64,000 bases of DNA. Source: Desulfosporosinus sp. Sb-LF. Lineage in GTDB: Bacteria; Bacillota; Desulfitobacteriia; Desulfitobacteriales; Desulfitobacteriaceae. A program made the position numbers and the translations under genes. The stretch is taken from positions 62,001 to 126,000 of the forward strand of contig NZ_SPQR01000005.1 in assembly GCF_004766055.1 (NCBI RefSeq). Reading direction: 5' to 3'. Below, one piece after another: positions 1 through 64,000 of the stretch (position 1 is the stretch's first letter; each line of letters starts with the position of its first letter). The notes beneath the pieces were generated by a model, which saw nothing but the letters and a program-made list of their open reading frames with translations, did not search any database and was not told where the DNA came from.

Positions 1-696
1 ATTGGTGAAACGGACACCCACGAAGAACGGGCCCGACTTACAGCAGCGCTCGATTATATTCGGTCAAACCCCGAGATTCGGGACGTCTTAGTGACAGGCG
101 GAGACGCCTTACTTCTCAGTGATCTAACCTTAGATTGGCTTCTTGGGGAACTCCATTCCATTCCTCATGTAGAAATCAAACGCCTCGGGACACGAGCTCC
201 CGTGACCATGCCGATGCGCATTACGAATGAATTATGTTCTATCTTGGCCAAATATCCACCTTTATATATCAACACACAGTTCAACCACCCCAAAGAAGTG
301 ACCGAAGATGCCAAAAAGGCGGCTGACAAACTCGTTGCAGCCGGAGTGGTCTTAGGAAATCAGACGGTATTGCTCAAAGGCGTTAATAATCAGCCGGAAA
401 TCATGAAAAAACTCAATCAAGAACTACTCAAAATTAGAGTCCGCCCCTATTATATCTTTCATGCCAAAAACGTCAAAGGAACACGTCATTTTGTGCCTCG
501 GATCCAAGACGGACTTGATGTTATGGAACATTTACGGGGATATACTTCAGGGCTTGCGATACCAACCTATATTGTGAATGCTCCCAAAGGCGGCGGCAAA
601 ACTCCCATCTTACCGCAATATCTTATGTCCCTCCATGAAAACAAAGCGGTTTTGCGTACTTGGGAAGGAAAACTCATCCGGTATGAAACTCCATAA
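1..696 (+). CDS. eam: Glutamate 2,3-aminomutase, C-terminal part (partial)
   Basis: Radical SAM, PLP-dependent aminomutase of the lysine 2,3-aminomutase (KAM) family. The reading frame is open from base 1, so the N-terminus with the CxxxCxxC cluster motif lies outside the window. Visible family motifs are GETDTHEERARL, VLVTGGDAL, NTQFNHPKE and the C-terminal GGGKTPILPQY. In clostridial KAM two Asp residues (293 and 330) bind the lysine side-chain ammonium. Here the aligned positions are Lys (FHAKNVKG instead of YQCDLSxG) and Asn (YIVNAPKGGGK instead of VVDAPGGGGK), the pair described for glutamate 2,3-aminomutase. The enzyme would make beta-glutamate, a compatible solute. The family is certain; the glutamate specificity is inferred from these residues. 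Confidence 0.85.
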   Translation: MGETDTHEERARLTAALDYIRSNPEIRDVLVTGGDALLLSDLTLDWLLGELHSIPHVEIKRLGTRAPVTMPMRITNELCSILAKYPPLYINTQFNHPKEVTEDAKKAADKLVAAGVVLGNQTVLLKGVNNQPEIMKKLNQELLKIRVRPYYIFHAKNVKGTRHFVPRIQDGLDVMEHLRGYTSGLAIPTYIVNAPKGGGKTPILPQYLMSLHENKAVLRTWEGKLIRYETP

Positions 697-710
697 TAGG
701 AGATTAACCT

Positions 711-923
711 TTGAAAGGGGTGTGTAAAATGATGGAACGTCTCAATAACGACCAAATAGCCCAGCGGATTCTGGATGCAAACTCAGATCTGAAACGTTAC
801 TTGAACTTAGCACCTAGCCTTAATAAACCTGCTCCATCCCAACCAAAAACCACCGTAGGATATTTCCAACGTCCGATTTCCACGACCCCATTTCATAGAC
901 CTTTGCTAAGACCTTTAGAATAG
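711..923 (+). CDS. Small hypothetical protein behind the aminomutase
   Basis: Unrecognised 58-70 residue protein, probably co-transcribed with the aminomutase, whose stop codon is 14 bases upstream. Two starts are possible: TTG at 711, with AGGAGA about 8 bases upstream, or ATG at 729 preceded by AAAGGGG. The product has a charged N-terminal half (NNDQIAQRILDANSDLKRYL) and a Pro/Arg-rich tail with no Cys and no membrane segment. A rho-independent terminator follows directly, which supports a real transcript end here. No function can be assigned. Confidence 0.6.
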   Translation: MKGVCKMMERLNNDQIAQRILDANSDLKRYLNLAPSLNKPAPSQPKTTVGYFQRPISTTPFHRPLLRPLE

Positions 924-955
924 GTCTTGTGAATATCACTTAGTCCTCTCCATTT

Positions 956-984
956 ACTAGCGGTCCTCGGACCGCTAGTTTTTT
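956..984 (+). terminator. Rho-independent terminator
   Basis: An 11-bp inverted repeat ACTAGCGGTCC / GGACCGCTAGT is followed by a run of six T. It ends the aminomutase transcript and overlaps the stop codon of the convergent radical SAM gene. Confidence 0.85.
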
Positions 985-1901
985 GCGTTTTTCCCTTGCC
1001 ATGTATCTCTTCGTGCTAATTCCGCGTCAATAGCATTGAGGACCTCCCATTTTTTGCGGCTCCAAAGAGGTCCGATGAGATCGTCCGGTGGTCCATCTCC
1101 TGTCAAACGATGAATCACCATCTCTTGTGGTAAGATCTCCAAAATATCGACGATGAGCGAGACATAGCCTTCTTTCGTCAGAAAATCAAACGGTTCACAC
1201 TGATAAATTTCCTCCAACGGCGTTCCCCTCAATACATGTAACAAATGAAGTTTGATCCCTTGTAAAGGAAGCTCAGCAACCGCTTGCGCTGTTGCCATCA
1301 TTTCTGCTTTTGTTTCTCCCGGTAACCCAAGAATAATATGAGCACAAACCTGTATTCCCCTCGAACGCAACTGATCAAGGCCCCTTAGAAATTGAGCATA
1401 GTCATGACCACGACCAATCCACTGCATGGTTCGGTCATGAATACTTTGTAACCCCAGCTCGACCCACAAATAGGTTCTTTGATTCAATTCCTCAAGATAA
1501 TCCAAGACATCCTCTGGTAAGCAGTCCGGCCTTGTCGATATGGATAACCCTACGACATGCTCCTCGGCTAAGGCCTCTTCATAGACTTCGCGCAACCGTG
1601 TTACGTTGGCATAGGTATTCGTATAGGCTTGGAAATACGCGATGTACCTGGCACCAGGCCATTTTTTCTTCATTCGTTCCTTCACTTCTACAAACTGATC
1701 GTGAATAGACAGCTCCTGATTTCCAGCAAAATCTCCGGACCCCCGTTCACTGCAATAGACACACCCGCCCGTTCCCAACGTCCCATCTCGGTTAGGGCAT
1801 GTAAATCCAGCATCTAACGAGACCTTAAAGATCTTCCCTCCGAACCTTTCACGCAACTGTTCATTAAAGGTATGATAGCGCTTTTGCATAGTATAAGCCA
1901 T
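975..1901 (-). CDS. ytqA: TIGR01212-family radical SAM protein (YtqA/YhcC-like)
   Basis: Radical SAM protein of 308 residues, the usual length for the YtqA/YhcC family. The cluster-binding Cys residues are C35, C47 and C50 in CPNRDGTLGTGGCVYC, the spaced arrangement typical of the family rather than plain CxxxCxxC. Other signs are the N-terminal RYHTFNEQLRERFGGKIFKV, GLSISTRPDC and HIILGLPGE. The family is thought to act on RNA or proteins, but the bacterial substrate is not settled. The ATG at 1901 is preceded by GGAAAG. It stands alone and converges on the aminomutase unit. Confidence 0.85.
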   Translation of the reverse strand: MAYTMQKRYHTFNEQLRERFGGKIFKVSLDAGFTCPNRDGTLGTGGCVYCSERGSGDFAGNQELSIHDQFVEVKERMKKKWPGARYIAYFQAYTNTYANVTRLREVYEEALAEEHVVGLSISTRPDCLPEDVLDYLEELNQRTYLWVELGLQSIHDRTMQWIGRGHDYAQFLRGLDQLRSRGIQVCAHIILGLPGETKAEMMATAQAVAELPLQGIKLHLLHVLRGTPLEEIYQCEPFDFLTKEGYVSLIVDILEILPQEMVIHRLTGDGPPDDLIGPLWSRKKWEVLNAIDAELARRDTWQGKNAKN

Positions 1902-2005
1902 TCTTTCCGTTGGATTAATCCATTAATTTATCCAGGTCCCTCGAAGAAGTTAATGCTCCTTTAAAGCAATAACCTGAGCGCCTAAAACTTTAATAATGAA
2001 GTGTA

Positions 2006-2386
2006 TTACCCCTGGTAAAGTTCAAGTTTCTCTCCGCTAGGACCACGGAAAAAAAAGTTATACCTTCCTTCTCCTATAGTCATGGGCTCGGAAGAAATCA
2101 TCTCCACTTGATGAGCTCGTAAATGCTTATAAGCTTTAAAGATATCTGATACCTTCAGGGCCAAGTGATTGACAACACCATCTTCATACTGCTGCCCGTC
2201 GATAACTTCGACTAGTTCCACGACAGTACCCCCTAATTCTAGAAAAGCCAATTCCACCTCTCCTGGTTTTATCCGGTGCGAAAACTTAAAGCCGAGTACC
2301 TCTATGTAAAAGTGAATAGCCTTTTCCATATCCAAGGCCTTAATCCCAATATGTTCGATTCCTATAAAAAAAGACTTGTTTGGCAT
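2006..2386 (-). CDS. VOC-family (glyoxalase / methylmalonyl-CoA epimerase-like) protein
   Basis: Protein of 126 residues with one vicinal-oxygen-chelate module pair. It opens GIEHIGIKALDMEKAIHFYIEVLGF, with the metal-ligand His in IEHIGI, then ELVEVIDG and a second half VNHLALKV ending GPSGEKLELYQ. This layout fits methylmalonyl-CoA epimerase-like or lactoylglutathione lyase-like members, and the substrate cannot be told from sequence. I chose ATG 2386, preceded by TAGGTGAAAG, over the GTG three codons upstream. It is monocistronic between two unrelated minus-strand genes. Confidence 0.75.
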   Translation of the reverse strand: MPNKSFFIGIEHIGIKALDMEKAIHFYIEVLGFKFSHRIKPGEVELAFLELGGTVVELVEVIDGQQYEDGVVNHLALKVSDIFKAYKHLRAHQVEMISSEPMTIGEGRYNFFFRGPSGEKLELYQG

Positions 2387-2622
2387 TTCTTTCACCTAGT
2401 TAAGAAAACTTGGACAAAACCTAACCTTATCCTTTCGTAATTGTATGAACCTCTCCAAGTTTTGGGACAATAATCTCTTTAGTTAGTCTATCTTTCCCTT
2501 GAAATTTAGTCATATACTACGTTTCCATGGTCTCTAATTGGCTCTAGTTAGAGCTTACATTACATTATGACCAATATGTAAAAATAACTATTTTTTCCTT
2601 GAGAACTCCCTCGCTCCGAGGA

Positions 2623-3804
2623 TCATACAAGACGCTCTAGCTCCAAAAGCCTTTGTTTAATGTCCACCCCCCCGGCATACCCTGTCAAACTTCCATTTTT
2701 TCCGATCACTCGATGGCAAGGAACCACAATTCCAATGGGATTTCGATTGTTGGCCATACCCACTGCTCTCTGACCCTTTGGGTTTCCCACCCTCAGAGCT
2801 ATTTCACCATAACTGCGTGTCACCCCATAAGGAATGCGCAGAAGTTCTTCCCATACTTGACGTTGGAAAGGGGTTCCCATCTGATGGAGAGGGATCGTAA
2901 ACTCTCTACGTTTGGCATCAAGATACTCTTGTAACTGGCTAATAGCTTCGCGATTCGGCTCGCGCTTACGCATCAAAAACCATTTAGGGAACCATCGTGA
3001 CGCCCATGTCCTCAAAGTCTTTTCTTCCTCAACCGATGGGCCAAGCCCTAGCCAACACATCCCTATCGGGGTAGAGGCAACCGTTAACTCAACCTCAAGG
3101 TCTTTAATCATCACCCGTTCCGTCCAATAAGCAACCGTTTGAGCCTGCCAAAGTTCCTGAACGAGATAGCGGATTAGTTGGCCATCTTGATAGACTTCAA
3201 CTGAGGTTTTATCCTTTTGCAAACGTTGATCAAGCTCTATCGGAACGGTCCATCTTGGCCCTTTTTCGCGATAAAACGCAAAGTCTTCCTGTGGAATCCT
3301 CATCAGTGCATAGATTAATGCAGCTAAACCTCTCGCTAAGGGTACTTCAGATTCTAAGATAGGCCTGATGCGTTCTTCAAGGGGATCCACTAAATGTGGA
3401 GCAACCTGAGCCAATTGCGCCAACCCCCATAAAGCACCATCGCGCAAACTTTCATCTTCTATTAGCCCCGAAAGCATCCAATTAAAGTGTCCGCATGTCT
3501 CCGGACAATGAGCAAGAATGCTTCCTATCGCATCAGAAGCATTCCAAGCCGTCCCTCCTGATTCTTCGTTGAGCATCCAAAAATAACGTCGCACAAGTTC
3601 CACAGCATAGTTTGGTTCTTCTTGCTCGATATAATCCGCAACTACCCCTAATGCCTCTACCGCTCGCCAGAAGACTATCCCATCTTTAACATAAATTCGA
3701 GCCATCAGTTGTCGATAGATGTTCTTATTTTCTTTTACCCAGTGGCATAGTTGCTTCCAATCCCGCTTGGCTAAAACTTGTTCCAGTTCTATCTTGGAAG
3801 GCAT
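2623..3804 (-). CDS. ogt: HEAT-like (DVU0298-type) domain fused to O6-methylguanine-DNA methyltransferase
   Basis: Protein of 393 residues, more than twice the length of ordinary Ogt (about 170). Residues 1-190 are alpha-helical HEAT-like repeats with WMLNEESGGTAWNASDAIGSI, resembling the DVU0298 family of sulfate reducers. Residues about 215-393 form an alkyltransferase: an N-terminal domain, then the DNA-binding helix region RAVGMANNRNP and active site PCHRVIG with acceptor C363. It should transfer alkyl groups from O6-alkylguanine to C363 as a suicide enzyme. The role of the repeat domain is unknown, possibly protein contact or alkylation sensing. The ATG at 3804 is preceded by AGGTGATCTC. 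Confidence 0.8.
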   Translation of the reverse strand: MPSKIELEQVLAKRDWKQLCHWVKENKNIYRQLMARIYVKDGIVFWRAVEALGVVADYIEQEEPNYAVELVRRYFWMLNEESGGTAWNASDAIGSILAHCPETCGHFNWMLSGLIEDESLRDGALWGLAQLAQVAPHLVDPLEERIRPILESEVPLARGLAALIYALMRIPQEDFAFYREKGPRWTVPIELDQRLQKDKTSVEVYQDGQLIRYLVQELWQAQTVAYWTERVMIKDLEVELTVASTPIGMCWLGLGPSVEEEKTLRTWASRWFPKWFLMRKREPNREAISQLQEYLDAKRREFTIPLHQMGTPFQRQVWEELLRIPYGVTRSYGEIALRVGNPKGQRAVGMANNRNPIGIVVPCHRVIGKNGSLTGYAGGVDIKQRLLELERLV

Positions 3805-3974
3805 GAGATCACCTGCTTTCTTCTATCTCTTTCGTAACTTCCTTATACATTTAAGTTTCTACCAAGATCCACCGTCATCACAGATCTTTGTGTTAGTTCT
3901 TATAATCAGCCTCGTACTTTATTAAAACTATAATATCATTATAACTGAATACAGCTTTGTAATAAACTAACAAT

Positions 3975-4002
3975 AAAAAGGCAGCCCCAAAGGCGGCCGC
4001 CC
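3975..4002 (-). terminator. Probable terminator on the minus strand
   Basis: Read on the minus strand, GGCGGCC pairs with GGCTGCC (one G-U pair) and is followed by TTTTTATT. It lies upstream of the alkyltransferase gene and would end a minus-strand transcript coming from about 4300, which hints that the small ORF at 4176-4295 is transcribed. Confidence 0.55.
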
Positions 4003-4175
4003 ATGCGCTTCACTCAAAAACTAAATAATGCGCAAAAATCATGAATTTATTCCATAAGTAGTTAAATTATGGAATAACAGCAATAAACTTCTTTTAATTT
4101 TATATAAAGAGTATTTATTTATCCTATACTGGACAATAATTTCAAGGCGCTAATTCCAAATATAAGCTACAATAA

Positions 4176-4295
4176 CTATTGTGACAAGGCCTTTGAATTA
4201 AGATGTTCTAAAACTCCTTCAAAATCCTCCTGCATCTTACGTGTGAAAATGTCTAATGATATACTTGATCTGACCGTCAGATATCTTTTAGTCAT
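4176..4295 (-). CDS. Possible 39-residue ORF or gene remnant
   Basis: Minus-strand ATG 4295 to TAG 4176 reads MTKRYLTVRSSISLDIF, then TRKMQEDFEGVLEHL and a short tail. The composition looks protein-like, but no ribosome site precedes the ATG. The frame stays open a further 17 codons upstream, so this may be the tail of a decayed gene. It is supported only by a downstream terminator at 3975-4002. I do not recognise it. Confidence 0.25.
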   Translation of the reverse strand: MTKRYLTVRSSISLDIFTRKMQEDFEGVLEHLNSKALSQ

Positions 4296-4415
4296 AGGAA
4301 GAGCTTTTTCTTGGCCTTGTCCTTTATTTAAACTTTTTTATTTTTTGTGATCGTTTTAGAAGGAAATCCTTTCTGGATGTCGAATTGTATTTTATAGAAA
4401 AATTTGATAATGCAC

Positions 4416-4477
4416 AAAAAAGGACCATGGAGGTCTGTCCCTAACAAGGGCAGCGCTATGGCCCTTTTTAATTTTTT
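4416..4477 (+). terminator. Leader hairpin upstream of cooT (attenuator or dispersed repeat)
   Basis: AAAAAGGACCAT pairs with ATGGCCCTTTTT (one mismatch) around an inner helix CTGTCCCT / AGGGCAG, followed by TTTTTAATTTTTT. The ribosome site of cooT starts 6 bases later, so this is a terminator-like structure inside the leader. It could be a metal-responsive attenuator, or a stray copy of a palindromic repeat. Only the structure is seen; regulation is inferred. Confidence 0.5.
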
Positions 4478-4498
4478 AAAAAGAAGGAGCAAAATGTA

Positions 4499-4696
4499 AT
4501 GTGTGAAGCAAATGCCTACCTCAAAGAGGGAGAAACCGAAGTACTGTTCATGGAGTCGGTCGATACTATTGAACCCTACGAAGGCGGTCTTAAGCTCATG
4601 GATATTTTCGGGATGCAAAAGTTTATCCAAGCCAAAATCAAAGACATGACTCTTCTCAATCATCGAATTCTTTTGGAAAGAACAGACGACAAGTAA
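4499..4696 (+). CDS. cooT: CooT-family nickel-binding protein
   Basis: Protein of 65 residues matching CooT, a small dimeric Ni(II)-binding protein known from the Rhodospirillum rubrum CO dehydrogenase maturation locus, where Cys2 binds nickel. Cys2 is present here (MCEANAYLKEGETEVL), and the length is the family norm. GAAGGAG lies 9 bases before the ATG. It is the first gene of a nickel-uptake cluster, 25 bases before the transporter gene. It probably hands nickel to CooS (41661-43574), which has no maturation genes of its own next to it. Confidence 0.85.
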   Translation: MCEANAYLKEGETEVLFMESVDTIEPYEGGLKLMDIFGMQKFIQAKIKDMTLLNHRILLERTDDK

Positions 4697-4721
4697 CAGA
4701 TCGAAGAGAGGAGAGACCCTT

Positions 4722-5783
4722 ATGCATATTCCTGACGGGTACTTAAGCCCACAAACCAATGCAGTATTAGGGGTCGTCAGTGCGCTGACGGCTGCCGGGG
4801 CCGCTTACAAAACCTCCAAGACCGTTCAGTCAAAATACATCCCTTTACTTTCGATTGGAGCCGCTTTTTCCTTTACCATTATGATGTTTAATATCCCCAT
4901 ACCCGATGGAACCACTGCCCATGCGGTCGGGGGGACCCTTCTTGCCATTCTCCTGGGTCCATGGGCAGCCATGATCGGGGTATCCATCGCTCTCGTCATT
5001 CAAGCTCTCTTCTTTGGAGATGGAGGAATTCTAGCCCTCGGAGCCAATATTTTCAATATGGGGATCATTCTCCCCCTTGTAGGCTATGCAGTTTATCGTC
5101 TGATCGCTGGTCAAAGCGCGGTCGAATCGAAGCGTAGGCTGATTGCCGCCGCTGTCGCTGGATACCTTGCCATCAATGTGGCCGCACTGGTAGCAGGAGT
5201 TGAATTTGGGCTGCAACCACTTCTTTTTCACAGTGCCAACGGCATGCCCCTCTACAGTCCGTATGGACTAAACGTAGCTCTCCCAGCCATGCTTTTTGGC
5301 CATGTAATCATAGCTGGACCCGTAGAAGGTTTGGTTACCTTTCTCGCTCTTTCCTACTTGCAACGTAATAACCCAGCTCTTCTTCAAATCATGAGACCCA
5401 GCACAGTCCACAGTGCAGATCATAACCCTAGTCCACGCTATGGCAAGCTGATTACAGGGATTCTGGCCCTTGTCGTACTGAGTCCTCTGGGATTATTGGC
5501 TAGCGGGACTGCCTGGGGAGAATGGAGTTCCGAAGAAATTCAGGGTCAGTTAGGTTTTGTTCCTGCCGGGATGCAAAAACTCAATACTTTTTGGGATCAC
5601 GCCCTCTTAAAGGGTTATGGCGCGCCTGCTTTGACCCAGACATTTTGGCAACAATCCTTAGGGTATCTCCTATCGGCCTTTGTCGGACTCCTCGCAATAG
5701 GAGGAACGGCCTATGTGCTTCAACGTCTCTTCCGGAAGGGAGAGGTTCGGAATGGAGCTTCCACTTTGGTTGCAAAAAAATAG
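4722..5783 (+). CDS. nikMN: ECF-type nickel transporter substrate-binding subunit, NikM-NikN fusion
   Basis: Integral membrane S-component of 353 residues that captures nickel (or cobalt). The N-terminus MHIPDGYLSP carries the invariant His2 and the metal-site loop of CbiM/NikM. Residues 1-225 are the CbiM core. After a linker (about 225-245) there is a C-terminal part with two membrane spans around an extracytoplasmic loop (GTAWGEWSSEEIQG), matching the NikN/PDGLE-type auxiliary domain. The fusion is common in nickel-specific systems, and together with CooT upstream it favours nickel over cobalt. The ribosome site is GAGAGGAGAG. Confidence 0.85.
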   Translation: MHIPDGYLSPQTNAVLGVVSALTAAGAAYKTSKTVQSKYIPLLSIGAAFSFTIMMFNIPIPDGTTAHAVGGTLLAILLGPWAAMIGVSIALVIQALFFGDGGILALGANIFNMGIILPLVGYAVYRLIAGQSAVESKRRLIAAAVAGYLAINVAALVAGVEFGLQPLLFHSANGMPLYSPYGLNVALPAMLFGHVIIAGPVEGLVTFLALSYLQRNNPALLQIMRPSTVHSADHNPSPRYGKLITGILALVVLSPLGLLASGTAWGEWSSEEIQGQLGFVPAGMQKLNTFWDHALLKGYGAPALTQTFWQQSLGYLLSAFVGLLAIGGTAYVLQRLFRKGEVRNGASTLVAKK

Positions 5784-6711
5784 TGAACTTCCGACTTTTC
5801 CCTCACTTCAATCTTCTTCCCCAGCCCCCCAAAAAGCAAAGCGGTCCAATTTTATTCAGAAGACCCTGCAAGGTATTGTTCATCTCATACGAGAATCCGT
5901 TTATTCCGAAGAAATCGCTCTTCGCCCAGGGTTTCTACAAGCCATGGATCCCCGCCTTAAGCTCTTGGCTATTTTCTCCCTCCTCATCACTGTCAATCTT
6001 CTGCGCCATTTGCCGTTGCTTTGGGGAATCTATCTCGGGATTTTAACCCTCGCAATGTTGTCAAAAGTGCCTAGTCGTTTCCTGATTCAGCGGGTTTGGT
6101 TCGTTATTCCCTTATTTACTGGCATCATGGTCCTACCTGCCCTATTTAATTGGGTACGCCCTGGTGACCTCCTCTGGCAAATTTGGACCTTCGCGACCCC
6201 ACCCCACATCGGACCGGTTCATTTCCCACCTGAATTATTCATCACTCGACAGGGCTTTTGGGGAGCAGTTCTCCTGATTAGCCGAGTGGGGATTTCTGTC
6301 ACTCTCGCGGTTCTTCTCACCTTAACGACACGTTGGAACAACCTGCTGCGCGCTTTACGTACCTTTTTTGTTCCTAAGATTTTCATCGTTACTTTAGAAA
6401 TGACCTACCGCTATATCTTCGTGCTCATTACCCTTTTAGAGGACATGTTCTTGGCGCGAAAAGCTCGTGACGCAGGGCAATCGTCCGGCGCAGAGCAACG
6501 GCGTTTCGTTGGATCATCGATTGCTCACCTTTTTGGCAAATCCCTACAAATGAGCGAAGAGGTGTATACCTCAATGACCGCACGGGGATATACCGGTGAA
6601 ATTCATACTCTTCAGCATTTTCAACTACGTTGGATGGACGTCTTTAGCCTGGGGGTTAGCCTCATGGCGAGCTTAACACTTTATGCTGCTGATAAAGTCT
6701 TGGGAGGATGA
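5752..6711 (+). CDS. nikQ: ECF transporter transmembrane (T) component, NikQ/CbiQ
   Basis: Membrane coupling protein of about 319 residues that links the S-component to the ATPase. It has five or six hydrophobic segments and the family signatures MDPRLKLLAIFS near the N-terminus and the cytoplasmic coupling helix ARKARDAG...MTARGYTGE. Of the possible starts I chose ATG 5752, preceded by GGGAGAGG, which overlaps nikMN by 32 bases. An earlier in-frame start would overlap more and has no ribosome site. An unusual Ser/Pro-rich cytoplasmic stretch of about 40 residues precedes the core. Confidence 0.85.
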   Translation: MELPLWLQKNSELPTFPSLQSSSPAPQKAKRSNFIQKTLQGIVHLIRESVYSEEIALRPGFLQAMDPRLKLLAIFSLLITVNLLRHLPLLWGIYLGILTLAMLSKVPSRFLIQRVWFVIPLFTGIMVLPALFNWVRPGDLLWQIWTFATPPHIGPVHFPPELFITRQGFWGAVLLISRVGISVTLAVLLTLTTRWNNLLRALRTFFVPKIFIVTLEMTYRYIFVLITLLEDMFLARKARDAGQSSGAEQRRFVGSSIAHLFGKSLQMSEEVYTSMTARGYTGEIHTLQHFQLRWMDVFSLGVSLMASLTLYAADKVLGG

Positions 6712-6715
6712 GAAC

Positions 6716-7510
6716 TTGTCACAACAAACCGTTCCTCTGTTTAAACTAGTTGCCGTTTCTTACGCCTATGTTCCTGAGCATCCTGTCCTTTCCGACATTC
6801 ATCTGCAGGTCTACCCTGGGCAGAGCCTTGTCATTCTGGGAGCTAATGGAAGTGGTAAATCCACACTCCTTAAAATTCTAGCTGGCCTCGTCCATCCTAC
6901 ATCTGGTCAAATCTTAGCCTTTGGACAGGAACTTACAGAAAAAAAACTGCAAAATCCCTCGTACTTAGCGGAGTTTCGCCAGCGCGTAGGCTTTATTTTC
7001 CAAAACTCTGATGCCCAATTGTTTTCAGCCACCGTTCGTGATGAATTATCGTTTGCCCCATTACAGCTTGGCCTCACGACTGAACAAATTAAACAACGGA
7101 TTAATGAAACTGCAGACCTACTCGGCATCACACCCTTCTTAGACCGTCCTCCCTACAAACTGAGTGGCGGAGAAAAGAAGAAAGTCGCTTTGGCATGCGT
7201 CCTGACCGCTAATCCCGATGTATTATTTCTGGATGAGCCTACGAATGGGCTCGACCCACGTACTCAATTTTGGCTTGTAGAATTTCTGTCAGCCCTCCAA
7301 AATGCCGGAAAAACGATTATCACCGCCACCCACGACCTCTCCATTGTGGAAGAAATTGCCCAACGAGTCATCGTTCTGCGCGAAAACCACACGGTTGCAG
7401 CAGACAGCACAGCGTACGAGATTCTCAGTAACCGTCGCCTTCTTTTGGATGTAAACCTCATTCATGAGCGCTCACATTTTCACATTGGTGGATCTAAAGA
7501 ACATGGTTAA
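6716..7510 (+). CDS. nikO: ECF transporter ATPase, NikO/CbiO
   Basis: ABC ATPase of about 264 residues energising the nickel transporter. Motifs are Walker A GANGSGKST, Q-loop FQNSDAQLF, signature LSGGEKKKV, Walker B VLFLDEPTNGLD and switch His in TATHD. FQNSDAQLFS is typical of CbiO/EcfA ATPases. The likely start is TTG 6716, 4 bases after the nikQ stop and 9 bases after GGGAGG; earlier in-frame starts lie inside nikQ. Only one ATPase gene is present, so a homodimer is expected, as in other group I ECF metal systems. Confidence 0.85.
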   Translation: MSQQTVPLFKLVAVSYAYVPEHPVLSDIHLQVYPGQSLVILGANGSGKSTLLKILAGLVHPTSGQILAFGQELTEKKLQNPSYLAEFRQRVGFIFQNSDAQLFSATVRDELSFAPLQLGLTTEQIKQRINETADLLGITPFLDRPPYKLSGGEKKKVALACVLTANPDVLFLDEPTNGLDPRTQFWLVEFLSALQNAGKTIITATHDLSIVEEIAQRVIVLRENHTVAADSTAYEILSNRRLLLDVNLIHERSHFHIGGSKEHG

Positions 7511-7551
7511 GCACATGAATTAGAGTAATGGTTTAATGAAAGGAGATCTGT

Positions 7552-8211
7552 ATGAGCATCACACTTCAATCAATTGGTACAATTCATACCCCCTATCTTT
7601 CCTTTAATACCCCCCATCAGCCGCTCCCAGACGCACCTGGTGATTTCTGGATTACACTCAATCCTGAGTATGCAAGTGCTTTGAAGTCCTTAGATAATTT
7701 CAACTACATCTATGTGCTATATCACCTCGACCAAGTAACCCCTCCCGTCGAACTTCTCACCCACTCCCCTTGGGCACCCGAACTCGAAATTGGACTGTTT
7801 GCGAGCCGATCCCCCCAGAGGCCCAACCCAATCGGGCTAAGTATTGTGCAATTAAAGGAAATTCAGGGCAACGAACTCATTATTTCTGGAATCGATGCCT
7901 ATAATGGTACACCTTTACTTGATATTAAGCCGTATATTCAATTCCGGGACAGCATTGATGATGCAAATAACGGCTGGTTTGATATCCTTCCAGATAAAGA
8001 ACATACAATAGCCCATGCCCTGGGACTTAAACATGAGCATGCTCACGAACACTCACATGAACATCATCATCCACACGAACATGATGATGTTCACAAACAA
8101 ACTCACCACAGTGACCCCAACCATAACCAACACAGCCACCACGACCGCCCATCATACGAGGATGGTCAAGACAAACCCGATCATAGACGTCATCATGTAC
8201 ATAACGATTAA
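7552..8211 (+). CDS. trmO: TrmO/TsaA-like protein with a 21-histidine C-terminal tail
   Basis: Residues 1-155 form the TsaA/TrmO beta-barrel, a SAM-dependent tRNA t6A37 N6-methyltransferase family. Signatures are IGTIHTPY near the start and SRSPQRPNPIGLSIVQL. Residues 160-219 carry 21 His in 60 residues (HEHAHEHSHEHHHPHEHDD and on), a tail absent from ordinary TrmO and like those of nickel chaperones HypB or UreE. The gene starts 41 bases after nikO with GAAAGGAGATC before the ATG. The position suggests a role in nickel storage or delivery, perhaps with the methyltransferase fold kept. The catalytic role is from family knowledge; the metal role is inferred. Confidence 0.8.
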   Translation: MSITLQSIGTIHTPYLSFNTPHQPLPDAPGDFWITLNPEYASALKSLDNFNYIYVLYHLDQVTPPVELLTHSPWAPELEIGLFASRSPQRPNPIGLSIVQLKEIQGNELIISGIDAYNGTPLLDIKPYIQFRDSIDDANNGWFDILPDKEHTIAHALGLKHEHAHEHSHEHHHPHEHDDVHKQTHHSDPNHNQHSHHDRPSYEDGQDKPDHRRHHVHND

Positions 8212-8365
8212 GAACTAACAGGTGAACGCACACAATCTTATGGGGTTTGGGAAAAAGGGCCTAGTATATACGATAGGGCCATAATTGCGTTATCAATGTG
8301 TTAATGGTACTATAGTTGTGTATTTTCAATATCGTTTTCAGTGTTTTTAACGTAGATATCCTAAT

Positions 8366-8399
8366 AAAAAACTGGAGTGCTACTAACACTCCAGTTTTT
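8366..8399 (+). terminator. Rho-independent terminator of the nickel cluster
   Basis: AAAAACTGGAGTG pairs perfectly with CACTCCAGTTTTT around a 7-base loop. The A/T flanks make it usable on both strands. Confidence 0.9.
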
Positions 8400-8425
8400 A
8401 GGTTGCCAATAGTGCAACTAATTTC

Positions 8426-8472
8426 GAAAATGAGTAGCTTAACTTTTGTCGTAGAAGGAGCTACTCATTTTC
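8426..8472. repeat. 14-bp inverted repeat
   Basis: GAAAATGAGTAGCT and AGCTACTCATTTTC are perfect complements separated by 19 bases. It is probably the terminator of the minus-strand small gene at 8578-8742, since the minus strand runs into T-rich sequence. Confidence 0.6.
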
Positions 8473-8577
8473 CATTTTAAAAGGATTTCTCAAAGAATTA
8501 ATAATAAGTGCCCTCCTTGATTTAAGCGTTATTATGATTTGATTTAAGGTTACAATCAAAATAGTTCTTTGATTTTA

Positions 8578-8742
8578 TTAACTGATTACTGCTAAGTTAG
8601 ACCAAAATTCTTTGGTTTGTGTAAGGTCTACATTTGCTGCTTTCTTTACATCTATGACCTTTACTACGATAGTTTTATTGTTTGTCATTATACTTACAAA
8701 CCTTTCAACGCGATTTTTAGGACTTAATTTTTGGTTAAACAT
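8578..8742 (-). CDS. Small hypothetical protein (54 residues)
   Basis: ATG 8742 is preceded by an excellent ribosome site, AAGGAGA, at 8 bases. The product begins MFNQKLSPKNRVERFVSIM and contains NNKTIVVKVIDVKKAANVD. It is basic, lacks Cys and has no membrane segment. It is divergent from the LysR gene (132 bases between starts) and may be its target, because LysR regulators often control the divergent neighbour. No family is recognised. Confidence 0.6.
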   Translation of the reverse strand: MFNQKLSPKNRVERFVSIMTNNKTIVVKVIDVKKAANVDLTQTKEFWSNLAVIS

Positions 8743-8874
8743 AGTTAACATCTCCTTAATTTCTGTATCTTCTCTGTCACTATTCTAAATCCAATTTCTC
8801 TATAAGTAAAACATATAATAACGATCTTTACTATGACTGAAATAGATAGTATGCTGTATTTGGAGGTGTCTACT

Positions 8875-9774
8875 TTGGAAATTCGACATTTAGAATATTT
8901 TGTTGAAGTGGCTCGCCAAAAAAGCTTTAGTAAAGCCGCTACTATAAGCCACGTATCCCAATCAGCAGTTAGCAAGATGATAAAAGATTTAGAAACAGAA
9001 CTAGGAACTCCGTTATTTAATCGGACCTCGAAGTATGTTCAATTAACTGATACAGGCATTATCTTTTTAGATCAAGCACAGCAATTAGTGGTGATGTTTC
9101 ATAACCTTACCCCCGAATTTGAAAATAGAATTAAAATGGAAAAGGGGAAAATTTCTATCGGCTTACTTCCAATCACTAGCACTACCATATTTGCTGAGTT
9201 GCTGGGAGAATTTAAAAAGAGGTACCCTCAAATCGAAATTAGTTTGCTAGAATATGGATCAAAAAAAGTAGCATCCGCTATTCAAGACGGGACTTTGGAT
9301 GCTGGCGTAATCTGCATAGTACCGGATAATCATTATTATGACTCCCTTTCTTTTGCCAAGGACCCCCTTTTCGTTATTGTCTCCTCTCAGAATCCCATAA
9401 GTCAGTTACCGTCAATTGAGCTGGCATCATTATCTAATGAATCTTTTGTATTATACAGTAACGATTTCAGCCTACATGATGAGATCATAAATCAGTGCAG
9501 AAATGTTGGCTTTTCCCCAAACGTTATTTTTGAAACCTCTCAGCTTGAGCTTATGACACAAATGGTAGCCGCTAACTTAGGGATTGCGTTCTTGCCCAGT
9601 GCGGTGTGCAAGGAATTAGACTCTAATCGCATTGTCTCCGTCCCTTTAATGGAACCTCAGATAATACACAACATGTCTATCGTATGGAAAAGAGGTCGTT
9701 CTATGTCCCACGCAGCACGTTTATGGTTACAGTTTGCCAAAGATTATTTTACATCTAATGAGCATTTCATATAA
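8875..9774 (+). CDS. LysR-family transcriptional regulator
   Basis: Regulator of about 299 residues. The N-terminal winged HTH (MEIRHLEYFVEVARQKSFSK, then SQSAVSKMIKDLE) is followed by an effector-binding domain from about residue 90 (GKISIGLLPITST). I chose TTG 8875, which has GGAGGTG 6 bases upstream and gives the standard N-terminus; the ATG 42 bases upstream has no ribosome site. The inducer is unknown. The closest sub-type is CynR/CidR-like by appearance only. Confidence 0.8.
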   Translation: MEIRHLEYFVEVARQKSFSKAATISHVSQSAVSKMIKDLETELGTPLFNRTSKYVQLTDTGIIFLDQAQQLVVMFHNLTPEFENRIKMEKGKISIGLLPITSTTIFAELLGEFKKRYPQIEISLLEYGSKKVASAIQDGTLDAGVICIVPDNHYYDSLSFAKDPLFVIVSSQNPISQLPSIELASLSNESFVLYSNDFSLHDEIINQCRNVGFSPNVIFETSQLELMTQMVAANLGIAFLPSAVCKELDSNRIVSVPLMEPQIIHNMSIVWKRGRSMSHAARLWLQFAKDYFTSNEHFI

Positions 9775-9779
9775 AAATC

Positions 9780-9836
9780 CAGACAAGAGAAGTGGGTGCT
9801 AGATTATAAAATCCAGCCCCCACTTCTCTTGTCTGC
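9780..9836 (-). terminator. Terminator of the ABC exporter operon
   Basis: A long inverted repeat, CAGACAAGAGAAGTGGG / CCCACTTCTCTTGTCTG, continues inward with TGCTAGATT / AATCCAGC. On the minus strand it is followed by ATTTTTATAT. It also serves the convergent LysR gene. Confidence 0.8.
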
Positions 9837-9839
9837 TGC

Positions 9840-11849
9840 TTACACCACTTCTGTATCCAAGTTTGCTCCTGTGAACTGACTATTGTAAAGATCAGCATAG
9901 AAGCCTTTCTGAGCTAGAAGCTCATTATGATTGCCCATTTCAATAATAGTTCCTTTGTTCATCACGAGAATCAAATCTGCATCTCTGATCGTCGAAAGTC
10001 TATGGGCGATGACAAAGCTCGTTCTTCCATTCATCAGGTCTGTCATGGCACGTTGAATATACACTTCTGTTCTCGAGTCAACACTACTGGTTGCTTCATC
10101 CAGAATCAAGATTGCTGGATCGGCAAGTATGGCTCGTGCGATGGTGATAAGCTGTTTTTGACCCTGCGAAATATTGGAGGCTTCCTCATTTAAAATGGTG
10201 TTGTACCCTTCTGGAAGAGTCTTAATGAAATGATGAGCATGTGCTGCTTTTGCTGCACTTATGACTTCTTGATCGGTTGCACCTTCCCGACCGTAGGCGA
10301 TATTCTCCATGATCGTGCCATTAAAGAGCCATGTGTCTTGAAGTACCATTCCAAAGATATTACGCAAAGCACCGCGTTTAATGTCTCTGATATCTACTCC
10401 GTCAACTGTAATCTTGCCAGCATTGATTTCATAGAAACGCATCAACAGGTTGACTAGAGTCGTTTTGCCAGCACCCGTTGGTCCCACGATGGCAATTGTG
10501 TTTCCCTGCTTGACGTCAATATTCATACCCTTAATCAAAGCTTCATTCTCTTTGTAACTGAAATCGACATCTTCAAATTTGACATCTCCCTTAGGGAAAG
10601 CGATAACCTTGGCATCCCCACGATCCGGCAATTCTTCTACTTCATCTAGGAGTTCAAAGACACGTTCAGCGGATGCAACGGTCGATTGAATAATGTTGGC
10701 TATATTGGCAGTTTGGACAATCGGCATGGTAAATTGTCTTGAATACTGAATAAACGCCTGAATATCCCCAATCGTTATTCTCCCATTCGTGACAAAAATA
10801 CCACCAACAACACTGATAATAACATACCCCAGATTGCTTACAAATCTCATGAGAGGCATGATAATACCTGAGATGAATTGTGCTTTCCACCCAGAATCAT
10901 AGAGGCGGTCATTGATTTCATTGAAAGTCTCGATGGATTTCCTCTCGTGTCCAAAAGCCTTAACAATAACATGCCCCGTGTACATTTCTTCAACATGCCC
11001 ATTCAGATCACCGAGAGATTTCTGCTGAGCTGCAAAGTGTTTTTGGGAGCGTTTAGCAATACCAGCGGTTACTAAAACATAAAGAGGAAGTGTTAAAATA
11101 ACAATCAAGGTTAGGAGCGGGCTGATGGTTAGCATCATGACGATAACTCCAATAATCGTTACGATTGACGTGATCAGTTGGGTAAGACTTTGCTGTAAGG
11201 TATTAGCAATATTATCCACATCGTTGGTGACTCGACTCAAGATTTCGCCATGTGTCCTAGCATCAAAGAATTTAAGAGGCAACCGAGATAGCTTGTCATC
11301 CACTTCTTTACGTATATCGTAAACTGTTTTTTGGGCCACTCCCGCCATAATATATTGTTGAACATAACCAAATAAGGCACTCACGAGATATAACCCTATT
11401 AGAATCAGAACGATTCTAAGAATATAGTCAAAATCAATTTTTCCACCATTCAAGGCCATAATTTTGGCAATCCCTGCTTTAACTTGCGTTAATCCTCCAA
11501 CCACCTCTGGGGTCGCTGTTTTCGGATTAGCTGCCAATTTGCTCAACATATCCTGCTGGGGTAGCAGCTTAGCCAACGTCATTTTGCCCATGATGCCTTC
11601 AAACAATTTCGTTGTGGCATTACCCATGATCTTAGGTCCTAAAATGCTGAACACAGTGCTTAGAATGGCAAAAATGAAGACGGTACTTAACTGAATTCCG
11701 CGTGGTCTTAAATACTGAAGTAGCCTTAACAGAGTACCTTTAAAATTCTTTGCCTTTTCTACGGGTCTCCCAATGGTTCCTCCAGGTCCTCCCTGTCTTC
11801 CTCCCATGGCTTCCTGTTGTGGTTTATCAACTTTACGCTCTTCACTCAT
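9840..11849 (-). CDS. yfiC: ABC exporter half-transporter, consensus-site subunit (YfiC-like)
   Basis: Half-transporter of 669 residues: a cytoplasmic N-terminal extension of about 30 residues (Gly/Lys-rich), six membrane helices with a large extracytoplasmic insertion (about residues 85-130), then an ATPase domain. Motifs are Walker A GPTGAGKTT, signature ISQGQKQL, Walker B ILILDEATSSVD with catalytic Glu, and H-loop IAHRL. It overlaps the upstream gene by 4 bases and pairs with it as a heterodimer. Relatives export drugs and lipids (BmrCD, TM287/288, YfiBC). The substrate is unknown. Confidence 0.85.
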   Translation of the reverse strand: MSEERKVDKPQQEAMGGRQGGPGGTIGRPVEKAKNFKGTLLRLLQYLRPRGIQLSTVFIFAILSTVFSILGPKIMGNATTKLFEGIMGKMTLAKLLPQQDMLSKLAANPKTATPEVVGGLTQVKAGIAKIMALNGGKIDFDYILRIVLILIGLYLVSALFGYVQQYIMAGVAQKTVYDIRKEVDDKLSRLPLKFFDARTHGEILSRVTNDVDNIANTLQQSLTQLITSIVTIIGVIVMMLTISPLLTLIVILTLPLYVLVTAGIAKRSQKHFAAQQKSLGDLNGHVEEMYTGHVIVKAFGHERKSIETFNEINDRLYDSGWKAQFISGIIMPLMRFVSNLGYVIISVVGGIFVTNGRITIGDIQAFIQYSRQFTMPIVQTANIANIIQSTVASAERVFELLDEVEELPDRGDAKVIAFPKGDVKFEDVDFSYKENEALIKGMNIDVKQGNTIAIVGPTGAGKTTLVNLLMRFYEINAGKITVDGVDIRDIKRGALRNIFGMVLQDTWLFNGTIMENIAYGREGATDQEVISAAKAAHAHHFIKTLPEGYNTILNEEASNISQGQKQLITIARAILADPAILILDEATSSVDSRTEVYIQRAMTDLMNGRTSFVIAHRLSTIRDADLILVMNKGTIIEMGNHNELLAQKGFYADLYNSQFTGANLDTEVV

Positions 11850-13573
11850 GCTATTTCTCCCTCTGAAAGCTGTGAAGCCACAATCTCACGATACACCTCA
11901 CAGGAATTTAATAGTTCCTTATGCGTCCCAATTCCGGCGATCAGCCCATCATCTAAAACAATGATTCTATCGGCATCCATCACAGTTGTAACCCTTTGCG
12001 CGATAATAAACACAGTCGCATCCGCGATTTCGGGTTTAAGAGCCGCTCTTAACCTAGCATCTGTCTTAAAATCGAGTGCCGAGAAACTATCGTCGAAGAT
12101 ATAGATTTCAGGTCTGCGAATTAAAGCACGGGCAATGGAGAGACGTTGCTTCTGCCCACCCGAAACGTTCGTTCCACCCTGGGCAATCATATGATTAAAG
12201 CCTGCTTCCATTTCCGTTATAAAATCGGTTGCTTGGGCCACCTGTGCTGCATGCTTAATCTCGTCTAGGGTGGCTTCTTCCCTGCCATATTTGATATTTT
12301 CCGCAATAGTACCCGAAAATAGAACCGTTTTTTGAGGAACAAAGCCTATCTTGGCTCTTAAACTTTCTTGACTCATTTCTCGAACATCCACCCCATCAAC
12401 CAACACACTTCCGCTTTCCACATCATAAAAACGTGTCATTAGATTGACCATTGTCGATTTACCCGAGCCAGTCCCTCCAATTATTGCCGTAATCTCTCCT
12501 GGTTTTGCGCTAAGAGTTATATCACTGATCGCAGGTTGTTCTGCACCAGGGTAGCTAAAGGAAACATTCTTAAACTCAACAAAACCTCGTTGCAGGCTAG
12601 TGGGATTGCCCTTGAAAGGATCCTTGATTTCCGGTTCAGTATCCAAGACTTCATTGATTCTCACAGCCGAAGCCTGAGCACGCGGGACCATGATAAATAA
12701 CATGGTGAGCATAAGCAAGGAGAAAAGAATTTGCGTGGCATATTGGATAAAAGCCATTAATGATCCAACCTGCATATCTCCATTGTTGATTCGAATACCA
12801 CCAAACCAAATAATAGCGATCGTCGTAAAGTTCATAATCAACATCATCATTGGCATTAAGATAGCCATGATCTTGTTAACTTTAACCGCGTTATTCATAA
12901 GGTCCGAGTTGGCATCATCAAATCTCTTCTTTTCTTGATCAATACGATTAAAAGCTCGCACTACTCTGATACCTGTAAGATTCTCACGTAAAACCAGATT
13001 TAATTTGTCGATTTTAACCTGCATCAGTTTAAATAGAGGTACGCCCTTTGCCAGCACGATTCCAATAATGGCAAAGAGGACTGGCACTGAGACCAAAAGC
13101 ACCCAGGTCAAACCCCGATCTTCTTGAATGGCCATGATGATACCACCGATACAGGTTAAAGGTGCACTGACCATCATACTTAAAATCAAAACTGACACTT
13201 GCTGAACTTGCGTTACGTCATTTGTCGTTCTGGTAATGAGGGTTGCAGTTCCAATTTTATCAAATTCATGCAAAGAAAAACTTTCGACCTTAGTGAAGAT
13301 CTTTTCCCGCAATATCTTCCCAAAACCCACAGCGGTTTTGGAAGACAGGTAGGTTGCAATAATGGCGCACAAGGTTCCACCTGCTGCAACAAGCAACATG
13401 AAACCACCAACTCTTAGAATATAATTGACATCTTTGTTGACAATCCCGTGGTCCACAATATTCGCCATCAAGGTCGGTAAATAAAGATCGGAAAGGACTT
13501 GTGCAAAAAGCAGTACGATGACAACCGTAATATATGCAGTATATGGTTTTAAAAATCGATACAATTTAATCAT
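11846..13573 (-). CDS. yfiB: ABC exporter half-transporter, degenerate-site subunit (YfiB-like)
   Basis: Half-transporter of 575 residues with six membrane helices and a C-terminal ATPase. Walker A is GGTGSGKST, the signature VSGGQKQRLSIAR, and Walker B IYIFDDSFSALD. The catalytic Glu after Walker B is replaced by Asp and the H-loop His by Gln (IIAQRVTTV), marks of the degenerate ATP site in heterodimeric exporters. It forms an operon with the next gene and is 97 bases behind the MarR gene. The ribosome site is GAGAGGAGAC. Confidence 0.85.
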   Translation of the reverse strand: MIKLYRFLKPYTAYITVVIVLLFAQVLSDLYLPTLMANIVDHGIVNKDVNYILRVGGFMLLVAAGGTLCAIIATYLSSKTAVGFGKILREKIFTKVESFSLHEFDKIGTATLITRTTNDVTQVQQVSVLILSMMVSAPLTCIGGIIMAIQEDRGLTWVLLVSVPVLFAIIGIVLAKGVPLFKLMQVKIDKLNLVLRENLTGIRVVRAFNRIDQEKKRFDDANSDLMNNAVKVNKIMAILMPMMMLIMNFTTIAIIWFGGIRINNGDMQVGSLMAFIQYATQILFSLLMLTMLFIMVPRAQASAVRINEVLDTEPEIKDPFKGNPTSLQRGFVEFKNVSFSYPGAEQPAISDITLSAKPGEITAIIGGTGSGKSTMVNLMTRFYDVESGSVLVDGVDVREMSQESLRAKIGFVPQKTVLFSGTIAENIKYGREEATLDEIKHAAQVAQATDFITEMEAGFNHMIAQGGTNVSGGQKQRLSIARALIRRPEIYIFDDSFSALDFKTDARLRAALKPEIADATVFIIAQRVTTVMDADRIIVLDDGLIAGIGTHKELLNSCEVYREIVASQLSEGEIA

Positions 13574-13670
13574 TCACAGTCTCCTCTCTCTACTAATCTC
13601 AACAATTTTACTATCTCTACTATTTTTATCTCTTCTATCACTATAATCCCGCCCTCCGTTTACCTTTCGT

Positions 13671-14132
13671 TTATAATTTCGAATCATTCTTCTCGACTTC
13701 CTTACTTCTTAGAAGCCTTTTCAGAACCTCTAAACCTTCATATATTTTATTAAGTTCTTCCGGGGTACCTTGGTCCATTGTTAAAGCAATGTTTTCTTCA
13801 AAACGTTTATGGAATATTTGATGCATCTCCACAAAATTTGGAGCTACGCTGACGTGAACCACTCTTCTATCTTGTTCACTTCTTAATCGTTCTACCATTC
13901 CTAACTTTTCCATCCTATCTAAAATGCCAGATACCGTACTATTAGATAGATTAAGTTTGCCACTTAATTCCGTAATCTTAAGCGTTTTTTCCTTACCTAA
14001 AATCCCCATCACCATCATTTGAGGGATTGTCATACCCGTATTCTCCATGACACTACTCATGTTGTTCTTAAAAAGGAGCATGACTTCCTGTAGAAGCTTG
14101 GCGATCTTCGTACTTTCATTTAAATTTTCCAT
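13671..14132 (-). CDS. MarR-family transcriptional regulator
   Basis: Regulator of 153 residues with the MarR winged HTH: LSGKLNLSNSTVSGILDRME followed by the wing LRSEQDRRVVHVSV. As first gene of the unit with the ABC exporter it is the likely local repressor. Two palindromes of the type TATTTCGTATATGAAATA lie 20-90 bases upstream. Released by an unknown ligand, it would induce both itself and the exporter. The ATG at 14132 is preceded by GATAGGATGG. Confidence 0.85.
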   Translation of the reverse strand: MENLNESTKIAKLLQEVMLLFKNNMSSVMENTGMTIPQMMVMGILGKEKTLKITELSGKLNLSNSTVSGILDRMEKLGMVERLRSEQDRRVVHVSVAPNFVEMHQIFHKRFEENIALTMDQGTPEELNKIYEGLEVLKRLLRSKEVEKNDSKL

Positions 14133-14153
14133 TTGTCAACCATCCTATCTCCG

Positions 14154-14171
14154 TATTTCGTATATGAAATA
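14154..14171. promoter_or_regulatory. Probable MarR operator 1
   Basis: Near-perfect palindrome TATTTCGTATATGAAATA, 22 bases before the marR start. It has the same half-site (TATTTCGTA) as the second site at 14199-14218. Confidence 0.65.
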
Positions 14172-14198
14172 TTATCCATGATTATATTACGTATATGA

Positions 14199-14218
14199 AT
14201 ATTTCGTACACGAAATAT
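14199..14218. promoter_or_regulatory. Probable MarR operator 2
   Basis: Palindrome ATATTTCGTACACGAAATAT. Between it and site 1 lies a third, weaker copy (ACGTATATGAATA around 14188-14201), so the promoter is covered by repeated half-sites. Confidence 0.65.
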
Positions 14219-14275
14219 ATTACTCTGTAAGTATATATTTGTCAAACATTGAATTTCAACTCAAATCCAACCCAC

Positions 14276-14304
14276 AAAAAACGGACATTTAACTGTCCGT
14301 TTTG
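14276..14304. terminator. Hairpin terminator between catalase and marR
   Basis: AAAACGGACA / TGTCCGTTTT with a 6-base loop, flanked by A-rich and T-rich tails, so it is active on either strand. On the minus strand it separates upstream marR regulatory DNA from the catalase gene further down. Confidence 0.7.
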
Positions 14305-14393
14305 CTTTAGTCATTATTCAATTCCATAATTATTATCGATAATATGTCTCACCAGACACCAGATATCCTTACTCGCCTCCATAAAGCCTTATC

Positions 14394-15206
14394 TTAATGT
14401 TGTTTAGGCGGAAGCTGAGGTTGCGGTTGAGAATATTGAGGATTATTTCGCATATGGTCATTATAGCCTGGAGCAACTTCCCTCGCACCGGTTGCTTGTG
14501 GATCTTTTCCATACTGGGCTGGCCCTCCATACTTCTCGTTCGGGTTCTCCTCATAGGAGAACTCGTTACCTTGATTCCAAGGTCCCCGGCTATCTCCCTG
14601 ACCTGTTGACATGTTCATGTATTTCTTAGAGAAGTCCGAGTCTCGGAAGTCCTTATTGACACCCGTTCCCTGCAACGTATTAATTGCTTGCATAAAGGAA
14701 AAGTTATGAGATTCTTCGCGACTCAAGAGAAAACGAATCATGTCCTTAACTCCGGCGTCATCGGTTTGTTGAAGAAGACGCTCATAGATTAGCTTAGCCC
14801 GCAGCTCTGCCCCAGCATTTGATGAAAGGTCCGTGTAGATATCTCCCATTGAATTGACGAAGGTTGAGCTCCAAGGAACACCAGCAGAATTAACCAGAAG
14901 TGGTCCACCTCCAAGCAAGGCCATATGATTTGCCGAGAAATCTTTAGGAATGCTGTCGACAGGGCCAATTAACATTCCAAGACACTCTCCCACCATCTCT
15001 AAATGGCTCAACTCTTCAGCCGCAATATCTTGCAGCAAGTCCCGTATTTTAGGATCATTACATCCTAAACTCTGAGAGAAATACTGCATGGCTGCTTTAA
15101 GCTCACCATTCCCTCCTCCAAACTGTTCCAGTAGCAAGACCGCAAAGCGGGGGTCTGGTCGATCGACATGTACCGTGTATTCCATATCCTTAACATGCTT
15201 AAACAC
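14394..15206 (-). CDS. Manganese (non-haem) catalase, spore-coat type
   Basis: Dimanganese catalase of 270 residues that dismutates hydrogen peroxide. Ferritin-like four-helix core motifs are LLEQFGGGNGELKAAMQYF and AAEELSHLEMVG (Glu and His ligands), with a second pair in LIYERLLQ and SREESHNFSF. Related proteins include CotJC of the Bacillus spore coat. The C-terminus is Gln/Pro-rich (PQYSQPQPQLPPKQH). It is monocistronic, with AAAGGAGG before the ATG. With the sporulation genes at 21-26 kb it may be a spore protein, but that is inferred. Confidence 0.85.
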   Translation of the reverse strand: MFKHVKDMEYTVHVDRPDPRFAVLLLEQFGGGNGELKAAMQYFSQSLGCNDPKIRDLLQDIAAEELSHLEMVGECLGMLIGPVDSIPKDFSANHMALLGGGPLLVNSAGVPWSSTFVNSMGDIYTDLSSNAGAELRAKLIYERLLQQTDDAGVKDMIRFLLSREESHNFSFMQAINTLQGTGVNKDFRDSDFSKKYMNMSTGQGDSRGPWNQGNEFSYEENPNEKYGGPAQYGKDPQATGAREVAPGYNDHMRNNPQYSQPQPQLPPKQH

Positions 15207-15316
15207 TTTAGAAAACCTCCTTTTTTGAAGAAAATTAGTTTATCTAATTTCGTGTTATTATTTGATTAACCCCAAAATCTTATCCAGAGAAATATTCTGA
15301 ATTTAAGCTTTAGTTC

Positions 15317-15346
15317 TTGACTATTATTGATCTTTTTTGATATGAT
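15317..15346 (+). promoter_or_regulatory. Sigma-A promoter for the riboswitch leader
   Basis: TTGACT, an 18-base spacer, then TATGAT. Transcription would start about 15353, roughly 17 bases before the aptamer. Confidence 0.7.
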
Positions 15347-15369
15347 GTTATTCTAGATATCAAAATTAG

Positions 15370-15476
15370 CAGTTCGGTTGGGGTAAACTCCGCGAAAGCG
15401 AAGGACGCTAAAGTCATGGGTCTAAGGCTTTAATTCATAAGATGAATTAAGCTAAGATCGCCAGACTACAAGCATA
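15370..15476 (+). promoter_or_regulatory. c-di-GMP-I (GEMM) riboswitch aptamer
   Basis: The GEMM core is recognisable: GGGTAAACTCC, a GCGAAAGC GNRA hairpin, AAGGACGCTAAAGTCATGGG, a variable hairpin TTTAATTCAT/ATGAATTAA and the closing strand GATCGCCAGACTAC. The GAAA tetraloop and its receptor-like strand fit class I. A terminator hairpin follows, so ligand binding probably changes read-through into the permease gene. Whether c-di-GMP turns it on or off cannot be read off by eye. Confidence 0.8.
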
Positions 15477-15490
15477 GAACTTCTCTGGGG

Positions 15491-15520
15491 AGAGTAGTCG
15501 TTTAAGACTACTCTCTTTTA
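15491..15520 (+). terminator. Riboswitch expression-platform terminator
   Basis: AGAGTAGTC and GACTACTCT form a 9-bp stem around GTTTAA, followed by CTTTTATTTT. The 5' arm may compete with the aptamer closing strand (CCAGACTAC), which would make it the ligand-controlled switch. Confidence 0.7.
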
Positions 15521-15561
15521 TTTTGAAAACATTAGAAGTAAACGTTTTGGGAGGTGTACTA

Positions 15562-16836
15562 ATGCTCATCGGAGTAGCCATCAGTATTTTTATATTCAGC
15601 TATTTCTTCATCATTACAGAAAAAATTCCTCGTGCAGTGACCGCAGTTTTTGGTGCCTCACTACTGATTATCCTTGGAGTTCTTACACAAGAAAAGGCGA
15701 TTCATTACATTGATTGGAATACTTTAGGACTCTTGATTGGGATGATGATTATCGTCGATCTAACTCGACGATCTGGGATATTTACCTTTCTGGCAATCTG
15801 GGTTAGCAAAAAGGTCAAGGGGGATCCCCTATTATTGATGCTCTCCTTGTCCCTGCTCACGGCTTTCCTATCTGCACTCTTGGATAACGTCACCACCATG
15901 TTATTGATTGTCCCTGTAGCCCTCTCCATCGCTGATCAATTAGAGGTCGATCCAATACCCTTCCTCTTCAGCCAAATTATCATGAGTAATATTGGTGGTA
16001 CAGCAACTCTTATCGGAGACCCACCTAATATTATTATCGCCGGACAAACAGGTCTCAGTTTTGTGGCCTTTCTTATGAACCTTACTCCCATTATTCTCAT
16101 TATTATTGTTGTTACGCTATTCACTTTCTATTTTATCTATCATCGTAAGTTAGTCACCCAAGAGGAATTAAAAGCTAAACTTATGGATCAAAATGAATGG
16201 GACCACATTAAGGACTTCGCCTTACTCAAGAAAAGCCTCTCAGTCCTGAGCTTAGTGATTCTGGGTTTTTCCCTACATTCCTTTCTTCACTTAGAGACAG
16301 CCACCATTACTCTCAGCGGTGCCATGCTTTTAATGATCTGGACCCATGAAGAGCCCGAAGAGGTTTTCTTGGCAATAGAATGGCCCACGATCTTTTTCTT
16401 TTCCGGTTTGTTTGTTCTTGTCGGGGGACTTATTGAGGTCGGAGTCCTTGACCGTCTGGCAGAATGGAGCATGAGTTTAACTCAAGGGAACCCTCTCTTC
16501 ATGGCCATGTTAATTCTCTTCATATCCGCCCTACTATCATCCTTTCTCGATAATATCCCTTTCGTCGCAACCATGATCCCCCTGATTCAAAAACTTGCCT
16601 TACTCAGCCAGTTCACCCCCACCCAAACAGAACCCCTCTGGTGGGCCTTGTCTCTAGGTGCCTGCCTTGGGGGGAATGGGACCTTGGTCGGAGCCTCCGC
16701 TAATCTCATAGTGGCAGGAATTGCCGAGAAAAACGGAATCAAAATACGATATATTCAATTCTTAAAAGTAGGTTTTCCCGTCATGATCCTCTCTGTATTA
16801 ATTTCATCCGTGTACCTGGTCATTCGTTATTATTAG
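15562..16836 (+). CDS. ArsB/NhaD-type (SLC13-like) membrane permease
   Basis: Ion-transporter superfamily permease of about 424 residues with 10-12 hydrophobic segments. It has the internal repeat LLDNVTTMLLIVPV and SFLDNIPFVATMIPL, plus IGGTATLIGDPPNIIIAGQTG and GGNGTLVGASANL, as in the ArsB/NhaD/P-protein group. The ion (Na+/H+, arsenite or an organic anion) cannot be told. ATG 15562 is preceded by GGGAGGTG and is preferred to TTG 15523, which overlaps the terminator tail. Its leader carries a c-di-GMP riboswitch. Confidence 0.8.
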   Translation: MLIGVAISIFIFSYFFIITEKIPRAVTAVFGASLLIILGVLTQEKAIHYIDWNTLGLLIGMMIIVDLTRRSGIFTFLAIWVSKKVKGDPLLLMLSLSLLTAFLSALLDNVTTMLLIVPVALSIADQLEVDPIPFLFSQIIMSNIGGTATLIGDPPNIIIAGQTGLSFVAFLMNLTPIILIIIVVTLFTFYFIYHRKLVTQEELKAKLMDQNEWDHIKDFALLKKSLSVLSLVILGFSLHSFLHLETATITLSGAMLLMIWTHEEPEEVFLAIEWPTIFFFSGLFVLVGGLIEVGVLDRLAEWSMSLTQGNPLFMAMLILFISALLSSFLDNIPFVATMIPLIQKLALLSQFTPTQTEPLWWALSLGACLGGNGTLVGASANLIVAGIAEKNGIKIRYIQFLKVGFPVMILSVLISSVYLVIRYY

Positions 16837-17876
16837 ACTCCATCCATCCCAACCCCAAAAATGCCCTTCCCACATTTCGGGCAACACCCTCCGTTTAGGC
16901 GATTAACGACCACTGGCTCACGCTCAATCACTGCTTCCCCACACCGAGGACAAACCGTCGCACTTCCTCCCCTGACATTTCCCAGATACACATAGGGAAG
17001 CCATTCTTTAGCTATATCCCCTAATCGTTCTAAGGTTTGTCGTTCCGTTGGAGGAACCGTTAAACGGTATGCAGGATGATAGCCGCTCAAATGCCAAGCT
17101 AGAGGTACACCAAGCTTCTGTAACCATTGGGCCAATCCCCTAATTTCTTTCGGATCATCATTTGCCTCTGGAATGACAAGGGTTGTGATTTCCAGGTGAA
17201 CACGTCCTGCCAAACGCTCGACATTGTCTAAAACCCAAGCTAGTTTTCCTCCACAATAGTGTTGATAAAATTCCTCAGAGAACGCTTTAATATCAATGTT
17301 AACCGCATCAAGCCATGGAATCAGCTCCTCGATAAAACGTGGAGAAATCGTTCCATTACTGACTAGAACTACTTTCCCCCCCTGTGCGCGAATCAGAGGA
17401 GCCGTATCCCTAATCATCTCAAACCACATACTCGGCTCTGAATAAGTAAAACACAGTCCTATTGACTTCCGCTCCTGCCTGGTAAGCTCTGCAAGCTCGG
17501 CAGGAGTTACTTTTTTGCCAACTTGATGTCGCTGAGATATTTCGTGATTTTGACAGAACGAACATCTCAGATTACAGCCAAAGCCTCCCACGGAAAAAAT
17601 CCAAGAGCCAGGATAAAAATGATATAGAGGTTTTTTCTCAATCGGATCCAAATTCCAGGCTGCTACTTCACCATAGATTCTAGAAATGATCTCCCCTTCT
17701 CGATTCTCCCTGGCATGACACCGTCCTGACTGCCCATGTCTCAATTGACATCGCTGAGGACACAAAAGGCAACTCGCATTATAGGAATCTTTACTCAGGT
17801 TACTTATGCTTATATTACTTGTATCCCCAAGACTACTTGCATTGCTAAAATTACTTGTTTTGCTTGTATTACTCAT
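16833..17876 (-). CDS. amrS: AmmeMemoRadiSam-system radical SAM enzyme (AmrS)
   Basis: Radical SAM protein of about 347 residues, related to pyruvate formate-lyase activases. The cluster motif is CSFCQNHEISQ (CxxxCxxC form: LRCSFCQNH). Two other Cys clusters flank it: CLLCPQRCQLRHGQSGRC near the N-terminus and a C-terminal zinc ribbon, VCPRCGEAV...GCCPKCGKG. I chose ATG 17876, which overlaps the stop of the upstream gene; an alternative ATG lies 18 bases upstream. The first 35 residues are a Ser/Asn-rich low-complexity stretch. The biochemical role of this system is not established. Confidence 0.85.
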   Translation of the reverse strand: MSNTSKTSNFSNASSLGDTSNISISNLSKDSYNASCLLCPQRCQLRHGQSGRCHARENREGEIISRIYGEVAAWNLDPIEKKPLYHFYPGSWIFSVGGFGCNLRCSFCQNHEISQRHQVGKKVTPAELAELTRQERKSIGLCFTYSEPSMWFEMIRDTAPLIRAQGGKVVLVSNGTISPRFIEELIPWLDAVNIDIKAFSEEFYQHYCGGKLAWVLDNVERLAGRVHLEITTLVIPEANDDPKEIRGLAQWLQKLGVPLAWHLSGYHPAYRLTVPPTERQTLERLGDIAKEWLPYVYLGNVRGGSATVCPRCGEAVIEREPVVVNRLNGGCCPKCGKGIFGVGMDGV

Positions 17877-19128
17877 AATGACGTTTGACCTCAAAGCGCC
17901 AGAATTCTACTGGGTCCTCCACTGGTATTCCCGCCTTTTGTTTAGCAATGCTCACTTGATCTGCTACAGTATCGACCCCTTCCAAATGTGGAAGCAACAG
18001 CCCGCTTTTTCCGCGTTGGCGAACAACCACACCGTAACGCCAGGGATCAAGCTCTTCTGGTCCTTCGATCTTCTCGAGTTCACCGAGGACATCCACCGTG
18101 AAGCTCAGCGTATCTAGTTCCTCTACTCGGACCGGCCGAAAACGAGGGTCCTGTGTTCCGGCAGCCAGCGCATTATGTTGAATTTCCAGGGCCAAATTTT
18201 CCTGCCAGGGTTCAGTGGTGCCGATACACCCACGCAATTGCCCGTTTTGTTTCAAGGTTACAAAGCACCCTCTCTTCACCACAAACTCTGGTGAATGAGG
18301 GATGTTTAAATCAGGGTCTTCCCGCTTCAAATAAGCACTTAGGCAACCCCTCGCCCATTGCGGCAAGGATGACGAATGATACAGATCCGCTACTAGATAA
18401 CCCACACCGAACGGACCTTCGTACGACAGCACCTCAGGAGCCCCTTCTTTTGCGGCCAGTGCCAAACGAAGGCTCCGATACCCACACTCGCCCGCTCTTT
18501 CGACAAGATCAGTGGGCAAACTAATAATTTTTTTCGTATCTCTTTGAAGAGCCTTGAGCACGGATTGATCAAATTCTGGCCCTGCAGAATCAAACCCGTA
18601 TGGCCCGTCTTCTTTCAAGCGATGGGACATATCCCCACTTGCCACCAGTGCATAACGCCCAGGCAACTCATCTAGGATTTTCCCGATACGTTCACCATAC
18701 TCCTCAGGTTGTTCTAAAGGCATCCCTAAGAGTACAACTTTTCCATTCCAACCTGCCTTCTGTAAAAAATACAGGGGAACAAAGGCACCGTGATCGATTA
18801 CACCCTGCATAGGAACTACACCTGAGAGATGTTTCTGAAACTGCGCAATAACCACAGGGTCGCTGGCAAAGGACAAACTGACCTGCTCAACTCCAAACTG
18901 AGCGAAATTCCCGTAAACGGCATCATCCATCGAAAGTGTGATCCCACCTTTGGTGAGCGGGGCATGCGGGGAAACTAGGATTACCGTCTCTATCTCCGCC
19001 ACAGCTAGACGTCGAGATATCTCATGATAAGCATCCAAACTTGCTTGGCACTTACGTTCTTCTCCCCGCCCAACTTCCGGGACGAGAAGTGGTGGATGTG
19101 GAACAAATACTGTATTGACCAAACCCAT
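17869..19128 (-). CDS. amrBA: Fused AmmeMemoRadiSam proteins B (Memo) and A (AMMECR1)
   Basis: Fusion of 419 residues. Residues 1-255 form a Memo/LigB-like dioxygenase-fold domain: FVPHPPLLVPEVGRG, SPHAPL, DHGAFVPLYFL and ASGDMSHRL supply the His/Asp metal-site positions. Residues about 256-419 are AMMECR1: GCFVTLKQNGQLRGCIGTTEP with the invariant LRGCIG. In many genomes A and B are separate genes beside the radical SAM gene; here they are one protein, overlapped by amrS. This supports joint action in one pathway. The substrate is unknown. AAGGAAGTG precedes the ATG. Confidence 0.85.
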   Translation of the reverse strand: MGLVNTVFVPHPPLLVPEVGRGEERKCQASLDAYHEISRRLAVAEIETVILVSPHAPLTKGGITLSMDDAVYGNFAQFGVEQVSLSFASDPVVIAQFQKHLSGVVPMQGVIDHGAFVPLYFLQKAGWNGKVVLLGMPLEQPEEYGERIGKILDELPGRYALVASGDMSHRLKEDGPYGFDSAGPEFDQSVLKALQRDTKKIISLPTDLVERAGECGYRSLRLALAAKEGAPEVLSYEGPFGVGYLVADLYHSSSLPQWARGCLSAYLKREDPDLNIPHSPEFVVKRGCFVTLKQNGQLRGCIGTTEPWQENLALEIQHNALAAGTQDPRFRPVRVEELDTLSFTVDVLGELEKIEGPEELDPWRYGVVVRQRGKSGLLLPHLEGVDTVADQVSIAKQKAGIPVEDPVEFWRFEVKRHYE

Positions 19129-19389
19129 GCGAGCACTTCCTTTTCGGCATAGTTAACAGGATCATTTTACCCTAATCCTCGTCTGTCATTCAAAAAACTA
19201 CTTTCATTTTCCTTCTTGCCCAACCACCCATCTCTTGCTTTTTTATATGCAATCAGGCTCTTAATGCCCAGATGTTCTTCCAATTTCTTCGAATTCTCAT
19301 TTTGCCAGTTTCTTTGGGGATTGATTAAAATTTTTAAGTTATACTAATGCTTAATGTTTATGACAAAATAAGAACTATGACATTCTCAA

Positions 19390-20862
19390 GTGCAGAGGGG
19401 TCATAAGAATGAGGTGGTACCATTGCTCTGGTTCATTCTAGTAGTTTTAGTATTTTTTTTATTAGGACAACTCATGGCACAGCTCGTTATTGTCTCGGAA
19501 AGTAAGAATCCCGAAAAAACAGCATCATGGCTCGCAATCTTCGCCATTTGGCCGTTCTTCGGGCTGATTCTTTATATCCTTTTTGGTTGTTCTCCGCGAA
19601 AAGCCAAGCTCTTTCGCTCTAAACATTTACCCGGCAACCGATTGCCCCATATCTCATACCAACAAAAAGAAGAGCTTTCTTCAGAGGACATCTTTTTCCA
19701 TGAAGGATCCGCCTCCAGTAAACGCCTAGCGCGCCTATTGCTTCAAAGCGGCTTCGCGCCTTTGTCCCGGAACAACCGAATTACGGTCCTCACGAATGGG
19801 GAAGAAAAATTCCAGGCTTTAATACGCGATCTAGAATCAGCACAAGACCATATTCACATGGAGTACTACATCTTTCGAGCGGATCAAATCGGAAAAGAAA
19901 TTCAAGGCCTCCTCATCCGCAAATCCCGTTCCGGAGTCAAAGTCCGTATGATTTTTGATGGGCTGGGCAGCCACAACCTTCCGAAAACGTTTCTTCGAGC
20001 CTTGACTGAAGCAGGAATTGAAATTGGTTGGTTTTTCCCCCTACAATTTCCTCAACTGATCGGCACTCTGAACTACCGAAATCATCGCAAGCTGGTCGTT
20101 ATCGATGGGAAAACTGGATATCTCGGTGGAATTAACGTCGGAGACGAGTATTTATCACGAGATCCTAAGTTCGGATTCTGGCGAGATACGCATCTTCGTC
20201 TGGAAGGAGAAAGCGTACAGACACTGCAAGAAACCTTCCTAAACGACTGGTATTTTATAACTCATAAAGAAATTACTGAAGAACGCTATTATCCTCCCCT
20301 TGAACCTTTCGGAGAATCCCTCACTCAGGTGATCGCAGGCGGGCCGGATTCTAAGCGGGAATCCATGAAGGAGCTCTTCTTTACGATTCTAGCCACTGCT
20401 CAGAAAGAAATTCTTCTAACAACACCGTATTTCATCCCGGATGAAAGCATGATTATGGCCTTAAAATCGGCAGCACTCAGTGGAATCATCGTCAAAGTCT
20501 TAGTTCAAGGGAAGCCTGATCACAAAATCCCCTATCTCGCCTCTTCCTCTTACTATGAAGACCTATTAAGCGCTGGAGTTGAAATCTACCGCTACCAAAA
20601 GGGAATATTACATTGTAAAGTTCTAACAGTCGATGAACAGATTTGCATTGTTGGTTCGGCTAATTTTGATATTAGAAGTTTTCAATTAGATTTTGAGCTT
20701 AGTGCCATGCTGTATAGTTCCGAGTTGGCCACCAGATTGAACAAGGATTTCACCCTAGATCTAATGGATAGCATCCGGGTTGATAGAGAAGATCATGCCA
20801 ATCGCCCTGTATGGCAAAAAATTAAGGAAGCAAACGCGCGTCTTCTGTCACCCTTGCTATAG
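19390..20862 (+). CDS. cls: Cardiolipin synthase
   Basis: Phospholipase-D superfamily enzyme of 490 residues that condenses phosphatidylglycerol to cardiolipin. Two hydrophobic N-terminal segments (LLWFILVVLVFFLLGQLMA and LAIFAIWPFFGLILYILF) anchor it in the membrane. The two HKD motifs are HRKLVVIDGKTGYLGGIN (about 237) and HCKVLTVDEQICIVGSANFD (about 422). Length matches Bacillus ClsA/YwnE. The start is uncertain: GTG 19390 gives the full frame, while GTG 19402 region or TTG 19423 have better upstream purine stretches. Monocistronic. Confidence 0.9.
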   Translation: MQRGHKNEVVPLLWFILVVLVFFLLGQLMAQLVIVSESKNPEKTASWLAIFAIWPFFGLILYILFGCSPRKAKLFRSKHLPGNRLPHISYQQKEELSSEDIFFHEGSASSKRLARLLLQSGFAPLSRNNRITVLTNGEEKFQALIRDLESAQDHIHMEYYIFRADQIGKEIQGLLIRKSRSGVKVRMIFDGLGSHNLPKTFLRALTEAGIEIGWFFPLQFPQLIGTLNYRNHRKLVVIDGKTGYLGGINVGDEYLSRDPKFGFWRDTHLRLEGESVQTLQETFLNDWYFITHKEITEERYYPPLEPFGESLTQVIAGGPDSKRESMKELFFTILATAQKEILLTTPYFIPDESMIMALKSAALSGIIVKVLVQGKPDHKIPYLASSSYYEDLLSAGVEIYRYQKGILHCKVLTVDEQICIVGSANFDIRSFQLDFELSAMLYSSELATRLNKDFTLDLMDSIRVDREDHANRPVWQKIKEANARLLSPLL

Positions 20863-20941
20863 TGACAATCGTTATTTTTAGAATGCATGATCTGTAAGCA
20901 TTCGCGGAAGACTAAACTTACCATTTAAGGAGGTGTCTTTA

Positions 20942-21439
20942 ATGCCGATTCAACTCAGCCAAAAAGAAACCATGTTTTTACAAGATCTCAAACAACACGA
21001 ACAACACTGCGTCCAGAAATACAACAAATACTCCAACGAAGCACAAGATCCTCAGCTTAAACAACTCTTTCAGACCCATGCCTCTCATGAACAGCAACAT
21101 TTTAATACCATCACTCAGATCTTAAGCGGACAGACTCCGAACATGAACCAAGGGCAAGGACAACAGGGGCAGGGTCAACAACAAAGCCCAGCCATGCAAT
21201 CGGGGCAAGGAAGTGGAATGCAGGCACAAGGTGCCGCATTCAATCAGAACGATGCAGAATTAGCCAATGATATGCTCTCGACGGAGAAATATATCTCAAG
21301 CACCTATGATACGGCAATCTTTGAATTCCAGGATAAAAATGTACGTCAAGCTTTAAACCACATTCAGAAAGAAGAGCAAGAACATGGAGAAGACCTCTTC
21401 AACTATATGAAATCTCATGGCATGTACAACGTTCAGTAG
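20942..21439 (+). CDS. cotF: CotF-like spore coat protein
   Basis: Ferritin-like helical protein of 165 residues of the CotF/YhcQ spore coat family: LSQKETMFLQDLKQHEQHC, then ASHEQQHFNTI, a Gln/Gly-rich linker (about 65-95) and a second helical half with LSTEKYISSTYDTAIFEF and KEEQEHGEDLF. ATG 20942 follows a near-ideal TAAGGAGGTG. It lies just upstream of the SpoVA-type operon, and a terminator at 21475-21515 separates them. Expected in the outer spore layers of the mother cell. Confidence 0.85.
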   Translation: MPIQLSQKETMFLQDLKQHEQHCVQKYNKYSNEAQDPQLKQLFQTHASHEQQHFNTITQILSGQTPNMNQGQGQQGQGQQQSPAMQSGQGSGMQAQGAAFNQNDAELANDMLSTEKYISSTYDTAIFEFQDKNVRQALNHIQKEEQEHGEDLFNYMKSHGMYNVQ

Positions 21440-21474
21440 CACCTATACCACATACATTGCGCGGTCTTTTAAAT

Positions 21475-21515
21475 AAGAGGGTTAAGAGTTTTATTTAAAG
21501 CTTTTAACCCTCTTT
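21475..21515 (+). terminator. Terminator after cotF-like gene
   Basis: AAGAGGGTTAAGAG and CTTTTAACCCTCTT pair around an AT-rich loop and are followed by TT. It isolates the coat gene from the operon that follows. Confidence 0.75.
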
Positions 21516-21598
21516 GGAGATAGAAAAAGGCCTATAGTTCAGGCTATCGAGGATTAATTTACCAGCTTATTAAGAGAGTCAATAGATTTCTATAAAGC

Positions 21599-21605
21599 CA
21601 TACTA
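21599..21605 (+). promoter_or_regulatory. Possible sigma-G type -10 element
   Basis: CATACTA matches the forespore sigma-G -10 consensus and lies 28 bases before the first ATG of the SpoVA-type operon. A matching -35 is weak (sequence near 21577-21584). Forespore expression would fit spoVA genes, which are sigma-G controlled in Bacillus. Confidence 0.45.
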
Positions 21606-21632
21606 AAGTTTGTGACAATGGAGGTTGATACT

Positions 21633-21839
21633 ATGACGGTTGGTTCTCAAGTTAAACAAACTTTAGCGAGTTTGAAGGGGGCCCGTGGAACCTTAAGAGT
21701 GTATAGTACTCAAACAAGAGATAAAGAAACTAGGTCTATATTTAAATACGCACTCAAAGAAACCAGTTCAATTATTGAAGATCTAGAAAACAGATTACAG
21801 ACACTCGAATTTGAAGAACCCCAGTATAAAGGGAATTAA
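21633..21839 (+). CDS. DUF1657 protein 1
   Basis: Small helical protein of 68 residues: MTVGSQVKQTLASLKGARG at the start and LENRLQTLEFEEPQYKGN at the end, closely parallel to the second DUF1657 protein at 24616. ATG 21633 follows GGAGGTTG; an in-frame GTG at 21612 is less likely. DUF1657 genes are characteristic companions of SpoVA cassettes with YetF. Function unknown. Confidence 0.85.
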   Translation: MTVGSQVKQTLASLKGARGTLRVYSTQTRDKETRSIFKYALKETSSIIEDLENRLQTLEFEEPQYKGN

Positions 21840-21854
21840 AAGGTAGGTATACAT

Positions 21855-22712
21855 ATGCAGGAATGGGCGCAGGTACTTTTAAAATCAATCGCTTTGTTTT
21901 TTTTAGTATGGGCAGCTATCAGGCTAATGGGCAAACGAAATATGAGCCAGATTAATCCCTTCAATTTTATAAGTTATATCGTTATCGCCATAGTGGCGTC
22001 TTTAATGTCTATAAACCTCATTAATCTATTCTCTGGTTTTATCGCACTACTGGTCTGGGTAGCTTTACCCATCGCCCTGGATTATCTCTCAATCAAGAGT
22101 AAGATAATGCACGAGTTAATCCATGGGAAAGAAGCCGTGTTAATCAAGCATGGCAAGATTATGGAAGATAATCTTATGAGTGTACGAATGACTGGTGAGG
22201 ACCTTTTAGCTCAACTTCGTTCTAGGAACGCATTCAACATGGCCGATGTAGAATTCGCAGTGATGGAGACCAACGGCATCATCAATCCGTACTTAAAGTC
22301 AGACAAAAAGCCCGTTACCCCACACGACCTTGGAACTAAAGTTGCTCCACAAGCTGAACCACAAACTATAGCCCTTGATGGAAATATGTTAGAAGAGCCC
22401 CTGGCCTCTTTAGGACTTAACCCGCAGTGGTTAAGTACCGAACTCGATAAGATAGGAGTTTCCCTTGAGAACGTATTTCTCGGTCAGGTCGACTCATCAG
22501 GAGAATTATATCTTGACCTCTTCGACGATGTCGTTCAAATCCCTCAACCCAAGGTCAAGGAAATGCTCTATGCTATCCTTGAAAAGAGCCAGGCTGACTT
22601 TGTAACGTTTGCTCTGCAAACTGAGGATACTAAAGCAAAAGCGATGTTTTCTAAAAACTCTCGAAAACTTGAAGATCTCCTGAACAAATTACGTCCTTAC
22701 TTATTGCATTAA
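21855..22712 (+). CDS. DUF421 (YetF/YdfR-like) membrane protein
   Basis: Protein of 285 residues with three N-terminal membrane helices (ALFFLVWAAIRLMGKRNMSQ, then two more up to about residue 80) and a soluble DUF421 region with VRMTGEDLLAQLRSRNAFNM and DVEFAVMETNGIINPYLKS. A C-terminal extension (about 180-285) goes beyond the core YetF fold. YetF-like proteins coded in mobile spoVA operons of Bacillus are linked to spore heat resistance. It lies 15 bases after DUF1657 and 11 bases before spoVAC. Confidence 0.85.
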   Translation: MQEWAQVLLKSIALFFLVWAAIRLMGKRNMSQINPFNFISYIVIAIVASLMSINLINLFSGFIALLVWVALPIALDYLSIKSKIMHELIHGKEAVLIKHGKIMEDNLMSVRMTGEDLLAQLRSRNAFNMADVEFAVMETNGIINPYLKSDKKPVTPHDLGTKVAPQAEPQTIALDGNMLEEPLASLGLNPQWLSTELDKIGVSLENVFLGQVDSSGELYLDLFDDVVQIPQPKVKEMLYAILEKSQADFVTFALQTEDTKAKAMFSKNSRKLEDLLNKLRPYLLH

Positions 22713-22723
22713 GAGGTGCTGTT

Positions 22724-23203
22724 ATGTCCATCAAGAAGAAAAAAAAGCTTTCTCCTACTCAGCAGGAATACCAACAATTTGCTCAAGAAAGAGAGCCAAA
22801 ACGACCGATTGTTTTAAACTGTGTCAAGGCTTTTTTCGTGGGAGGGTTTATTTGTACTCTCGGTCAAGCCATACAAATGTTCTTTGTTAAGTATTTTCAC
22901 CTTTCTCAAGAAAGTGCCAGCAATCCTACAGTGGCAGTGGTCATTATCATAACTGTCTTATTAACAGGTTTCGGAGTATTTGACCATATTGCCCAGTTTG
23001 CCGGAGCAGGTACCGTTATTCCAATTACCGGCTTTGCCAATACCATCGCTTCAGCTGCCATTGAACACCAAACTGAAGGTTATGTTCTGGGCGTCGGGGG
23101 AAATATGTTTAAACTCGCAGGCCCGGTAATCGTTTTTGGTGTCTTCTCTGCCTTTGTCGTTTCCCTAGTCGTTATAAGTTTAAGAGCATTGGGTGTGATA
23201 TAA
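22724..23203 (+). CDS. spoVAC: Stage V sporulation protein AC
   Basis: Inner spore membrane channel subunit of 159 residues involved in dipicolinic acid uptake and release. A Lys-rich start is followed by four hydrophobic helices. Family motifs are AFFVGGFICTLGQAIQ, GFGVFDHIAQFAGAGT and VIPITGFANTIASAAIEH. SpoVAC is the mechanosensitive-like component in Bacillus. The gene touches spoVAD without a gap. Paralogous to SpoVAE at 24226. Confidence 0.93.
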   Translation: MSIKKKKKLSPTQQEYQQFAQEREPKRPIVLNCVKAFFVGGFICTLGQAIQMFFVKYFHLSQESASNPTVAVVIIITVLLTGFGVFDHIAQFAGAGTVIPITGFANTIASAAIEHQTEGYVLGVGGNMFKLAGPVIVFGVFSAFVVSLVVISLRALGVI

Positions 23204-24208
23204 ATGTTAAAAGGTCATCAGACCTGGGTTTTCGAGACAAAACCCACCATTATCGCTTCAGCTGCAGTAGGGGGACCCTATGAAGCGCAAGGTCTATTAG
23301 CTTCCGATTTCGACCTCCTCCATGGAGATATCCGACTTGGACAAGATAGCTTTGAAAAAGCGGAACAAAAACTGCAAGAACAGGCCTGTGAGATAGCTAT
23401 AAAAAAGGCCAATATGAAAAAGGAAGATGTTCAGTTTTTGCTTAGCGGAGATTTGATCAACCAGATTTTCCCCAGCAGTTTTTCTGCTCGTACTTTGTCC
23501 GTTCCTTTTCTAGGGCTTTATGGTGCTTGTTCTACTTCTATGGAAGGGTTGTCACTGGCCTCCCTTCTTGTCGATAGTAAATTTGCCAAGAATGCTTTAG
23601 TCTGCGTATCCAGCCATAATGCAGCTTCGGAAAAACAGTTCAGGTATCCAACAGAATATGGTTCCCAAAAACCGCCCACAGCCCAATGGACTGTAACGGG
23701 ATCAGGAGCCGCTCTGGTTGCTGATCAGGGAGAAGGTCCAAAAGTAACGGCATCAACTATCGGGCGAGTGATTGATATGGGGCTTTCTGATCCCTTCAAT
23801 ATGGGGGCAGCAATGGCTCCAGCAGCAGTTGATACCCTTGAAGCACATTTTAGAGATTTAGATCGAGATCCCAGTTATTATGATCTGATTGCCACGGGTG
23901 ACCTTGGTAGAGTTGGTCATAGGATTGCAGGCGATTTATTAAAAAAGCATGGTCTTAACATACCCGAAGGGATCTTCACAGATTGCGGGATTTTAATCTA
24001 CAAGGAGGATCAACCTGTCGTTATGGCTGGTGGCAGTGGATGCGGTTGTGCTGCAGTGACGACCTTTGGCCACTTTCTAAATCGCATGCGTAAGGGAGAG
24101 TTAAGAAAGATCCTAGTCATTGCCACAGGCGCCTTACTTTCTCCTATGTCCTACCAGCAGAAAGAAAGTATCCCTTCGATTGCCCATGCAGTATGCATCG
24201 AGATCTAA
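23204..24208 (+). CDS. spoVAD: Stage V sporulation protein AD
   Basis: Thiolase-fold protein of 334 residues that binds dipicolinic acid on the inner spore membrane. Motifs are ASAAVGGPYEAQG, the pseudo-active-site region LGLYGACSTSMEGLSLAS and MGAAMAPAAVDTLEAHF. The ATG immediately follows the spoVAC stop codon, which shows translational coupling. Length is the family norm. Confidence 0.93.
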   Translation: MLKGHQTWVFETKPTIIASAAVGGPYEAQGLLASDFDLLHGDIRLGQDSFEKAEQKLQEQACEIAIKKANMKKEDVQFLLSGDLINQIFPSSFSARTLSVPFLGLYGACSTSMEGLSLASLLVDSKFAKNALVCVSSHNAASEKQFRYPTEYGSQKPPTAQWTVTGSGAALVADQGEGPKVTASTIGRVIDMGLSDPFNMGAAMAPAAVDTLEAHFRDLDRDPSYYDLIATGDLGRVGHRIAGDLLKKHGLNIPEGIFTDCGILIYKEDQPVVMAGGSGCGCAAVTTFGHFLNRMRKGELRKILVIATGALLSPMSYQQKESIPSIAHAVCIEI

Positions 24209-24225
24209 AGGAGCTGTTTATTAGG

Positions 24226-24579
24226 ATGGAGAAATTTTTATGGGCTTTTATAGTGGGCGGTTTGATTTGTGTGATTGGACAGTTAATGCTCGATGGACTA
24301 AAACTAACCCCTGCCCATACGACAAGTACCTTAGTCGTCGTGGGAGCGATTCTTGGAGGATTGGGGCTTTATGATCCACTTGTCAAATTTGCTGGTGCAG
24401 GAGCAACGATACCTATATGCAGTTTTGGCAATTCTTTGGTAAAAGGCGCTTTAAAGGAATTTGATTCTACTGGCCTTATCGGGGTTTTAACCGGTATCTT
24501 TCAGATTACAAGTGCAGGTATATCTGCTGCGATCATCTTTGGCTTCCTTGGGGCACTCGTATTTAAACCCAAAGGTTAA
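24226..24579 (+). CDS. spoVAE: Stage V sporulation protein AE (AEb type)
   Basis: Membrane protein of 117 residues: MEKFLWAFIVGGLICVIGQL, then GGLGLYDPLVKFAGAGATI and PICSFGNSLVKGALKE, the SpoVAEb pattern and a shorter relative of SpoVAC. I chose ATG 24226 because it gives the standard N-terminus and follows AAAGGAG; the frame is open further upstream into spoVAD. Completes the AC-AD-AEb core seen in spoVA cassettes that lack AA, AB and AF. Confidence 0.9.
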   Translation: MEKFLWAFIVGGLICVIGQLMLDGLKLTPAHTTSTLVVVGAILGGLGLYDPLVKFAGAGATIPICSFGNSLVKGALKEFDSTGLIGVLTGIFQITSAGISAAIIFGFLGALVFKPKG

Positions 24580-24615
24580 GTCACTTGAGACTCTATGAAG
24601 GAGGTGAAAAAAGAC

Positions 24616-24819
24616 ATGACCGTTGGAACACAAATGCAACAAGCCATCGCTACAATTCAAAGTGCAGCTGCTACTATGAAGACATTTTCTTTAGAAACTC
24701 AGGACCAACAAGCTAAGAAAACCTTTGAGCAACTCGCCCAAACCTTTGATTCAGCTCTTACTGAGTTAAAAGGAAGAGAGCAGTACATTAAGCAACAGGA
24801 ACCTCAATACAAACAATAA
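24616..24819 (+). CDS. DUF1657 protein 2
   Basis: Protein of 67 residues (MTVGTQMQQAIATIQSAAA ... QYIKQQEPQYKQ), a paralogue of the protein at 21633. ATG 24616 follows GGAGGTGA. The presence of DUF1657 at both ends of the SpoVAC-AD-AEb unit with YetF reproduces the arrangement of the spoVA-2mob operon of heat-resistant Bacillus. Function unknown. Confidence 0.85.
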   Translation: MTVGTQMQQAIATIQSAAATMKTFSLETQDQQAKKTFEQLAQTFDSALTELKGREQYIKQQEPQYKQ

Positions 24820-24827
24820 TCCACTAT

Positions 24828-24862
24828 GTAGATAAAGCAGAACTCTTTTCTGCTTTATCTAC
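24828..24862 (+). terminator. Hairpin ending the SpoVA-type operon
   Basis: GTAGATAAAGCAGA and TCTGCTTTATCTAC form a perfect 14-bp stem around ACTCTTT. The T tail is weak. Confidence 0.65.
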
Positions 24863-24920
24863 CGCTAATAAGACTTTACCACTAATATCACATGAAGTTG
24901 ACAAAATTACAATTTCTTAC

Positions 24921-24950
24921 TTGGTTTATTTGCCCAAAATCAGTTATACT
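24921..24950 (+). promoter_or_regulatory. Sigma-A promoter of ridA
   Basis: TTGGTT, an 18-base spacer and TATACT, 57 bases before the ridA ATG. Confidence 0.55.
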
Positions 24951-25006
24951 AAGCTAGTCTGTTATGGCACAAAAATTGCATAACAACTTCAAGGAGGTAG
25001 ATTGTC

Positions 25007-25387
25007 ATGAATAAACAAATCATTAATACTCCAAATGCACCTGCAGCCATTGGCCCTTACTCTCAGGGTGTCAAGTTAGGAAACCTGATTTTCACGTCTG
25101 GACAGCTCCCGCTAAACCCACAAAGTGGAGAACTGGTCGCTGATATCGAAGGAGCAACCAAACAATCCTTAGATAATCTCAAAGCGATTTTAGAGTCTCA
25201 AGGCTCTTCCATGGACAAAGTCATTAAAACCGTGGTTTTTCTACGTGACATGAATGACTTCGCAGCAATGAATACCGTTTATGCTACCTATTTCTCAAGT
25301 AACCCTCCCGCTCGTTCGGCTGTACAGGTCGCGCGTTTGCCTAAAGACGCCATTATTGAAATTGAAGCAATTGCTCTGGCCGAATAA
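25007..25387 (+). CDS. ridA: RidA-family enamine/imine deaminase
   Basis: Protein of 126 residues, trimeric YjgF/RidA type, that hydrolyses reactive enamine/imine intermediates released by PLP enzymes. Motifs are PAAIGPYSQGVKLGNLIFTS near the start, and the active-site Arg region NPPARSAVQVARLPKDA with the conserved C-terminal IEIEAIA. AAGGAGGTAG precedes the ATG. Monocistronic with its own promoter and terminator. Confidence 0.92.
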   Translation: MNKQIINTPNAPAAIGPYSQGVKLGNLIFTSGQLPLNPQSGELVADIEGATKQSLDNLKAILESQGSSMDKVIKTVVFLRDMNDFAAMNTVYATYFSSNPPARSAVQVARLPKDAIIEIEAIALAE

Positions 25388-25410
25388 TCACCCACTTATA
25401 ATTTTAAACC

Positions 25411-25453
25411 AAAAGGTTCTTAAAATTCGAATAAGGATTTTAAGAACCTTTTT
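25411..25453 (+). terminator. Terminator of ridA
   Basis: AAAAGGTTCTTAAAAT and ATTTTAAGAACCTTTTT pair over 16 bases around a 10-base loop and run into T-rich sequence. Confidence 0.9.
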
Positions 25454-25587
25454 CTCTTTATTTATACGAATCATTTCACGAGGAATATTTAGTCATATTA
25501 TACCTAATGTGGAACATAAATCCAATTGGTGCATATCGTGTATTATCCACAAAATGATTCTCATATTTATATAAAGGGGGCTTGCCC

Positions 25588-26127
25588 ATGACATCGTTAA
25601 AGGGGCAGCGGGGTTATTACCCAAGTCAGCAGAACAGATTTTCTCCCATTCCGCGACAGGGAACGAACCCTATTCAACAGCAAATTCCTACACCGGTTTC
25701 TCAACCAATAGCTCAGCCTATGGTTCAACCCCTAGTTCAACCTATCACTCAACCTATCACTCAACCTATCACTCAACCTATCACTCAACCTCCGTCAGTC
25801 CAATCTGCATCTCCTGTTCAAAAACCCATTCTATCTTCTCCCCAACAGCCACCCTCTTCCACTACAGCAGGGTCTACTAACCTCTGGCAACAGCAAGCTG
25901 GAGTTCTTATAAAGCAATACGGCCCTTCTCTCATGAAACAATTTGGACCTCCTCTGGCACGCAAAATGGGCCTACCCATCGCCCAACGCTTTGGTCCTCC
26001 TCTGGCACGCAGCGTGGGAGCTCCTCTCGTACGGCGTGTAGGCCTTCCCCTTCTACGCAGAGTATTCCTGCCTATGGCTAAACGCGCGGGATTTGCACTC
26101 ATTCGAAGAATAGGGCTTCCATTTTAG
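25588..26127 (+). CDS. Octad-repeat cationic protein, unknown
   Basis: Protein of 179 residues of no recognised family. Residues 1-35 are polar. About residues 39-67 are degenerate QPxx repeats ending in four identical PITQ units, encoded by a perfect 12-bp tandem repeat. A Pro/Ser/Gln linker follows. Residues 112-175 tile into eight consecutive octads of the pattern G-x-P-L-x-x-R-h (for example GPPLARSV, GAPLVRRV, GLPLLRRV), closed by GLPF. The octad block is strongly basic and amphipathic. ATG 25588 follows AAAGGGGG. A CATATTATA sequence at 25493 resembles a sporulation sigma-E/K -10 element. With its sporulation neighbours, a coat or spore-membrane protein is a guess. Confidence 0.75.
   Translation: MTSLKGQRGYYPSQQNRFSPIPRQGTNPIQQQIPTPVSQPIAQPMVQPLVQPITQPITQPITQPITQPPSVQSASPVQKPILSSPQQPPSSTTAGSTNLWQQQAGVLIKQYGPSLMKQFGPPLARKMGLPIAQRFGPPLARSVGAPLVRRVGLPLLRRVFLPMAKRAGFALIRRIGLPF
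25741..25788 (+). repeat. Four perfect 12-bp tandem repeats
   Basis: CCTATCACTCAA is repeated four times inside the octad-repeat protein gene and encodes PITQ each time. Degenerate copies extend upstream to about 25702. Such arrays can change copy number by slippage without breaking the frame. Confidence 0.95.
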
Positions 26128-26136
26128 GATATAAAG

Positions 26137-26176
26137 AAACAGGCTGTTGACAAGTTTTTATGGTCAACAGCCTGTT
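26137..26176. terminator. Hairpin between convergent genes
   Basis: AACAGGCTGTTGAC and GTCAACAGCCTGTT form a perfect 14-bp stem. On the minus strand it is followed by TCTTTAT, so it probably terminates the universal stress protein gene as well as the octad-repeat gene. Confidence 0.75.
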
Positions 26177-26201
26177 CAGCGTCCAGAACGTATAGAATCT
26201 C

Positions 26202-26630
26202 TCATTTAACAATAAGAACAGGGCATTTCGCCTTTTGGAGGACACGCTGGCTCACACTGCCTAACACGGAACCAGAAATCGGGCCATATCCATGACTCCC
26301 CATGACCACTAAATCGATGGCTTCATTTTCGACTTCTTCCAAGATAAGAGTTGCCGGGTATCCCTGTACTACTTTCTTCTTCAAAGGGACATCCCCAACA
26401 TCGATTCCTTTAAGTGTAGCTTCTATTGCGAGCTCCCCTCCCTGTTCAATTTCTTCCTGCGGAACTAATACACTATAAGCTACATTATAACCCCAATAGG
26501 CTTCCCGGATGTACGTAACGAACAGAAGTTCAATTTCAGCGTGATATGTCCGTGCAAATTCTAGAGCAGTTATTAACGCTCGACGCGAATACTCCGAGGC
26601 ATCCGTTGCCACCAATATCTTTTTAAACAT
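26202..26630 (-). CDS. Universal stress protein (UspA family)
   Basis: Single-domain Usp of about 142 residues. The N-terminus MFKKILVATDASEYSRRA and the C-terminal ATP-binding motif VMGSHGYGPISGSVLGSVSQ followed by CPVLIV mark an ATP-binding member (G-2x-G-9x-G-S/T). I chose the second ATG (26630), 8 bases after AGGAGG, over the one at 26636, which is too close to it. Monocistronic. Confidence 0.9.
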   Translation of the reverse strand: MFKKILVATDASEYSRRALITALEFARTYHAEIELLFVTYIREAYWGYNVAYSVLVPQEEIEQGGELAIEATLKGIDVGDVPLKKKVVQGYPATLILEEVENEAIDLVVMGSHGYGPISGSVLGSVSQRVLQKAKCPVLIVK

Positions 26631-26839
26631 TACCATAACCTCCTAAACCCATTTTTCAAAATCATAGGATTCTAGTATTAGATATTCTACGCTACACATA
26701 TGAATCCTCTTTTATTAATAAATATTATAATTATTTTTATAAAATCATTTTTCCTTAGAGGAACTTCAAAGACAATGTAGAATAGCTACATAGATAATCC
26801 GTTAAACGGTAATTCTAAAAACAAAAGGTAGGTGGAATT

Positions 26840-27361
26840 ATGCAAAACGAAAAAATGATTCAAGCTATCAATGATCAGGTGAACAAAGAATTCTTCTCAG
26901 CTTATTTCTATCTTGCCATGCAAGCTTATTTCTCATCCCTAAACCTAGATGGATTTGCCAATTACTTCCGTGTTCAGATTCAGGAAGAACGCGATCATGC
27001 CCTAGGTTTCTTTAACTATCTGAACAAGATTGGCGGTAAGGTAACTTTAACCGAAATCGGAAAACCCCAAAACGAATTTTCAAGTCCCCAAGAAGTCTTC
27101 GAACTTGCTTTAAAACATGAGCAATTTGTTACCCAGTCCATTTATTCTCTTATGGACATTGCACGAGAAGTCAAAGATCATACGACAGAAATTTTTCTCC
27201 AATGGTTCATCACGGAACAGGCGGAAGAAGAGGAGAATATGGGCCGTGTTCTCAACAAACTTAAACTTATTAACGGGGACGGAGCTGGAATCTTTATGAT
27301 CGATAGCGAGCTCGCCCAACGCATCTATACGCCGGCTATCATTCCTGGAGTACCGGTTTAA
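26840..27361 (+). CDS. ftnA: Ferritin
   Basis: Non-haem ferritin of 173 residues that stores iron after oxidation at a diiron centre. Ligands are visible in NKEFFSAYFYLAMQAYF, QIQEERDHALGFFNYL (ExxH) and FITEQAEEEENMGRVLNKL. Length is the family norm. AAAGGTAGGTGG precedes the ATG, and a terminator follows. Together with manganese catalase and Usp it belongs to the stress equipment of the cell. Confidence 0.93.
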   Translation: MQNEKMIQAINDQVNKEFFSAYFYLAMQAYFSSLNLDGFANYFRVQIQEERDHALGFFNYLNKIGGKVTLTEIGKPQNEFSSPQEVFELALKHEQFVTQSIYSLMDIAREVKDHTTEIFLQWFITEQAEEEENMGRVLNKLKLINGDGAGIFMIDSELAQRIYTPAIIPGVPV

Positions 27362-27420
27362 TCCAAATCTCTACTTCGAACTATTCTTAAGTATCCTCTT
27401 TCAAAACTTCAAAAAGGCGT

Positions 27421-27462
27421 AAAGAGTCCTGTTGGCACCCTATGCCAGCAGGACTCTTTCTT
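27421..27462 (+). terminator. Terminator of ferritin gene
   Basis: AAAGAGTCCTGTTGGCA pairs with TGCCAGCAGGACTCTTT (one G-T) around CCCTA, followed by CTTTG. Confidence 0.85.
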
Positions 27463-27625
27463 TGTGCAACTTTCAATGAAATCTCCTGAGAATATTCCAG
27501 ACCTAAAACATGCATACTCTTTACACGGAACATTCGTTCTGTTAAAGTATTCTTGTTAGGTGTGCTCCAAGATGAAGACTATCTCACAATGTCTAGCATT
27601 CTTTGAATTAGGGTAGGTGAAAAGT

Positions 27626-27889
27626 TTGAGGATTTTGATGCAACCGATTGACATGATAGCTTGGTTTACCCGCGAGGGAATCCCTAATCCCATTCGCTAT
27701 AAGCTGACTTCCGATGACACTTCCAACATAGTGGTCAAAGTTGACCGAGTCATAACCCGCTCGGAGGAAAAACTCGCTGGAAATCGCATGCTTATCTTTC
27801 GTTGTCAGAGCGAGATTAACGGGCTCTTAAAACTGTACGAGCTCAAATATGAGCTGAGCACCTGCAAATGGTATTTGCATAAAGCTTAA
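27626..27889 (+). CDS. Conserved-looking hypothetical protein
   Basis: Protein of about 87 residues starting MRILMQPIDMIAWFTREG and ending LYELKYELSTCKWYLHKA. The proposed start TTG 27626 follows GGTAGGTGA by 6 bases; a GTG at 27617 overlaps that site. It reads like a compact beta-barrel of the small cytoplasmic type (VVKVDRVITRSEEK, then GNRMLIFRCQ). I do not recognise a named domain. It converges on cadC with 5 bases between stops and shares no obvious link with it. Confidence 0.65.
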   Translation: MRILMQPIDMIAWFTREGIPNPIRYKLTSDDTSNIVVKVDRVITRSEEKLAGNRMLIFRCQSEINGLLKLYELKYELSTCKWYLHKA

Positions 27890-27894
27890 CCGCA

Positions 27895-28299
27895 TTAACC
27901 TTCGTCAATATGCTCTAATCCCTGACGATAGAGCTCTGAGACATGAGAGTCATGCACGGAATAATAGACCATCTTCCCCTCCCGTCGGTATTTGACAAGA
28001 TCACTGTTACGAAGCACTCGTAGTTGGTGAGATGTCGCTGATTGGCTTAATCCTAATAATTCAGCCAGATCACAAACACAAAACTCAGATTTCGCCAGGG
28101 CATCCATAATTCTGATTCTGGTCGGATCACCCAGGGTCTTAAATAACTCTGCCAAACTATACGCCCTGTCAAGGGTAATCAATTGATTCGAATACTTATC
28201 GATCACCTCATGATGTACACATAAGATGTCACAAACGGCGTCCTCTACCTTTTTTTCATTTTTATCGATAGCGGCATCTGCATCCTTTTTCACAATCAT
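27895..28299 (-). CDS. cadC: CadC-type ArsR/SmtB metal-responsive repressor
   Basis: Repressor of 134 residues. The long N-terminal arm contains VCDILCVHHE and the recognition region has SEFCVCDLAELLGLSQSAT, the ELCVCDL-type alpha-3N metal site that senses Cd(II), Pb(II) and Zn(II) in CadC. The HTH (SQSATSHQLRVLRNSDLV) and wing (YRREGKMVYYSV) follow. It is the second gene of a cadA-cadC unit, 22 bases after cadA; GGAGGTAGT precedes the ATG. It would repress its own operon until metal binds. Confidence 0.9.
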   Translation of the reverse strand: MIVKKDADAAIDKNEKKVEDAVCDILCVHHEVIDKYSNQLITLDRAYSLAELFKTLGDPTRIRIMDALAKSEFCVCDLAELLGLSQSATSHQLRVLRNSDLVKYRREGKMVYYSVHDSHVSELYRQGLEHIDEG

Positions 28300-28321
28300 A
28301 CTACCTCCGAACTTAAAAGTT

Positions 28322-30520
28322 CTACCGCGCGGCCACTTTAACTGCTCGCGATAGCAAAGCTTCTTGAGAGGAATTTCCTGGGCTATGATACCGTCTAATA
28401 CGCATGGCGTTCAGAATAGCCAGCAAAGCGACCCCTTCGTCAGCGAAAATGGCCATCCACATATTTGCCAGTCCGAAGACCGCTAACAAAATGAACACCA
28501 GCTTCACACTCAAAGCAACTCCAATGTTTTGCCAAATAATCTTCTTTGTGTATCGAGCAATATGAATGACATCCACAAGCTTACTCGGTTGATCTTCCAT
28601 AATCACGACATCAGCAGCTTCAATCGCTGCATCCGATCCCAAGCCACCCATTGCAATCCCCACATCCGCACGGGCCAACACTGGGGCATCATTGAGTCCA
28701 TCGCCCACAAACGCCACTTTTCCCTGTTGTTTGGCTTGACTTAGTGCTTCAAGCCAAACAACCTTATCCTCTGGCATTAAATCAAAGTGATATTCGCTCA
28801 TGGCTAATTCTTCTGCTACTGCCTTGGCAACAGCTTGGTTATCCCCAGTAAGCATAACCGTCTTTATGCCCATCTGGTTTAAACGAGTGATCGTTTCCCT
28901 TGAATCCGCCTTCACACGGTCAGAGATTGCCAATTGCCCCGCATACTCCCCGTCTACAGAGATGTAAACAACCGTCCTCAGTGCCTTGTCAACCGTAAGT
29001 CCTGATATTGAGATCCCAGCTTGTTCCAATAGTTCAGCTTTACCTACTAAAATAGTCTTTCCGTCTAAGAACGCTCGAATTCCTTTCCCACTTACTTCTT
29101 CATAACTTAGGTTGCCTGCCAACTCACTATCTTTCCCGTACTTCTGGCGAATTGATTTAGCAATAGGATGAGGGGAATAAGCTTCAGCACTGGCTGCAAT
29201 TTCTAAAAGTTGCCCTTCCATATACCCTTCTGCTGGGTTAATTTCTATGACTTGGAAGACCCCTTCCGTTAGAGTTCCCGTCTTATCAAACACCACGGTA
29301 TGAATATTTGTCAACGCTTCTAAATAGTTCGCTCCTTTAATCAAGATCCCATGACGCGAAGCGCCCCCAATCCCGCCGAAATAGCCCAAAGGAACAGAAA
29401 TCACTAGAGCGCAGGGGCAAGAAATCACCAAAATTGTTAATGCCCTATAGAACAACTCCTGAAAACTTCCGCCGATCAAAAGCGGGGGCACTAAGGCAAT
29501 TCCTAAAGCTGCCACGACAACAGCAGGCGTATAATAGCGAGCGAACGTCGTAATAAACTTTTCCGTAGCCGCTTTATGAGTACTAGCATTCTCGACCAAG
29601 TCTAAAATCTTTTGTACGGATGATTCAGCAAACACTTTCGTAACACGTACCGTCAAGACCCCAGTAGTGTTGATCATACCGGCTAAAATGGTATCCCCCA
29701 CTTTGACTCTTCTTGGAACCGACTCCCCAGTCAGAGCAGATGTGTCGACAAATGAAGTTCCGTTCACAATTTCGCCGTCTAATGGAATCTTTTCTCCTGG
29801 GCGAACCAAAACCTGCTGACTAACTTGCACCTCTTCGGGATCAACTTTGATCACATCCAGCTGATGAATTAGATTGGCATACTCCGGACGAAAATCTAGC
29901 AAAGCCTGAATAGAACGACGAGAACGGTTTACTGCCCGATCCTCTAAGTATTCACCTACGGAATAGAACAACATGACTGCCACTGCTTCAGGTAGCGCAT
30001 GAATCGCAATCGCCCCGACAGTAGCCAAAGACATTAGAAAGTTCTCATCTAAGAGTTGTCCCTTTGATATATTGCGGACAGCCTTTGCTAAGACTTTAAA
30101 GCCTACTAAAAAATAAGCCGTCAAGTTGACCAGATATTCAAGAACTTCCCAAGAACTGTTTTTCCAACGCGACTCAAAAACCAAACCCACTGCAAATAAC
30201 CCACAAGCGATCATAATCCTTATAAATCTCCACTGATTCTTCTTATCCACCACAGCAGGATTATCCGGAGAAGTCACTTTTTGATTCGAGTGAATTGGGA
30301 TAAGTTTAACTCCTGCTTCAATCTTCTCCATAATATCTTGAGCCTGCTCGACTCGCGAAGGAGGCAAAAAAACAGTTTTTGTTGCATAGTTGATCGTTGT
30401 CTCTCCTATTCCTTCTGTTGCGCTTAGCATTCTCTCCATTTTCGCCGAACAATTCGCACAGAATTCTCCTTCAATCCGACACTTCACTCGGTCTTCTTCT
30501 CTAGATATAAGTTGGGACAT
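28322..30520 (-). CDS. cadA: Cd2+/Zn2+/Pb2+-exporting P1B-type ATPase
   Basis: Heavy-metal pump of 732 residues. The N-terminal HMA domain carries GEFCANCSAKMERML (CxxC). Eight membrane helices follow. The translocation motif is ISCPCALVIS in helix 6, phosphorylation site DKTGTLTEG, HP motif EAYSPHPIA, and hinge VAFVGDGLNDAP. The CPC motif with these flanks indicates the Zn/Cd class. First gene of the unit; GGGGAAGATATG region gives the start. A SmtB/CadC-like palindrome lies at 30588-30607. Confidence 0.93.
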   Translation of the reverse strand: MSQLISREEDRVKCRIEGEFCANCSAKMERMLSATEGIGETTINYATKTVFLPPSRVEQAQDIMEKIEAGVKLIPIHSNQKVTSPDNPAVVDKKNQWRFIRIMIACGLFAVGLVFESRWKNSSWEVLEYLVNLTAYFLVGFKVLAKAVRNISKGQLLDENFLMSLATVGAIAIHALPEAVAVMLFYSVGEYLEDRAVNRSRRSIQALLDFRPEYANLIHQLDVIKVDPEEVQVSQQVLVRPGEKIPLDGEIVNGTSFVDTSALTGESVPRRVKVGDTILAGMINTTGVLTVRVTKVFAESSVQKILDLVENASTHKAATEKFITTFARYYTPAVVVAALGIALVPPLLIGGSFQELFYRALTILVISCPCALVISVPLGYFGGIGGASRHGILIKGANYLEALTNIHTVVFDKTGTLTEGVFQVIEINPAEGYMEGQLLEIAASAEAYSPHPIAKSIRQKYGKDSELAGNLSYEEVSGKGIRAFLDGKTILVGKAELLEQAGISISGLTVDKALRTVVYISVDGEYAGQLAISDRVKADSRETITRLNQMGIKTVMLTGDNQAVAKAVAEELAMSEYHFDLMPEDKVVWLEALSQAKQQGKVAFVGDGLNDAPVLARADVGIAMGGLGSDAAIEAADVVIMEDQPSKLVDVIHIARYTKKIIWQNIGVALSVKLVFILLAVFGLANMWMAIFADEGVALLAILNAMRIRRYHSPGNSSQEALLSRAVKVAAR

Positions 30521-30587
30521 ATCTTCCCCTCCTCAAAATATCCTCGCCATCTAGTGTTTCATCAATATTAATTTTCAAAGTATGTTC

Positions 30588-30607
30588 ATATGTTTAATCA
30601 TTCATAT
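30588..30607 (-). promoter_or_regulatory. Probable CadC operator
   Basis: The imperfect palindrome ATATGAATGATTAAACATAT (minus strand) matches the ATATGAA..TTCATAT-like sites bound by CadC/SmtB repressors. It lies 68 bases upstream of cadA, where a promoter is expected. Confidence 0.55.
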
Positions 30608-30651
30608 AAAAAGGTATCATAACTATCTTAATATTACAATCAAAACTTTAC

Positions 30652-30880
30652 TCATTTTCCTTCGGCACGCATAACCCGTTCTTCGTCTTCTGCGACCTCG
30701 GGAAATGTAGGCATAAGCAAATCAAGCAGTGGATTTTCCATATTCAACGAATAATATATCCATTGCCCTCCGGGACGTTCATGCACGAATCCCGCTTGGC
30801 GAAGCCGCTTCATATGTTTTTTTGAATTGCAACTTGAATCATTATTTCTTTTTCAATGGCTCATAATGAAGTAGATCCAT
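30652..30880 (-). pseudogene. C-terminal remnant of a second ArsR-family regulator
   Basis: On the minus strand the frame reads SKKHMKRLRQAGFVHERPGG, QWIYYSLNMENPLLDLLMP and TFPEVAEDEERVMRAEGK before TGA 30652. This is the recognition helix, wing and C-terminal helix of an ArsR repressor. Upstream of SKKHM the similarity stops and the frame becomes degenerate, so the N-terminal half is gone. It sits directly upstream of cadA, so an ancestral ArsR gene may have preceded the pump. Confidence 0.65.
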
Positions 30881-30964
30881 TTTAGTTTTTCCCGACCAGG
30901 AAAAATGGTACTATTATATCTATCAATTAAACCCAAAACACTCGATTTCATGGGAGGGGATTTT

Positions 30965-31435
30965 ATGATTCAAGTCGATATTCCAGGCCGAGGAACCATG
31001 AACTTGGAGGTGTTAGTCCTTGATTACAACGGAACATTAGCCTTAGACGGCCAAATATTTAAATCTGTAAGGGAAAGTCTCAGCCGTTTGTCTCTATTTC
31101 TGGAAATCCACATTCTAACTTCAGATACATTCGGTACCGTAGAGCAGCAGTGTTCAGGTTTGCCCGTACAGGTAACATTATTGGAAAGCACTGACCATAC
31201 CCAGGAAAAAGCGGATTATCTGTTACAGTTCGGTCCCCGGGAAATTGTCGCTATTGGAAACGGAGCAAACGATCAATTAATGCTCGAAAGAGCACATTTA
31301 GGCATTGCTGTCATTGGCTTTGAGGGAGCCTGCATGCAGGCTCTCCAGTCCGCTGATTTGGTGGTGAATAAAATAGAAGATAGTTTCGGTTTGCTCTTAG
31401 TAACTCAGCGTCTCAAGGCGACTTTAAGACGCTAA
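30965..31435 (+). CDS. Soluble HAD-family (P-type ATPase-like) phosphatase
   Basis: Protein of about 156 residues with the core HAD fold and no cap. Motif I is LVLDYNGTLALDG, so the usual DxDGT has Asn in place of the second Asp, as in soluble P-type-ATPase-like proteins (COG4087). Motif II is HILTSDTF, and motif IV IVAIGNGANDQLMLERA. ATG 30965 follows GGGAGGGGA, while an earlier in-frame start has none. Substrate unknown. Probably monocistronic, with a shared terminator downstream. Confidence 0.8.
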   Translation: MIQVDIPGRGTMNLEVLVLDYNGTLALDGQIFKSVRESLSRLSLFLEIHILTSDTFGTVEQQCSGLPVQVTLLESTDHTQEKADYLLQFGPREIVAIGNGANDQLMLERAHLGIAVIGFEGACMQALQSADLVVNKIEDSFGLLLVTQRLKATLRR

Positions 31436-31450
31436 GATTTATTCGATAAA

Positions 31451-31484
31451 AATCCCGCCACATTTCTCCAGTATGGCGGGGATT
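31451..31484. terminator. Terminator between convergent genes
   Basis: AATCCCGCCA and TGGCGGGGATT pair around a 13-base loop, with T-rich flanks on both sides. Confidence 0.8.
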
Positions 31485-31488
31485 CTTA

Positions 31489-31734
31489 TTAAGCATTCAG
31501 TTCCTTTTCTAGGATTTCAATCAGGCGCGCCTTATTCGGCACTTTCCCCACTAGCTTAACCACTCCGTTAATCACGAGAGCCGGAGTACTCATAACTCCA
31601 TAGGACATAATTTTTTGCATGTCTTCGACCTTTTCAACGTGGGCTTCAATCCCGAGCTGAGCTATGACTTCCTTGGTTACCTTTTCTAACTTCGCACAAT
31701 TTGAACACCCAGAACCTAAGATTTTAATATCCAA
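31489..31734 (-). CDS. Small redox-active thioredoxin-family protein (TIGR00412)
   Basis: Thioredoxin-fold protein of about 81 residues with CxxC near the N-terminus (DIKILGSGCSNCAKLEK) and the cis-Pro loop VMSTPALVINGVV. The most likely start is TTG 31734, about 10 bases after AAAAGGGG, giving MDIKILG. It is the last gene of a unit with an ArsP-like permease, a pairing common in Firmicutes and archaea, where the protein may reduce the metalloid or the permease cysteines. That role is inferred. Confidence 0.85.
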   Translation of the reverse strand: MDIKILGSGCSNCAKLEKVTKEVIAQLGIEAHVEKVEDMQKIMSYGVMSTPALVINGVVKLVGKVPNKARLIEILEKELNA

Positions 31735-31892
31735 CAGTCCCAACCCCTTTTCTCTGTTCTTAACTCGTTGTATCAAAATGACATCTGAATTTTCAATGTG
31801 TCACTCCCGATCGTTCATTGCGCTTACATCGTCCAACATACTCACATTAAATAAGCTTATGAGTTAATTAGGAAACCTTCCTTTAGTATGCT

Positions 31893-32843
31893 CTAGGCAA
31901 ATATCCAATTAAACAAAAAACCCACGAAAATGATCGCTACCGTCATGATTCCAACAAAAGTGCCGAGCAGTTTTGGTTTTAAAACTTTGCGTAAAATAAT
32001 CATTTCCGGCAAACTTAAGGCCGTCACGGCCATCATAAAAGCAAGAACCGTACCTAAAGCCATTCCCTTTTCCATCAGCACATGGACAATTGGAATGATC
32101 CCAGCTGCATTGGAGTAGAGAGGCACCCCAATGAGCACTGCTAGAGGAACGGCAAATAGGTTATCCTTTCCAGCATATTTAACTAGGAAATCAGCAGGTG
32201 CATAACCATGCATTACGCCACCTATGGCTATCCCAATAATGACATACAGCCAGACCTTTTTCAGAATATCCACAACGTATTCCCAGGCATACTCTACCCT
32301 TTCCCTCCAAGTTAAGGCAGCTAATTCAGTTTCGCCCATTTTTATATTGTAAACATACTCCTCCACCAGATGTTCTAGTTTAAGTTTTCCAATCACCAAC
32401 CCGCCTACAATGGCGACGGTAATCCCAGTAGCAATGTAAATCGCTGCGATCTGCCAACCAAACATTCCCCAGAGCATGATCAAAGCTACTTCGTTCACCA
32501 TCGGTGAGGATATAAGGAAGGAAAAGGTAACCCCTAGAGGCACTCCCGATTCTACAAAGCCGATGAAGACTGGCACTGCGGAGCAGGAACAAAACGGAGT
32601 CACGATTCCCAACAGGGCTGCAAGGATATTCCCAACATATTCTCGTTTATAGCTCAAAATCCTCTTAGTGCGTTCCGGGGGAAAAAAGCTGCGGATCAGT
32701 GAAACAAAAAAGATGATAATCGCCAACATTAAAAAGATCTTGATCGTATCATAGATAAAAAAGTCAACAGCGGCACCCATATGACTGTTCGGTAAAAGAC
32801 CAATCAGTGTGTACGCTACATAGCCAGCAAACGTTTGGAGCAT
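31893..32843 (-). CDS. ArsP/YraQ-type permease
   Basis: Membrane permease of 316 residues with eight to nine helices. The family signature is GIVTPFCSCSAVPVFIGFVE followed by TFSFLISSPMVNEVA, in which the paired Cys (CSCS) and the SPMVNE loop are conserved in the ArsP/DUF318 group. ArsP exports trivalent organoarsenicals; other members have no known substrate. An ArsR repressor gene, two small Cys proteins and a thioredoxin-like gene on the same strand suggest a metalloid or thiol-reactive substrate. Confidence 0.85.
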   Translation of the reverse strand: MLQTFAGYVAYTLIGLLPNSHMGAAVDFFIYDTIKIFLMLAIIIFFVSLIRSFFPPERTKRILSYKREYVGNILAALLGIVTPFCSCSAVPVFIGFVESGVPLGVTFSFLISSPMVNEVALIMLWGMFGWQIAAIYIATGITVAIVGGLVIGKLKLEHLVEEYVYNIKMGETELAALTWRERVEYAWEYVVDILKKVWLYVIIGIAIGGVMHGYAPADFLVKYAGKDNLFAVPLAVLIGVPLYSNAAGIIPIVHVLMEKGMALGTVLAFMMAVTALSLPEMIILRKVLKPKLLGTFVGIMTVAIIFVGFLFNWIFA

Positions 32844-32918
32844 ATAATCAGCCCTCTCTTATGACAATTCTTCTATGTTCTTCTTACGTTTTTTGCGATA
32901 AAGAAATGAGCTTTTCGA

Positions 32919-33155
32919 CTATACCCGAAGACCATTATTGATACTAATTTTCATTTTCCGCTTTCCTAGTTCTTGCTCCACTAAGAGCAGGTATTGCATC
33001 AGAGCTAAAGGTTCATCATCTTCAAAAATTTTTTCAATGTAATAAATACAGTAGCTTTTCTCCTCTTGTGACTCACTCAGGGTTTTGTACTTATAACAAC
33101 TTACTAAGCCGTTGTTATCCTCCATACCAAGACCGCAGTTATAACATGTTTTCAT
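32919..33155 (-). CDS. Small cysteine-rich hypothetical protein
   Basis: Protein of 78 residues with a probable zinc-knuckle start, MKTCYNCGLGMEDNNG, then SCYKYKTL and SYCIYYIEKIFED. Four Cys in the first 36 residues could bind metal. The C-terminal half is helical and charged. It is 75 bases before the permease gene and in the same orientation. The ribosome site is weak (AGGGAATTT). Not recognised as a named family. Confidence 0.65.
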   Translation of the reverse strand: MKTCYNCGLGMEDNNGLVSCYKYKTLSESQEEKSYCIYYIEKIFEDDEPLALMQYLLLVEQELGKRKMKISINNGLRV

Positions 33156-33197
33156 CTCATAAATTCCCTACCACTTCTTTGGATTTAGCGAATTCCA

Positions 33198-33329
33198 CTA
33201 GAGTATCATGATAAAACTCAAAAGCAATGTAATGACCAGGGCAACCCCATTAATCAGGAAAGATTCTAAGCCCAAATTCCAACTGAGCTGAGTATGGCCG
33301 CAACAAATATGAACCTTACTTTCGATCAC
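33198..33329 (-). CDS. Possible 43-residue Cys-Cys single-span protein
   Basis: Minus-strand GTG 33329 to TAG 33198 encodes a short head with ESKVHICCGHTQLSWN and a C-terminal hydrophobic helix (GVALVITLLLSFIMIL). AAGAAGG lies just upstream, though only 3 bases away. The CCGH motif next to a membrane span, inside an ArsR/ArsP/thioredoxin-like unit, is suggestive of metal handling. Not recognised, and too short to be sure. Confidence 0.4.
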   Translation of the reverse strand: MIESKVHICCGHTQLSWNLGLESFLINGVALVITLLLSFIMIL

Positions 33330-33377
33330 CAACCTTCTTAAATAAACTATATTATATAATTATCATATAGTAATATT

Positions 33378-33406
33378 ATACTATCACTTCTTGAATTATG
33401 CGTCAA
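33378..33406 (-). promoter_or_regulatory. Promoter of the ArsP-like operon
   Basis: On the minus strand TTGACG (33401-33406), a 17-base spacer and TAGTAT (33378-33383). Just downstream (about 33345-33370) is an imperfect AT palindrome, TATATGATAATTATATAATATA-like, which may be the ArsR operator. Confidence 0.55.
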
Positions 33407-33430
33407 TAATTGCATCTATTATCTTTTTAA

Positions 33431-33474
33431 CACAACAGGGGCATCTGTACTTTTCTGTACAAATGCCCCTGTTG
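33431..33474. terminator. Terminator behind arsR
   Basis: CAACAGGGGCATcTGTAC pairs with GTACAaATGCCCCTGTTG around TTTTCT. It separates the arsR gene from the downstream operon promoter. Confidence 0.8.
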
Positions 33475-33549
33475 CTCATCTCATGGTTGAAACAATCCCT
33501 ACCCTTTTCCCTGTTCTTAGATCGTTATCAAAATGACATTACTGCCTTC

Positions 33550-33861
33550 TTAGCGATCAGTAAGATGTCTCATCAAAGCTTCCCCTTCTTGAAAATGTTG
33601 GGCAAGAATCTTCTGGACCTTCTCCAGAATGGTTAATACTTCAGGGTATTTGACACGGTACATGACTTTTAAGCCCACTTTTGTAGATGTAATAATTTGT
33701 TGTTTGCGCAAAATGCTCAAGTGTTGAGATAAATTCGACTGTTCGATTCCCAAATCCTCGATTAGCTCACAAACACAGACTTCTTCGCCATTCTTCGCCA
33801 GTCGTTCGAGAATACGTACCCGGGTAGGGTGCGCTAAGGCCTTAAAAAAATCACTCTTCAT
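33550..33861 (-). CDS. arsR: ArsR-family transcriptional repressor
   Basis: Repressor of 103 residues with the winged HTH: FFKALAHPTRVRILERLA, then EEVCVCELIEDLGIEQSNLS and QHLSILRKQQII. CVCEL matches the alpha-3 Cys pair of As(III) sensors, although a Cys pair here can also bind other soft metals. It has its own terminator and lies upstream of the small Cys proteins and the ArsP-like permease, its likely target. Confidence 0.88.
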   Translation of the reverse strand: MKSDFFKALAHPTRVRILERLAKNGEEVCVCELIEDLGIEQSNLSQHLSILRKQQIITSTKVGLKVMYRVKYPEVLTILEKVQKILAQHFQEGEALMRHLTDR

Positions 33862-34019
33862 GGATACGATCTGCTCTTCCGTAAAAATCCCTCTAATCTA
33901 TTTTTAATTATAATCTGCCCATGAAGCAACCAATTAATAATATTATAATATACCCTAAGATTCAAATACAATATTCGTGAGCGTCAACATCTCATTCAAT
34001 TCATTCCGGAAAATGAAAA

Positions 34020-34063
34020 GGGTCTCTAACAAACTGAAAAAGGGTTTGTTAGAGACCCCTTTG
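34020..34063. terminator. Strong hairpin between radical SAM gene and arsR
   Basis: GGGTCTCTAACAAAC and GTTTGTTAGAGACCC form a perfect 15-bp stem with a TGAAAAAG loop, followed by CCTTTGT. It ends transcripts in either direction. Confidence 0.8.
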
Positions 34064-34123
34064 TGTCTAGAGAGCGCACCCTTTTAAAAAATGTCTCAAC
34101 TTATCATGCTCGTTAATTCTACC

Positions 34124-35200
34124 TCATGGACAAACGGTTATACCCCGTCCCCACAGACAATCTCCACACGAGGGAGCATTACCTAAGCAATCCATGTCAG
34201 TCCGGAAAACCATATCGCAACCATTAACAAACTCACAATCCGTACACGAAGGATACCCTCCGGTTGTCACATTGTAACGATAACTCATAAACTCAGTTGA
34301 CGTCCAGATTTCGAGCAATGATCGTTCCCTAAGTGAACCAAAACTATGGGCCTCAATCTGCTTATATCTTCCAAACACATACTCTGGATAAGAATGCAAA
34401 AACCGATAACAGGGAGAAACCTGACCATCCCAGCGTACAACAGCACTTTGAGTTTCCACAAACTTGCAATACCGTTCTGTTCTTAACTTACTTTGAGGTA
34501 AAACTACATCAATCCCTTTGGCCAATCCCATTAAAAAAGCCTCTCGAAAGATTCGATCGGTCTCAGGAAATAACGTGGGGTAATAAAGGGTTTCCGTAAT
34601 CATCTCTTGCCGCATCGGCAAAACATGGGTAACAAAGATCCGATTAACTCCCAGTTTCGCGGCCTGACGCACGGTCTCCCGCAAAAAGGGAAGCGTGCTC
34701 TTCATGGCTACAAATTCCCATATAATCTCTGGTTTCCCCATCACCTGCAGGTCAGCTATATGACGTGTGCTCTCTAAGATTCCTTGTACATTTTGATGCC
34801 GGATTGCGTCGAAGGCCAGTACATCGGTCGAATCAACAGACAGGGCGATCCGAGCCACGCCACGAGAAATTAAGAATTCTATCATCTGGTCGTTCAATGT
34901 AGTACCGTTCGTCGTCACGGTAACTTCATACTTTGGAGCGAATAGCTCCACCGCTTGACGAAAATTATCCGCAATCGTCGGCTCACCAATCCCGCCCAGA
35001 ATTATTTCCTTAAGATCTGGAAATGCAGTTACCTCACCCGCAATAGAACTCAGAACATCGCTCGACATATCACCCAAGGGTTCTTGCCAGTTCTGGCGGT
35101 AACACATTTCACAAGATAAATTACAGCGATTGGTTAACTCCAAATAAAGGCGTTCTATTGATGGCGAAGGATGATAGATTATGTCAACCACATCTTTCAT
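34124..35200 (-). CDS. Radical SAM/SPASM-domain maturase, possibly for a tungsten oxidoreductase
   Basis: Protein of 358 residues. The radical SAM motif is CNLSCEMC in YLELTNRCNLSCEMCYRQNW. The C-terminal SPASM-like region has Cys residues in VSPCYRF, YPSCTDCEFVNGCDM, LGNAPSCGDCLWGRG and a CP end. The domain order and the ending resemble the tungsten-cofactor oxidoreductase maturase family, normally beside an aldehyde ferredoxin oxidoreductase gene, which is not in this window. Family assignment beyond SPASM is tentative. GAGGAGAGG precedes the ATG. Monocistronic. Confidence 0.7.
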   Translation of the reverse strand: MKDVVDIIYHPSPSIERLYLELTNRCNLSCEMCYRQNWQEPLGDMSSDVLSSIAGEVTAFPDLKEIILGGIGEPTIADNFRQAVELFAPKYEVTVTTNGTTLNDQMIEFLISRGVARIALSVDSTDVLAFDAIRHQNVQGILESTRHIADLQVMGKPEIIWEFVAMKSTLPFLRETVRQAAKLGVNRIFVTHVLPMRQEMITETLYYPTLFPETDRIFREAFLMGLAKGIDVVLPQSKLRTERYCKFVETQSAVVRWDGQVSPCYRFLHSYPEYVFGRYKQIEAHSFGSLRERSLLEIWTSTEFMSYRYNVTTGGYPSCTDCEFVNGCDMVFRTDMDCLGNAPSCGDCLWGRGITVCP

Positions 35201-35602
35201 TCCTGTACCTCTCCTCTCGACTCTTAATTAATTGTTACACCTACATCTGAGAATATATAAATGCAGCATTTCTTACCTCAAAAGCCTTTAAGAACGCTTT
35301 TGCATTCTCAATAAAAAATCACGCCCTTCTAAAAATTATATCTGCTACATCACTGTCATTTGTATGTTATAAACACAGGTCTTTCATCTTCAAATCAAAA
35401 GTAGCCGATACTTTCCGTATATATCATACTATTCGTTTATTGTCGACAGGTCAACAAGGGGCATCTCTATTTTCTCTATACTTTGTATTCGAAATCTGAA
35501 TTGCTCGACCTAAACTGACACAGTATAGTTAAGGCATTAAAGGATTCGTACTCTTATCTCACTCATTACGTACGAGATACCTATAAATTGGAGGAATAAT
35601 CC
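35201..35602. other. 402-bp intergenic region between divergent genes
   Basis: AT-rich, with a probable promoter at 35501-35529 for the TDT gene. No small ORF with a ribosome site and no clear RNA motif seen in the rest. Confidence 0.5.
35501..35529 (+). promoter_or_regulatory. Sigma-A promoter of the TDT transporter gene
   Basis: TTGCTC, a 17-base spacer and TATAGT, 73 bases before the ATG. Confidence 0.55.
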
Positions 35603-36802
35603 ATGTTAGCATCCCCAGCAACCCTATCACTTCCGCAAATCAGTCAACGCCCTTCTATTGCACGTCAGTTTGGCACTAATTGGTTCACCGTCGTCATGGG
35701 AATTGGCATTGTTGCCGCCCTAACCTATACTTCGCCCATTCCCTTACCTGGGCAGCACTCAATAGGCATAGGTTTTTTCCTTTTAACTAACATAGCCTTT
35801 GCAACAGCTCTTGGCTTATGGTTGTGGCGTTGGATCCGCCACACTGACGAAGCTCTAAGGGATTTTTCTGATCCGAACAAGATTCTTTTTTATGGTGCCT
35901 TGGCGATGGGCATCAATGTGATTGGGAATGACTACCTTGTGATCGGGACACATCTCTTTACTCCAACAACCGCCATCTTGATCAGTAAAAGCATCTGGCT
36001 TTGTGGTGTCGTTATTTCCCTGTTTACCATCGTTACAGTACCCTATTTGCTCTTTGTTTCCCACCAAGTCTCCCTTGATGAAACCCATGCTAGCTGGCTT
36101 ATTCCAGTGGTCCCCCCCATCGTGGCCGCAGCCACCGGTGCTAATCTCATCCCCTATTGGAATTCCTTAACTTGGCAGTTTTCCTTTTCCATCCTCATTT
36201 TGGCTATGTTCGGCATGACCTTTTTCCTATTTATAATGATCAGTAGTCTATATTATTCTAGGCTTGTTTATGGAGGTAAAATCGCTGGAGGGTTTGCCCC
36301 GAGCGTTTGGATCGAAATCGGACCCATTGGAATGACCATGACTATTTTTAGCACCCTTCCCCTTGTCACTCAGCCCATCTTTGGTGCATGGAACTCCGGA
36401 TTTCACGCGCTAGGTATCATCTTCGCCGTTTCCATGTGGGGAGTGGGTATCTGGTGGATCATCATTGCCAGCCTTTACTCTCTGCTGCATCTTACCGACA
36501 AAAAGAGCAAAATCCCCTACAGCCTTGGCTGGTGGGGTTACGTCTTCCCACTCGGTAGTTTTACCACTGGGACCTACGCCTTGAACCATCTCATAGGGCA
36601 TTCATTCTTTGCCATCGCCGGATTGATACAGTTTGTTGTTTTGGCAGGGCTCTTTAGCCTTGTCTTTACCAAAACTATGATTGGCGTGTGTGATGGTTCA
36701 TTACTGCATTGGCGATCTCCACGTCTACATCTGGTTTCACAAAAAGCTGATGACAGACGTTTGGGCAACTCGGCACATGGTAATCCATTCACGGTTGGAT
36801 GA
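35603..36802 (+). CDS. TDT-family transporter (TehA/SSU1-like)
   Basis: Membrane protein of 399 residues with about ten helices of the tellurite-resistance/dicarboxylate transporter (SLAC1-like) family. It opens with the typical FGTNWFTVVMGIGIVAAL and contains PVVPPIVAAATGANL and SVWIEIGPIGMTMTIFSTL, resembling sulfite-efflux SSU1 and fungal/bacterial TDT members. In a sulfate reducer, sulfite efflux is attractive but unproven. TTGGAGGAATAATCC precedes the ATG. A convergent LysR gene lies downstream and may regulate it. Confidence 0.82.
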   Translation: MLASPATLSLPQISQRPSIARQFGTNWFTVVMGIGIVAALTYTSPIPLPGQHSIGIGFFLLTNIAFATALGLWLWRWIRHTDEALRDFSDPNKILFYGALAMGINVIGNDYLVIGTHLFTPTTAILISKSIWLCGVVISLFTIVTVPYLLFVSHQVSLDETHASWLIPVVPPIVAAATGANLIPYWNSLTWQFSFSILILAMFGMTFFLFIMISSLYYSRLVYGGKIAGGFAPSVWIEIGPIGMTMTIFSTLPLVTQPIFGAWNSGFHALGIIFAVSMWGVGIWWIIIASLYSLLHLTDKKSKIPYSLGWWGYVFPLGSFTTGTYALNHLIGHSFFAIAGLIQFVVLAGLFSLVFTKTMIGVCDGSLLHWRSPRLHLVSQKADDRRLGNSAHGNPFTVG

Positions 36803-36845
36803 ATCAGAAAAACCTTACAGTCTCAATAACATCGTTTTATGATAC

Positions 36846-36899
36846 AAATGGCAAAAGAGCCGATTCTCCACGAAGGGTAATCAGTTCTTTTGCCATTTA
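36846..36899. terminator. Terminator between TDT and LysR genes
   Basis: AAATGGCAAAAGA pairs with TCTTTTGCCATTT, with an inner GATT/AATC extension, around CTCCACGAAGGG. Confidence 0.75.
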
Positions 36900-36976
36900 T
36901 TCCGTTTAAGTATTCATTCACTTTTCAAGACGCAAGCCATTTTCAACTAGCCACCCGCCATATGACTGATTCTAAA

Positions 36977-37867
36977 CTAAGTAAGTAAGTCATGAGAGAA
37001 AAGTTGCTCCGTGAAAACTTCCATTGCCTTGGACATTTCATGATTCTTGGGGTTGATTAACGAGAAAGAACGTGTTAATCGCTTACCCTGTATCTTGATC
37101 TCCGTCAGTTCTTGCGCGTTCAATTCTTTGCGTACGATCCAAGATGAAACAAGGGCAATCCCCAGACCGGCCATGACGGCCTGCTTTACGGCCTGACCAC
37201 TGCCAAAGATATAAGTTTTTTTGACGTTGATTCCCCAATCTTTGATAAGCTTGTCGCTGAAGGCGCGAGTCCCAGAACCGCCTTCTCTGAGAATCCATAC
37301 TTGGTCCTGAAGATGCTCTGCTGTAACGACAGGAAGTCTAGCCAAGGCATGTTGGTTAGGCACCACTAAAATAATCTCATCCTCCATAATGGGGCGGATA
37401 TCAAGGTCCGAATAATTAACCTCCCCTTCCACCAAGGCAAGGTCCAAGTGGTTTGCCCGAACTGCTTGGATCATCTCTTCGGTATTAGCGATGGATGCTT
37501 CAATGTCCACATTCGGAAATTGAGCCGCAAACTCAGCTAAGACAAAGGGTAATATATACTCCCCAATAGTATAGCTTGCCCCGACTTTTAGGGCCCCTGT
37601 AACGACATTTGTCAGCTGGTCGATTTCCTGTTTGGCCTTATCATGCAAATGCAATATCTGCTTGGCATATCCGTAAAAAATCTCACCCGATTGAGTGAGT
37701 TCCAGGTGTTTTGGCGAACGATTAATGAGTTTTGTGCCAAGTTCATTTTCTAAATTACGAATTTGCAAACTAACACTAGGCTGGGACAAATAAAGTTCTT
37801 CTGCAGCACGAGAGAAATTCTTATGCTCGACTACAGTCACAAAGATTTTCAAGGGATCAGCGATCAT
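36977..37867 (-). CDS. LysR-family regulator (CysL-like)
   Basis: Regulator of about 296 residues. HTH: DPLKIFVTVVEHKNFSRAAE and LSQPSVSLQIRNLENELG; effector domain from about residue 88 (GALKVGASYTIGEYILP). It resembles CysL/YwfK-type activators of sulfite or sulfur assimilation. I chose ATG 37867, preceded by GAGGTG; the GTG 9 bases upstream lies within that site. The neighbouring TDT exporter and FluC genes are candidate targets. Confidence 0.82.
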   Translation of the reverse strand: MIADPLKIFVTVVEHKNFSRAAEELYLSQPSVSLQIRNLENELGTKLINRSPKHLELTQSGEIFYGYAKQILHLHDKAKQEIDQLTNVVTGALKVGASYTIGEYILPFVLAEFAAQFPNVDIEASIANTEEMIQAVRANHLDLALVEGEVNYSDLDIRPIMEDEIILVVPNQHALARLPVVTAEHLQDQVWILREGGSGTRAFSDKLIKDWGINVKKTYIFGSGQAVKQAVMAGLGIALVSSWIVRKELNAQELTEIKIQGKRLTRSFSLINPKNHEMSKAMEVFTEQLFSHDLLT

Positions 37868-37996
37868 ACAATACACCTCAAATTTATGAGCTTACAATAG
37901 ATTAAGATCAAAGAAAAACTATACCACCGATTTTAAGATTTCACAAATTACATTAAGTGAATTATGCAAATACCCAATTGAACATATACCTACTTG

Positions 37997-38025
37997 TTGT
38001 GTCCATTCATCGTATGTATTATGAT
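37997..38025 (+). promoter_or_regulatory. Sigma-A promoter of crcB
   Basis: TTGTGT, a 17-base spacer and TATGAT, 64 bases before the crcB start. It lies in the divergent interval with the LysR gene. Confidence 0.6.
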
Positions 38026-38089
38026 AAGAAAATCAAGACTTTTCCATTTTTAAAGATACTGGGAAATTTCCAGATAAAGGGGTAACGTG

Positions 38090-38464
38090 ATGCAAAACGT
38101 AATTGTCATTGCCCTTGGCGGCGCGCTTGGAGCCCTGTCTCGTTATGGACTCGGGGTGTGGATTTCGAATAAGTGGAACCAAGGATTCCCCTTACACACA
38201 TTTCTGATCAATATAAGCGGCGCCTTTCTCTTAGGGTTCTTAAATATCTTATTCATTGAACGATTAACCATCAGCCCCCTTTGGCGCCTGGGAATCGGTG
38301 TCGGTTTCTTAGGGGCTTATACGACGTTTTCTACATTCGGTTTTGAAGTGATTTCCTTACTGGAAGGTGGGAGTTTCTTTACGGCAGGTTTATACACCAT
38401 ACTTAGCGTTATCGTAGGGTTCACCGGCGTGGCCTTTGGCGTAGGTTTAGCTCGATTACTCTAA
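38090..38464 (+). CDS. crcB: Fluoride channel FluC/CrcB
   Basis: Dual-topology fluoride channel of 124 residues with four helices. Motifs are ALGGALGALSRYGLGVW, FLINISGAFLLGFL (the TLxVN-like region), and GVGFLGAYTTFSTFGFE with the conserved Thr/Ser and Phe (TTFSTF) of the pore. Only one copy is present, so it would homodimerise. ATG 38090 follows AAAGGGG. No fluoride riboswitch is visible upstream. The DUF190 gene follows after 29 bases. Confidence 0.92.
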   Translation: MQNVIVIALGGALGALSRYGLGVWISNKWNQGFPLHTFLINISGAFLLGFLNILFIERLTISPLWRLGIGVGFLGAYTTFSTFGFEVISLLEGGSFFTAGLYTILSVIVGFTGVAFGVGLARLL

Positions 38465-38493
38465 GAAATCAAATTCTAAAGGAGGACGAGTGT

Positions 38494-38838
38494 ATGGTCG
38501 GCAAGGCAAAGTTACTTAAAGTCTACGTTGGCGAAAACGAACGACACAAAAACAAGCCACTATACCAATATTTAGTTCATTGGCTAAAAGAACAAGGGAT
38601 CATCGGTGTCACCGTCTTGAGGGGAATTGAGGGCTATGGCGAAGATAAAATTTTGCGTTCTGCCCGACTATTAGAGTTGTCCTCAGACTTACCCATCATT
38701 TTGGAGATTGTCGATACAGAAGAAAAAATTAATTCTATCGTACCAGAAGTATCTAAGCTGGTCCCCAAAGGATTGGTGTACACGGTTAACATCGAAGTTC
38801 ATAAAGGAAGCTCTCTCGATGGAATTACTCCCTCTTAA
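38494..38838 (+). CDS. DUF190 protein (PII-like), FluC partner
   Basis: Protein of 114 residues with a ferredoxin-like PII fold: KLLKVYVGENERHKNKPLYQ, GVTVLRGIEGYG and LPIILEIVDTEEKI. DUF190 genes occur often beside crcB, suggesting allosteric control of fluoride export or nucleotide sensing; this has not been firmly shown. GGAGGACGAG precedes the ATG. Second gene of the crcB unit. Confidence 0.88.
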   Translation: MVGKAKLLKVYVGENERHKNKPLYQYLVHWLKEQGIIGVTVLRGIEGYGEDKILRSARLLELSSDLPIILEIVDTEEKINSIVPEVSKLVPKGLVYTVNIEVHKGSSLDGITPS

Positions 38839-38976
38839 ATTTAGCTAAACGACCCAGAGATATGCGCTATTCGATCGCGGGACTTAGAACCAAGAAGTTC
38901 AAATATCGAGCTTGACTTAGGCCCCGATTTGTTTTATAGTGACTATATTCCAACTAGCAAAATTGAATATTTATTT

Positions 38977-39090
38977 CTCTTATCAAGAGTGGCGGAGGGA
39001 CTGGCCCAATGATGCCCGGCAACCGATAGCGAAAGCTATATGGTGCTAATTCCAACAGAACCGTAGGTTCTGAGAGATGAGAGTAGCGCG
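38977..39090 (+). promoter_or_regulatory. SAM-I (S-box) riboswitch
   Basis: The S-box core is clear: CTCTTATCAAGAGTGGCGGA, GGGACTGGCCCAATGATGCC, CGGCAACC, the variable hairpin GATAGCGAAAGCTAT, then GGTGCTAATTCCAACAG and the closing AGAGATGAGAG. SAM binding stabilises the anti-antiterminator, so the terminator at 39102-39132 forms and metY/metA transcription stops when SAM is plentiful. Family knowledge; the structure is directly visible. Confidence 0.95.
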
Positions 39091-39101
39091 TTAAATAACA
39101 T

Positions 39102-39132
39102 AACGGCCACTTCTCTTGAAGTAGCCGTTTTT
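39102..39132 (+). terminator. SAM riboswitch terminator
   Basis: AACGGCCACTTC pairs with GAAGTAGCCGTT (one mismatch) around TCTT, followed by TTTTC. It lies between the aptamer and metY. Confidence 0.9.
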
Positions 39133-39180
39133 CATTTATCTAAAACCCGCATAATTGCACTCTCCCCCTCCAAAACTTAA

Positions 39181-40518
<1,338 letters not shown>

Positions 40519-40599
40519 AAAACCAGAGGCAATATGTGATGTATGAAAATGGTGTCGAGAAAGTGCTTGCAACGTGCATCGACAAAAGGGGGGTTATTC

Positions 40600-41523
40600 A
40601 TGCCAATTAAAATTCCTGAACATTTACCCGCTATGGAAATACTAAGTCAAGAAAACATCTTTGTAATGGGAGAAGAGCGCGCCTTTCACCAGGATATACG
40701 TCCTTTGAAAATCGTGATCCTCAATCTAATGCCGCGCAAAGAAACAACCGAAACACAGCTTTTGCGACTGCTAGGAAACTCTCCCTTGCAAGTCGACATT
40801 GTGCTCTTGCATATTGAAAGCCATCTTTCTAAAAATACGGCCCAGGAACACATGGATTCCTTCTATAAAAGTTTTGATGACATTAAGGGCCAAAAGTTTG
40901 ACGGGATGATTATCACTGGGGCACCCGTAGAACACCTAGACTTCGAGGGAATCACCTATTGGAAAGAATTTCAGGCCATCATGGACTGGACAAAAACTCA
41001 TGTAACCTCTACTTTACACATCTGTTGGGGTGCTCAAGCTGGGCTATATCATCATTACGGCATCCCCAAATATCCTCTCGCTGAAAAAATGTTCGGTATT
41101 TTTAAACACGATGTGAATAAACGAGGCTTAAACGGCATGCAACTCCTCCGTGGTTTTGACGATGAATTCTATGTCCCCCACTCACGTCATACAGAAATTA
41201 AGCGCCGCGACCTTGATAAGCACTCTGAATTAGAGATTTTATCGGAGTCTGACGAGGCAGGAATTTACATTGTGGTGTCTAAAGACGGCCGTCAAGTATT
41301 CGTAACAGGGCATTCAGAATATGATACCTTAACCTTAAAAGAGGAATATGACCGAGACATTGCCAAAGGGCTTTTTATTGCTCTTCCGAAAGACTATTTT
41401 CCGAACAATGACCCCACTCAAACCCCTATCCACAAGTGGCGTTCTCATACTAACCTACTCTTTCAAAACTGGTTGAATTACTACGTCTATCAAGAGACTC
41501 CCTACGACTTAGGCGGCCGTTAA
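40600..41523 (+). CDS. metA: Homoserine O-acetyltransferase (MetA type)
   Basis: MetA-family acyltransferase of 307 residues. The catalytic Cys is in [14 protein letters not shown], the His in VTGHSEYD and Glu in the following segment. The acyl-donor position is Glu in [12 protein letters not shown] (Gly in the E. coli succinyltransferase), the mark of acetyl-CoA use in Bacillus-type enzymes. This fits metY, which needs O-acetylhomoserine. ATG 40600 follows AAAAGGGGGG; the in-frame ATG at 40543 lacks a site. Downstream gene of the S-box unit. Confidence 0.92.
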
Positions 41524-41597
41524 AAGTGAAGCAAGGATAAAGCAAGGGGACGGTTCTCTTGCTTCCCTGAAAACATCGCAATGCCGAGCACAGCGCC

Positions 41598-41639
41598 AAA
41601 AAAGGTGGATAGATTGCTAATAATCTATCCACCTTTTTT
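41598..41639. terminator. Bidirectional terminator between metA and cooS
   Basis: AAAAAAGGTGGATAGATT and AATCTATCCACCTTTTTT pair perfectly around GCTAAT. Upstream of it, 41547-41570 carries a copy of the dispersed GGGACGGTTCTC repeat. Confidence 0.9.
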
Positions 41640-41660
41640 ATGGCTAATCAACTCGAAGTA

Positions 41661-43574
41661 TCAGCTGAGTCCTAAGCCCTTCCTTTTGAGCATGATATGG
41701 GCTTCAATATCATTAGCAACTTGAACAGGATCATCGCCGAGTGCGACCTTCCCGCCAGTCAATCCTTCCACATCTTGAGTTAATAGCTTGACCAGTTGAG
41801 GCGCACCAGTTACAAAGGGGGTCGGAGATAAATGAGTGTATGCTCCATAAGCTACAGCGAAAACTCCATCGATCGTGGCCTTTTGCTCCATCCATTCGGG
41901 TGCGGTTACAGCAATCGGCAATTGAGGAATATCCACATCCAGATGATCCGCCAAGGCTGTTACGAGCATGGAGATTCTGCCAGTATCCGTACATGTGCCA
42001 AAACTTAAGACAGGCGGAATCTTCAAGGCTCCGCATACTTCTGCTAAACCCTTGCCTGCCATATTAATGGCATCGAGGTTACAAAGCCCCGCCACTTCTA
42101 ACGCATGGTTTCCGCAGCCACCAGCTACAACCAAGATATCCTTCTTAATAAGTTCTTTCGTAAGGTTTACCGTGTTCCAATCCTGAGGGCCATTTCTCAA
42201 GGTGGAACAGTTCGCTAAAGCGACAATCCCTTTAATCTTTCCAGAAGCAATGACATCAACAAGCGGGTCTAGTTTATTGCCCAGTGCTCCCAGAACGGCT
42301 TCTGTGGAAAATCCCGCAATCGCCTTTTGGGTGATTCTTGGAACCTGAGCAGTAATTTTTCCATGCCGTTTCTTGAAGTTTTCAATGCCTAAATTGAAGA
42401 GCTGTTCTACCACTCCTTCGATTTCACCCGGATGGTAGGGCATCTTATGCTGAAGTCCTGGAACCCCGATAATCGTGCTAACGCTAACCAACGTTATTTG
42501 ATATTTCTCGGCATACATGTCAATAGCGGGTGGCGAACAGTTTTCTTCCATCGCCATGACATCCACTGTGCCAGTCGCCAGAAGGGGCTCTATACTTAGC
42601 CAATTTCCCATTAAACCAACGAACACATCATCTACTTCAAATCTTTGAAGCAACTCTTGTCCCGTTTCAATAGAACCGACTACTCTAAGGCCTTTAGCCC
42701 CAGCTGCTTTCGCTCTCGCTTGAACTTCAGGCATTCTTGCCTTTTCGATCGCTGCTGCGCCAGCCCAAGGCTGATGGCCGTTAAAGACAATATTGATGTA
42801 ATCAGGGTCCATAATCCCTAAATCGACGTTAACTTCATGAGGTGTAGGAGTACCAAACAAAATATCCTGGGTCATTTCAAGCCCAATCTGAGCATTATAG
42901 ATGGTAGCCAACCCCAAACGCAAGGCTTTGAGTGCTAAAGAAACATAATCTCCATCGACATTGGTCAAACAGCTCGCCACCGAATTCTGTTCTTCATGAA
43001 CCACGCCGGCCGGATAGATATGTAGATCCTTCCAAACTTTTTTCCGTTTCTTCGGGGCAAAGGCTTCGACCATGAGATTGGGCTCGTCCGTTCCAATATT
43101 CATTTGATCATTGAGGACATCTGCCAATTGAATTGCCATCTGATTAATATCCTGATTGGTATTGATTCCAAGCGTTTCACACATCCATTTTAGTTTATTA
43201 GTATCGGTAATTTTGAAAGGTGTCTTCCCTTCTCCAGTTGACTTTAAGGTTCTAAAAGCCTCATAAGCATGGTGACTATAGGTACCCGCTCCCATGATAT
43301 TTTGGAGAAGCAATTTTCTCATAGCCATCGCATCCGGCCCGATTCCACAGACCCCCTTATCATGCCCACTCTTCTCACTAATTCGGCAGGGCCCTTGGGA
43401 ACACTGTTGACAGCTTAAGCCTTCTAAGCAAAATCTACAGCGAATTTTCTCTTGTTGAGTCCAGCGATCAAAGACATTGGACATACCATCTTCACGGATT
43501 CGTATCAACATCTCTTCCACAGAATCATGATAGCTTACCCGGCCTTCTGTTTTCTCCAGTACAGTTTCTGACAT
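41661..43574 (-). CDS. cooS: Anaerobic Ni-Fe carbon monoxide dehydrogenase
   Basis: Catalytic subunit of 637 residues, full length, oxidising CO to CO2 at the C-cluster (NiFe4S4). The N-terminal Cys cluster CRFCLEGLSCQQCSQGPC gives B- and D-cluster ligands, followed by GVCGIGPDAMAMR. Further ligand regions are HEVNVDLGIMDPD...FNGHQPWAG (C-cluster His), MAMEENCSPP, VALANCSTL, VAGGCGNHAL and VLSFGTCTDTGR. It is monocistronic: no cooC, cooF or acs genes adjoin. Nickel probably comes from the cooT-nikMNQO cluster at 4.5-7.5 kb. AAAAGGGGG precedes the ATG. Confidence 0.95.
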   Translation of the reverse strand: MSETVLEKTEGRVSYHDSVEEMLIRIREDGMSNVFDRWTQQEKIRCRFCLEGLSCQQCSQGPCRISEKSGHDKGVCGIGPDAMAMRKLLLQNIMGAGTYSHHAYEAFRTLKSTGEGKTPFKITDTNKLKWMCETLGINTNQDINQMAIQLADVLNDQMNIGTDEPNLMVEAFAPKKRKKVWKDLHIYPAGVVHEEQNSVASCLTNVDGDYVSLALKALRLGLATIYNAQIGLEMTQDILFGTPTPHEVNVDLGIMDPDYINIVFNGHQPWAGAAAIEKARMPEVQARAKAAGAKGLRVVGSIETGQELLQRFEVDDVFVGLMGNWLSIEPLLATGTVDVMAMEENCSPPAIDMYAEKYQITLVSVSTIIGVPGLQHKMPYHPGEIEGVVEQLFNLGIENFKKRHGKITAQVPRITQKAIAGFSTEAVLGALGNKLDPLVDVIASGKIKGIVALANCSTLRNGPQDWNTVNLTKELIKKDILVVAGGCGNHALEVAGLCNLDAINMAGKGLAEVCGALKIPPVLSFGTCTDTGRISMLVTALADHLDVDIPQLPIAVTAPEWMEQKATIDGVFAVAYGAYTHLSPTPFVTGAPQLVKLLTQDVEGLTGGKVALGDDPVQVANDIEAHIMLKRKGLGLS

Positions 43575-43751
43575 TATCTATCCCCCTTTTATGGTTACTA
43601 CAAGAAAGTTTGCTCATCATACCTAGTAAATATGTACGTCATATTACGAAAAAAGCTCTACCAAACTTCCCTATAAATTGGATTATACCCATCCTATCTC
43701 TATATTCAGATCAAATCCGAAGGTGTAATATTGGTTACCCCGCCCAAAAGG

Positions 43752-43790
43752 AAAACCCTGTAACAGTAAATCTACCGCTACAGGGTTTCT
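43752..43790 (-). terminator. Terminator of the lipoprotein gene
   Basis: AACCCTGTA and TACAGGGTT pair around GCGGTAGATTTACTGT. On the minus strand TTTTCCTTTT follows. Confidence 0.75.
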
Positions 43791-43833
43791 CAAATCAATG
43801 TGATACACGTATTAGTCACTACTAATAGACATT

Positions 43834-44382
43834 TTACTGCTGGGGTACCGATACCGTCATCACTGCCACGGTTTTATCGCTTGCCTTAAACGGAATATAG
43901 ACCTTCAGATACCCGCTGCTTAGGGTACTAGTGGTAGTCCCACTTTTCATAACCTCCCCAACCGTCGGCGGGGTAGCATAACCCTTTAGTACTCTTTCTG
44001 TGCCTTGCTTAACACTAGAGGAAATTCTTTCTTCCCCAACGAAAATGGATACCCCCATTGTACCAGGGAACAACGCTTCAACGTCATCTACAATCTTATA
44101 ATTTCCATTTTCGGTATAAGAACCCTTACTCAAAGTAGTTCCTGCTACTTTCCAGTCGCCAGGGTATTTTTTATTAAGCAAGTCATTTATTTTGGTTTCC
44201 ACAGCAGCTTGGCTTGCTTTGTCTCCTGGTTGTGCCTGAACTTCAGCTGGATGGCCTTCTGGCGTAACAGCTGTACCCGCTTGAGGTTGAGTAGCTTTTG
44301 GAGCTTCGGGTTTCTTTGCACACCCCGCAAGAGAGAGCATTAACACCATGACAGTTACTACAATCAAAATCTTCTTAAACAT
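43834..44382 (-). CDS. Lipoprotein of unknown function
   Basis: Exported lipoprotein of 182 residues. Signal peptide MFKKILIVVTVMVLMLSLAG with lipobox LAGC, then a Pro/Ala/Gln linker and a globular domain from about residue 60. ATG 44382 follows AAGGAGG; an 81-base longer frame has no site. The mature domain (KYPGDWKVAGTTLSKGSYTE, EALFPGTMGVSIFVGEERI) is not recognised. It is on the same strand as the Spy-like gene, 178 bases away, and may respond to envelope stress with it. Confidence 0.8.
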   Translation of the reverse strand: MFKKILIVVTVMVLMLSLAGCAKKPEAPKATQPQAGTAVTPEGHPAEVQAQPGDKASQAAVETKINDLLNKKYPGDWKVAGTTLSKGSYTENGNYKIVDDVEALFPGTMGVSIFVGEERISSSVKQGTERVLKGYATPPTVGEVMKSGTTTSTLSSGYLKVYIPFKASDKTVAVMTVSVPQQ

Positions 44383-44640
44383 TTTTCCTCCTTGAGTTCG
44401 TGAAATAGGGTACTCCAACATTGATATTATACTTGGTTGGTACATATTTGTCGAATACGCCATTTTTTTACGTTATTTTATTCTATCATCTTTTACCAAC
44501 GTGACTGTAACTATACACCTATCCCTCAAAGTCTAAACGCGCTTTTTTCTTTCAATATATTAAGTTATAAGCACAACGAGGATACAATAACTATGGCGTA
44601 GCCCACGTTATTGTATCCTCATTTCAAAAGCAAAAAACCA

Positions 44641-45198
44641 TTAAGCCTTAGGTTGTATTTGTTCAGCACTGCGATCATTGAGCATCTTAATTACCACACT
44701 ACCAAGGGCTTGTTCCTTAGGATCTTGGTAACCCTTCCCGAAGAAACCACCACCCTCTGGAAAATCACGCTTCTTGCCATCACGGCCTTCTTTCATGCCC
44801 CGTTCATTCTGATCGCCCTTCCCATTTCGTTGATTCGATTGATTCATCGAACTATTGTTTTGACGATCCATCAGGATTGCGTATTGAGCTGGTGTAAGTA
44901 TTCCATAAACTTGTTTAGCTAAATCCGACTGGGTATTGAGGTCGGTTGCAGCGGACAATCTTTCTACTAAAGGCAGCATTTGCTTTGCTTGAGCAGGAGT
45001 AACCTTTGCTGTCACGAAGTTCTCCAGATGGATCAGATCAAGATCCACTTGACGATAAACCTGTGAACCCATTTTCGCTGAAGCCAAGGCCTTATTTTGC
45101 TGAGCATGGTAAATATGTCCTGCCGCGCTCCCTCCAATAATCAAGACAACAATGAGTAACAAGTACCACCTTTTTTTAATTTTTTTAAAAAAGCTCAT
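44641..45198 (-). CDS. Spy/CpxP-like membrane-anchored envelope protein
   Basis: Protein of 185 residues with an N-terminal membrane anchor (KRWYLLLIVVLIIGGSAAGH) and an extracytoplasmic helical region. ARVE-like segment KVTPAQAKQMLPLVERLSAA and YGILTPAQYAILMDRQNN resemble the LTxxQ repeats of Spy/CpxP chaperones. A Gly/Lys/Arg-rich loop (about 130-160) follows. It is transcribed divergently from the two-component system, 116 bases apart, so it is probably its target or a feedback partner, as CpxP is for CpxAR. AAAGGAGG precedes the ATG. Confidence 0.65.
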   Translation of the reverse strand: MSFFKKIKKRWYLLLIVVLIIGGSAAGHIYHAQQNKALASAKMGSQVYRQVDLDLIHLENFVTAKVTPAQAKQMLPLVERLSAATDLNTQSDLAKQVYGILTPAQYAILMDRQNNSSMNQSNQRNGKGDQNERGMKEGRDGKKRDFPEGGGFFGKGYQDPKEQALGSVVIKMLNDRSAEQIQPKA

Positions 45199-45314
45199 TT
45201 ATATTCCTCCTTTTTAGATTAGCCTTAGTATATAAACAGAACCTTTAGTTCTCCTTAAGAAATCTAATGAAATATAAAGGGAACTAGTTTAGAATGCATA
45301 TAGAGGTGATTAGA

Positions 45315-46007
45315 ATGCGTTTACTCTTAGTCGAAGATGAGCCAAGGCTCTCAGAGGCCTTAGCCTATATCTTAAAAAAGAACAAATACGGGGTTGATAC
45401 CGCATTTGATGGGGAAACTGGACAAGCTATGGCAGAAACCGGAGTTTATGATTTAATCATCCTTGACAGAATGCTGCCCCGCAAAGAGGGAGTTTCTCTT
45501 TTAAAGGAACTCCGCAGCCAAGGGATCACTACCCCCGTCCTTCTCTTAACTGCTAAAGATTCCATTCAAGATCGGATCGAGGGTTTGGATGCTGGTGCTG
45601 ACGATTACCTTGTAAAACCTTTTTCCACGGATGAACTTCTAGCTCGCTTGAGGGCTTTAGGACGAAGACTCAATACGCAAATTCAAGACGAACAACTGAC
45701 GGTCGCTGGGCTTATTTTGAAACCCCTCCACTGTGAATTAACCAAAGGAAGCGAAACGGTCAAACTCACCTTGAAAGAATCTCTGCTTCTGGAGCTCTTT
45801 ATGCGTAATCCCAGGCAGGTTATCACCAAGGAACAGATTTTAGACAGAGTGTGGGGACTAGACTCGGAAGTTGAGGCCAATAATGTAGAGATTTATGTAC
45901 ACTATCTGCGCAAAAAGCTAAATTCATCCGAGGTCAGGATCGAAACTGTGCGAGGAATTGGCTATTGCCTAAAGGAGGTGCCTAATGTTCCGGGAATTGA
46001 GACTTAA
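45315..46007 (+). CDS. OmpR/PhoB-type response regulator
   Basis: Regulator of 230 residues. Receiver domain 1-115 with acidic pocket VEDEP, phospho-Asp in YDLIILDRMLPRKEG, Thr in LLLTAKD and Lys in DDYLVKPF. C-terminal winged HTH from about 128 (ESLLLELFMRNPRQVITKEQ, then NVEIYVHYLRKKL). ATG 45315 follows AGAGGTGA. It overlaps the kinase gene by 23 bases. Closest group by appearance is CiaR/CopR-like. Confidence 0.92.
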   Translation: MRLLLVEDEPRLSEALAYILKKNKYGVDTAFDGETGQAMAETGVYDLIILDRMLPRKEGVSLLKELRSQGITTPVLLLTAKDSIQDRIEGLDAGADDYLVKPFSTDELLARLRALGRRLNTQIQDEQLTVAGLILKPLHCELTKGSETVKLTLKESLLLELFMRNPRQVITKEQILDRVWGLDSEVEANNVEIYVHYLRKKLNSSEVRIETVRGIGYCLKEVPNVPGIET

Positions 46008-47205
46008 ATTAACTTTGATCAATGTTATGGTTATGGCCCTTCTTCTATTACTCTTTGTGATCGGCACCTACTTTCTCATGCAAATACAAATATTTAACCA
46101 ATCTCAACAACTAATGCAAATCGTCTCGAACGAAGCAGGCTCTGGTTCAGTCATCGAAACTCGGGAGCATAACCGGAATATCGTTAAATACTTCTATCTA
46201 AAAACTGATGAAACCGGAAAAATCCTAGAAAGTTCCTCAGATCTACCACTCACCCTCGATCTTATGGCTCCTTTAGCTTACAAAACAATCAACAGTCGAA
46301 ATTCTAAAGGAGAAGTTGGCTTCCATGATCAAGATTACACATACCTAAGGGTCCCTCTCAAACAAACTCCCGGATTCATCCTTACCTTTGTTAACCTTCA
46401 TCAGGATAGGGAGATACTCGGTTTACTATTAAGTTCGCTTTCGATTGGAGGTTTGATCTGCTTAGTACTCGCTTATTATGGCAGTCGATTTATGGCGAAC
46501 CGAGCCATGACCCCCATCCAAAAATCCTGGCAACGCCAGCAAGACTTCGTTGCCGATGCTTCTCACGAACTCAGAACCCCGCTGTCGGTCGTTCAGGTCA
46601 ATTTAGAGCTTGTAAAAGGCAACTCTGAAGAGACCGTGTACAGTCAATCCAAGTGGTTGGATTATAGTCTGCTCGAAACAAAGCGCATGACCAAATTAGT
46701 GGAAGACCTTCTGTTTCTTGCTCGTGCTGATTCTCAACAACAGACATTAGAAATAAAATCATTTCCCCTCCATACCGTTCTCAACGAAGTTGTCGATTCC
46801 TTCAGACCCCTTGCTGAGACCCACGGAATTCTCCTCGAATATTCCCAGTCTTCAGAGGGAACGTGTTTGGGGGACGAAAATAGGATTAAACAGCTCATGA
46901 TTATTCTTCTAGATAATGCAATTAAATACACACCCTCGGAGGGGAAGATTACTCTGGGCTTGCGAACCTGGGGAACTACCTCAGAAATCACAGTGTCCGA
47001 TAACGGCGAGGGCATCGCACCCGAACACGTGACTAAAATCTTCGAACGCTTTTACCGAATCGATAAAGCACGTTCCCAAGAAAAAGAAGGCACGGGATTG
47101 GGCCTGGCCATTGCCGACTGGATCGTCAAAAGCCACCATGGTAGAATTAATGTCTCCAGTTCGCCAGGAAAAGGGACAACCTTTGTGATCAGTTTGCCGA
47201 GATAA
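45985..47205 (+). CDS. Sensor histidine kinase
   Basis: Membrane kinase of 406 residues. Two membrane helices (about 12-32 and 150-168) flank a 115-residue sensor domain with no recognised fold. The region after helix 2 is short, without a clear HAMP. HisKA motif VADASHELRTPLSV, N box DNAIKYTPSEGK, G1 VSDNGEGIAPE, F box FERFYRID and G2 GTGLGLAIADWI are all intact. Partner of the upstream regulator; likely senses envelope stress given the Spy-like neighbour. Confidence 0.92.
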   Translation: MFRELRLKLTLINVMVMALLLLLFVIGTYFLMQIQIFNQSQQLMQIVSNEAGSGSVIETREHNRNIVKYFYLKTDETGKILESSSDLPLTLDLMAPLAYKTINSRNSKGEVGFHDQDYTYLRVPLKQTPGFILTFVNLHQDREILGLLLSSLSIGGLICLVLAYYGSRFMANRAMTPIQKSWQRQQDFVADASHELRTPLSVVQVNLELVKGNSEETVYSQSKWLDYSLLETKRMTKLVEDLLFLARADSQQQTLEIKSFPLHTVLNEVVDSFRPLAETHGILLEYSQSSEGTCLGDENRIKQLMIILLDNAIKYTPSEGKITLGLRTWGTTSEITVSDNGEGIAPEHVTKIFERFYRIDKARSQEKEGTGLGLAIADWIVKSHHGRINVSSSPGKGTTFVISLPR

Positions 47206-47207
47206 AT

Positions 47208-47254
47208 AAAGAAGGCTCCTGCCAAACCTAAAAAACTGGCAAGAGCCTTCTTCT
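47208..47254 (+). terminator. Terminator of the two-component operon
   Basis: AAGAAGGCTCCTGCCA pairs with TGGCAAGAGCCTTCTT (one mismatch), and TCTGTC follows. Confidence 0.8.
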
Positions 47255-47420
47255 GTCGTAGTGAGAATTCGATACAAGATGAGAATTCCCTGTTGTTTCA
47301 GCGTAATGCTTCGTGATAATATTAATGCATAGGAAATTTTTACCTTCGTTCATTAGATTTAGAAATTTTTCATTTATTATCCATTAATAGTCCTTGTATG
47401 AAAAGGAGCTGATCTGCGTA

Positions 47421-50231
47421 ATGCTATGGGATCATACATCCATTAGGCAACGTCTTTTAGGAATTCTAGCGATTCAGACTTTAGTTTTTCTCATCTTTGG
47501 CATGATTGCTACCAATAATGTGATACGGTTGAATGACCTCACCCGCTCGATTTATGAGCACCCACTCGTTGCCTCCAATGCCGCCGTCCAGGCCCATCTT
47601 GAAGAGGTTGAAATCCGACTAGCCATGAGGAAGGCACTACAGGTAGACAGTCTTAGCCTCCGTGTAGACCTGATTGTGCAGATCAACGATCACAACACCT
47701 CTATCCGCCGTAATTTGGATCTAATCCGCGATAATATACTCGATCAGGACGGACTTCGACTAGAACTAGAAACCCGAATCTTACTAGACGGGTGGCAACC
47801 CCTGCAGACAGAATTCATCAGGCTTTTAGACAACGGCAACCTTAATGAAGCCACCAAGTTCCTTAACAACGAAATATCTCCGTGTTCTCTCAAATTGAAT
47901 AGCAATCTAACCCGTCTTAACCAAATTGCCCGTGCTGAGGCTGACCGGCAGATCGCCGAAGCGAACTCAACTTCCGGCAAGGTTCTCCATCTTCTCACAA
48001 TGTCTCTTGCGATAGCACTGGGACTTTCTCTGGCTTTGACGTTTATGGTTACCCGCAGCATCCAGCAAGCCATTGTTTCCCTTAAAGAGGTGATGGCTAG
48101 CATCGTCCACAGCGGACATCTGCAAAAGGCAAAGGTGACAGGCAACCATGAATTCGCGGAAATGAAAAAAGACTTTAACATTCTAATCGAAATGCTGGAG
48201 AATGAATTATGGCTACGGGACGGCCAGAGTCGCCTGCGAGTCGCTCTAGCCGGTAATTATAACTTGAACGAACTGGGTAAAATTGCGCTGCAGTTTGTGG
48301 CGACCTATGTTGGAGCTGGAATGGGAGCTCTTTACGTTTACAATCCGGAAACCCAACAGCTCCAACTCCTAAGTTCATTTGCCCCTCATAATAGCACAAT
48401 GTTAATTCAAGAGCATCCGCTAGGCGAAGGGATTATCGGACAAGTCGCCCTGCAAAAGACGCCAATTCTTCTGCGAAATATTACTCGTGACCAAGCCATC
48501 ATCCAAACAGGGACCACGAGTGAACCGCCCCTCAACACCTACACCTTTCCACTCCTCTTCAACCAGCAACTCTACGGTGTGATCGAACTTGCAGCGCATG
48601 AATTAATGGATCAGAACAAGCAAAATTTCTTGAACAGCTCGACGGCCATCCTTGCCTACTACCTTTTGTCCAGTACACAAAAAGACAAAACGGCCCATCT
48701 CCTAGCTCAAGAGCAAGCCAGCAATGAAAAGCTTCACCAGCAAAGCATTGAGTTGGAGGCTTTGAATGCAGAACTTGAGCAAGGGCAACGGCAGCTGGAA
48801 GAGCATTTCAAAGCTTTAGACGAATCAAATATTGAACTGGAAGAGCATGTCCAGGCTCTGAACCAATCCAATACTGAACTTGAAGAACAGCAAAAAATCA
48901 TGGAGCTTCAAGCTCAGGAACTCCGTGCCAATAATGCTCATTTAATCGGGTTACAACTGACCTTGCAGGAAAAAAACCTCCAATTGGAGATGGCCAGCCA
49001 ATACAAATCTGAATTTCTAGCCAATATGTCACATGAACTTCGCACTCCCTTGAATTCCATTATCCTTTTATCCCAGATGCTGGCTCAAAACAAGCAGCAA
49101 AACTTATCGAAAGACGATCAAAAAAAAGCAAGTGTTATTCAGGCTGCCGGTCAAGAGTTGCTTCAGCTTATCAATCATATCCTAGACCTAGCCAAAATCG
49201 AAAGTGGTCGAACAGAGCTGCTAATCGAAACGATGACAACCCAACAATTAATTTCTAATTGCCAAGACAAATTTGAAACGCTCGCCACGGAAAAGGGTCT
49301 ATCCTTTATTCTCCAAGATGACTTAAAGATGTCCTTCACAACTGATTGCGAAAAACTTAATCAAATCCTCACCAATTTACTAGCCAATGCCTTCAAATTC
49401 ACTTCTAAGGGGAAAGTCACGCTGAAAATCACAGCCAGCAACACCCTAGATCTACCTCTGAAAATTTCCATCAGTGATACAGGCATCGGGATTTCCCCCG
49501 ATAAGCAGGAACTTATCTTCGAAAAATTCCTCCAGGTTGATGGATCCATCAGCCGACAGTACGGAGGAACTGGTTTAGGCCTCTCTATCGTCAAGGACCT
49601 AGTTGCCTTATTAAGGGGAAGAATTACCCTACATAGTGCAAAACACCAAGGTAGCACCTTCACTCTCCTGCTGCCAAGATTTCTCGAGACGGCAACCCAA
49701 CCTGGAATGTCTCCACTACCACCTCATCCTCAACCCATACTCATCACGGATAACCAAACCAGCCTTAGTCCCGAGGATCGACCAAATTTTATCCTACGCA
49801 ATGCCAGCACATTCACTCCTATACGACTTGACCAAGACCCAGATCCGATTCTTCAAGGGAAACGCATCCTACTTTGTGACGATGATCTTAAGAACGTCTA
49901 CACCCTTTCCTCTCTTCTAGAAGATCTCGGCTTGGAGGTCCTAGAAGCTTACAACGGACAGGAAGCTATACAAAAACTTGAGGCTAACCCAGATGTGGAT
50001 TTAATTCTAATGGACATCATGATGCCTGTAGTCGATGGTGTTGAAGCAATGCGGAGAATTTGCAGGGATTCTCGTTTCCGGCATATTCCAATTATCGTTC
50101 TAACAGCCAAGGCCATGCTTGGAGATAAAGAACAATTCATTGCCGCTGGGGCCAAAGGTTATGTTTCTAAGCCCATCGATTATGCGGTCTTGACGAACCT
50201 TATCAAAGACTGGCTGAAAGAAGAACAATAA
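47421..50231 (+). CDS. Large membrane hybrid histidine kinase (TM-HAMP-GAF-coil-HisKA-HATPase-REC)
   Basis: Protein of about 936 residues. Membrane helix at 12-32, a helical-bundle sensor region to about 190, helix 2 (LHLLTMSLAIALGLSLALTF), HAMP, a GAF domain (about 275-420), a long coiled coil of Glu/Gln/Leu heptads (440-520), HisKA ([19 protein letters not shown]), HATPase (LANAFKFTSKG, ISDTGIGISPDKQE, GTGLGLSIVKDLV) and a receiver (LLCDDDLKN, LILMDIMMPVVDG, ISKP-like SKPIDY). The phosphoryl group would go His to Asp internally and then to an Hpt, possibly the CheA-like protein at 54063. AAAGGAG is 13 bases before the ATG, so the start is not certain. Confidence 0.88.
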   Translation: MLWDHTSIRQRLLGILAIQTLVFLIFGMIATNNVIRLNDLTRSIYEHPLVASNAAVQAHLEEVEIRLAMRKALQVDSLSLRVDLIVQINDHNTSIRRNLDLIRDNILDQDGLRLELETRILLDGWQPLQTEFIRLLDNGNLNEATKFLNNEISPCSLKLNSNLTRLNQIARAEADRQIAEANSTSGKVLHLLTMSLAIALGLSLALTFMVTRSIQQAIVSLKEVMASIVHSGHLQKAKVTGNHEFAEMKKDFNILIEMLENELWLRDGQSRLRVALAGNYNLNELGKIALQFVATYVGAGMGALYVYNPETQQLQLLSSFAPHNSTMLIQEHPLGEGIIGQVALQKTPILLRNITRDQAIIQTGTTSEPPLNTYTFPLLFNQQLYGVIELAAHELMDQNKQNFLNSSTAILAYYLLSSTQKDKTAHLLAQEQASNEKLHQQSIELEALNAELEQGQRQLEEHFKALDESNIELEEHVQALNQSNTELEEQQKIMELQAQELRANNAHLIGLQLTLQEKNLQLEMASQYKSEFLANMSHELRTPLNSIILLSQMLAQNKQQNLSKDDQKKASVIQAAGQELLQLINHILDLAKIESGRTELLIETMTTQQLISNCQDKFETLATEKGLSFILQDDLKMSFTTDCEKLNQILTNLLANAFKFTSKGKVTLKITASNTLDLPLKISISDTGIGISPDKQELIFEKFLQVDGSISRQYGGTGLGLSIVKDLVALLRGRITLHSAKHQGSTFTLLLPRFLETATQPGMSPLPPHPQPILITDNQTSLSPEDRPNFILRNASTFTPIRLDQDPDPILQGKRILLCDDDLKNVYTLSSLLEDLGLEVLEAYNGQEAIQKLEANPDVDLILMDIMMPVVDGVEAMRRICRDSRFRHIPIIVLTAKAMLGDKEQFIAAGAKGYVSKPIDYAVLTNLIKDWLKEEQ

Positions 50232-50254
50232 AAATTCCTCCTATTACTCGGATA

Positions 50255-51445
50255 TCAAGCGTAATGGAAGGAAAACGGAAGCACACAGACAAACGTACTC
50301 CCAACGCCTACTTCGCTAGTCACAGTAATTTTCCCGTGCATCATTTCCACCAGTCTCTGGGTGATGGTCAGCCCCAGTCCAGTACCTCCATATTTTCTAG
50401 TGATCGAAGCGTCCCCTTGAGTGAACCGTTTGAAAATCTCAGCCTGCTGATCTTGAGCAATCCCGATCCCGGTATCCACCACCGAGAACCGGATCAAAGC
50501 CCTTTTTTCCTCTTCTGCAAGCTCATCGACCTCTACCCTCAGACAAATTTCTCCCTCGGTTGTGAATTTTACCGCGTTCCCCATGAGGTTATTGAGAATT
50601 TGCTTGAGGCGCAAAGCATCCCCGTATACTGCCGATGGCAGAGCCTCATTCAGGTCAATTTTGATGTCGATTCTGTTGCCCTCTGTACTTTTGCGAAAGA
50701 AGTCCACCACTTCCATGCAGATGTCCCTGATACAGAAAACACCATTGTCCAACTCCGCTCTACCGGCTTCGATCCGTGAGATATCCAGAATATTATTGAT
50801 GATATCCAGGAGCGTCAGGGATGCCGTTTTGATGGTATGAAGATCGTCCTGCTGCTCTTCATTCAGTTCCGTCATTTCTAAGAGCTGTAACATTCCAAGG
50901 ATGCCGTTCATCGGCGTCCTTATTTCATGGCTCATATTGGCTAAAAAAACGCTTTTAGCACGATTTGCAGCTTCAGCCGCCTCCTTGGCTTCTAGCAGTT
51001 CTTTCGTCCTGGCGCGCACGAGTTCCTCCAGATTCTGGTTTAGCATCCGTTCTTTTTCAATCAGTTTCAAATAGACATTGATCCGATTTAACAAAAGATA
51101 ATCGTCAACCGGCTTGGTCAGATAATCTGTCGCGCCTATCTGAAAACCTCGTCTTCTAAATTCGTCTGTGACATATGTGGCCGTTAGGAAAATGATCGGA
51201 ATATCCCGTGTTTTCCGGCGCCTTTTAATCAGCTCGGCCGTTTCAAAGCCATCCATACCCTCCATTTGAATATCCAAGATTATTAGGTCCACTGTGATTG
51301 CCAAAAGAACCTTTAGAGCCTCTGCGCCCGAATCTGCTTCGATCACTTCGGCTTGGAGGTATTGCTGAATTAACGTCTTTAAAGTAAACCGATTATTAAC
51401 ATTGTCATCCACGATAAGAATTTGATAAAGCCTTTGTTCTGACAT
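50255..51445 (-). CDS. Receiver-histidine kinase fusion (REC-HisKA-HATPase)
   Basis: Soluble protein of 396 residues. The receiver comes first ([45 protein letters not shown]), then a short coil, HisKA ([20 protein letters not shown]) and HATPase ([40 protein letters not shown]). No membrane segment, so input comes through the receiver. Last gene of the minus-strand operon, 18 bases after the GGDEF-EAL gene. Convergent with the large hybrid kinase. Confidence 0.92.
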
Positions 51446-51463
51446 AGTTATCCATCACTCCCT

Positions 51464-53200
51464 CTATGTCATTTCCAACGCTTGCAAAAAGGGACCTATC
51501 TCATCAGCAGGTATAGGCCGACTAACGTAATACCCCTGAACTTTATTGCAGCCTATCTCACGCAAATAACCGAATTGATCCAAAGTTTCTACGCCCTCGG
51601 CGACAACATCCAGCCTGAGAATATGGGCAAGAGACACGATTGTCCGAGTGATCTCCTTCTCCGTATCCCCCTGTTCAAAATTATCAATAAACGTTTTATC
51701 AATTTTCAGAACATCCAAAGGCAGATCCTTCAAGTAATTTAGGGAAGAATAGCCGGTCCCGAAATCATCGAGAGCTATCTTCACACCCTTACTTCTGAAC
51801 TTACTCAAAATAGCTGAAACCCTTGACAGGTCATCCACAAGAATGCTTTCCGTTATTTCCAGGCAAAGGGACGTTGCTACAAATTCTATCCCTTTAACTT
51901 GTTGCATCACAGTGGCATAAAAACCTTCATGGCTCAACTGAACAGGAGATAGATTGACCGCGATCGTCAAATGGCCCAGCCCCTGCCGCCGCCAGACTTC
52001 TATCTGTTGGCATGCCTGCTGCAAAACCCATAGTCCGATCGGAATAATTAATCCCGAATCTTCAGCAAGTGGGATGAATTCCAACGGAGATACCTGGCCG
52101 TGAGTCGGACTATCCCAGCGAAGTAAGGCTTCTACCCCAATGATTTGTCCACTATGTAAATCCAGTTGTGGCTGGTAAAGTAGTCTCAGTTCATTTCTTG
52201 ACAAGGCCTCGTGCAGTTCTCTCTCCATTTGAGTTCGCTTAATAAGCGCCGTTTTAATCGCTACTTCATAAAAGGCGTTCCTGTTTTTTCCTTCTTTTTT
52301 AGCCTGATGCAAAGCGGCATCCGCATTTTTGATTAACTCCTCGGCATTATGCCCATCTTCCGGATATATTGCCACTCCAGTAGAACAAGCCAGTTGAATT
52401 TCCCGACCTTGAACCATCATAGGCCTGGCCATAAGCTGCCGCAAATGTTCAATCCGTTCAGCAAGTGCCTTCTTTCCCTCAATTTCCGAAAATAAGATAA
52501 GAAATTCATCGCCACTCGGTCTAGCCACCAGCAGCTCTGGACCTAGAAACTCGGTCATCGTCCTACCTGCCGCTTGCAGGACATCATCCCCAAAATACTG
52601 CCCATATAAATCATTAATGCGTTGAAAGTTATCCAGATCCATATAAACAACCGCACAAGTACCTGAATCAGCCAGTCTCTGTTGGACAGCCACCGTCGTC
52701 CGATAAGTGAACATGGAGCGATTCGGCATTTGGGTCAGGCTATCAAAGTAAGTCAACCTATTCAATTGACTAGCTTTTTGCTTTAGCTCACTGATTTCGG
52801 TCAGGGTACCGGAGGCAAATAAGCTTCCACTGGTTGCATCTCCATCCATTATTCGCTCCGTCAGATGACCCTTTATCAAGATATGCCGCATCTTCCCCAG
52901 GCGATTAATCATACGGAATTCAACCGCTAACTTTGGGGTGAGACGCTGAACCAATTTCTCAACACTTTCAGCAACTTGCTTGCGATCCGCTGGATGAATT
53001 AAGGGATAAAAGTCTTCAATCAAACGAATAGTCTGCTCTTGTTCCTGTGTATAACCGTTCATAACATAAAATTGTCGGGAAAGATACAGCTTTCCACTAC
53101 AACCATCGAGAAACCATAAAATATCGTTCGTTTCCAAAAACAATTCCTGGAACAGTTGGGGTATATCCCATTTATGATCCTCATGCGCAAGACTGTCCAC
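51464..53200 (-). CDS. PAS-GGDEF-EAL cyclic-di-GMP enzyme
   Basis: Cytoplasmic protein of 578 residues. PAS domain 10-150, GGDEF about 160-320 and EAL about 330-575. The diguanylate-cyclase site reads ARPSGDEFLILF, so the first Gly is Ser, which may lower or abolish synthesis. The phosphodiesterase site is intact: IGVEALLRWDSP, AVNLSPVQ, LEITESIL, ALDDFGTGYSSL and DVLKIDKTFI, and AEGVET. Net c-di-GMP hydrolysis is expected. Start is GTG 53200 after AGGGGGG. In one operon with a CheA-like protein, receivers and a kinase; a c-di-GMP riboswitch lies at 15.4 kb. Confidence 0.9.
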   Translation of the reverse strand: MDSLAHEDHKWDIPQLFQELFLETNDILWFLDGCSGKLYLSRQFYVMNGYTQEQEQTIRLIEDFYPLIHPADRKQVAESVEKLVQRLTPKLAVEFRMINRLGKMRHILIKGHLTERIMDGDATSGSLFASGTLTEISELKQKASQLNRLTYFDSLTQMPNRSMFTYRTTVAVQQRLADSGTCAVVYMDLDNFQRINDLYGQYFGDDVLQAAGRTMTEFLGPELLVARPSGDEFLILFSEIEGKKALAERIEHLRQLMARPMMVQGREIQLACSTGVAIYPEDGHNAEELIKNADAALHQAKKEGKNRNAFYEVAIKTALIKRTQMERELHEALSRNELRLLYQPQLDLHSGQIIGVEALLRWDSPTHGQVSPLEFIPLAEDSGLIIPIGLWVLQQACQQIEVWRRQGLGHLTIAVNLSPVQLSHEGFYATVMQQVKGIEFVATSLCLEITESILVDDLSRVSAILSKFRSKGVKIALDDFGTGYSSLNYLKDLPLDVLKIDKTFIDNFEQGDTEKEITRTIVSLAHILRLDVVAEGVETLDQFGYLREIGCNKVQGYYVSRPIPADEIGPFLQALEMT

Positions 53201-53218
53201 TTCTTCTCGCCCCCCTGT

Positions 53219-53617
53219 TTACAACCACTGCCTGGTAATAGCCAACAAATCTCCGATATCGAAGGGCTTCGTGAGATAATCATCCATGCCTGCCTCCAAG
53301 CATATCTCCCTATCACCCTTTAACGCGTAGGCTGTTACAGCAATTACCGGGACATTCCTTGAGGAAGGCTTTTCTATCTCCCGGATCATACGAACGGCTG
53401 TTAATCCGTCTAATTCCGGCATACGCACATCCATCAAGATTAGATCAGGTTTGACTTGAGAAAACAAGCTGACAACCTCAACTCCAGTAACCGCTATGTG
53501 AACCTGGAAACCAGCCTCGCCTAAAATCTTAGTTATGATCTTTCGACACACTGGGTCGTCTTCAGCTAGTAGAACGGTCTTTTTCTGAACTTTCTTATCT
53601 GTCGATTCCAATATCAT
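53219..53617 (-). CDS. Stand-alone receiver-domain response regulator B
   Basis: Single receiver of 132 residues, no output domain: VLLAEDDPVCRK, phospho-Asp in DLILMDVRMPELDG, VIAVTAYALKGD and DDYLTKPFDIG. This type follows hybrid kinases as a shuttle or sink. It overlaps the preceding receiver gene by 4 bases, so the two are translationally coupled. The N-terminus ESTDKKVQKK is a short basic extension. Confidence 0.9.
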   Translation of the reverse strand: MILESTDKKVQKKTVLLAEDDPVCRKIITKILGEAGFQVHIAVTGVEVVSLFSQVKPDLILMDVRMPELDGLTAVRMIREIEKPSSRNVPVIAVTAYALKGDREICLEAGMDDYLTKPFDIGDLLAITRQWL

Positions 53618-54033
53618 TCCTTCTTCATCTCTTGCTTATCGTCAATCAGACCCAGACTTTGTAGCACTTCCGTGAACTTTTGCACGTCAATGGGTTTCCA
53701 CGCATAGGCCTCACACCCACTCCCATAAGCGCTCAGGACAGTTTTCTGGTCATTCAGGGCAGTCGTCATAATCACTTTAACCCGTTCCAGATCCGCTATC
53801 TTCTTTTCCTGTTCAATGTCTCGAATCATACGCAAAGCCTTCAGACCATCCAGCTTAGGCATCATAATATCAAGACACACCAGATCATAGGGTTTATTTT
53901 CTTTAAGTGCCGACAGGAATGAATCAATTGTCTCCAAACCATCGACCGCCACATCACATTCTCCATATCTCGTCAGAAACCTTTGCATAAATTTTCGACT
54001 GGTTAAATCATCTTCTGCAATAAGTATTCTCAT
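53614..54033 (-). CDS. Stand-alone receiver-domain response regulator A
   Basis: Single receiver of 139 residues: ILIAEDDLTSRKFMQRFLTR, DLVCLDIMMPKLDG, VIMTTALND and Lys in AYAWKPIDV. The switch residue region IMTTALND is typical of receivers coded next to CheA-like phosphotransfer proteins. GAGAAGGAGG precedes the ATG, 29 bases after the CheA-like stop. No output domain. Confidence 0.9.
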   Translation of the reverse strand: MRILIAEDDLTSRKFMQRFLTRYGECDVAVDGLETIDSFLSALKENKPYDLVCLDIMMPKLDGLKALRMIRDIEQEKKIADLERVKVIMTTALNDQKTVLSAYGSGCEAYAWKPIDVQKFTEVLQSLGLIDDKQEMKKE

Positions 54034-54062
54034 GATTTACCACCTCCTTCTCTTTCGTCGAT

Positions 54063-55178
54063 TTAGCCTGGCGGAATCGTGCGGATGGATGTAACAACAT
54101 CCTGCAATTCACCCGTTAGCTTCTGTAGTTGACGAAACGCTTCGTTAAAGCTGTCCAACCCCAATTCGGCCAACTCCGGGTTACGAGTCACCTTCGACTC
54201 GGCAATCACAATCTCACCGACTAAATTCATCAGCCTATCAAGCTTGTTTATACTTACACTGATCAGACCTCGAGTACTTTTTTCAATATATTCCTTTTCT
54301 GACTGAACCTTCGCTGGATTCCCTACGCTTGCTTCTTCATTAGGCACTAGCAAATCCAATCCATGCGACAAATCTCGGATATCTTTTTCATACCCTTCCA
54401 CACGAGTTAGCTCATACGACTTTAAGAACAAGGCCTCCTGGATCATCTCCCGGAGCACTTTTTCATCGGTATTCGACGACAGATAAATGGTAAAACCGTT
54501 TTTGTTGATAAATTCAGCGCTGTCATTTTCAGCGATGATATCCTTAGGACGATAATAGAGTTCCTGGCACAATTCCTTTAGATTATGAATAATCGTATAG
54601 GCTCGGATATTTTCCATCAAACATCCATCTTCAAAGAAGATCCGAATAATATACCTTCGTTCAACCCTTTCCATTGGGGGTACATAGGAACTTATATAGA
54701 AGACTTTTCGCTCCCCAAGACCTATCTCCAGCGATTCTTTCTGCTCGGCTGCACTGCCCTCAGAGCCCCGCAAAGAAATAAGATATTCTTTGATCTCCCC
54801 TGAGAGTTCTTCATGCCCGCTTTCAGGTATTGTCCCTTCTTTGATCTGGGCGATTTCCCGTTTAATGATGTCCACAGCTTCTAGAACAAGATCGCACACT
54901 CGTGTGAAAGCGATGAGCTGAGTTTTGTTGTCTCGAAAGAAATAAAAGAGTTCTTCTAAGGAATGGGTTAAAGTGGAGATTCCCTTAAACATCATCATAG
55001 CTGATGAACCCCTGATGGTATGCATTATCCGGAAAACTTGATTAACCTCTTCGCCACTTAGATTATTACTCTTCTCTGTATTCAAAAGGATTCTTTCTAG
55101 CTGTTCGAGTAGCTGAAGCGTTTCAAAAATAAACATTTCCAGCATAGGTTCCCTGTTCAAGTAACTTTCCTCGGACAT
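54063..55178 (-). CDS. CheA-like phosphotransfer protein lacking the kinase domain
   Basis: Protein of 371 residues. An Hpt (P1) domain fills 1-115 with phospho-His H53 in FRIMHTIRGSSAMMMF. A middle P2-like region (about 165-285) has RRYIIRIFFEDGCLMENIRA. The C-terminal P3-type dimerisation helices read VSINKLDRLMNLVGEIVIAE and LTGELQDVVTSIRTIPPG, and the protein stops exactly there. The ATPase (P4) and CheW-like (P5) domains of CheA are absent, and no remnant follows. It can accept or pass phosphoryl groups but cannot autophosphorylate. AGGAGATG precedes the ATG. Second gene of the operon. Confidence 0.85.
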   Translation of the reverse strand: MSEESYLNREPMLEMFIFETLQLLEQLERILLNTEKSNNLSGEEVNQVFRIMHTIRGSSAMMMFKGISTLTHSLEELFYFFRDNKTQLIAFTRVCDLVLEAVDIIKREIAQIKEGTIPESGHEELSGEIKEYLISLRGSEGSAAEQKESLEIGLGERKVFYISSYVPPMERVERRYIIRIFFEDGCLMENIRAYTIIHNLKELCQELYYRPKDIIAENDSAEFINKNGFTIYLSSNTDEKVLREMIQEALFLKSYELTRVEGYEKDIRDLSHGLDLLVPNEEASVGNPAKVQSEKEYIEKSTRGLISVSINKLDRLMNLVGEIVIAESKVTRNPELAELGLDSFNEAFRQLQKLTGELQDVVTSIRTIPPG

Positions 55179-55189
55179 GCCTTCATCTC

Positions 55190-55771
55190 CTATTTTTGTT
55201 CTAACACTTTATTTAAGGCACTGAGTATCTTGGCCTTCAGGTCCTCTCCAGTATCCGTCATTTTCCAACGCCAGGTTATACCCCACAAAATGCCCATTAC
55301 CAGTTCTGTCAACTCTTCCGCTGCCATTGTGCAAATTAGTTCTCCCGTCTTCAGACCTTGTTCGAGTAGCTTGGCCATAAAATTATAACGATTGTCTATT
55401 ATATTCCGCATTTTCTGTCTACTTGACAACTCATATTGAAATACATCCAACGAAAACAATATAGTTGTAATCTGAGGATAGCTATGATAATAGGAAGCAT
55501 AAGACCCCACATAATAGGCTAGAGCCTCTCGGCAGGGCATCTTTTGTTCAAGGATCGTATTCTGAATCACCTCGTCAAAGGATGCGAAACGCTCCAAAAC
55601 GGTCAAGATGATGTCCTGCTTGCTGTCAAACTGTTTATAGATAGCGGGTTCAGTGATTCCTTCTCGCCGGGCTAATTCTTTTGTTGTCAGACCCTTAATC
55701 CCTAGTTCGTCTAATAAGTCCACTGCATCGATAATAATCATTTCTCTGCGCTTTAAATATTTGTTGTACAT
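55190..55771 (-). CDS. TetR-family transcriptional regulator
   Basis: Regulator of about 193 residues with an N-terminal HTH (AVDLLDELGIKGLTTKELAR, then TEPAIYKQFDSKQDIIL) and a variable ligand-binding C-terminal part. ATG 55771 follows TTAGAGGTG. First gene of the signalling operon; a perfect 18-bp palindrome 13 bases before the ATG is the likely autorepressor site. The inducer is unknown. Confidence 0.88.
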   Translation of the reverse strand: MYNKYLKRREMIIIDAVDLLDELGIKGLTTKELARREGITEPAIYKQFDSKQDIILTVLERFASFDEVIQNTILEQKMPCREALAYYVGSYASYYHSYPQITTILFSLDVFQYELSSRQKMRNIIDNRYNFMAKLLEQGLKTGELICTMAAEELTELVMGILWGITWRWKMTDTGEDLKAKILSALNKVLEQK

Positions 55772-55783
55772 TTTCACCTCTAA

Positions 55784-55801
55784 GGTTAGTTATAACTAAC
55801 C
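55784..55801. promoter_or_regulatory. Perfect palindromic operator upstream of the TetR operon
   Basis: GGTTAGTTATAACTAACC is an exact 18-bp palindrome lying between the ribosome site of tetR and its expected promoter. It is the best candidate for the TetR binding site. A related sequence occurs at 58373-58391 upstream of modA. Confidence 0.8.
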
Positions 55802-55980
55802 AACCTTATTATATTTGTTTCCTTGTTTCCCCGTCAATGGTAACGGAATATTCCGATATCAACGAATCCGTAATAAGCTACTGCACAGATTCTCACTTTG
55901 ATGAAATTTAACCAATTTTGCCCCTATTACCTAATTAAATTCTGTCTGTTCATACAGAAATTTGATGATTCTATCCAAAA

Positions 55981-56026
55981 ATATTAAGGATTATTCACCT
56001 ATGGCAAGATGAATAATCCTTAATAT
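55981..56026. terminator. Terminator hairpin
   Basis: ATATTAAGGATTATTCA and TGAATAATCCTTAATAT form a perfect 17-bp stem around CCTATGGCAAGA. It lies downstream of modC and upstream of the tetR promoter region, so it ends the mod operon. Confidence 0.8.
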
Positions 56027-56070
56027 TTACCTGGATCTCTTGAAAAAAGGGTTGAACAAACGAAAACAAG

Positions 56071-56751
56071 TTACAACCCTTTAGTACTCCTTATAATCTC
56101 TTGTTTCCCTCGATCGAGCCTAATAATCTGATCCCCAAGCTCTTCCGCCTCCTGAACATCGTGGGTGACCAAGATGAAGGGGATCTGCCATCGTGCTTGG
56201 AGCTTGAGCAACTCTAGTTGGAGTGTTTTTCGCGTATCAGAATCGAGAGCGGAGAGCGGTTCATCAAGCAACAAAAGTTCAGGTTCGGTCATCAACGCAC
56301 GGGCAAGCGCAACTCTTTGTCTTTCACCGCCTGAAATCTGATTAGGATAGCGATTTCGAAGATGTTCTATCTTTAGCATATCTAATAGATTTGAACTATT
56401 GAGGACTTTATTGGGGGCACTCTCTTTGTTCAAGGTACTCCCTTCTTTGGGTTTTCCATAAATAACATTTTTCTCAACGGTCATGTGCGGAAAGAGAGCA
56501 TAGTCCTGAAATACATACCCTATGCGTCTATTTCTAATAGGAAGATCCACACTTAGCTCAGAAGAAAAGACTGTCCGGTCGCGGATAATAATCTCTCCCC
56601 AAGAGGGGGTCTGAAGGCCTGCCACGCACTGCAAGATCGTCGTCTTGCCAGCACCCGAGGGACCAACAAGGACGAGAATACCATTTTTCAAAGAGATATC
56701 GGCTTCTAGTTCAAAGTGAGGTAACCTTTTTTTAAAATGAACCTTAAGCAT
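56071..56751 (-). CDS. modC: Molybdate ABC transporter ATPase
   Basis: ATPase of 226 residues. Walker A GPSGAGKTT, Q-loop YVFQDYALFPHM, signature ISGGERQRVALARAL, Walker B LLLLDEPLSALD, and switch THDVQEAEELG. It opens with LEADISLKNGILVLVGPSG, the ModC type. It is short because the C-terminal Mop/TOBE oxyanion-binding domain is missing, as in many Firmicutes. Its ATG overlaps the modB stop by one base. Tungstate transport is possible. Confidence 0.87.
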   Translation of the reverse strand: MLKVHFKKRLPHFELEADISLKNGILVLVGPSGAGKTTILQCVAGLQTPSWGEIIIRDRTVFSSELSVDLPIRNRRIGYVFQDYALFPHMTVEKNVIYGKPKEGSTLNKESAPNKVLNSSNLLDMLKIEHLRNRYPNQISGGERQRVALARALMTEPELLLLDEPLSALDSDTRKTLQLELLKLQARWQIPFILVTHDVQEAEELGDQIIRLDRGKQEIIRSTKGL

Positions 56752-57443
56752 TATTTGATACCCCCTCTCGGATCCCGCTCACGTTGAGATCGTTTCCCCC
56801 AACGGTTCAGTCCATAAATCACCAGAAAACTAAAGACCGTCATGATGATAACCAGTATGCTCGCTTGCCTTGTGTCGCCCGCCTCATTGGCAAAGTATAT
56901 GGCAATAGGCATAGTTTGAGTCTTGCCCGGAATATTTCCAGCAATCATCAACGTTGCTCCGAATTCCCCTAAAGACCGAGCGAAGGCCAAAACTAAGCCA
57001 GCAACAATGCCATTCCAAGCTAAGGGAAGAGTAATGGTGAAGAACACCCTTAGTTCTCTAGCCCCCAATGTACGCGCAGCCTTTTCAAGATTTTGATCAA
57101 CACTCTCAATCGCCGCCTTTACGGCTTGATACATTAAAGGAAAGGCAACGACAGCTGCTGCTATCACGGCTCCCGCTAATGTAAAGACGATTCTAGTATG
57201 GAACCATTGTTCGAATAGCCTACCTAAGGGCCCGTTCTTCCCAAATACATAAAGCAACATGAAACCAATAACCGAGGGGGGGAGTACCAAGGGTAAAGTA
57301 ATGATAGACTCAACAATATCTTTACCCCAAAACTCCCGCTTGGCCATAAGCCCAGCTGTCGGTATTGAAGAACACGTAACAATAATAACGGCAGCAAAGG
57401 CAACTTTCAGAGATAAAATAATTGGGATAAAGCTGAATTCCAT
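56751..57443 (-). CDS. modB: Molybdate ABC transporter permease
   Basis: Permease of 230 residues with five or six helices. Motifs are ITLPLVLPPSVIGFMLLYVF and the EAA loop EKAARTLGARELRVFFTITLP followed by LARSLGEFGATLMIAGNIPG, characteristic of ModB. GGGGGAGTCC precedes the ATG. It lies 22 bases after modA. Confidence 0.92.
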   Translation of the reverse strand: MEFSFIPIILSLKVAFAAVIIVTCSSIPTAGLMAKREFWGKDIVESIITLPLVLPPSVIGFMLLYVFGKNGPLGRLFEQWFHTRIVFTLAGAVIAAAVVAFPLMYQAVKAAIESVDQNLEKAARTLGARELRVFFTITLPLAWNGIVAGLVLAFARSLGEFGATLMIAGNIPGKTQTMPIAIYFANEAGDTRQASILVIIMTVFSFLVIYGLNRWGKRSQRERDPRGGIK

Positions 57444-57465
57444 TTGGACTCCCCCGGCAACTAAT

Positions 57466-58272
57466 TTATTTTGTTAAGGTCTTAAACCCATATTTTATGA
57501 AGACTTGCTGGGCGTCTGAACTCTGTAAGTACTTTAGAAACTCCTCTGCAACTTGTTTATTCTTGGTAGCTGCAATAACCGCTGCCGGGTAAGTAATGGG
57601 CTTGTGACTGCTTGCTGGAACAACAGTAACGACTTTAACTTTTGATGACCCTTGAACATCAGATTGGTATACAAGTCCTGCATCCACATTCCCTGTTTCT
57701 ACATAATTCAGAACCTGGGTCACATCCTTAGCCAACACTAACTTAGGCTGTAATGAACCCCAAAGTTTGAGATTCGTTAAGGATTCTTGAGCATATTTTC
57801 CGGCAGGCACAGACTCGGGTGTACCAATACTAATCTTATCAACACTCGATTTGGTCAAATCTTCGAGGGACGTAACCTTGTTATTATCCTTCCCCGTAAC
57901 TAAGACTAAATCATTTCCTACTAAGTCGACTTTACTCTCTTTAACTAACAAGTTCTTTTGTTCCAGAGCATCCATTTGTGTCTTTCCGGCAGAAATAAAG
58001 AGATCGGCCGGGGCACCCTGTTCTATTTGTTGTTGTAGGGTACCTGAAGCACCAAAAACAAAAGTAAGCTTTACCCCGGGAGCTTTCTGGGTATACACCT
58101 TTTGAAGTTCAGTCAATGAATCTTTCATACTGGCTGCGGCAGATACCATGATTTCTGTAGATTCGGCCTTTGTGACGTTTGTTGTTGGTTGGGTAGTATT
58201 GCCTGTACCACAGCCGACCAAAGATAGAATTAACAGAAAACTAAACATCAATAACCATGAAATTTTTTTCAC
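57466..58272 (-). CDS. modA: Molybdate-binding lipoprotein
   Basis: Substrate-binding protein of 268 residues. Signal peptide with lipobox LSLVGC (C21), Thr/Asn linker, then the ModA fold: VSAAASMKDSLTEL with the oxyanion-binding Ser residues, FGASGTLQQQIEQGAPADLF (Ser of second contact), and GLVYQSD (Tyr). Start is GTG 58272 after GAGGGGGAC. Delivers molybdate or tungstate to ModBC. The promoter interval to the divergent regulator is 229 bases. Confidence 0.93.
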   Translation of the reverse strand: MKKISWLLMFSFLLILSLVGCGTGNTTQPTTNVTKAESTEIMVSAAASMKDSLTELQKVYTQKAPGVKLTFVFGASGTLQQQIEQGAPADLFISAGKTQMDALEQKNLLVKESKVDLVGNDLVLVTGKDNNKVTSLEDLTKSSVDKISIGTPESVPAGKYAQESLTNLKLWGSLQPKLVLAKDVTQVLNYVETGNVDAGLVYQSDVQGSSKVKVVTVVPASSHKPITYPAAVIAATKNKQVAEEFLKYLQSSDAQQVFIKYGFKTLTK

Positions 58273-58372
58273 TTGAAGTCCCCCTCACACATTATGTAAA
58301 TGATTAGTTCAGTTAGCTCATTCTGGTTTATATTAGTTTATGTCTGGAATTCGGATAGGGTCAGCAACTGAT

Positions 58373-58391
58373 AACCTAACTATAACTAACA
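58373..58391. promoter_or_regulatory. Possible operator upstream of modA
   Basis: CCTAACTATAACTAAC resembles the TetR palindrome at 55784 (shared TATAACTAAC) and can also be read as a direct repeat GTTAG-TTATA-GTTAG on the minus strand. It lies about 100 bases upstream of modA and may bind the divergent HTH regulator or TetR. Confidence 0.4.
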
Positions 58392-58501
58392 AAACTAAAC
58401 TACATTGTCATTATACGATATGTTATAATTATTTTGCAATATAGTTTTAGTGTGTTTATTATATTCATGAAAAATCTTCAGAAGGGACAGGTGCGTTTGC
58501 T

Positions 58502-59461
58502 ATGTCCAATGATGTTTCTTATACGCCCCAAGAAGTCGCAAACATTCTTAGAATTTCCAAATTCACAGTTTATGAGCTTATAAAGCGAGGTGAGCTAGCG
58601 GCTTACCATATTGGTCGCAAGGTCCGAGTAGAGGGTGCCGATATTGAGAGTTATAAACAAAAATCTAAAGGACTTCATTGCCCAGACTCCTCGATGACAT
58701 CTCTATTAGACTCCCCTTCGCCGACCAAGGGATTAAATCATTGTTTCCCATCAGATGAAGGCTTAGTGATCTGTGGGCAAGATATTGTCTTAGACATCTT
58801 AACTCGCTATTTGGAAAAACAATTTCCACAGGTTCACTTTTTACGCCGCTATATTGGAAGCATCGACGGGCTTATGGCTCTTTACCGTGGACTTGCTAAC
58901 GTTGTTACTGCGCACTTATGGGATAGCGATACCAACGAATATAACCTTCCTTTTGTGCGAAGACTGTTACCAGGTCATCCTACTTGTATCATAAACATGG
59001 TTTATCGAATGGAAGGTTTCTATGTTGCCAAAGGAAATCCTAAGAATATAACTACTTGGAGTGACATAGTCAAGCCTGATGTTCGTTTTATTAACCGCGA
59101 AAGAGGGTCCGGTGCAAGAGTGTTGTTAGATGAACAACTAAGGACACTGGGTATTCGCCAGCAAGATATTCTCGGCTATGGAAATGAGGAAATGACTCAT
59201 TTGGCCATAGCGAGCAAAGTTGCGCGTGGGGAAGCAGACGTTGGTCTAGGAATTGAAAAGGTAGCTATGCAATTTATTAATCTTGATTTTATCCCGCTGC
59301 ATAAAGAACGCTATGATTTGGTAATACGCCTGGAAGATCTGGAGCGCCCACATTTTCAGGCTCTAATGAGCATCTTGAAATCCCCCTCATTTCGCAATGA
59401 AGTGATGGGAATTGGAGGGTATGACATATCCCGTATGGGAGAAATTATTGCCGAAATGTAG
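58502..59461 (+). CDS. HTH (MerR/excisionase type) plus periplasmic-binding-like regulator
   Basis: Protein of 319 residues. Residues 1-55 are an HTH_17/excisionase-type domain (SYTPQEVANILRISKFTVYE, GRKVRVEGADIESY). Residues about 85-319 are a soluble PBP-like domain (COG1910 type) with GLVICGQDIVLDILTRYLE, INRERGSGARVLLDEQL and ARGEADVGLGIEKVA. No signal peptide. It is divergent from modABC, and such proteins are thought to sense molybdate/tungstate in place of ModE. An AGGTG lies 10 bases before the ATG. Confidence 0.85.
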   Translation: MSNDVSYTPQEVANILRISKFTVYELIKRGELAAYHIGRKVRVEGADIESYKQKSKGLHCPDSSMTSLLDSPSPTKGLNHCFPSDEGLVICGQDIVLDILTRYLEKQFPQVHFLRRYIGSIDGLMALYRGLANVVTAHLWDSDTNEYNLPFVRRLLPGHPTCIINMVYRMEGFYVAKGNPKNITTWSDIVKPDVRFINRERGSGARVLLDEQLRTLGIRQQDILGYGNEEMTHLAIASKVARGEADVGLGIEKVAMQFINLDFIPLHKERYDLVIRLEDLERPHFQALMSILKSPSFRNEVMGIGGYDISRMGEIIAEM

Positions 59462-59785
59462 ATTTCAAAACAGATCCCTTGGCATACAAACCTATGCAAT
59501 TTTTTAAGGTTTATTTAAGGTCTACAATGTAGACTTAAACTATTATTTAGTTTTACTTGCAAAAACCGCGAAGGTCATGTGGCGATTCCATTCATTCGTC
59601 GAACCGTTAACTGACTTGGGTCTTCGACTGTTCAAGTTCGGGAAATACGCCAAAGATACCCCACTTAAGTAGAAAAGCGAAAAGTGGAAAAAAACAGAAG
59701 AAAAGCAGGGGACAGGCACATCGTTTCTTCACGAAACAACGTACCAGTCCCCCGCTTTTCTTTTCTTTTACAGCCCAAATTTTAA
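59462..59785. other. 324-bp intergenic region with a repeat-like terminator
   Basis: A 31-codon plus-strand frame from ATG 59578 (MWRFHSFVEPLTDLGLRLF and on to a stop at about 59671) looks like a protein fragment but has no ribosome site and is not recognised. The hairpin at 59701-59766 follows. Nothing else is seen. Confidence 0.4.
59701..59766. terminator. Large hairpin with GGGGACAG core (repeat-like)
   Basis: AAAAGCAGGGGAC pairs with GTCCCCCGCTTTT, with an inner stem CGTTTC / GAAACAACG, followed by CTTTTCTTTT. It can terminate on both strands. The GGGGACAGGCAC core is of the type found in dispersed palindromic elements of this bacterial group. Confidence 0.7.
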
Positions 59786-60080
59786 TTAAAATTTAGCAAA
59801 TCCATCATCATCTTCGTCAGGATTTTCTTCGGATTCTATATCATTAACTGTTGCTGCACATTGTTCCACTTTCTTCGGCCAACCCATTGTGCCTTCAATC
59901 CCTGCTACATTGTCTAATTGACCTTTCACAGCACCGGGTACACGGAGCGTTCTAATATCTAACTTTTCAACAGCAGTTTCTACAGGCGTAGGGATTTGCG
60001 GTACATAGCTGTAAGGATAACGGTAAGCTCTTAAAAACAGGGAATTCAACTCTTCCACATGGACCCCAAAAAAACCTCCT
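59786..60080 (-). pseudogene. C-terminal remnant of an arylsulfotransferase-like protein
   Basis: The frame contains FLRAYRYPYSYVPQIPTPVE, LDIRTLRVPGAV and VAGIEGTMGWPKKVEQCA. This parallels the C-terminus of the intact protein at 62149 (MVYRAYRVPYEWAPQ, DVTTFRMPGAS, VDGVWPFQ...LCVAADEE). All six propeller repeats are missing. An in-frame ATG at 60163 exists, but the first 30 codons overlap the glutaredoxin fragment out of frame, and no ribosome site is present. Best read as a deletion remnant with its acidic tail (NPDEDDDG). Confidence 0.75.
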
Positions 60081-60086
60081 TGCGAT

Positions 60087-60224
60087 TTAGCGAATAAAAC
60101 TTTTGAAATCTTCTTTGTCCTCGCTATTAACATTTGTTTCTTTGAAGGAGATTTCGCGATCATCCATGAAATTCTTTACAACCTTACACTTGATACATCC
60201 AGGTACACTATAAATCACGTTCAT
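60087..60224 (-). pseudogene. Truncated glutaredoxin-like gene (45 residues)
   Basis: ATG 60224 is preceded by AGGAGG. It reads MNVIYSVPGCIKCKVVKNFM and ETNVNSEDKEDFKSFIR, then stops at TAA 60087. That is strand 1, the Cys-pair helix (CIKC) and strand 2 of a glutaredoxin/NrdH-like fold, about half the normal length. The C-terminal half with the cis-Pro motif is absent. The break joins the arylsulfotransferase remnant directly, so a deletion fused the two. It may still be translated. Confidence 0.7.
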
Positions 60225-60328
60225 GTCTCGTCCAACCTCCTATAACTCCATTAATGATTTATCTTTTCTCCCGATAACGCATCCTAGTATAATCCAGGGC
60301 ACCGACGAACGTAGATAAGCGAAATGTT

Positions 60329-61714
60329 TTAAACCACTTCTTCTAAGGATTTTCCACCAGTACGTTCTCCCCAGATCAGGACAACGAGAGCAGAGAATAA
60401 ATACAGCCCTGCAATCCCCATAAATAATCCTCTGAAGCCAAAGCTCACCATAACGACAGGAATGAAAAGTTGCGCTGCTGACACTCCAAGACGTTGAGCT
60501 GCATTGACGAAGCCAACCGATGTATTGCGCATTTTAGTTGGATAGTGTTCGGGAAGATAAGCCATTGCAATAAATCCTACGCCCATGGCGAACGCATTGA
60601 GCAGAAAAGCAACGATCATAATTGTAACGTAATGGTTCCCCAAGGTCGCAAAAATTACAGTTAAAGCCATCCAACATAGAGTTCCGATACCATATGGGAT
60701 CTTTCGACCCCCTTTATCAGATACGAAGGAGGAAAGGAACAGACCGACAGGACCACCAAGCATAAAGGCAGTACCGATCGTCAAGCTTTGTTCTAGGGTA
60801 AACCCGTTCCCATTGAGCAAGGTTGGCATCCAACCGGATGTCGTAAAGTTACCTATATTCATAGGAATACCAATTAAGAGTAAAACGATCGTGCGTTTAA
60901 GATACTTTCCTGAGAACATCCCAACAAATTGTTCCCGAACACTTTCTTTCTTCGAAACATTCTTAGCGGCTTCACTTAGATCTACTGCAACTCCGCTAAG
61001 TTCTTCAACAACTTTTTCAGCCTCGGCCACTCTTCCTTTAGCAACGAGCCAACGAGGTGATTCTATAAGGTATTTAAGCCCTAAAAAGAAGCCAATAAAA
61101 CCAATGCCCCCAATATAGAAGATGATCCGCCAAGCTTCTGGGCCCATAGGAATAATGGCTCTTGCGATAAATCCAATGACAGGCATAGCGCAGAAACCGC
61201 CGGCAGCCGTAATACTTTGCCATTTTCCTCGACTTTCTCCCGGTGTCATTTCAGCGATATAGGCAACCGATACAACCATCATGCAAAATATTCCAAAACC
61301 AGTCAGTGCTCTTGTAATCATAAAGACCGTTAAATTATTTGTGAACCCATTAAGAACTGACATCGATGAGAATATGAGAATCGCTCCAAGGAACGTTTTA
61401 CGGCGCCCGATAATATCTGAGATGATTCCACCTGAGATCCCCCCAAGAGTCATACCGAAAAAATATAATGAAGTGATTTGCGCAATTTGCGATTTCTGAA
61501 TACCCCAAGACTTGATTAACGCAGGGGCAATGAAAGAAAAGTTATTATTATCTAGCTGCTCAAAGAAGTAAGCGAGAACAATAATAGCGTATAAGAAAAT
61601 TTGTTTCTTGGTTACGGGTAGTCCATCAAAATAGTTGTTGACTAATTTCATTTTATTCTCAGTTTTCGTGGGTCCTGTACTGGAGGTGGAGGGATTAGCA
61701 ATTGGCATGCTCAT
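60329..61714 (-). CDS. Major facilitator superfamily transporter
   Basis: Carrier of about 461 residues with 12 helices. Motifs are GMTLGGISGGIISDIIGRRK (loop 2-3 signature) and SPRWLVAKGRVAEAEKVVE in the central loop, as in the sugar/aromatic-acid (SV2/AAHS-like) group. ATG 61714 (MSMPIANPS) follows GAGAAGGGAAG; the longer frame to 61750 starts at TTG without a site. It lies between the remnant and the intact arylsulfotransferase-like gene and may carry the sulfate ester or phenolic substrate; this is inferred from context only. Confidence 0.85.
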   Translation of the reverse strand: MSMPIANPSTSSTGPTKTENKMKLVNNYFDGLPVTKKQIFLYAIIVLAYFFEQLDNNNFSFIAPALIKSWGIQKSQIAQITSLYFFGMTLGGISGGIISDIIGRRKTFLGAILIFSSMSVLNGFTNNLTVFMITRALTGFGIFCMMVVSVAYIAEMTPGESRGKWQSITAAGGFCAMPVIGFIARAIIPMGPEAWRIIFYIGGIGFIGFFLGLKYLIESPRWLVAKGRVAEAEKVVEELSGVAVDLSEAAKNVSKKESVREQFVGMFSGKYLKRTIVLLLIGIPMNIGNFTTSGWMPTLLNGNGFTLEQSLTIGTAFMLGGPVGLFLSSFVSDKGGRKIPYGIGTLCWMALTVIFATLGNHYVTIMIVAFLLNAFAMGVGFIAMAYLPEHYPTKMRNTSVGFVNAAQRLGVSAAQLFIPVVMVSFGFRGLFMGIAGLYLFSALVVLIWGERTGGKSLEEVV

Positions 61715-61838
61715 CTTTTTTCTTCCCTTCTCTTCAATTATTAAAGACAATCGGACCTTTTTAGATACACCCCTACTTTCTTAATGGTTCGATGGTGAAC
61801 GTTATTTCAAGCACAAATGTGGAAGCATAATCCGAAGG

Positions 61839-61881
61839 CACCTACTTCTATAAGTGGGAGTTTCACTTATAGAAGTAGGTG
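61839..61881. repeat. 18-bp perfect inverted repeat
   Basis: CACCTACTTCTATAAGTG and CACTTATAGAAGTAGGTG are separated by GGAGTTT. The inner ACTTATAGAAGT recurs at 62064-62079, so the two mark the ends of a roughly 240-bp palindrome-rich unit. Confidence 0.9.
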
Positions 61882-62063
61882 GGTAGGGGCCCCCACCTAC
61901 GTCACAATGTACCCTTTAGCTGGACGAGTTTACGAAGCCTGGTGAAACACAGGGACGGTTCTCCTGCTTCCGTGTTTTTTACTAACTATTTTTTCATGAA
62001 ACCAACAGAACTAAGGTAACTCATCCGGCTAAAGCCGGACATCGAGACTTCGGTAGGGGATTA

Positions 62064-62079
62064 CCACTTATAGAAGTGG
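62064..62079. repeat. Palindrome CCACTTATAGAAGTGG
   Basis: 16-bp palindrome sharing its core with the inverted repeat at 61839-61881. Likely the other end of the same element. Confidence 0.8.
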
Positions 62080-62148
62080 AAGTCTTAGAACTAAATCAAC
62101 TTTTGGAGGAGAGGAGAAAGGAAAAACTCCCCCTCACTACTGTTAAGC

Positions 62149-63588
62149 TTACTTATCTAATTCCTCATCGGCTGCTACACACAGTGCACCGTCTCCTTGG
62201 AACGGCCAAACTCCATCTACAACGGTCTCTTTTTTACGTGAGTTTGAAGCACCAGGCATACGGAATGTCGTCACATCGACGGGTTTAATAGCGACTTCTT
62301 GAGAGCGTTCTGCCTGTGGAGCCCACTCATAGGGTACACGGTAGGCCCGATAAACCATGTTTAGCTTCATTTTTTCTCCCCAATATGGGCTAATATATTC
62401 CCAAACAAGTTCATGCTCTTGTGTTACCTCAATAAGCCGACCACCTGAACCCTCCGTGATGAGCGTATTGCCATTTGGTAATCTCTGAGCGGCACTGATA
62501 AAAGGACTGTAAAAACGGCTGGCGTCGACAGGCATTATAAAGCCTGCTTCTATTGGTGTGTACTGCCAAACAATTTCTAAGGTAACCGGATCAAATTCTA
62601 ATACCCTTGTGTAATCTCGAAGAGCGTTTTTAGCGCCAGTAGGTGAGCCAGGATTTGGTGCTCCGTAACCAGCCCATCCGCCATTATCAAAGACTAAGAT
62701 ATTTCCTTCGCCAGGCAATCCACGTGGAATCATGTGAGCATGGTGTTGTCCGATGATCCATCCGAGTTTTTTGAGTTCTGGGCTAGCATTGTAATCAGGG
62801 CCTACTTTCCAGACGATTTTACCTGTCTTTTTCTCAATGATTGCAATAATATTTGATTCCCTGGCATCCCAGATAATGTTGTCCGGGTGAAAGCGTTCAT
62901 CCCCAGCATCATACCACTTATTAGGCCCGAGGACTGACATGGAGTTGATATGCATCCAGTCACCCATGCCCCCTCCGGCTGACCGCATATTAGGATCTCG
63001 GAACAAAATGTTTTTGGCTTCTTCGCTGAAACCGTATTCATCAAAGTGCTCATTACAGTTCCATTCCCAGACGATTTCTCCATTCCATGTCACTTCAATA
63101 ATGACGTCATCAAGAAGGACCTTATCTGCAATTTTAGGGTTCTTAACATTTCTATGACAGAGAATCAAAGTATTCCCCTTATCAACCTGTGGTTCCATGT
63201 CCGGTACATAATATCCCACGGGATTGCCTGCCCGCTGATAGTCATGGTGCTGCCTAGCCATCCATTGTGGTTCCTGGCCTGGGTCCTCAATATATTCGTG
63301 TTGGTTAAACTTCCAAACGACATTGCCATCCCAATCCACTTGAACCAAATCAATTTGATCTTGCATGCCAAAGGCATTGCTTCTTTCCCCAGTGTGTCCT
63401 AATACATAACCACCAGGCAGTAGCTTATTAGGAAAACCATGCAAACCCTTCCATAGGTTAACCTCGGCCCCATTCATGTCGATCAAAAGTGCTCCAAGTT
63501 CTCGAGCTGGGAAAATAGTATAGCCGCTCCAACATTTCTCTGGGTTGTAAACTGTAACGCCTGTTGGATAAATACTTGGGTAACTCAT
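62149..63588 (-). CDS. Arylsulfotransferase-like (ASST) beta-propeller protein, cytoplasmic
   Basis: Protein of 479 residues of the arylsulfotransferase family (transfer of sulfuryl groups between phenols). Propeller-blade repeats are seen as LVQVDWDGNVVWKF, IIEVTWNGEIVWEW, IIEKKTGKIVWKVG, VLEFDPVTLEIVWQYTP and LIEVTQEHELVWEY. Conserved His lie in RQHHDYQ, DWMHINSM and IGQHHAHMIPRG, which would hold the sulfuryl-acceptor His. There is no signal peptide, unlike periplasmic AssT. AAGAGGGG precedes the ATG. The radical SAM gene lies 73 bases upstream on the same strand. Actual substrate unknown. Confidence 0.82.
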   Translation of the reverse strand: MSYPSIYPTGVTVYNPEKCWSGYTIFPARELGALLIDMNGAEVNLWKGLHGFPNKLLPGGYVLGHTGERSNAFGMQDQIDLVQVDWDGNVVWKFNQHEYIEDPGQEPQWMARQHHDYQRAGNPVGYYVPDMEPQVDKGNTLILCHRNVKNPKIADKVLLDDVIIEVTWNGEIVWEWNCNEHFDEYGFSEEAKNILFRDPNMRSAGGGMGDWMHINSMSVLGPNKWYDAGDERFHPDNIIWDARESNIIAIIEKKTGKIVWKVGPDYNASPELKKLGWIIGQHHAHMIPRGLPGEGNILVFDNGGWAGYGAPNPGSPTGAKNALRDYTRVLEFDPVTLEIVWQYTPIEAGFIMPVDASRFYSPFISAAQRLPNGNTLITEGSGGRLIEVTQEHELVWEYISPYWGEKMKLNMVYRAYRVPYEWAPQAERSQEVAIKPVDVTTFRMPGASNSRKKETVVDGVWPFQGDGALCVAADEELDK

Positions 63589-63661
63589 GGTAATCCCCTC
63601 TTTACTTTTATTTCACGTAGTGACTTATGGCTACGCAACATACAATAGATTCCTAGTTCGA

Positions 63662-64000
63662 TCAAACCTTTTCTAACTCAGTCAACACCTGACAGGCTCT
63701 CGCTGCCGTCCTGTAGGGAAAGAGCGAAGTAAGAGGCTCTATCGATTTTAACCGCTCGTCTTTGGACTCTGCTGGCTTAAACAGTCGAATTAGATACGGA
63801 TTCTTCTTGCTTCCTGTCCCCTCTTCAATGAACTTAGCAGTTTCGGCAATTTCCCCAGGGGTTAGGTAACTGATCTCTGGCATATCCCCTTCTTGGCGAA
63901 TGACCGGAACAACCGTTGTCTGATATTGATAGCTTGGAAACTGGGCTACTAAGGCAATACTTTTTTGGATATCGCTCACATCTACTGGTTTTCCAACAAT
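63662..64000 (-). CDS. Radical SAM activase-like protein, C-terminal part (partial)
   Basis: The minus-strand frame is open to the window edge and ends at 63662; its N-terminus with any CxxxCxxC motif is not in the window. The visible part (IVGKPVDVSDIQKSIALVAQ, TTVVPVIRQEGDMPEISYL, TPGEIAETAKFIEEGTGSKK) resembles the C-terminal TIM-barrel half of glycyl-radical-enzyme activases. It ends KSIEPLTSLFPYRTAARACQ. Likely co-transcribed with the arylsulfotransferase-like gene. The assignment is moderate because the diagnostic residues are off-window. Confidence 0.6.
   Translation of the reverse strand: MVGKPVDVSDIQKSIALVAQFPSYQYQTTVVPVIRQEGDMPEISYLTPGEIAETAKFIEEGTGSKKNPYLIRLFKPAESKDERLKSIEPLTSLFPYRTAARACQVLTELEKV

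Follow-up and report, generated by a model that had tools for sequence, protein, structure and literature searches.

A conserved octad-repeat protein family in the order of Desulfosporosinus with a predicted late sporulation promoter

SpoVM, at the surface of the developing Bacillus spore, is a 26-aa amphipathic, curvature-sensing helix with a functionally important proline, Pro9 (PMC4307972). The octad-repeat protein described here is predicted to share these general features: an amphipathic helix with a charged face, proline, and a position at the developing spore surface. However, SpoVM is a single short helix, whereas the present protein has 179 residues, in which eight tandem octads (~78 residues) adjoin a linker predicted to be disordered, and thus falls outside the SpoVM type. 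The likeness would be functional, and no sequence relation is claimed.

YqfQ/VrrA (PF14181), a protein of spore-formers, resembles the octad protein in its low-complexity, Gln/Pro-rich part, and in VrrA, too, a 12-bp repeat is a source of variation. The PF14181 profile, which scored positive on the Bacillus subtilis genome used as a control, had no match over its cut-off (27 bits) in our genome and 20 relatives, where the best score was 12.5 bits at another locus. Against the octad protein itself there was no match at E<=10, and against the octad members none at E<=1. The third comparison is with CotG and CotB, which are late mother-cell, repetitive, low-complexity proteins of the spore coat. 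CotB has serine-rich repeats (PMC7821199). By their descriptions, these serine-rich phosphorylated repeats are set apart from octads of the Gly-Pro-Leu-Ala-Arg-Lys-Val kind. For anaerobic sulfate reducers and dehalogenating bacteria, little is known about the proteins of the spore surface. A spore surface component, as we suppose the octad protein to be, would be an already known kind of protein, and the octad mechanism set out below is offered as a proposal.

The window, a stretch of 64,000 nucleotides from Desulfosporosinus sp. Sb-LF, contains the octad gene on the + strand at 25588-26127, as the original prediction had it. The ATG at 25588 is the start kept in relatives and lies 6 nt inside a longer ORF that begins with TTG. 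It is preceded by an RBS region, AAGGGGG (25573-25579, + strand), and most members of the genus keep it in the form (A)AAGGGGGCTTGCCC-ATG. The encoded protein has no Asp or Glu at all and a pI of ~12. Comparison of the window gene with 16 relatives gave dN values of 0.10-0.23 against dS values of 0.58-2.52 in the octads, indicating purifying selection. Since dS greatly exceeds dN and matches are encoded in 51 of the 61 genomes searched, we conclude that the ORF is a real gene. An antisense ORF (25818-26102, - strand) was set aside because the purifying selection is seen in the + frame. The octad gene is probably transcribed alone, and a perfect 14-bp inverted repeat (26138-26176) between it and a convergent Usp gene is a probable terminator shared by both.

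The weakest few of the 51 matches cover the linker only, and the 18 named members retrieved all come from Desulfosporosinus. A profile built on the octads found matches in two families of the order, f1 and f3, and none in f2 or in f4, a sister family of the same class. Across 399 genomes of the phylum, no credible homologue was found outside the order. Only three weak matches appeared there, and each was rejected: one region is a low-complexity frame (L083), one a glycosyltransferase-like frame (L085), and one match is interrupted by three stops (L084). The protein matched no Pfam, NCBIfam or PHROGs family (Pfam and NCBIfam at their curated cut-offs) and no plasmid record, and a literature search on octad repeats in spores and on the octad gene returned nothing pertinent. 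The octad proteins are an uncatalogued conserved family, found here in a single order. The original prediction, which knew of no family with this pattern and staked its case on conservation of the octads in relatives, is upheld on both counts.

The N-terminal half of the protein begins with a cap, MxSLMGQRGYxPxQxNRFSPIQRQ (25588-25662, + strand), which is conserved in the genus and predicted to be disordered. The SLMGQRGY within it recalls SLFGRRRQNY at the C-termini of second-family proteins, a resemblance too short to call. A Pro/Gln-rich linker follows (25663-25881, + strand), also predicted to be disordered and of variable length among relatives. Within it lie the perfect 12-bp tandem repeats already reported for the Gln/Pro region (25737-25791, + strand; 4.6 copies, encoding QPIT repeats). 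These are confirmed in this gene and are not a family feature: the linkers of relatives differ in length and sequence and conserve no 12-bp repeat, which indicates a recent local expansion in this genome. The lead-in to the octads, LWQQQAGVLIKQ (25882-25917, + strand), is again highly conserved in the genus.

The octad domain (25918-26124, + strand) starts at residue 111. Its first four units read YGPSLMKQ, FGPPLARK, MGLPIAQR and FGPPLARS, and the next four VGAPLVRR, VGLPLLRR, VFLPMAKR and AGFALIRR, followed by the tail IGLPF. Residue by residue, this bears out the eight tandem units plus GLPF first noticed at the C-terminus. The strict G-x-P-L-x-x-R-h regularity stands in part. None of 20,000 composition shuffles produced a chain of eight prolines spaced eight residues apart (the longest had 7). 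The motif is degenerate in the G-x-P frame, with G and P both present in 5/8 units, G alone missing from one and P alone from two. Across members the profile of the unit reads hydrophobic-G-(P/L/I)-P-(L/I/V)-A-(R/K)-(K/R), and an idealised unit is Gly-x-Pro-Leu-Ala-Arg-Lys-Val. The octads are not DNA repeats, with nucleotide identity between units averaging 0.50. The domain is basic and amphipathic, as had been claimed: its net charge is ~+13 over 69 residues, and its hydrophobic moment has its maximum at 90 degrees per residue and is coherent over the whole domain, so that hydrophobic positions return every four residues. No transmembrane segment was found, the 19-residue Kyte-Doolittle average staying at or below 0.97 where a run of ~19 hydrophobic residues was looked for.

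Most members in the genus have eight octads. One member of the genus (L026) lacks exactly one unit, and several further members are short by exactly one 8-residue block, which indicates that units are gained and lost as exact blocks of eight residues. The octads are C-terminal in family f1 and N-terminal in f3, where a low-complexity tail comes after them, and in one genus the protein, 77 residues long (L031), consists of octads alone. This exchange of position and the octad-only form identify the octads as the conserved core and the Pro/Gln part as a variable linker; the octad domain has been retained while the linker shifts between the protein ends. One f3 genome, G046 of genus g13, has two divergent octad paralogues (L038 and L048).

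Structure prediction, which had been suggested as a check, returned a long, moderately confident helix after a half without order. In the AlphaFold model of the full protein the helix spans residues 99-175 (block mean pLDDT 65-83) and the N-terminal half is disordered (mostly pLDDT 40-55), while the octads modelled alone give long helices (mean pLDDT 64.2, pTM 0.25); the alignment comprised close relatives only, and confidence is moderate to low. Foldseek found no fold match in the PDB, and a PDB sequence search found no significant match. The designed helical filament DHF119 (PDB 6e9z) shows a chance-level resemblance between Leu/Ala/Lys/Arg helices (E 0.32, not significant).

Upstream of the gene we identified a predicted sigma-K-type promoter (25513-25542, + strand) with a -35 element (GG)AACA, a gap of N14 and a -10 element GCATATCGTGTA, whose CATA begins 56 nt before the ATG. 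The Bacillus sigma-K consensus is KCACM for the -35 and GCATANNNTA for the -10 element (PMC3416734), with 14-16 nt between them (PMC517825). The window site agrees at 4/5 bases of the -35 (GAACA), and its -10, GCATATCGTG, misses only the last specified base. The octad gene thus has a promoter of the sigma-K regulon type, for which a KCACM-like -35, a gap of 14-16 nt and a GCATANNNTA -10 were looked for. The pattern [AC]AC[ACT]-N14-16-CATA is present in 24/26 octad genes of the genus (1.12 expected and at most 4 found in 100 shuffles), in 3/6 other octad genes of the same family (0.20 expected, maximum 2) and in 16/16 of those in f3 (0.99 expected, maximum 3). It sits ~55 nt upstream of the start, at a similar distance in both families. 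The window promoter is the sole exact match to its own pattern in its genome.

As a positive control we used dpaA, a sigma-K gene in Bacillus, which has the pattern near -70 in all 11 of the 11 genomes compared, drawn from the same set. Another presumed late gene, yabG, has it in only 2/11, so the pattern is not universal among late genes. Because its spacing is similar, sigma-E stays an alternative for the sigma factor that would read this promoter; sigma-K is favoured because the -35 has AC and not ATA. Late mother-cell timing of the octad gene is thus a prediction well supported by the promoter sequences.

One Desulfosporosinus genome (G001) has three dpaA copies, L191, L195 and a third. 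In the genome studied here, promoters similar to that of the octad gene (GCATATTATGTA) precede genes for tiny Gly/Cys-rich membrane peptides at three loci (L149, C1:292745; L163, C8:260866; L174, C10:5299), which we count in favour of the leading reading given below. At two of the loci another peptide ORF of similar kind follows directly. By eye the peptides look like YjcZ/SscA-type sporulation peptides; they had no Pfam or NCBIfam match.

The phylogenetic distribution also bears on sporulation. In genus g15 neither the octad gene nor spoIVA was found in any of the four genomes, and this co-absence gives weak support, since it is probably a single loss event. In f3, octads and spoIVA occur together in 16 genomes, octads without a detected spoIVA in one (G055), spoIVA only in one (G044) and neither in four. 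G055 stands against the link, as does a genome of the same genus as the window (G025, 94% complete), which has spoIVA and no octad match. The octad gene is also missing from some spore-formers of this class, namely in f2 and f4, and we conclude that it is accessory and dispensable for sporulation in general. The best explanation of these results is that the octad protein is a lineage-specific late sporulation protein of the Desulfosporosinus order.

Our leading reading, which we put at about an even chance, is that this late mother-cell protein covers part of the developing spore, its outer forespore membrane or basal coat, with a cationic helix. In the mother cell, RNA polymerase of the sigma-K type would transcribe the gene, and the octad domain would fold, probably upon surface contact, into a cationic amphipathic helix of ~78 residues with Pro about every eight residues. 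Its Leu/Val/Ile face and many Arg/Lys residues would hold the helix lengthwise against the basal coat or against the outer forespore membrane, on the side of the mother cell, while the disordered Pro/Gln segment would project into the coat and touch other coat proteins. This site is suggested because a cationic amphipathic rod and late mother-cell expression both fit it; binding to membrane or coat and a structural role are what we infer. As a counterpoint, an unbroken helix seldom has Pro at such eight-residue intervals. Furthermore, a 4-residue hydrophobic stripe would wind round an ordinary alpha helix; to keep it on one side, the prolines would have to under-wind or bend the helix. A bolder and rather doubtful extension is that the octad is a new surface-binding repeat, in which Gly-x-Pro under-winds the helix to 4.0 residues per turn and so yields a straight amphipathic rod, its length set by the number of units, that serves as a spore-membrane scaffold or ruler in the order. 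The octads give an idea of how Pro-containing units could form an amphipathic rod, and the family is uncatalogued and order-specific, has a clear promoter, and has a repeat simple enough for peptide synthesis.

The most serious competitor, clearly less probable than the helix on the membrane or basal coat, is a late mother-cell cross-linker or matrix protein of the coat, whose octads would self-assemble or bind acidic coat proteins and make no membrane contact. The promoter evidence fits it equally, the number of units differs between members in the manner of structural proteins, and the linker is of low complexity in a protein devoid of acidic residues. However, the hydrophobic period of 4.0 residues departs from the 3.5 or 3.67 of classical coiled coils.

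An unlikely reading, which for DNA was offered by the original prediction, is a nucleic-acid-binding protein whose basic octads would wrap RNA or DNA, such as the spore chromosome or the DNA of the mother cell. The strong positive charge and the lack of Asp and Glu would suit a nucleic-acid binder, but the promoter is of a mother-cell and not a forespore type. Moreover, the octads have a hydrophobic character (GRAVY +0.27) and keep Leu and Val/Ile at set positions, and outside the genus ~10% of the basic positions are occupied by Glu. Binding to membrane or coat, as we infer it and as the original prediction also proposed, fits better than binding to DNA.

Host-defence peptides are cationic and amphipathic with Pro/Gly hinges, and the octads are alike in general character. 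Together with the predicted late expression, this would be consistent with a membrane-active peptide set free at mother-cell lysis, antimicrobial or assisting lysis. We consider this quite improbable, as the 179-aa protein has no hydrophobic N-terminal signal, no immunity gene was recognised adjoining it, and the neighbours vary.

Least probable, by a little, is that the gene encodes a vegetative or stress protein with a fortuitous promoter match: genes for universal stress protein and ferritin are often near it in the genus, but two families keep the -35/-10 pair, about equally far from the start codon, and the neighbours differ in other families.

The original prediction had linked the gene to sporulation through its sporulation and stress neighbours. 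The link is supported by the conserved sigma-K-type promoter and the spoIVA co-absence in one genus, and not by the neighbours. RidA, Usp and ferritin genes are indeed frequent near the octad gene in the genus; elsewhere the neighbours are, for example, NrdR/NrdD-like or MetH-like (by eye). The SpoVA cassette is not beside the octad gene in the other genomes compared, and was rejected as a functional partner for want of synteny. In the window this cassette (20933-24819) encodes Coat F-like, DUF1657, DUF421 (with a fused DUF1657), SpoVAC-like, SpoVAD-like, SpoVAE and DUF1657 proteins, SpoVAC and SpoVAD being assigned by eye, and we take it to resemble the mobile spoVA2 operons of Bacillus. The window also contains a 42-bp tandem repeat of 2.2 copies, possibly coding, at 48795-48886.
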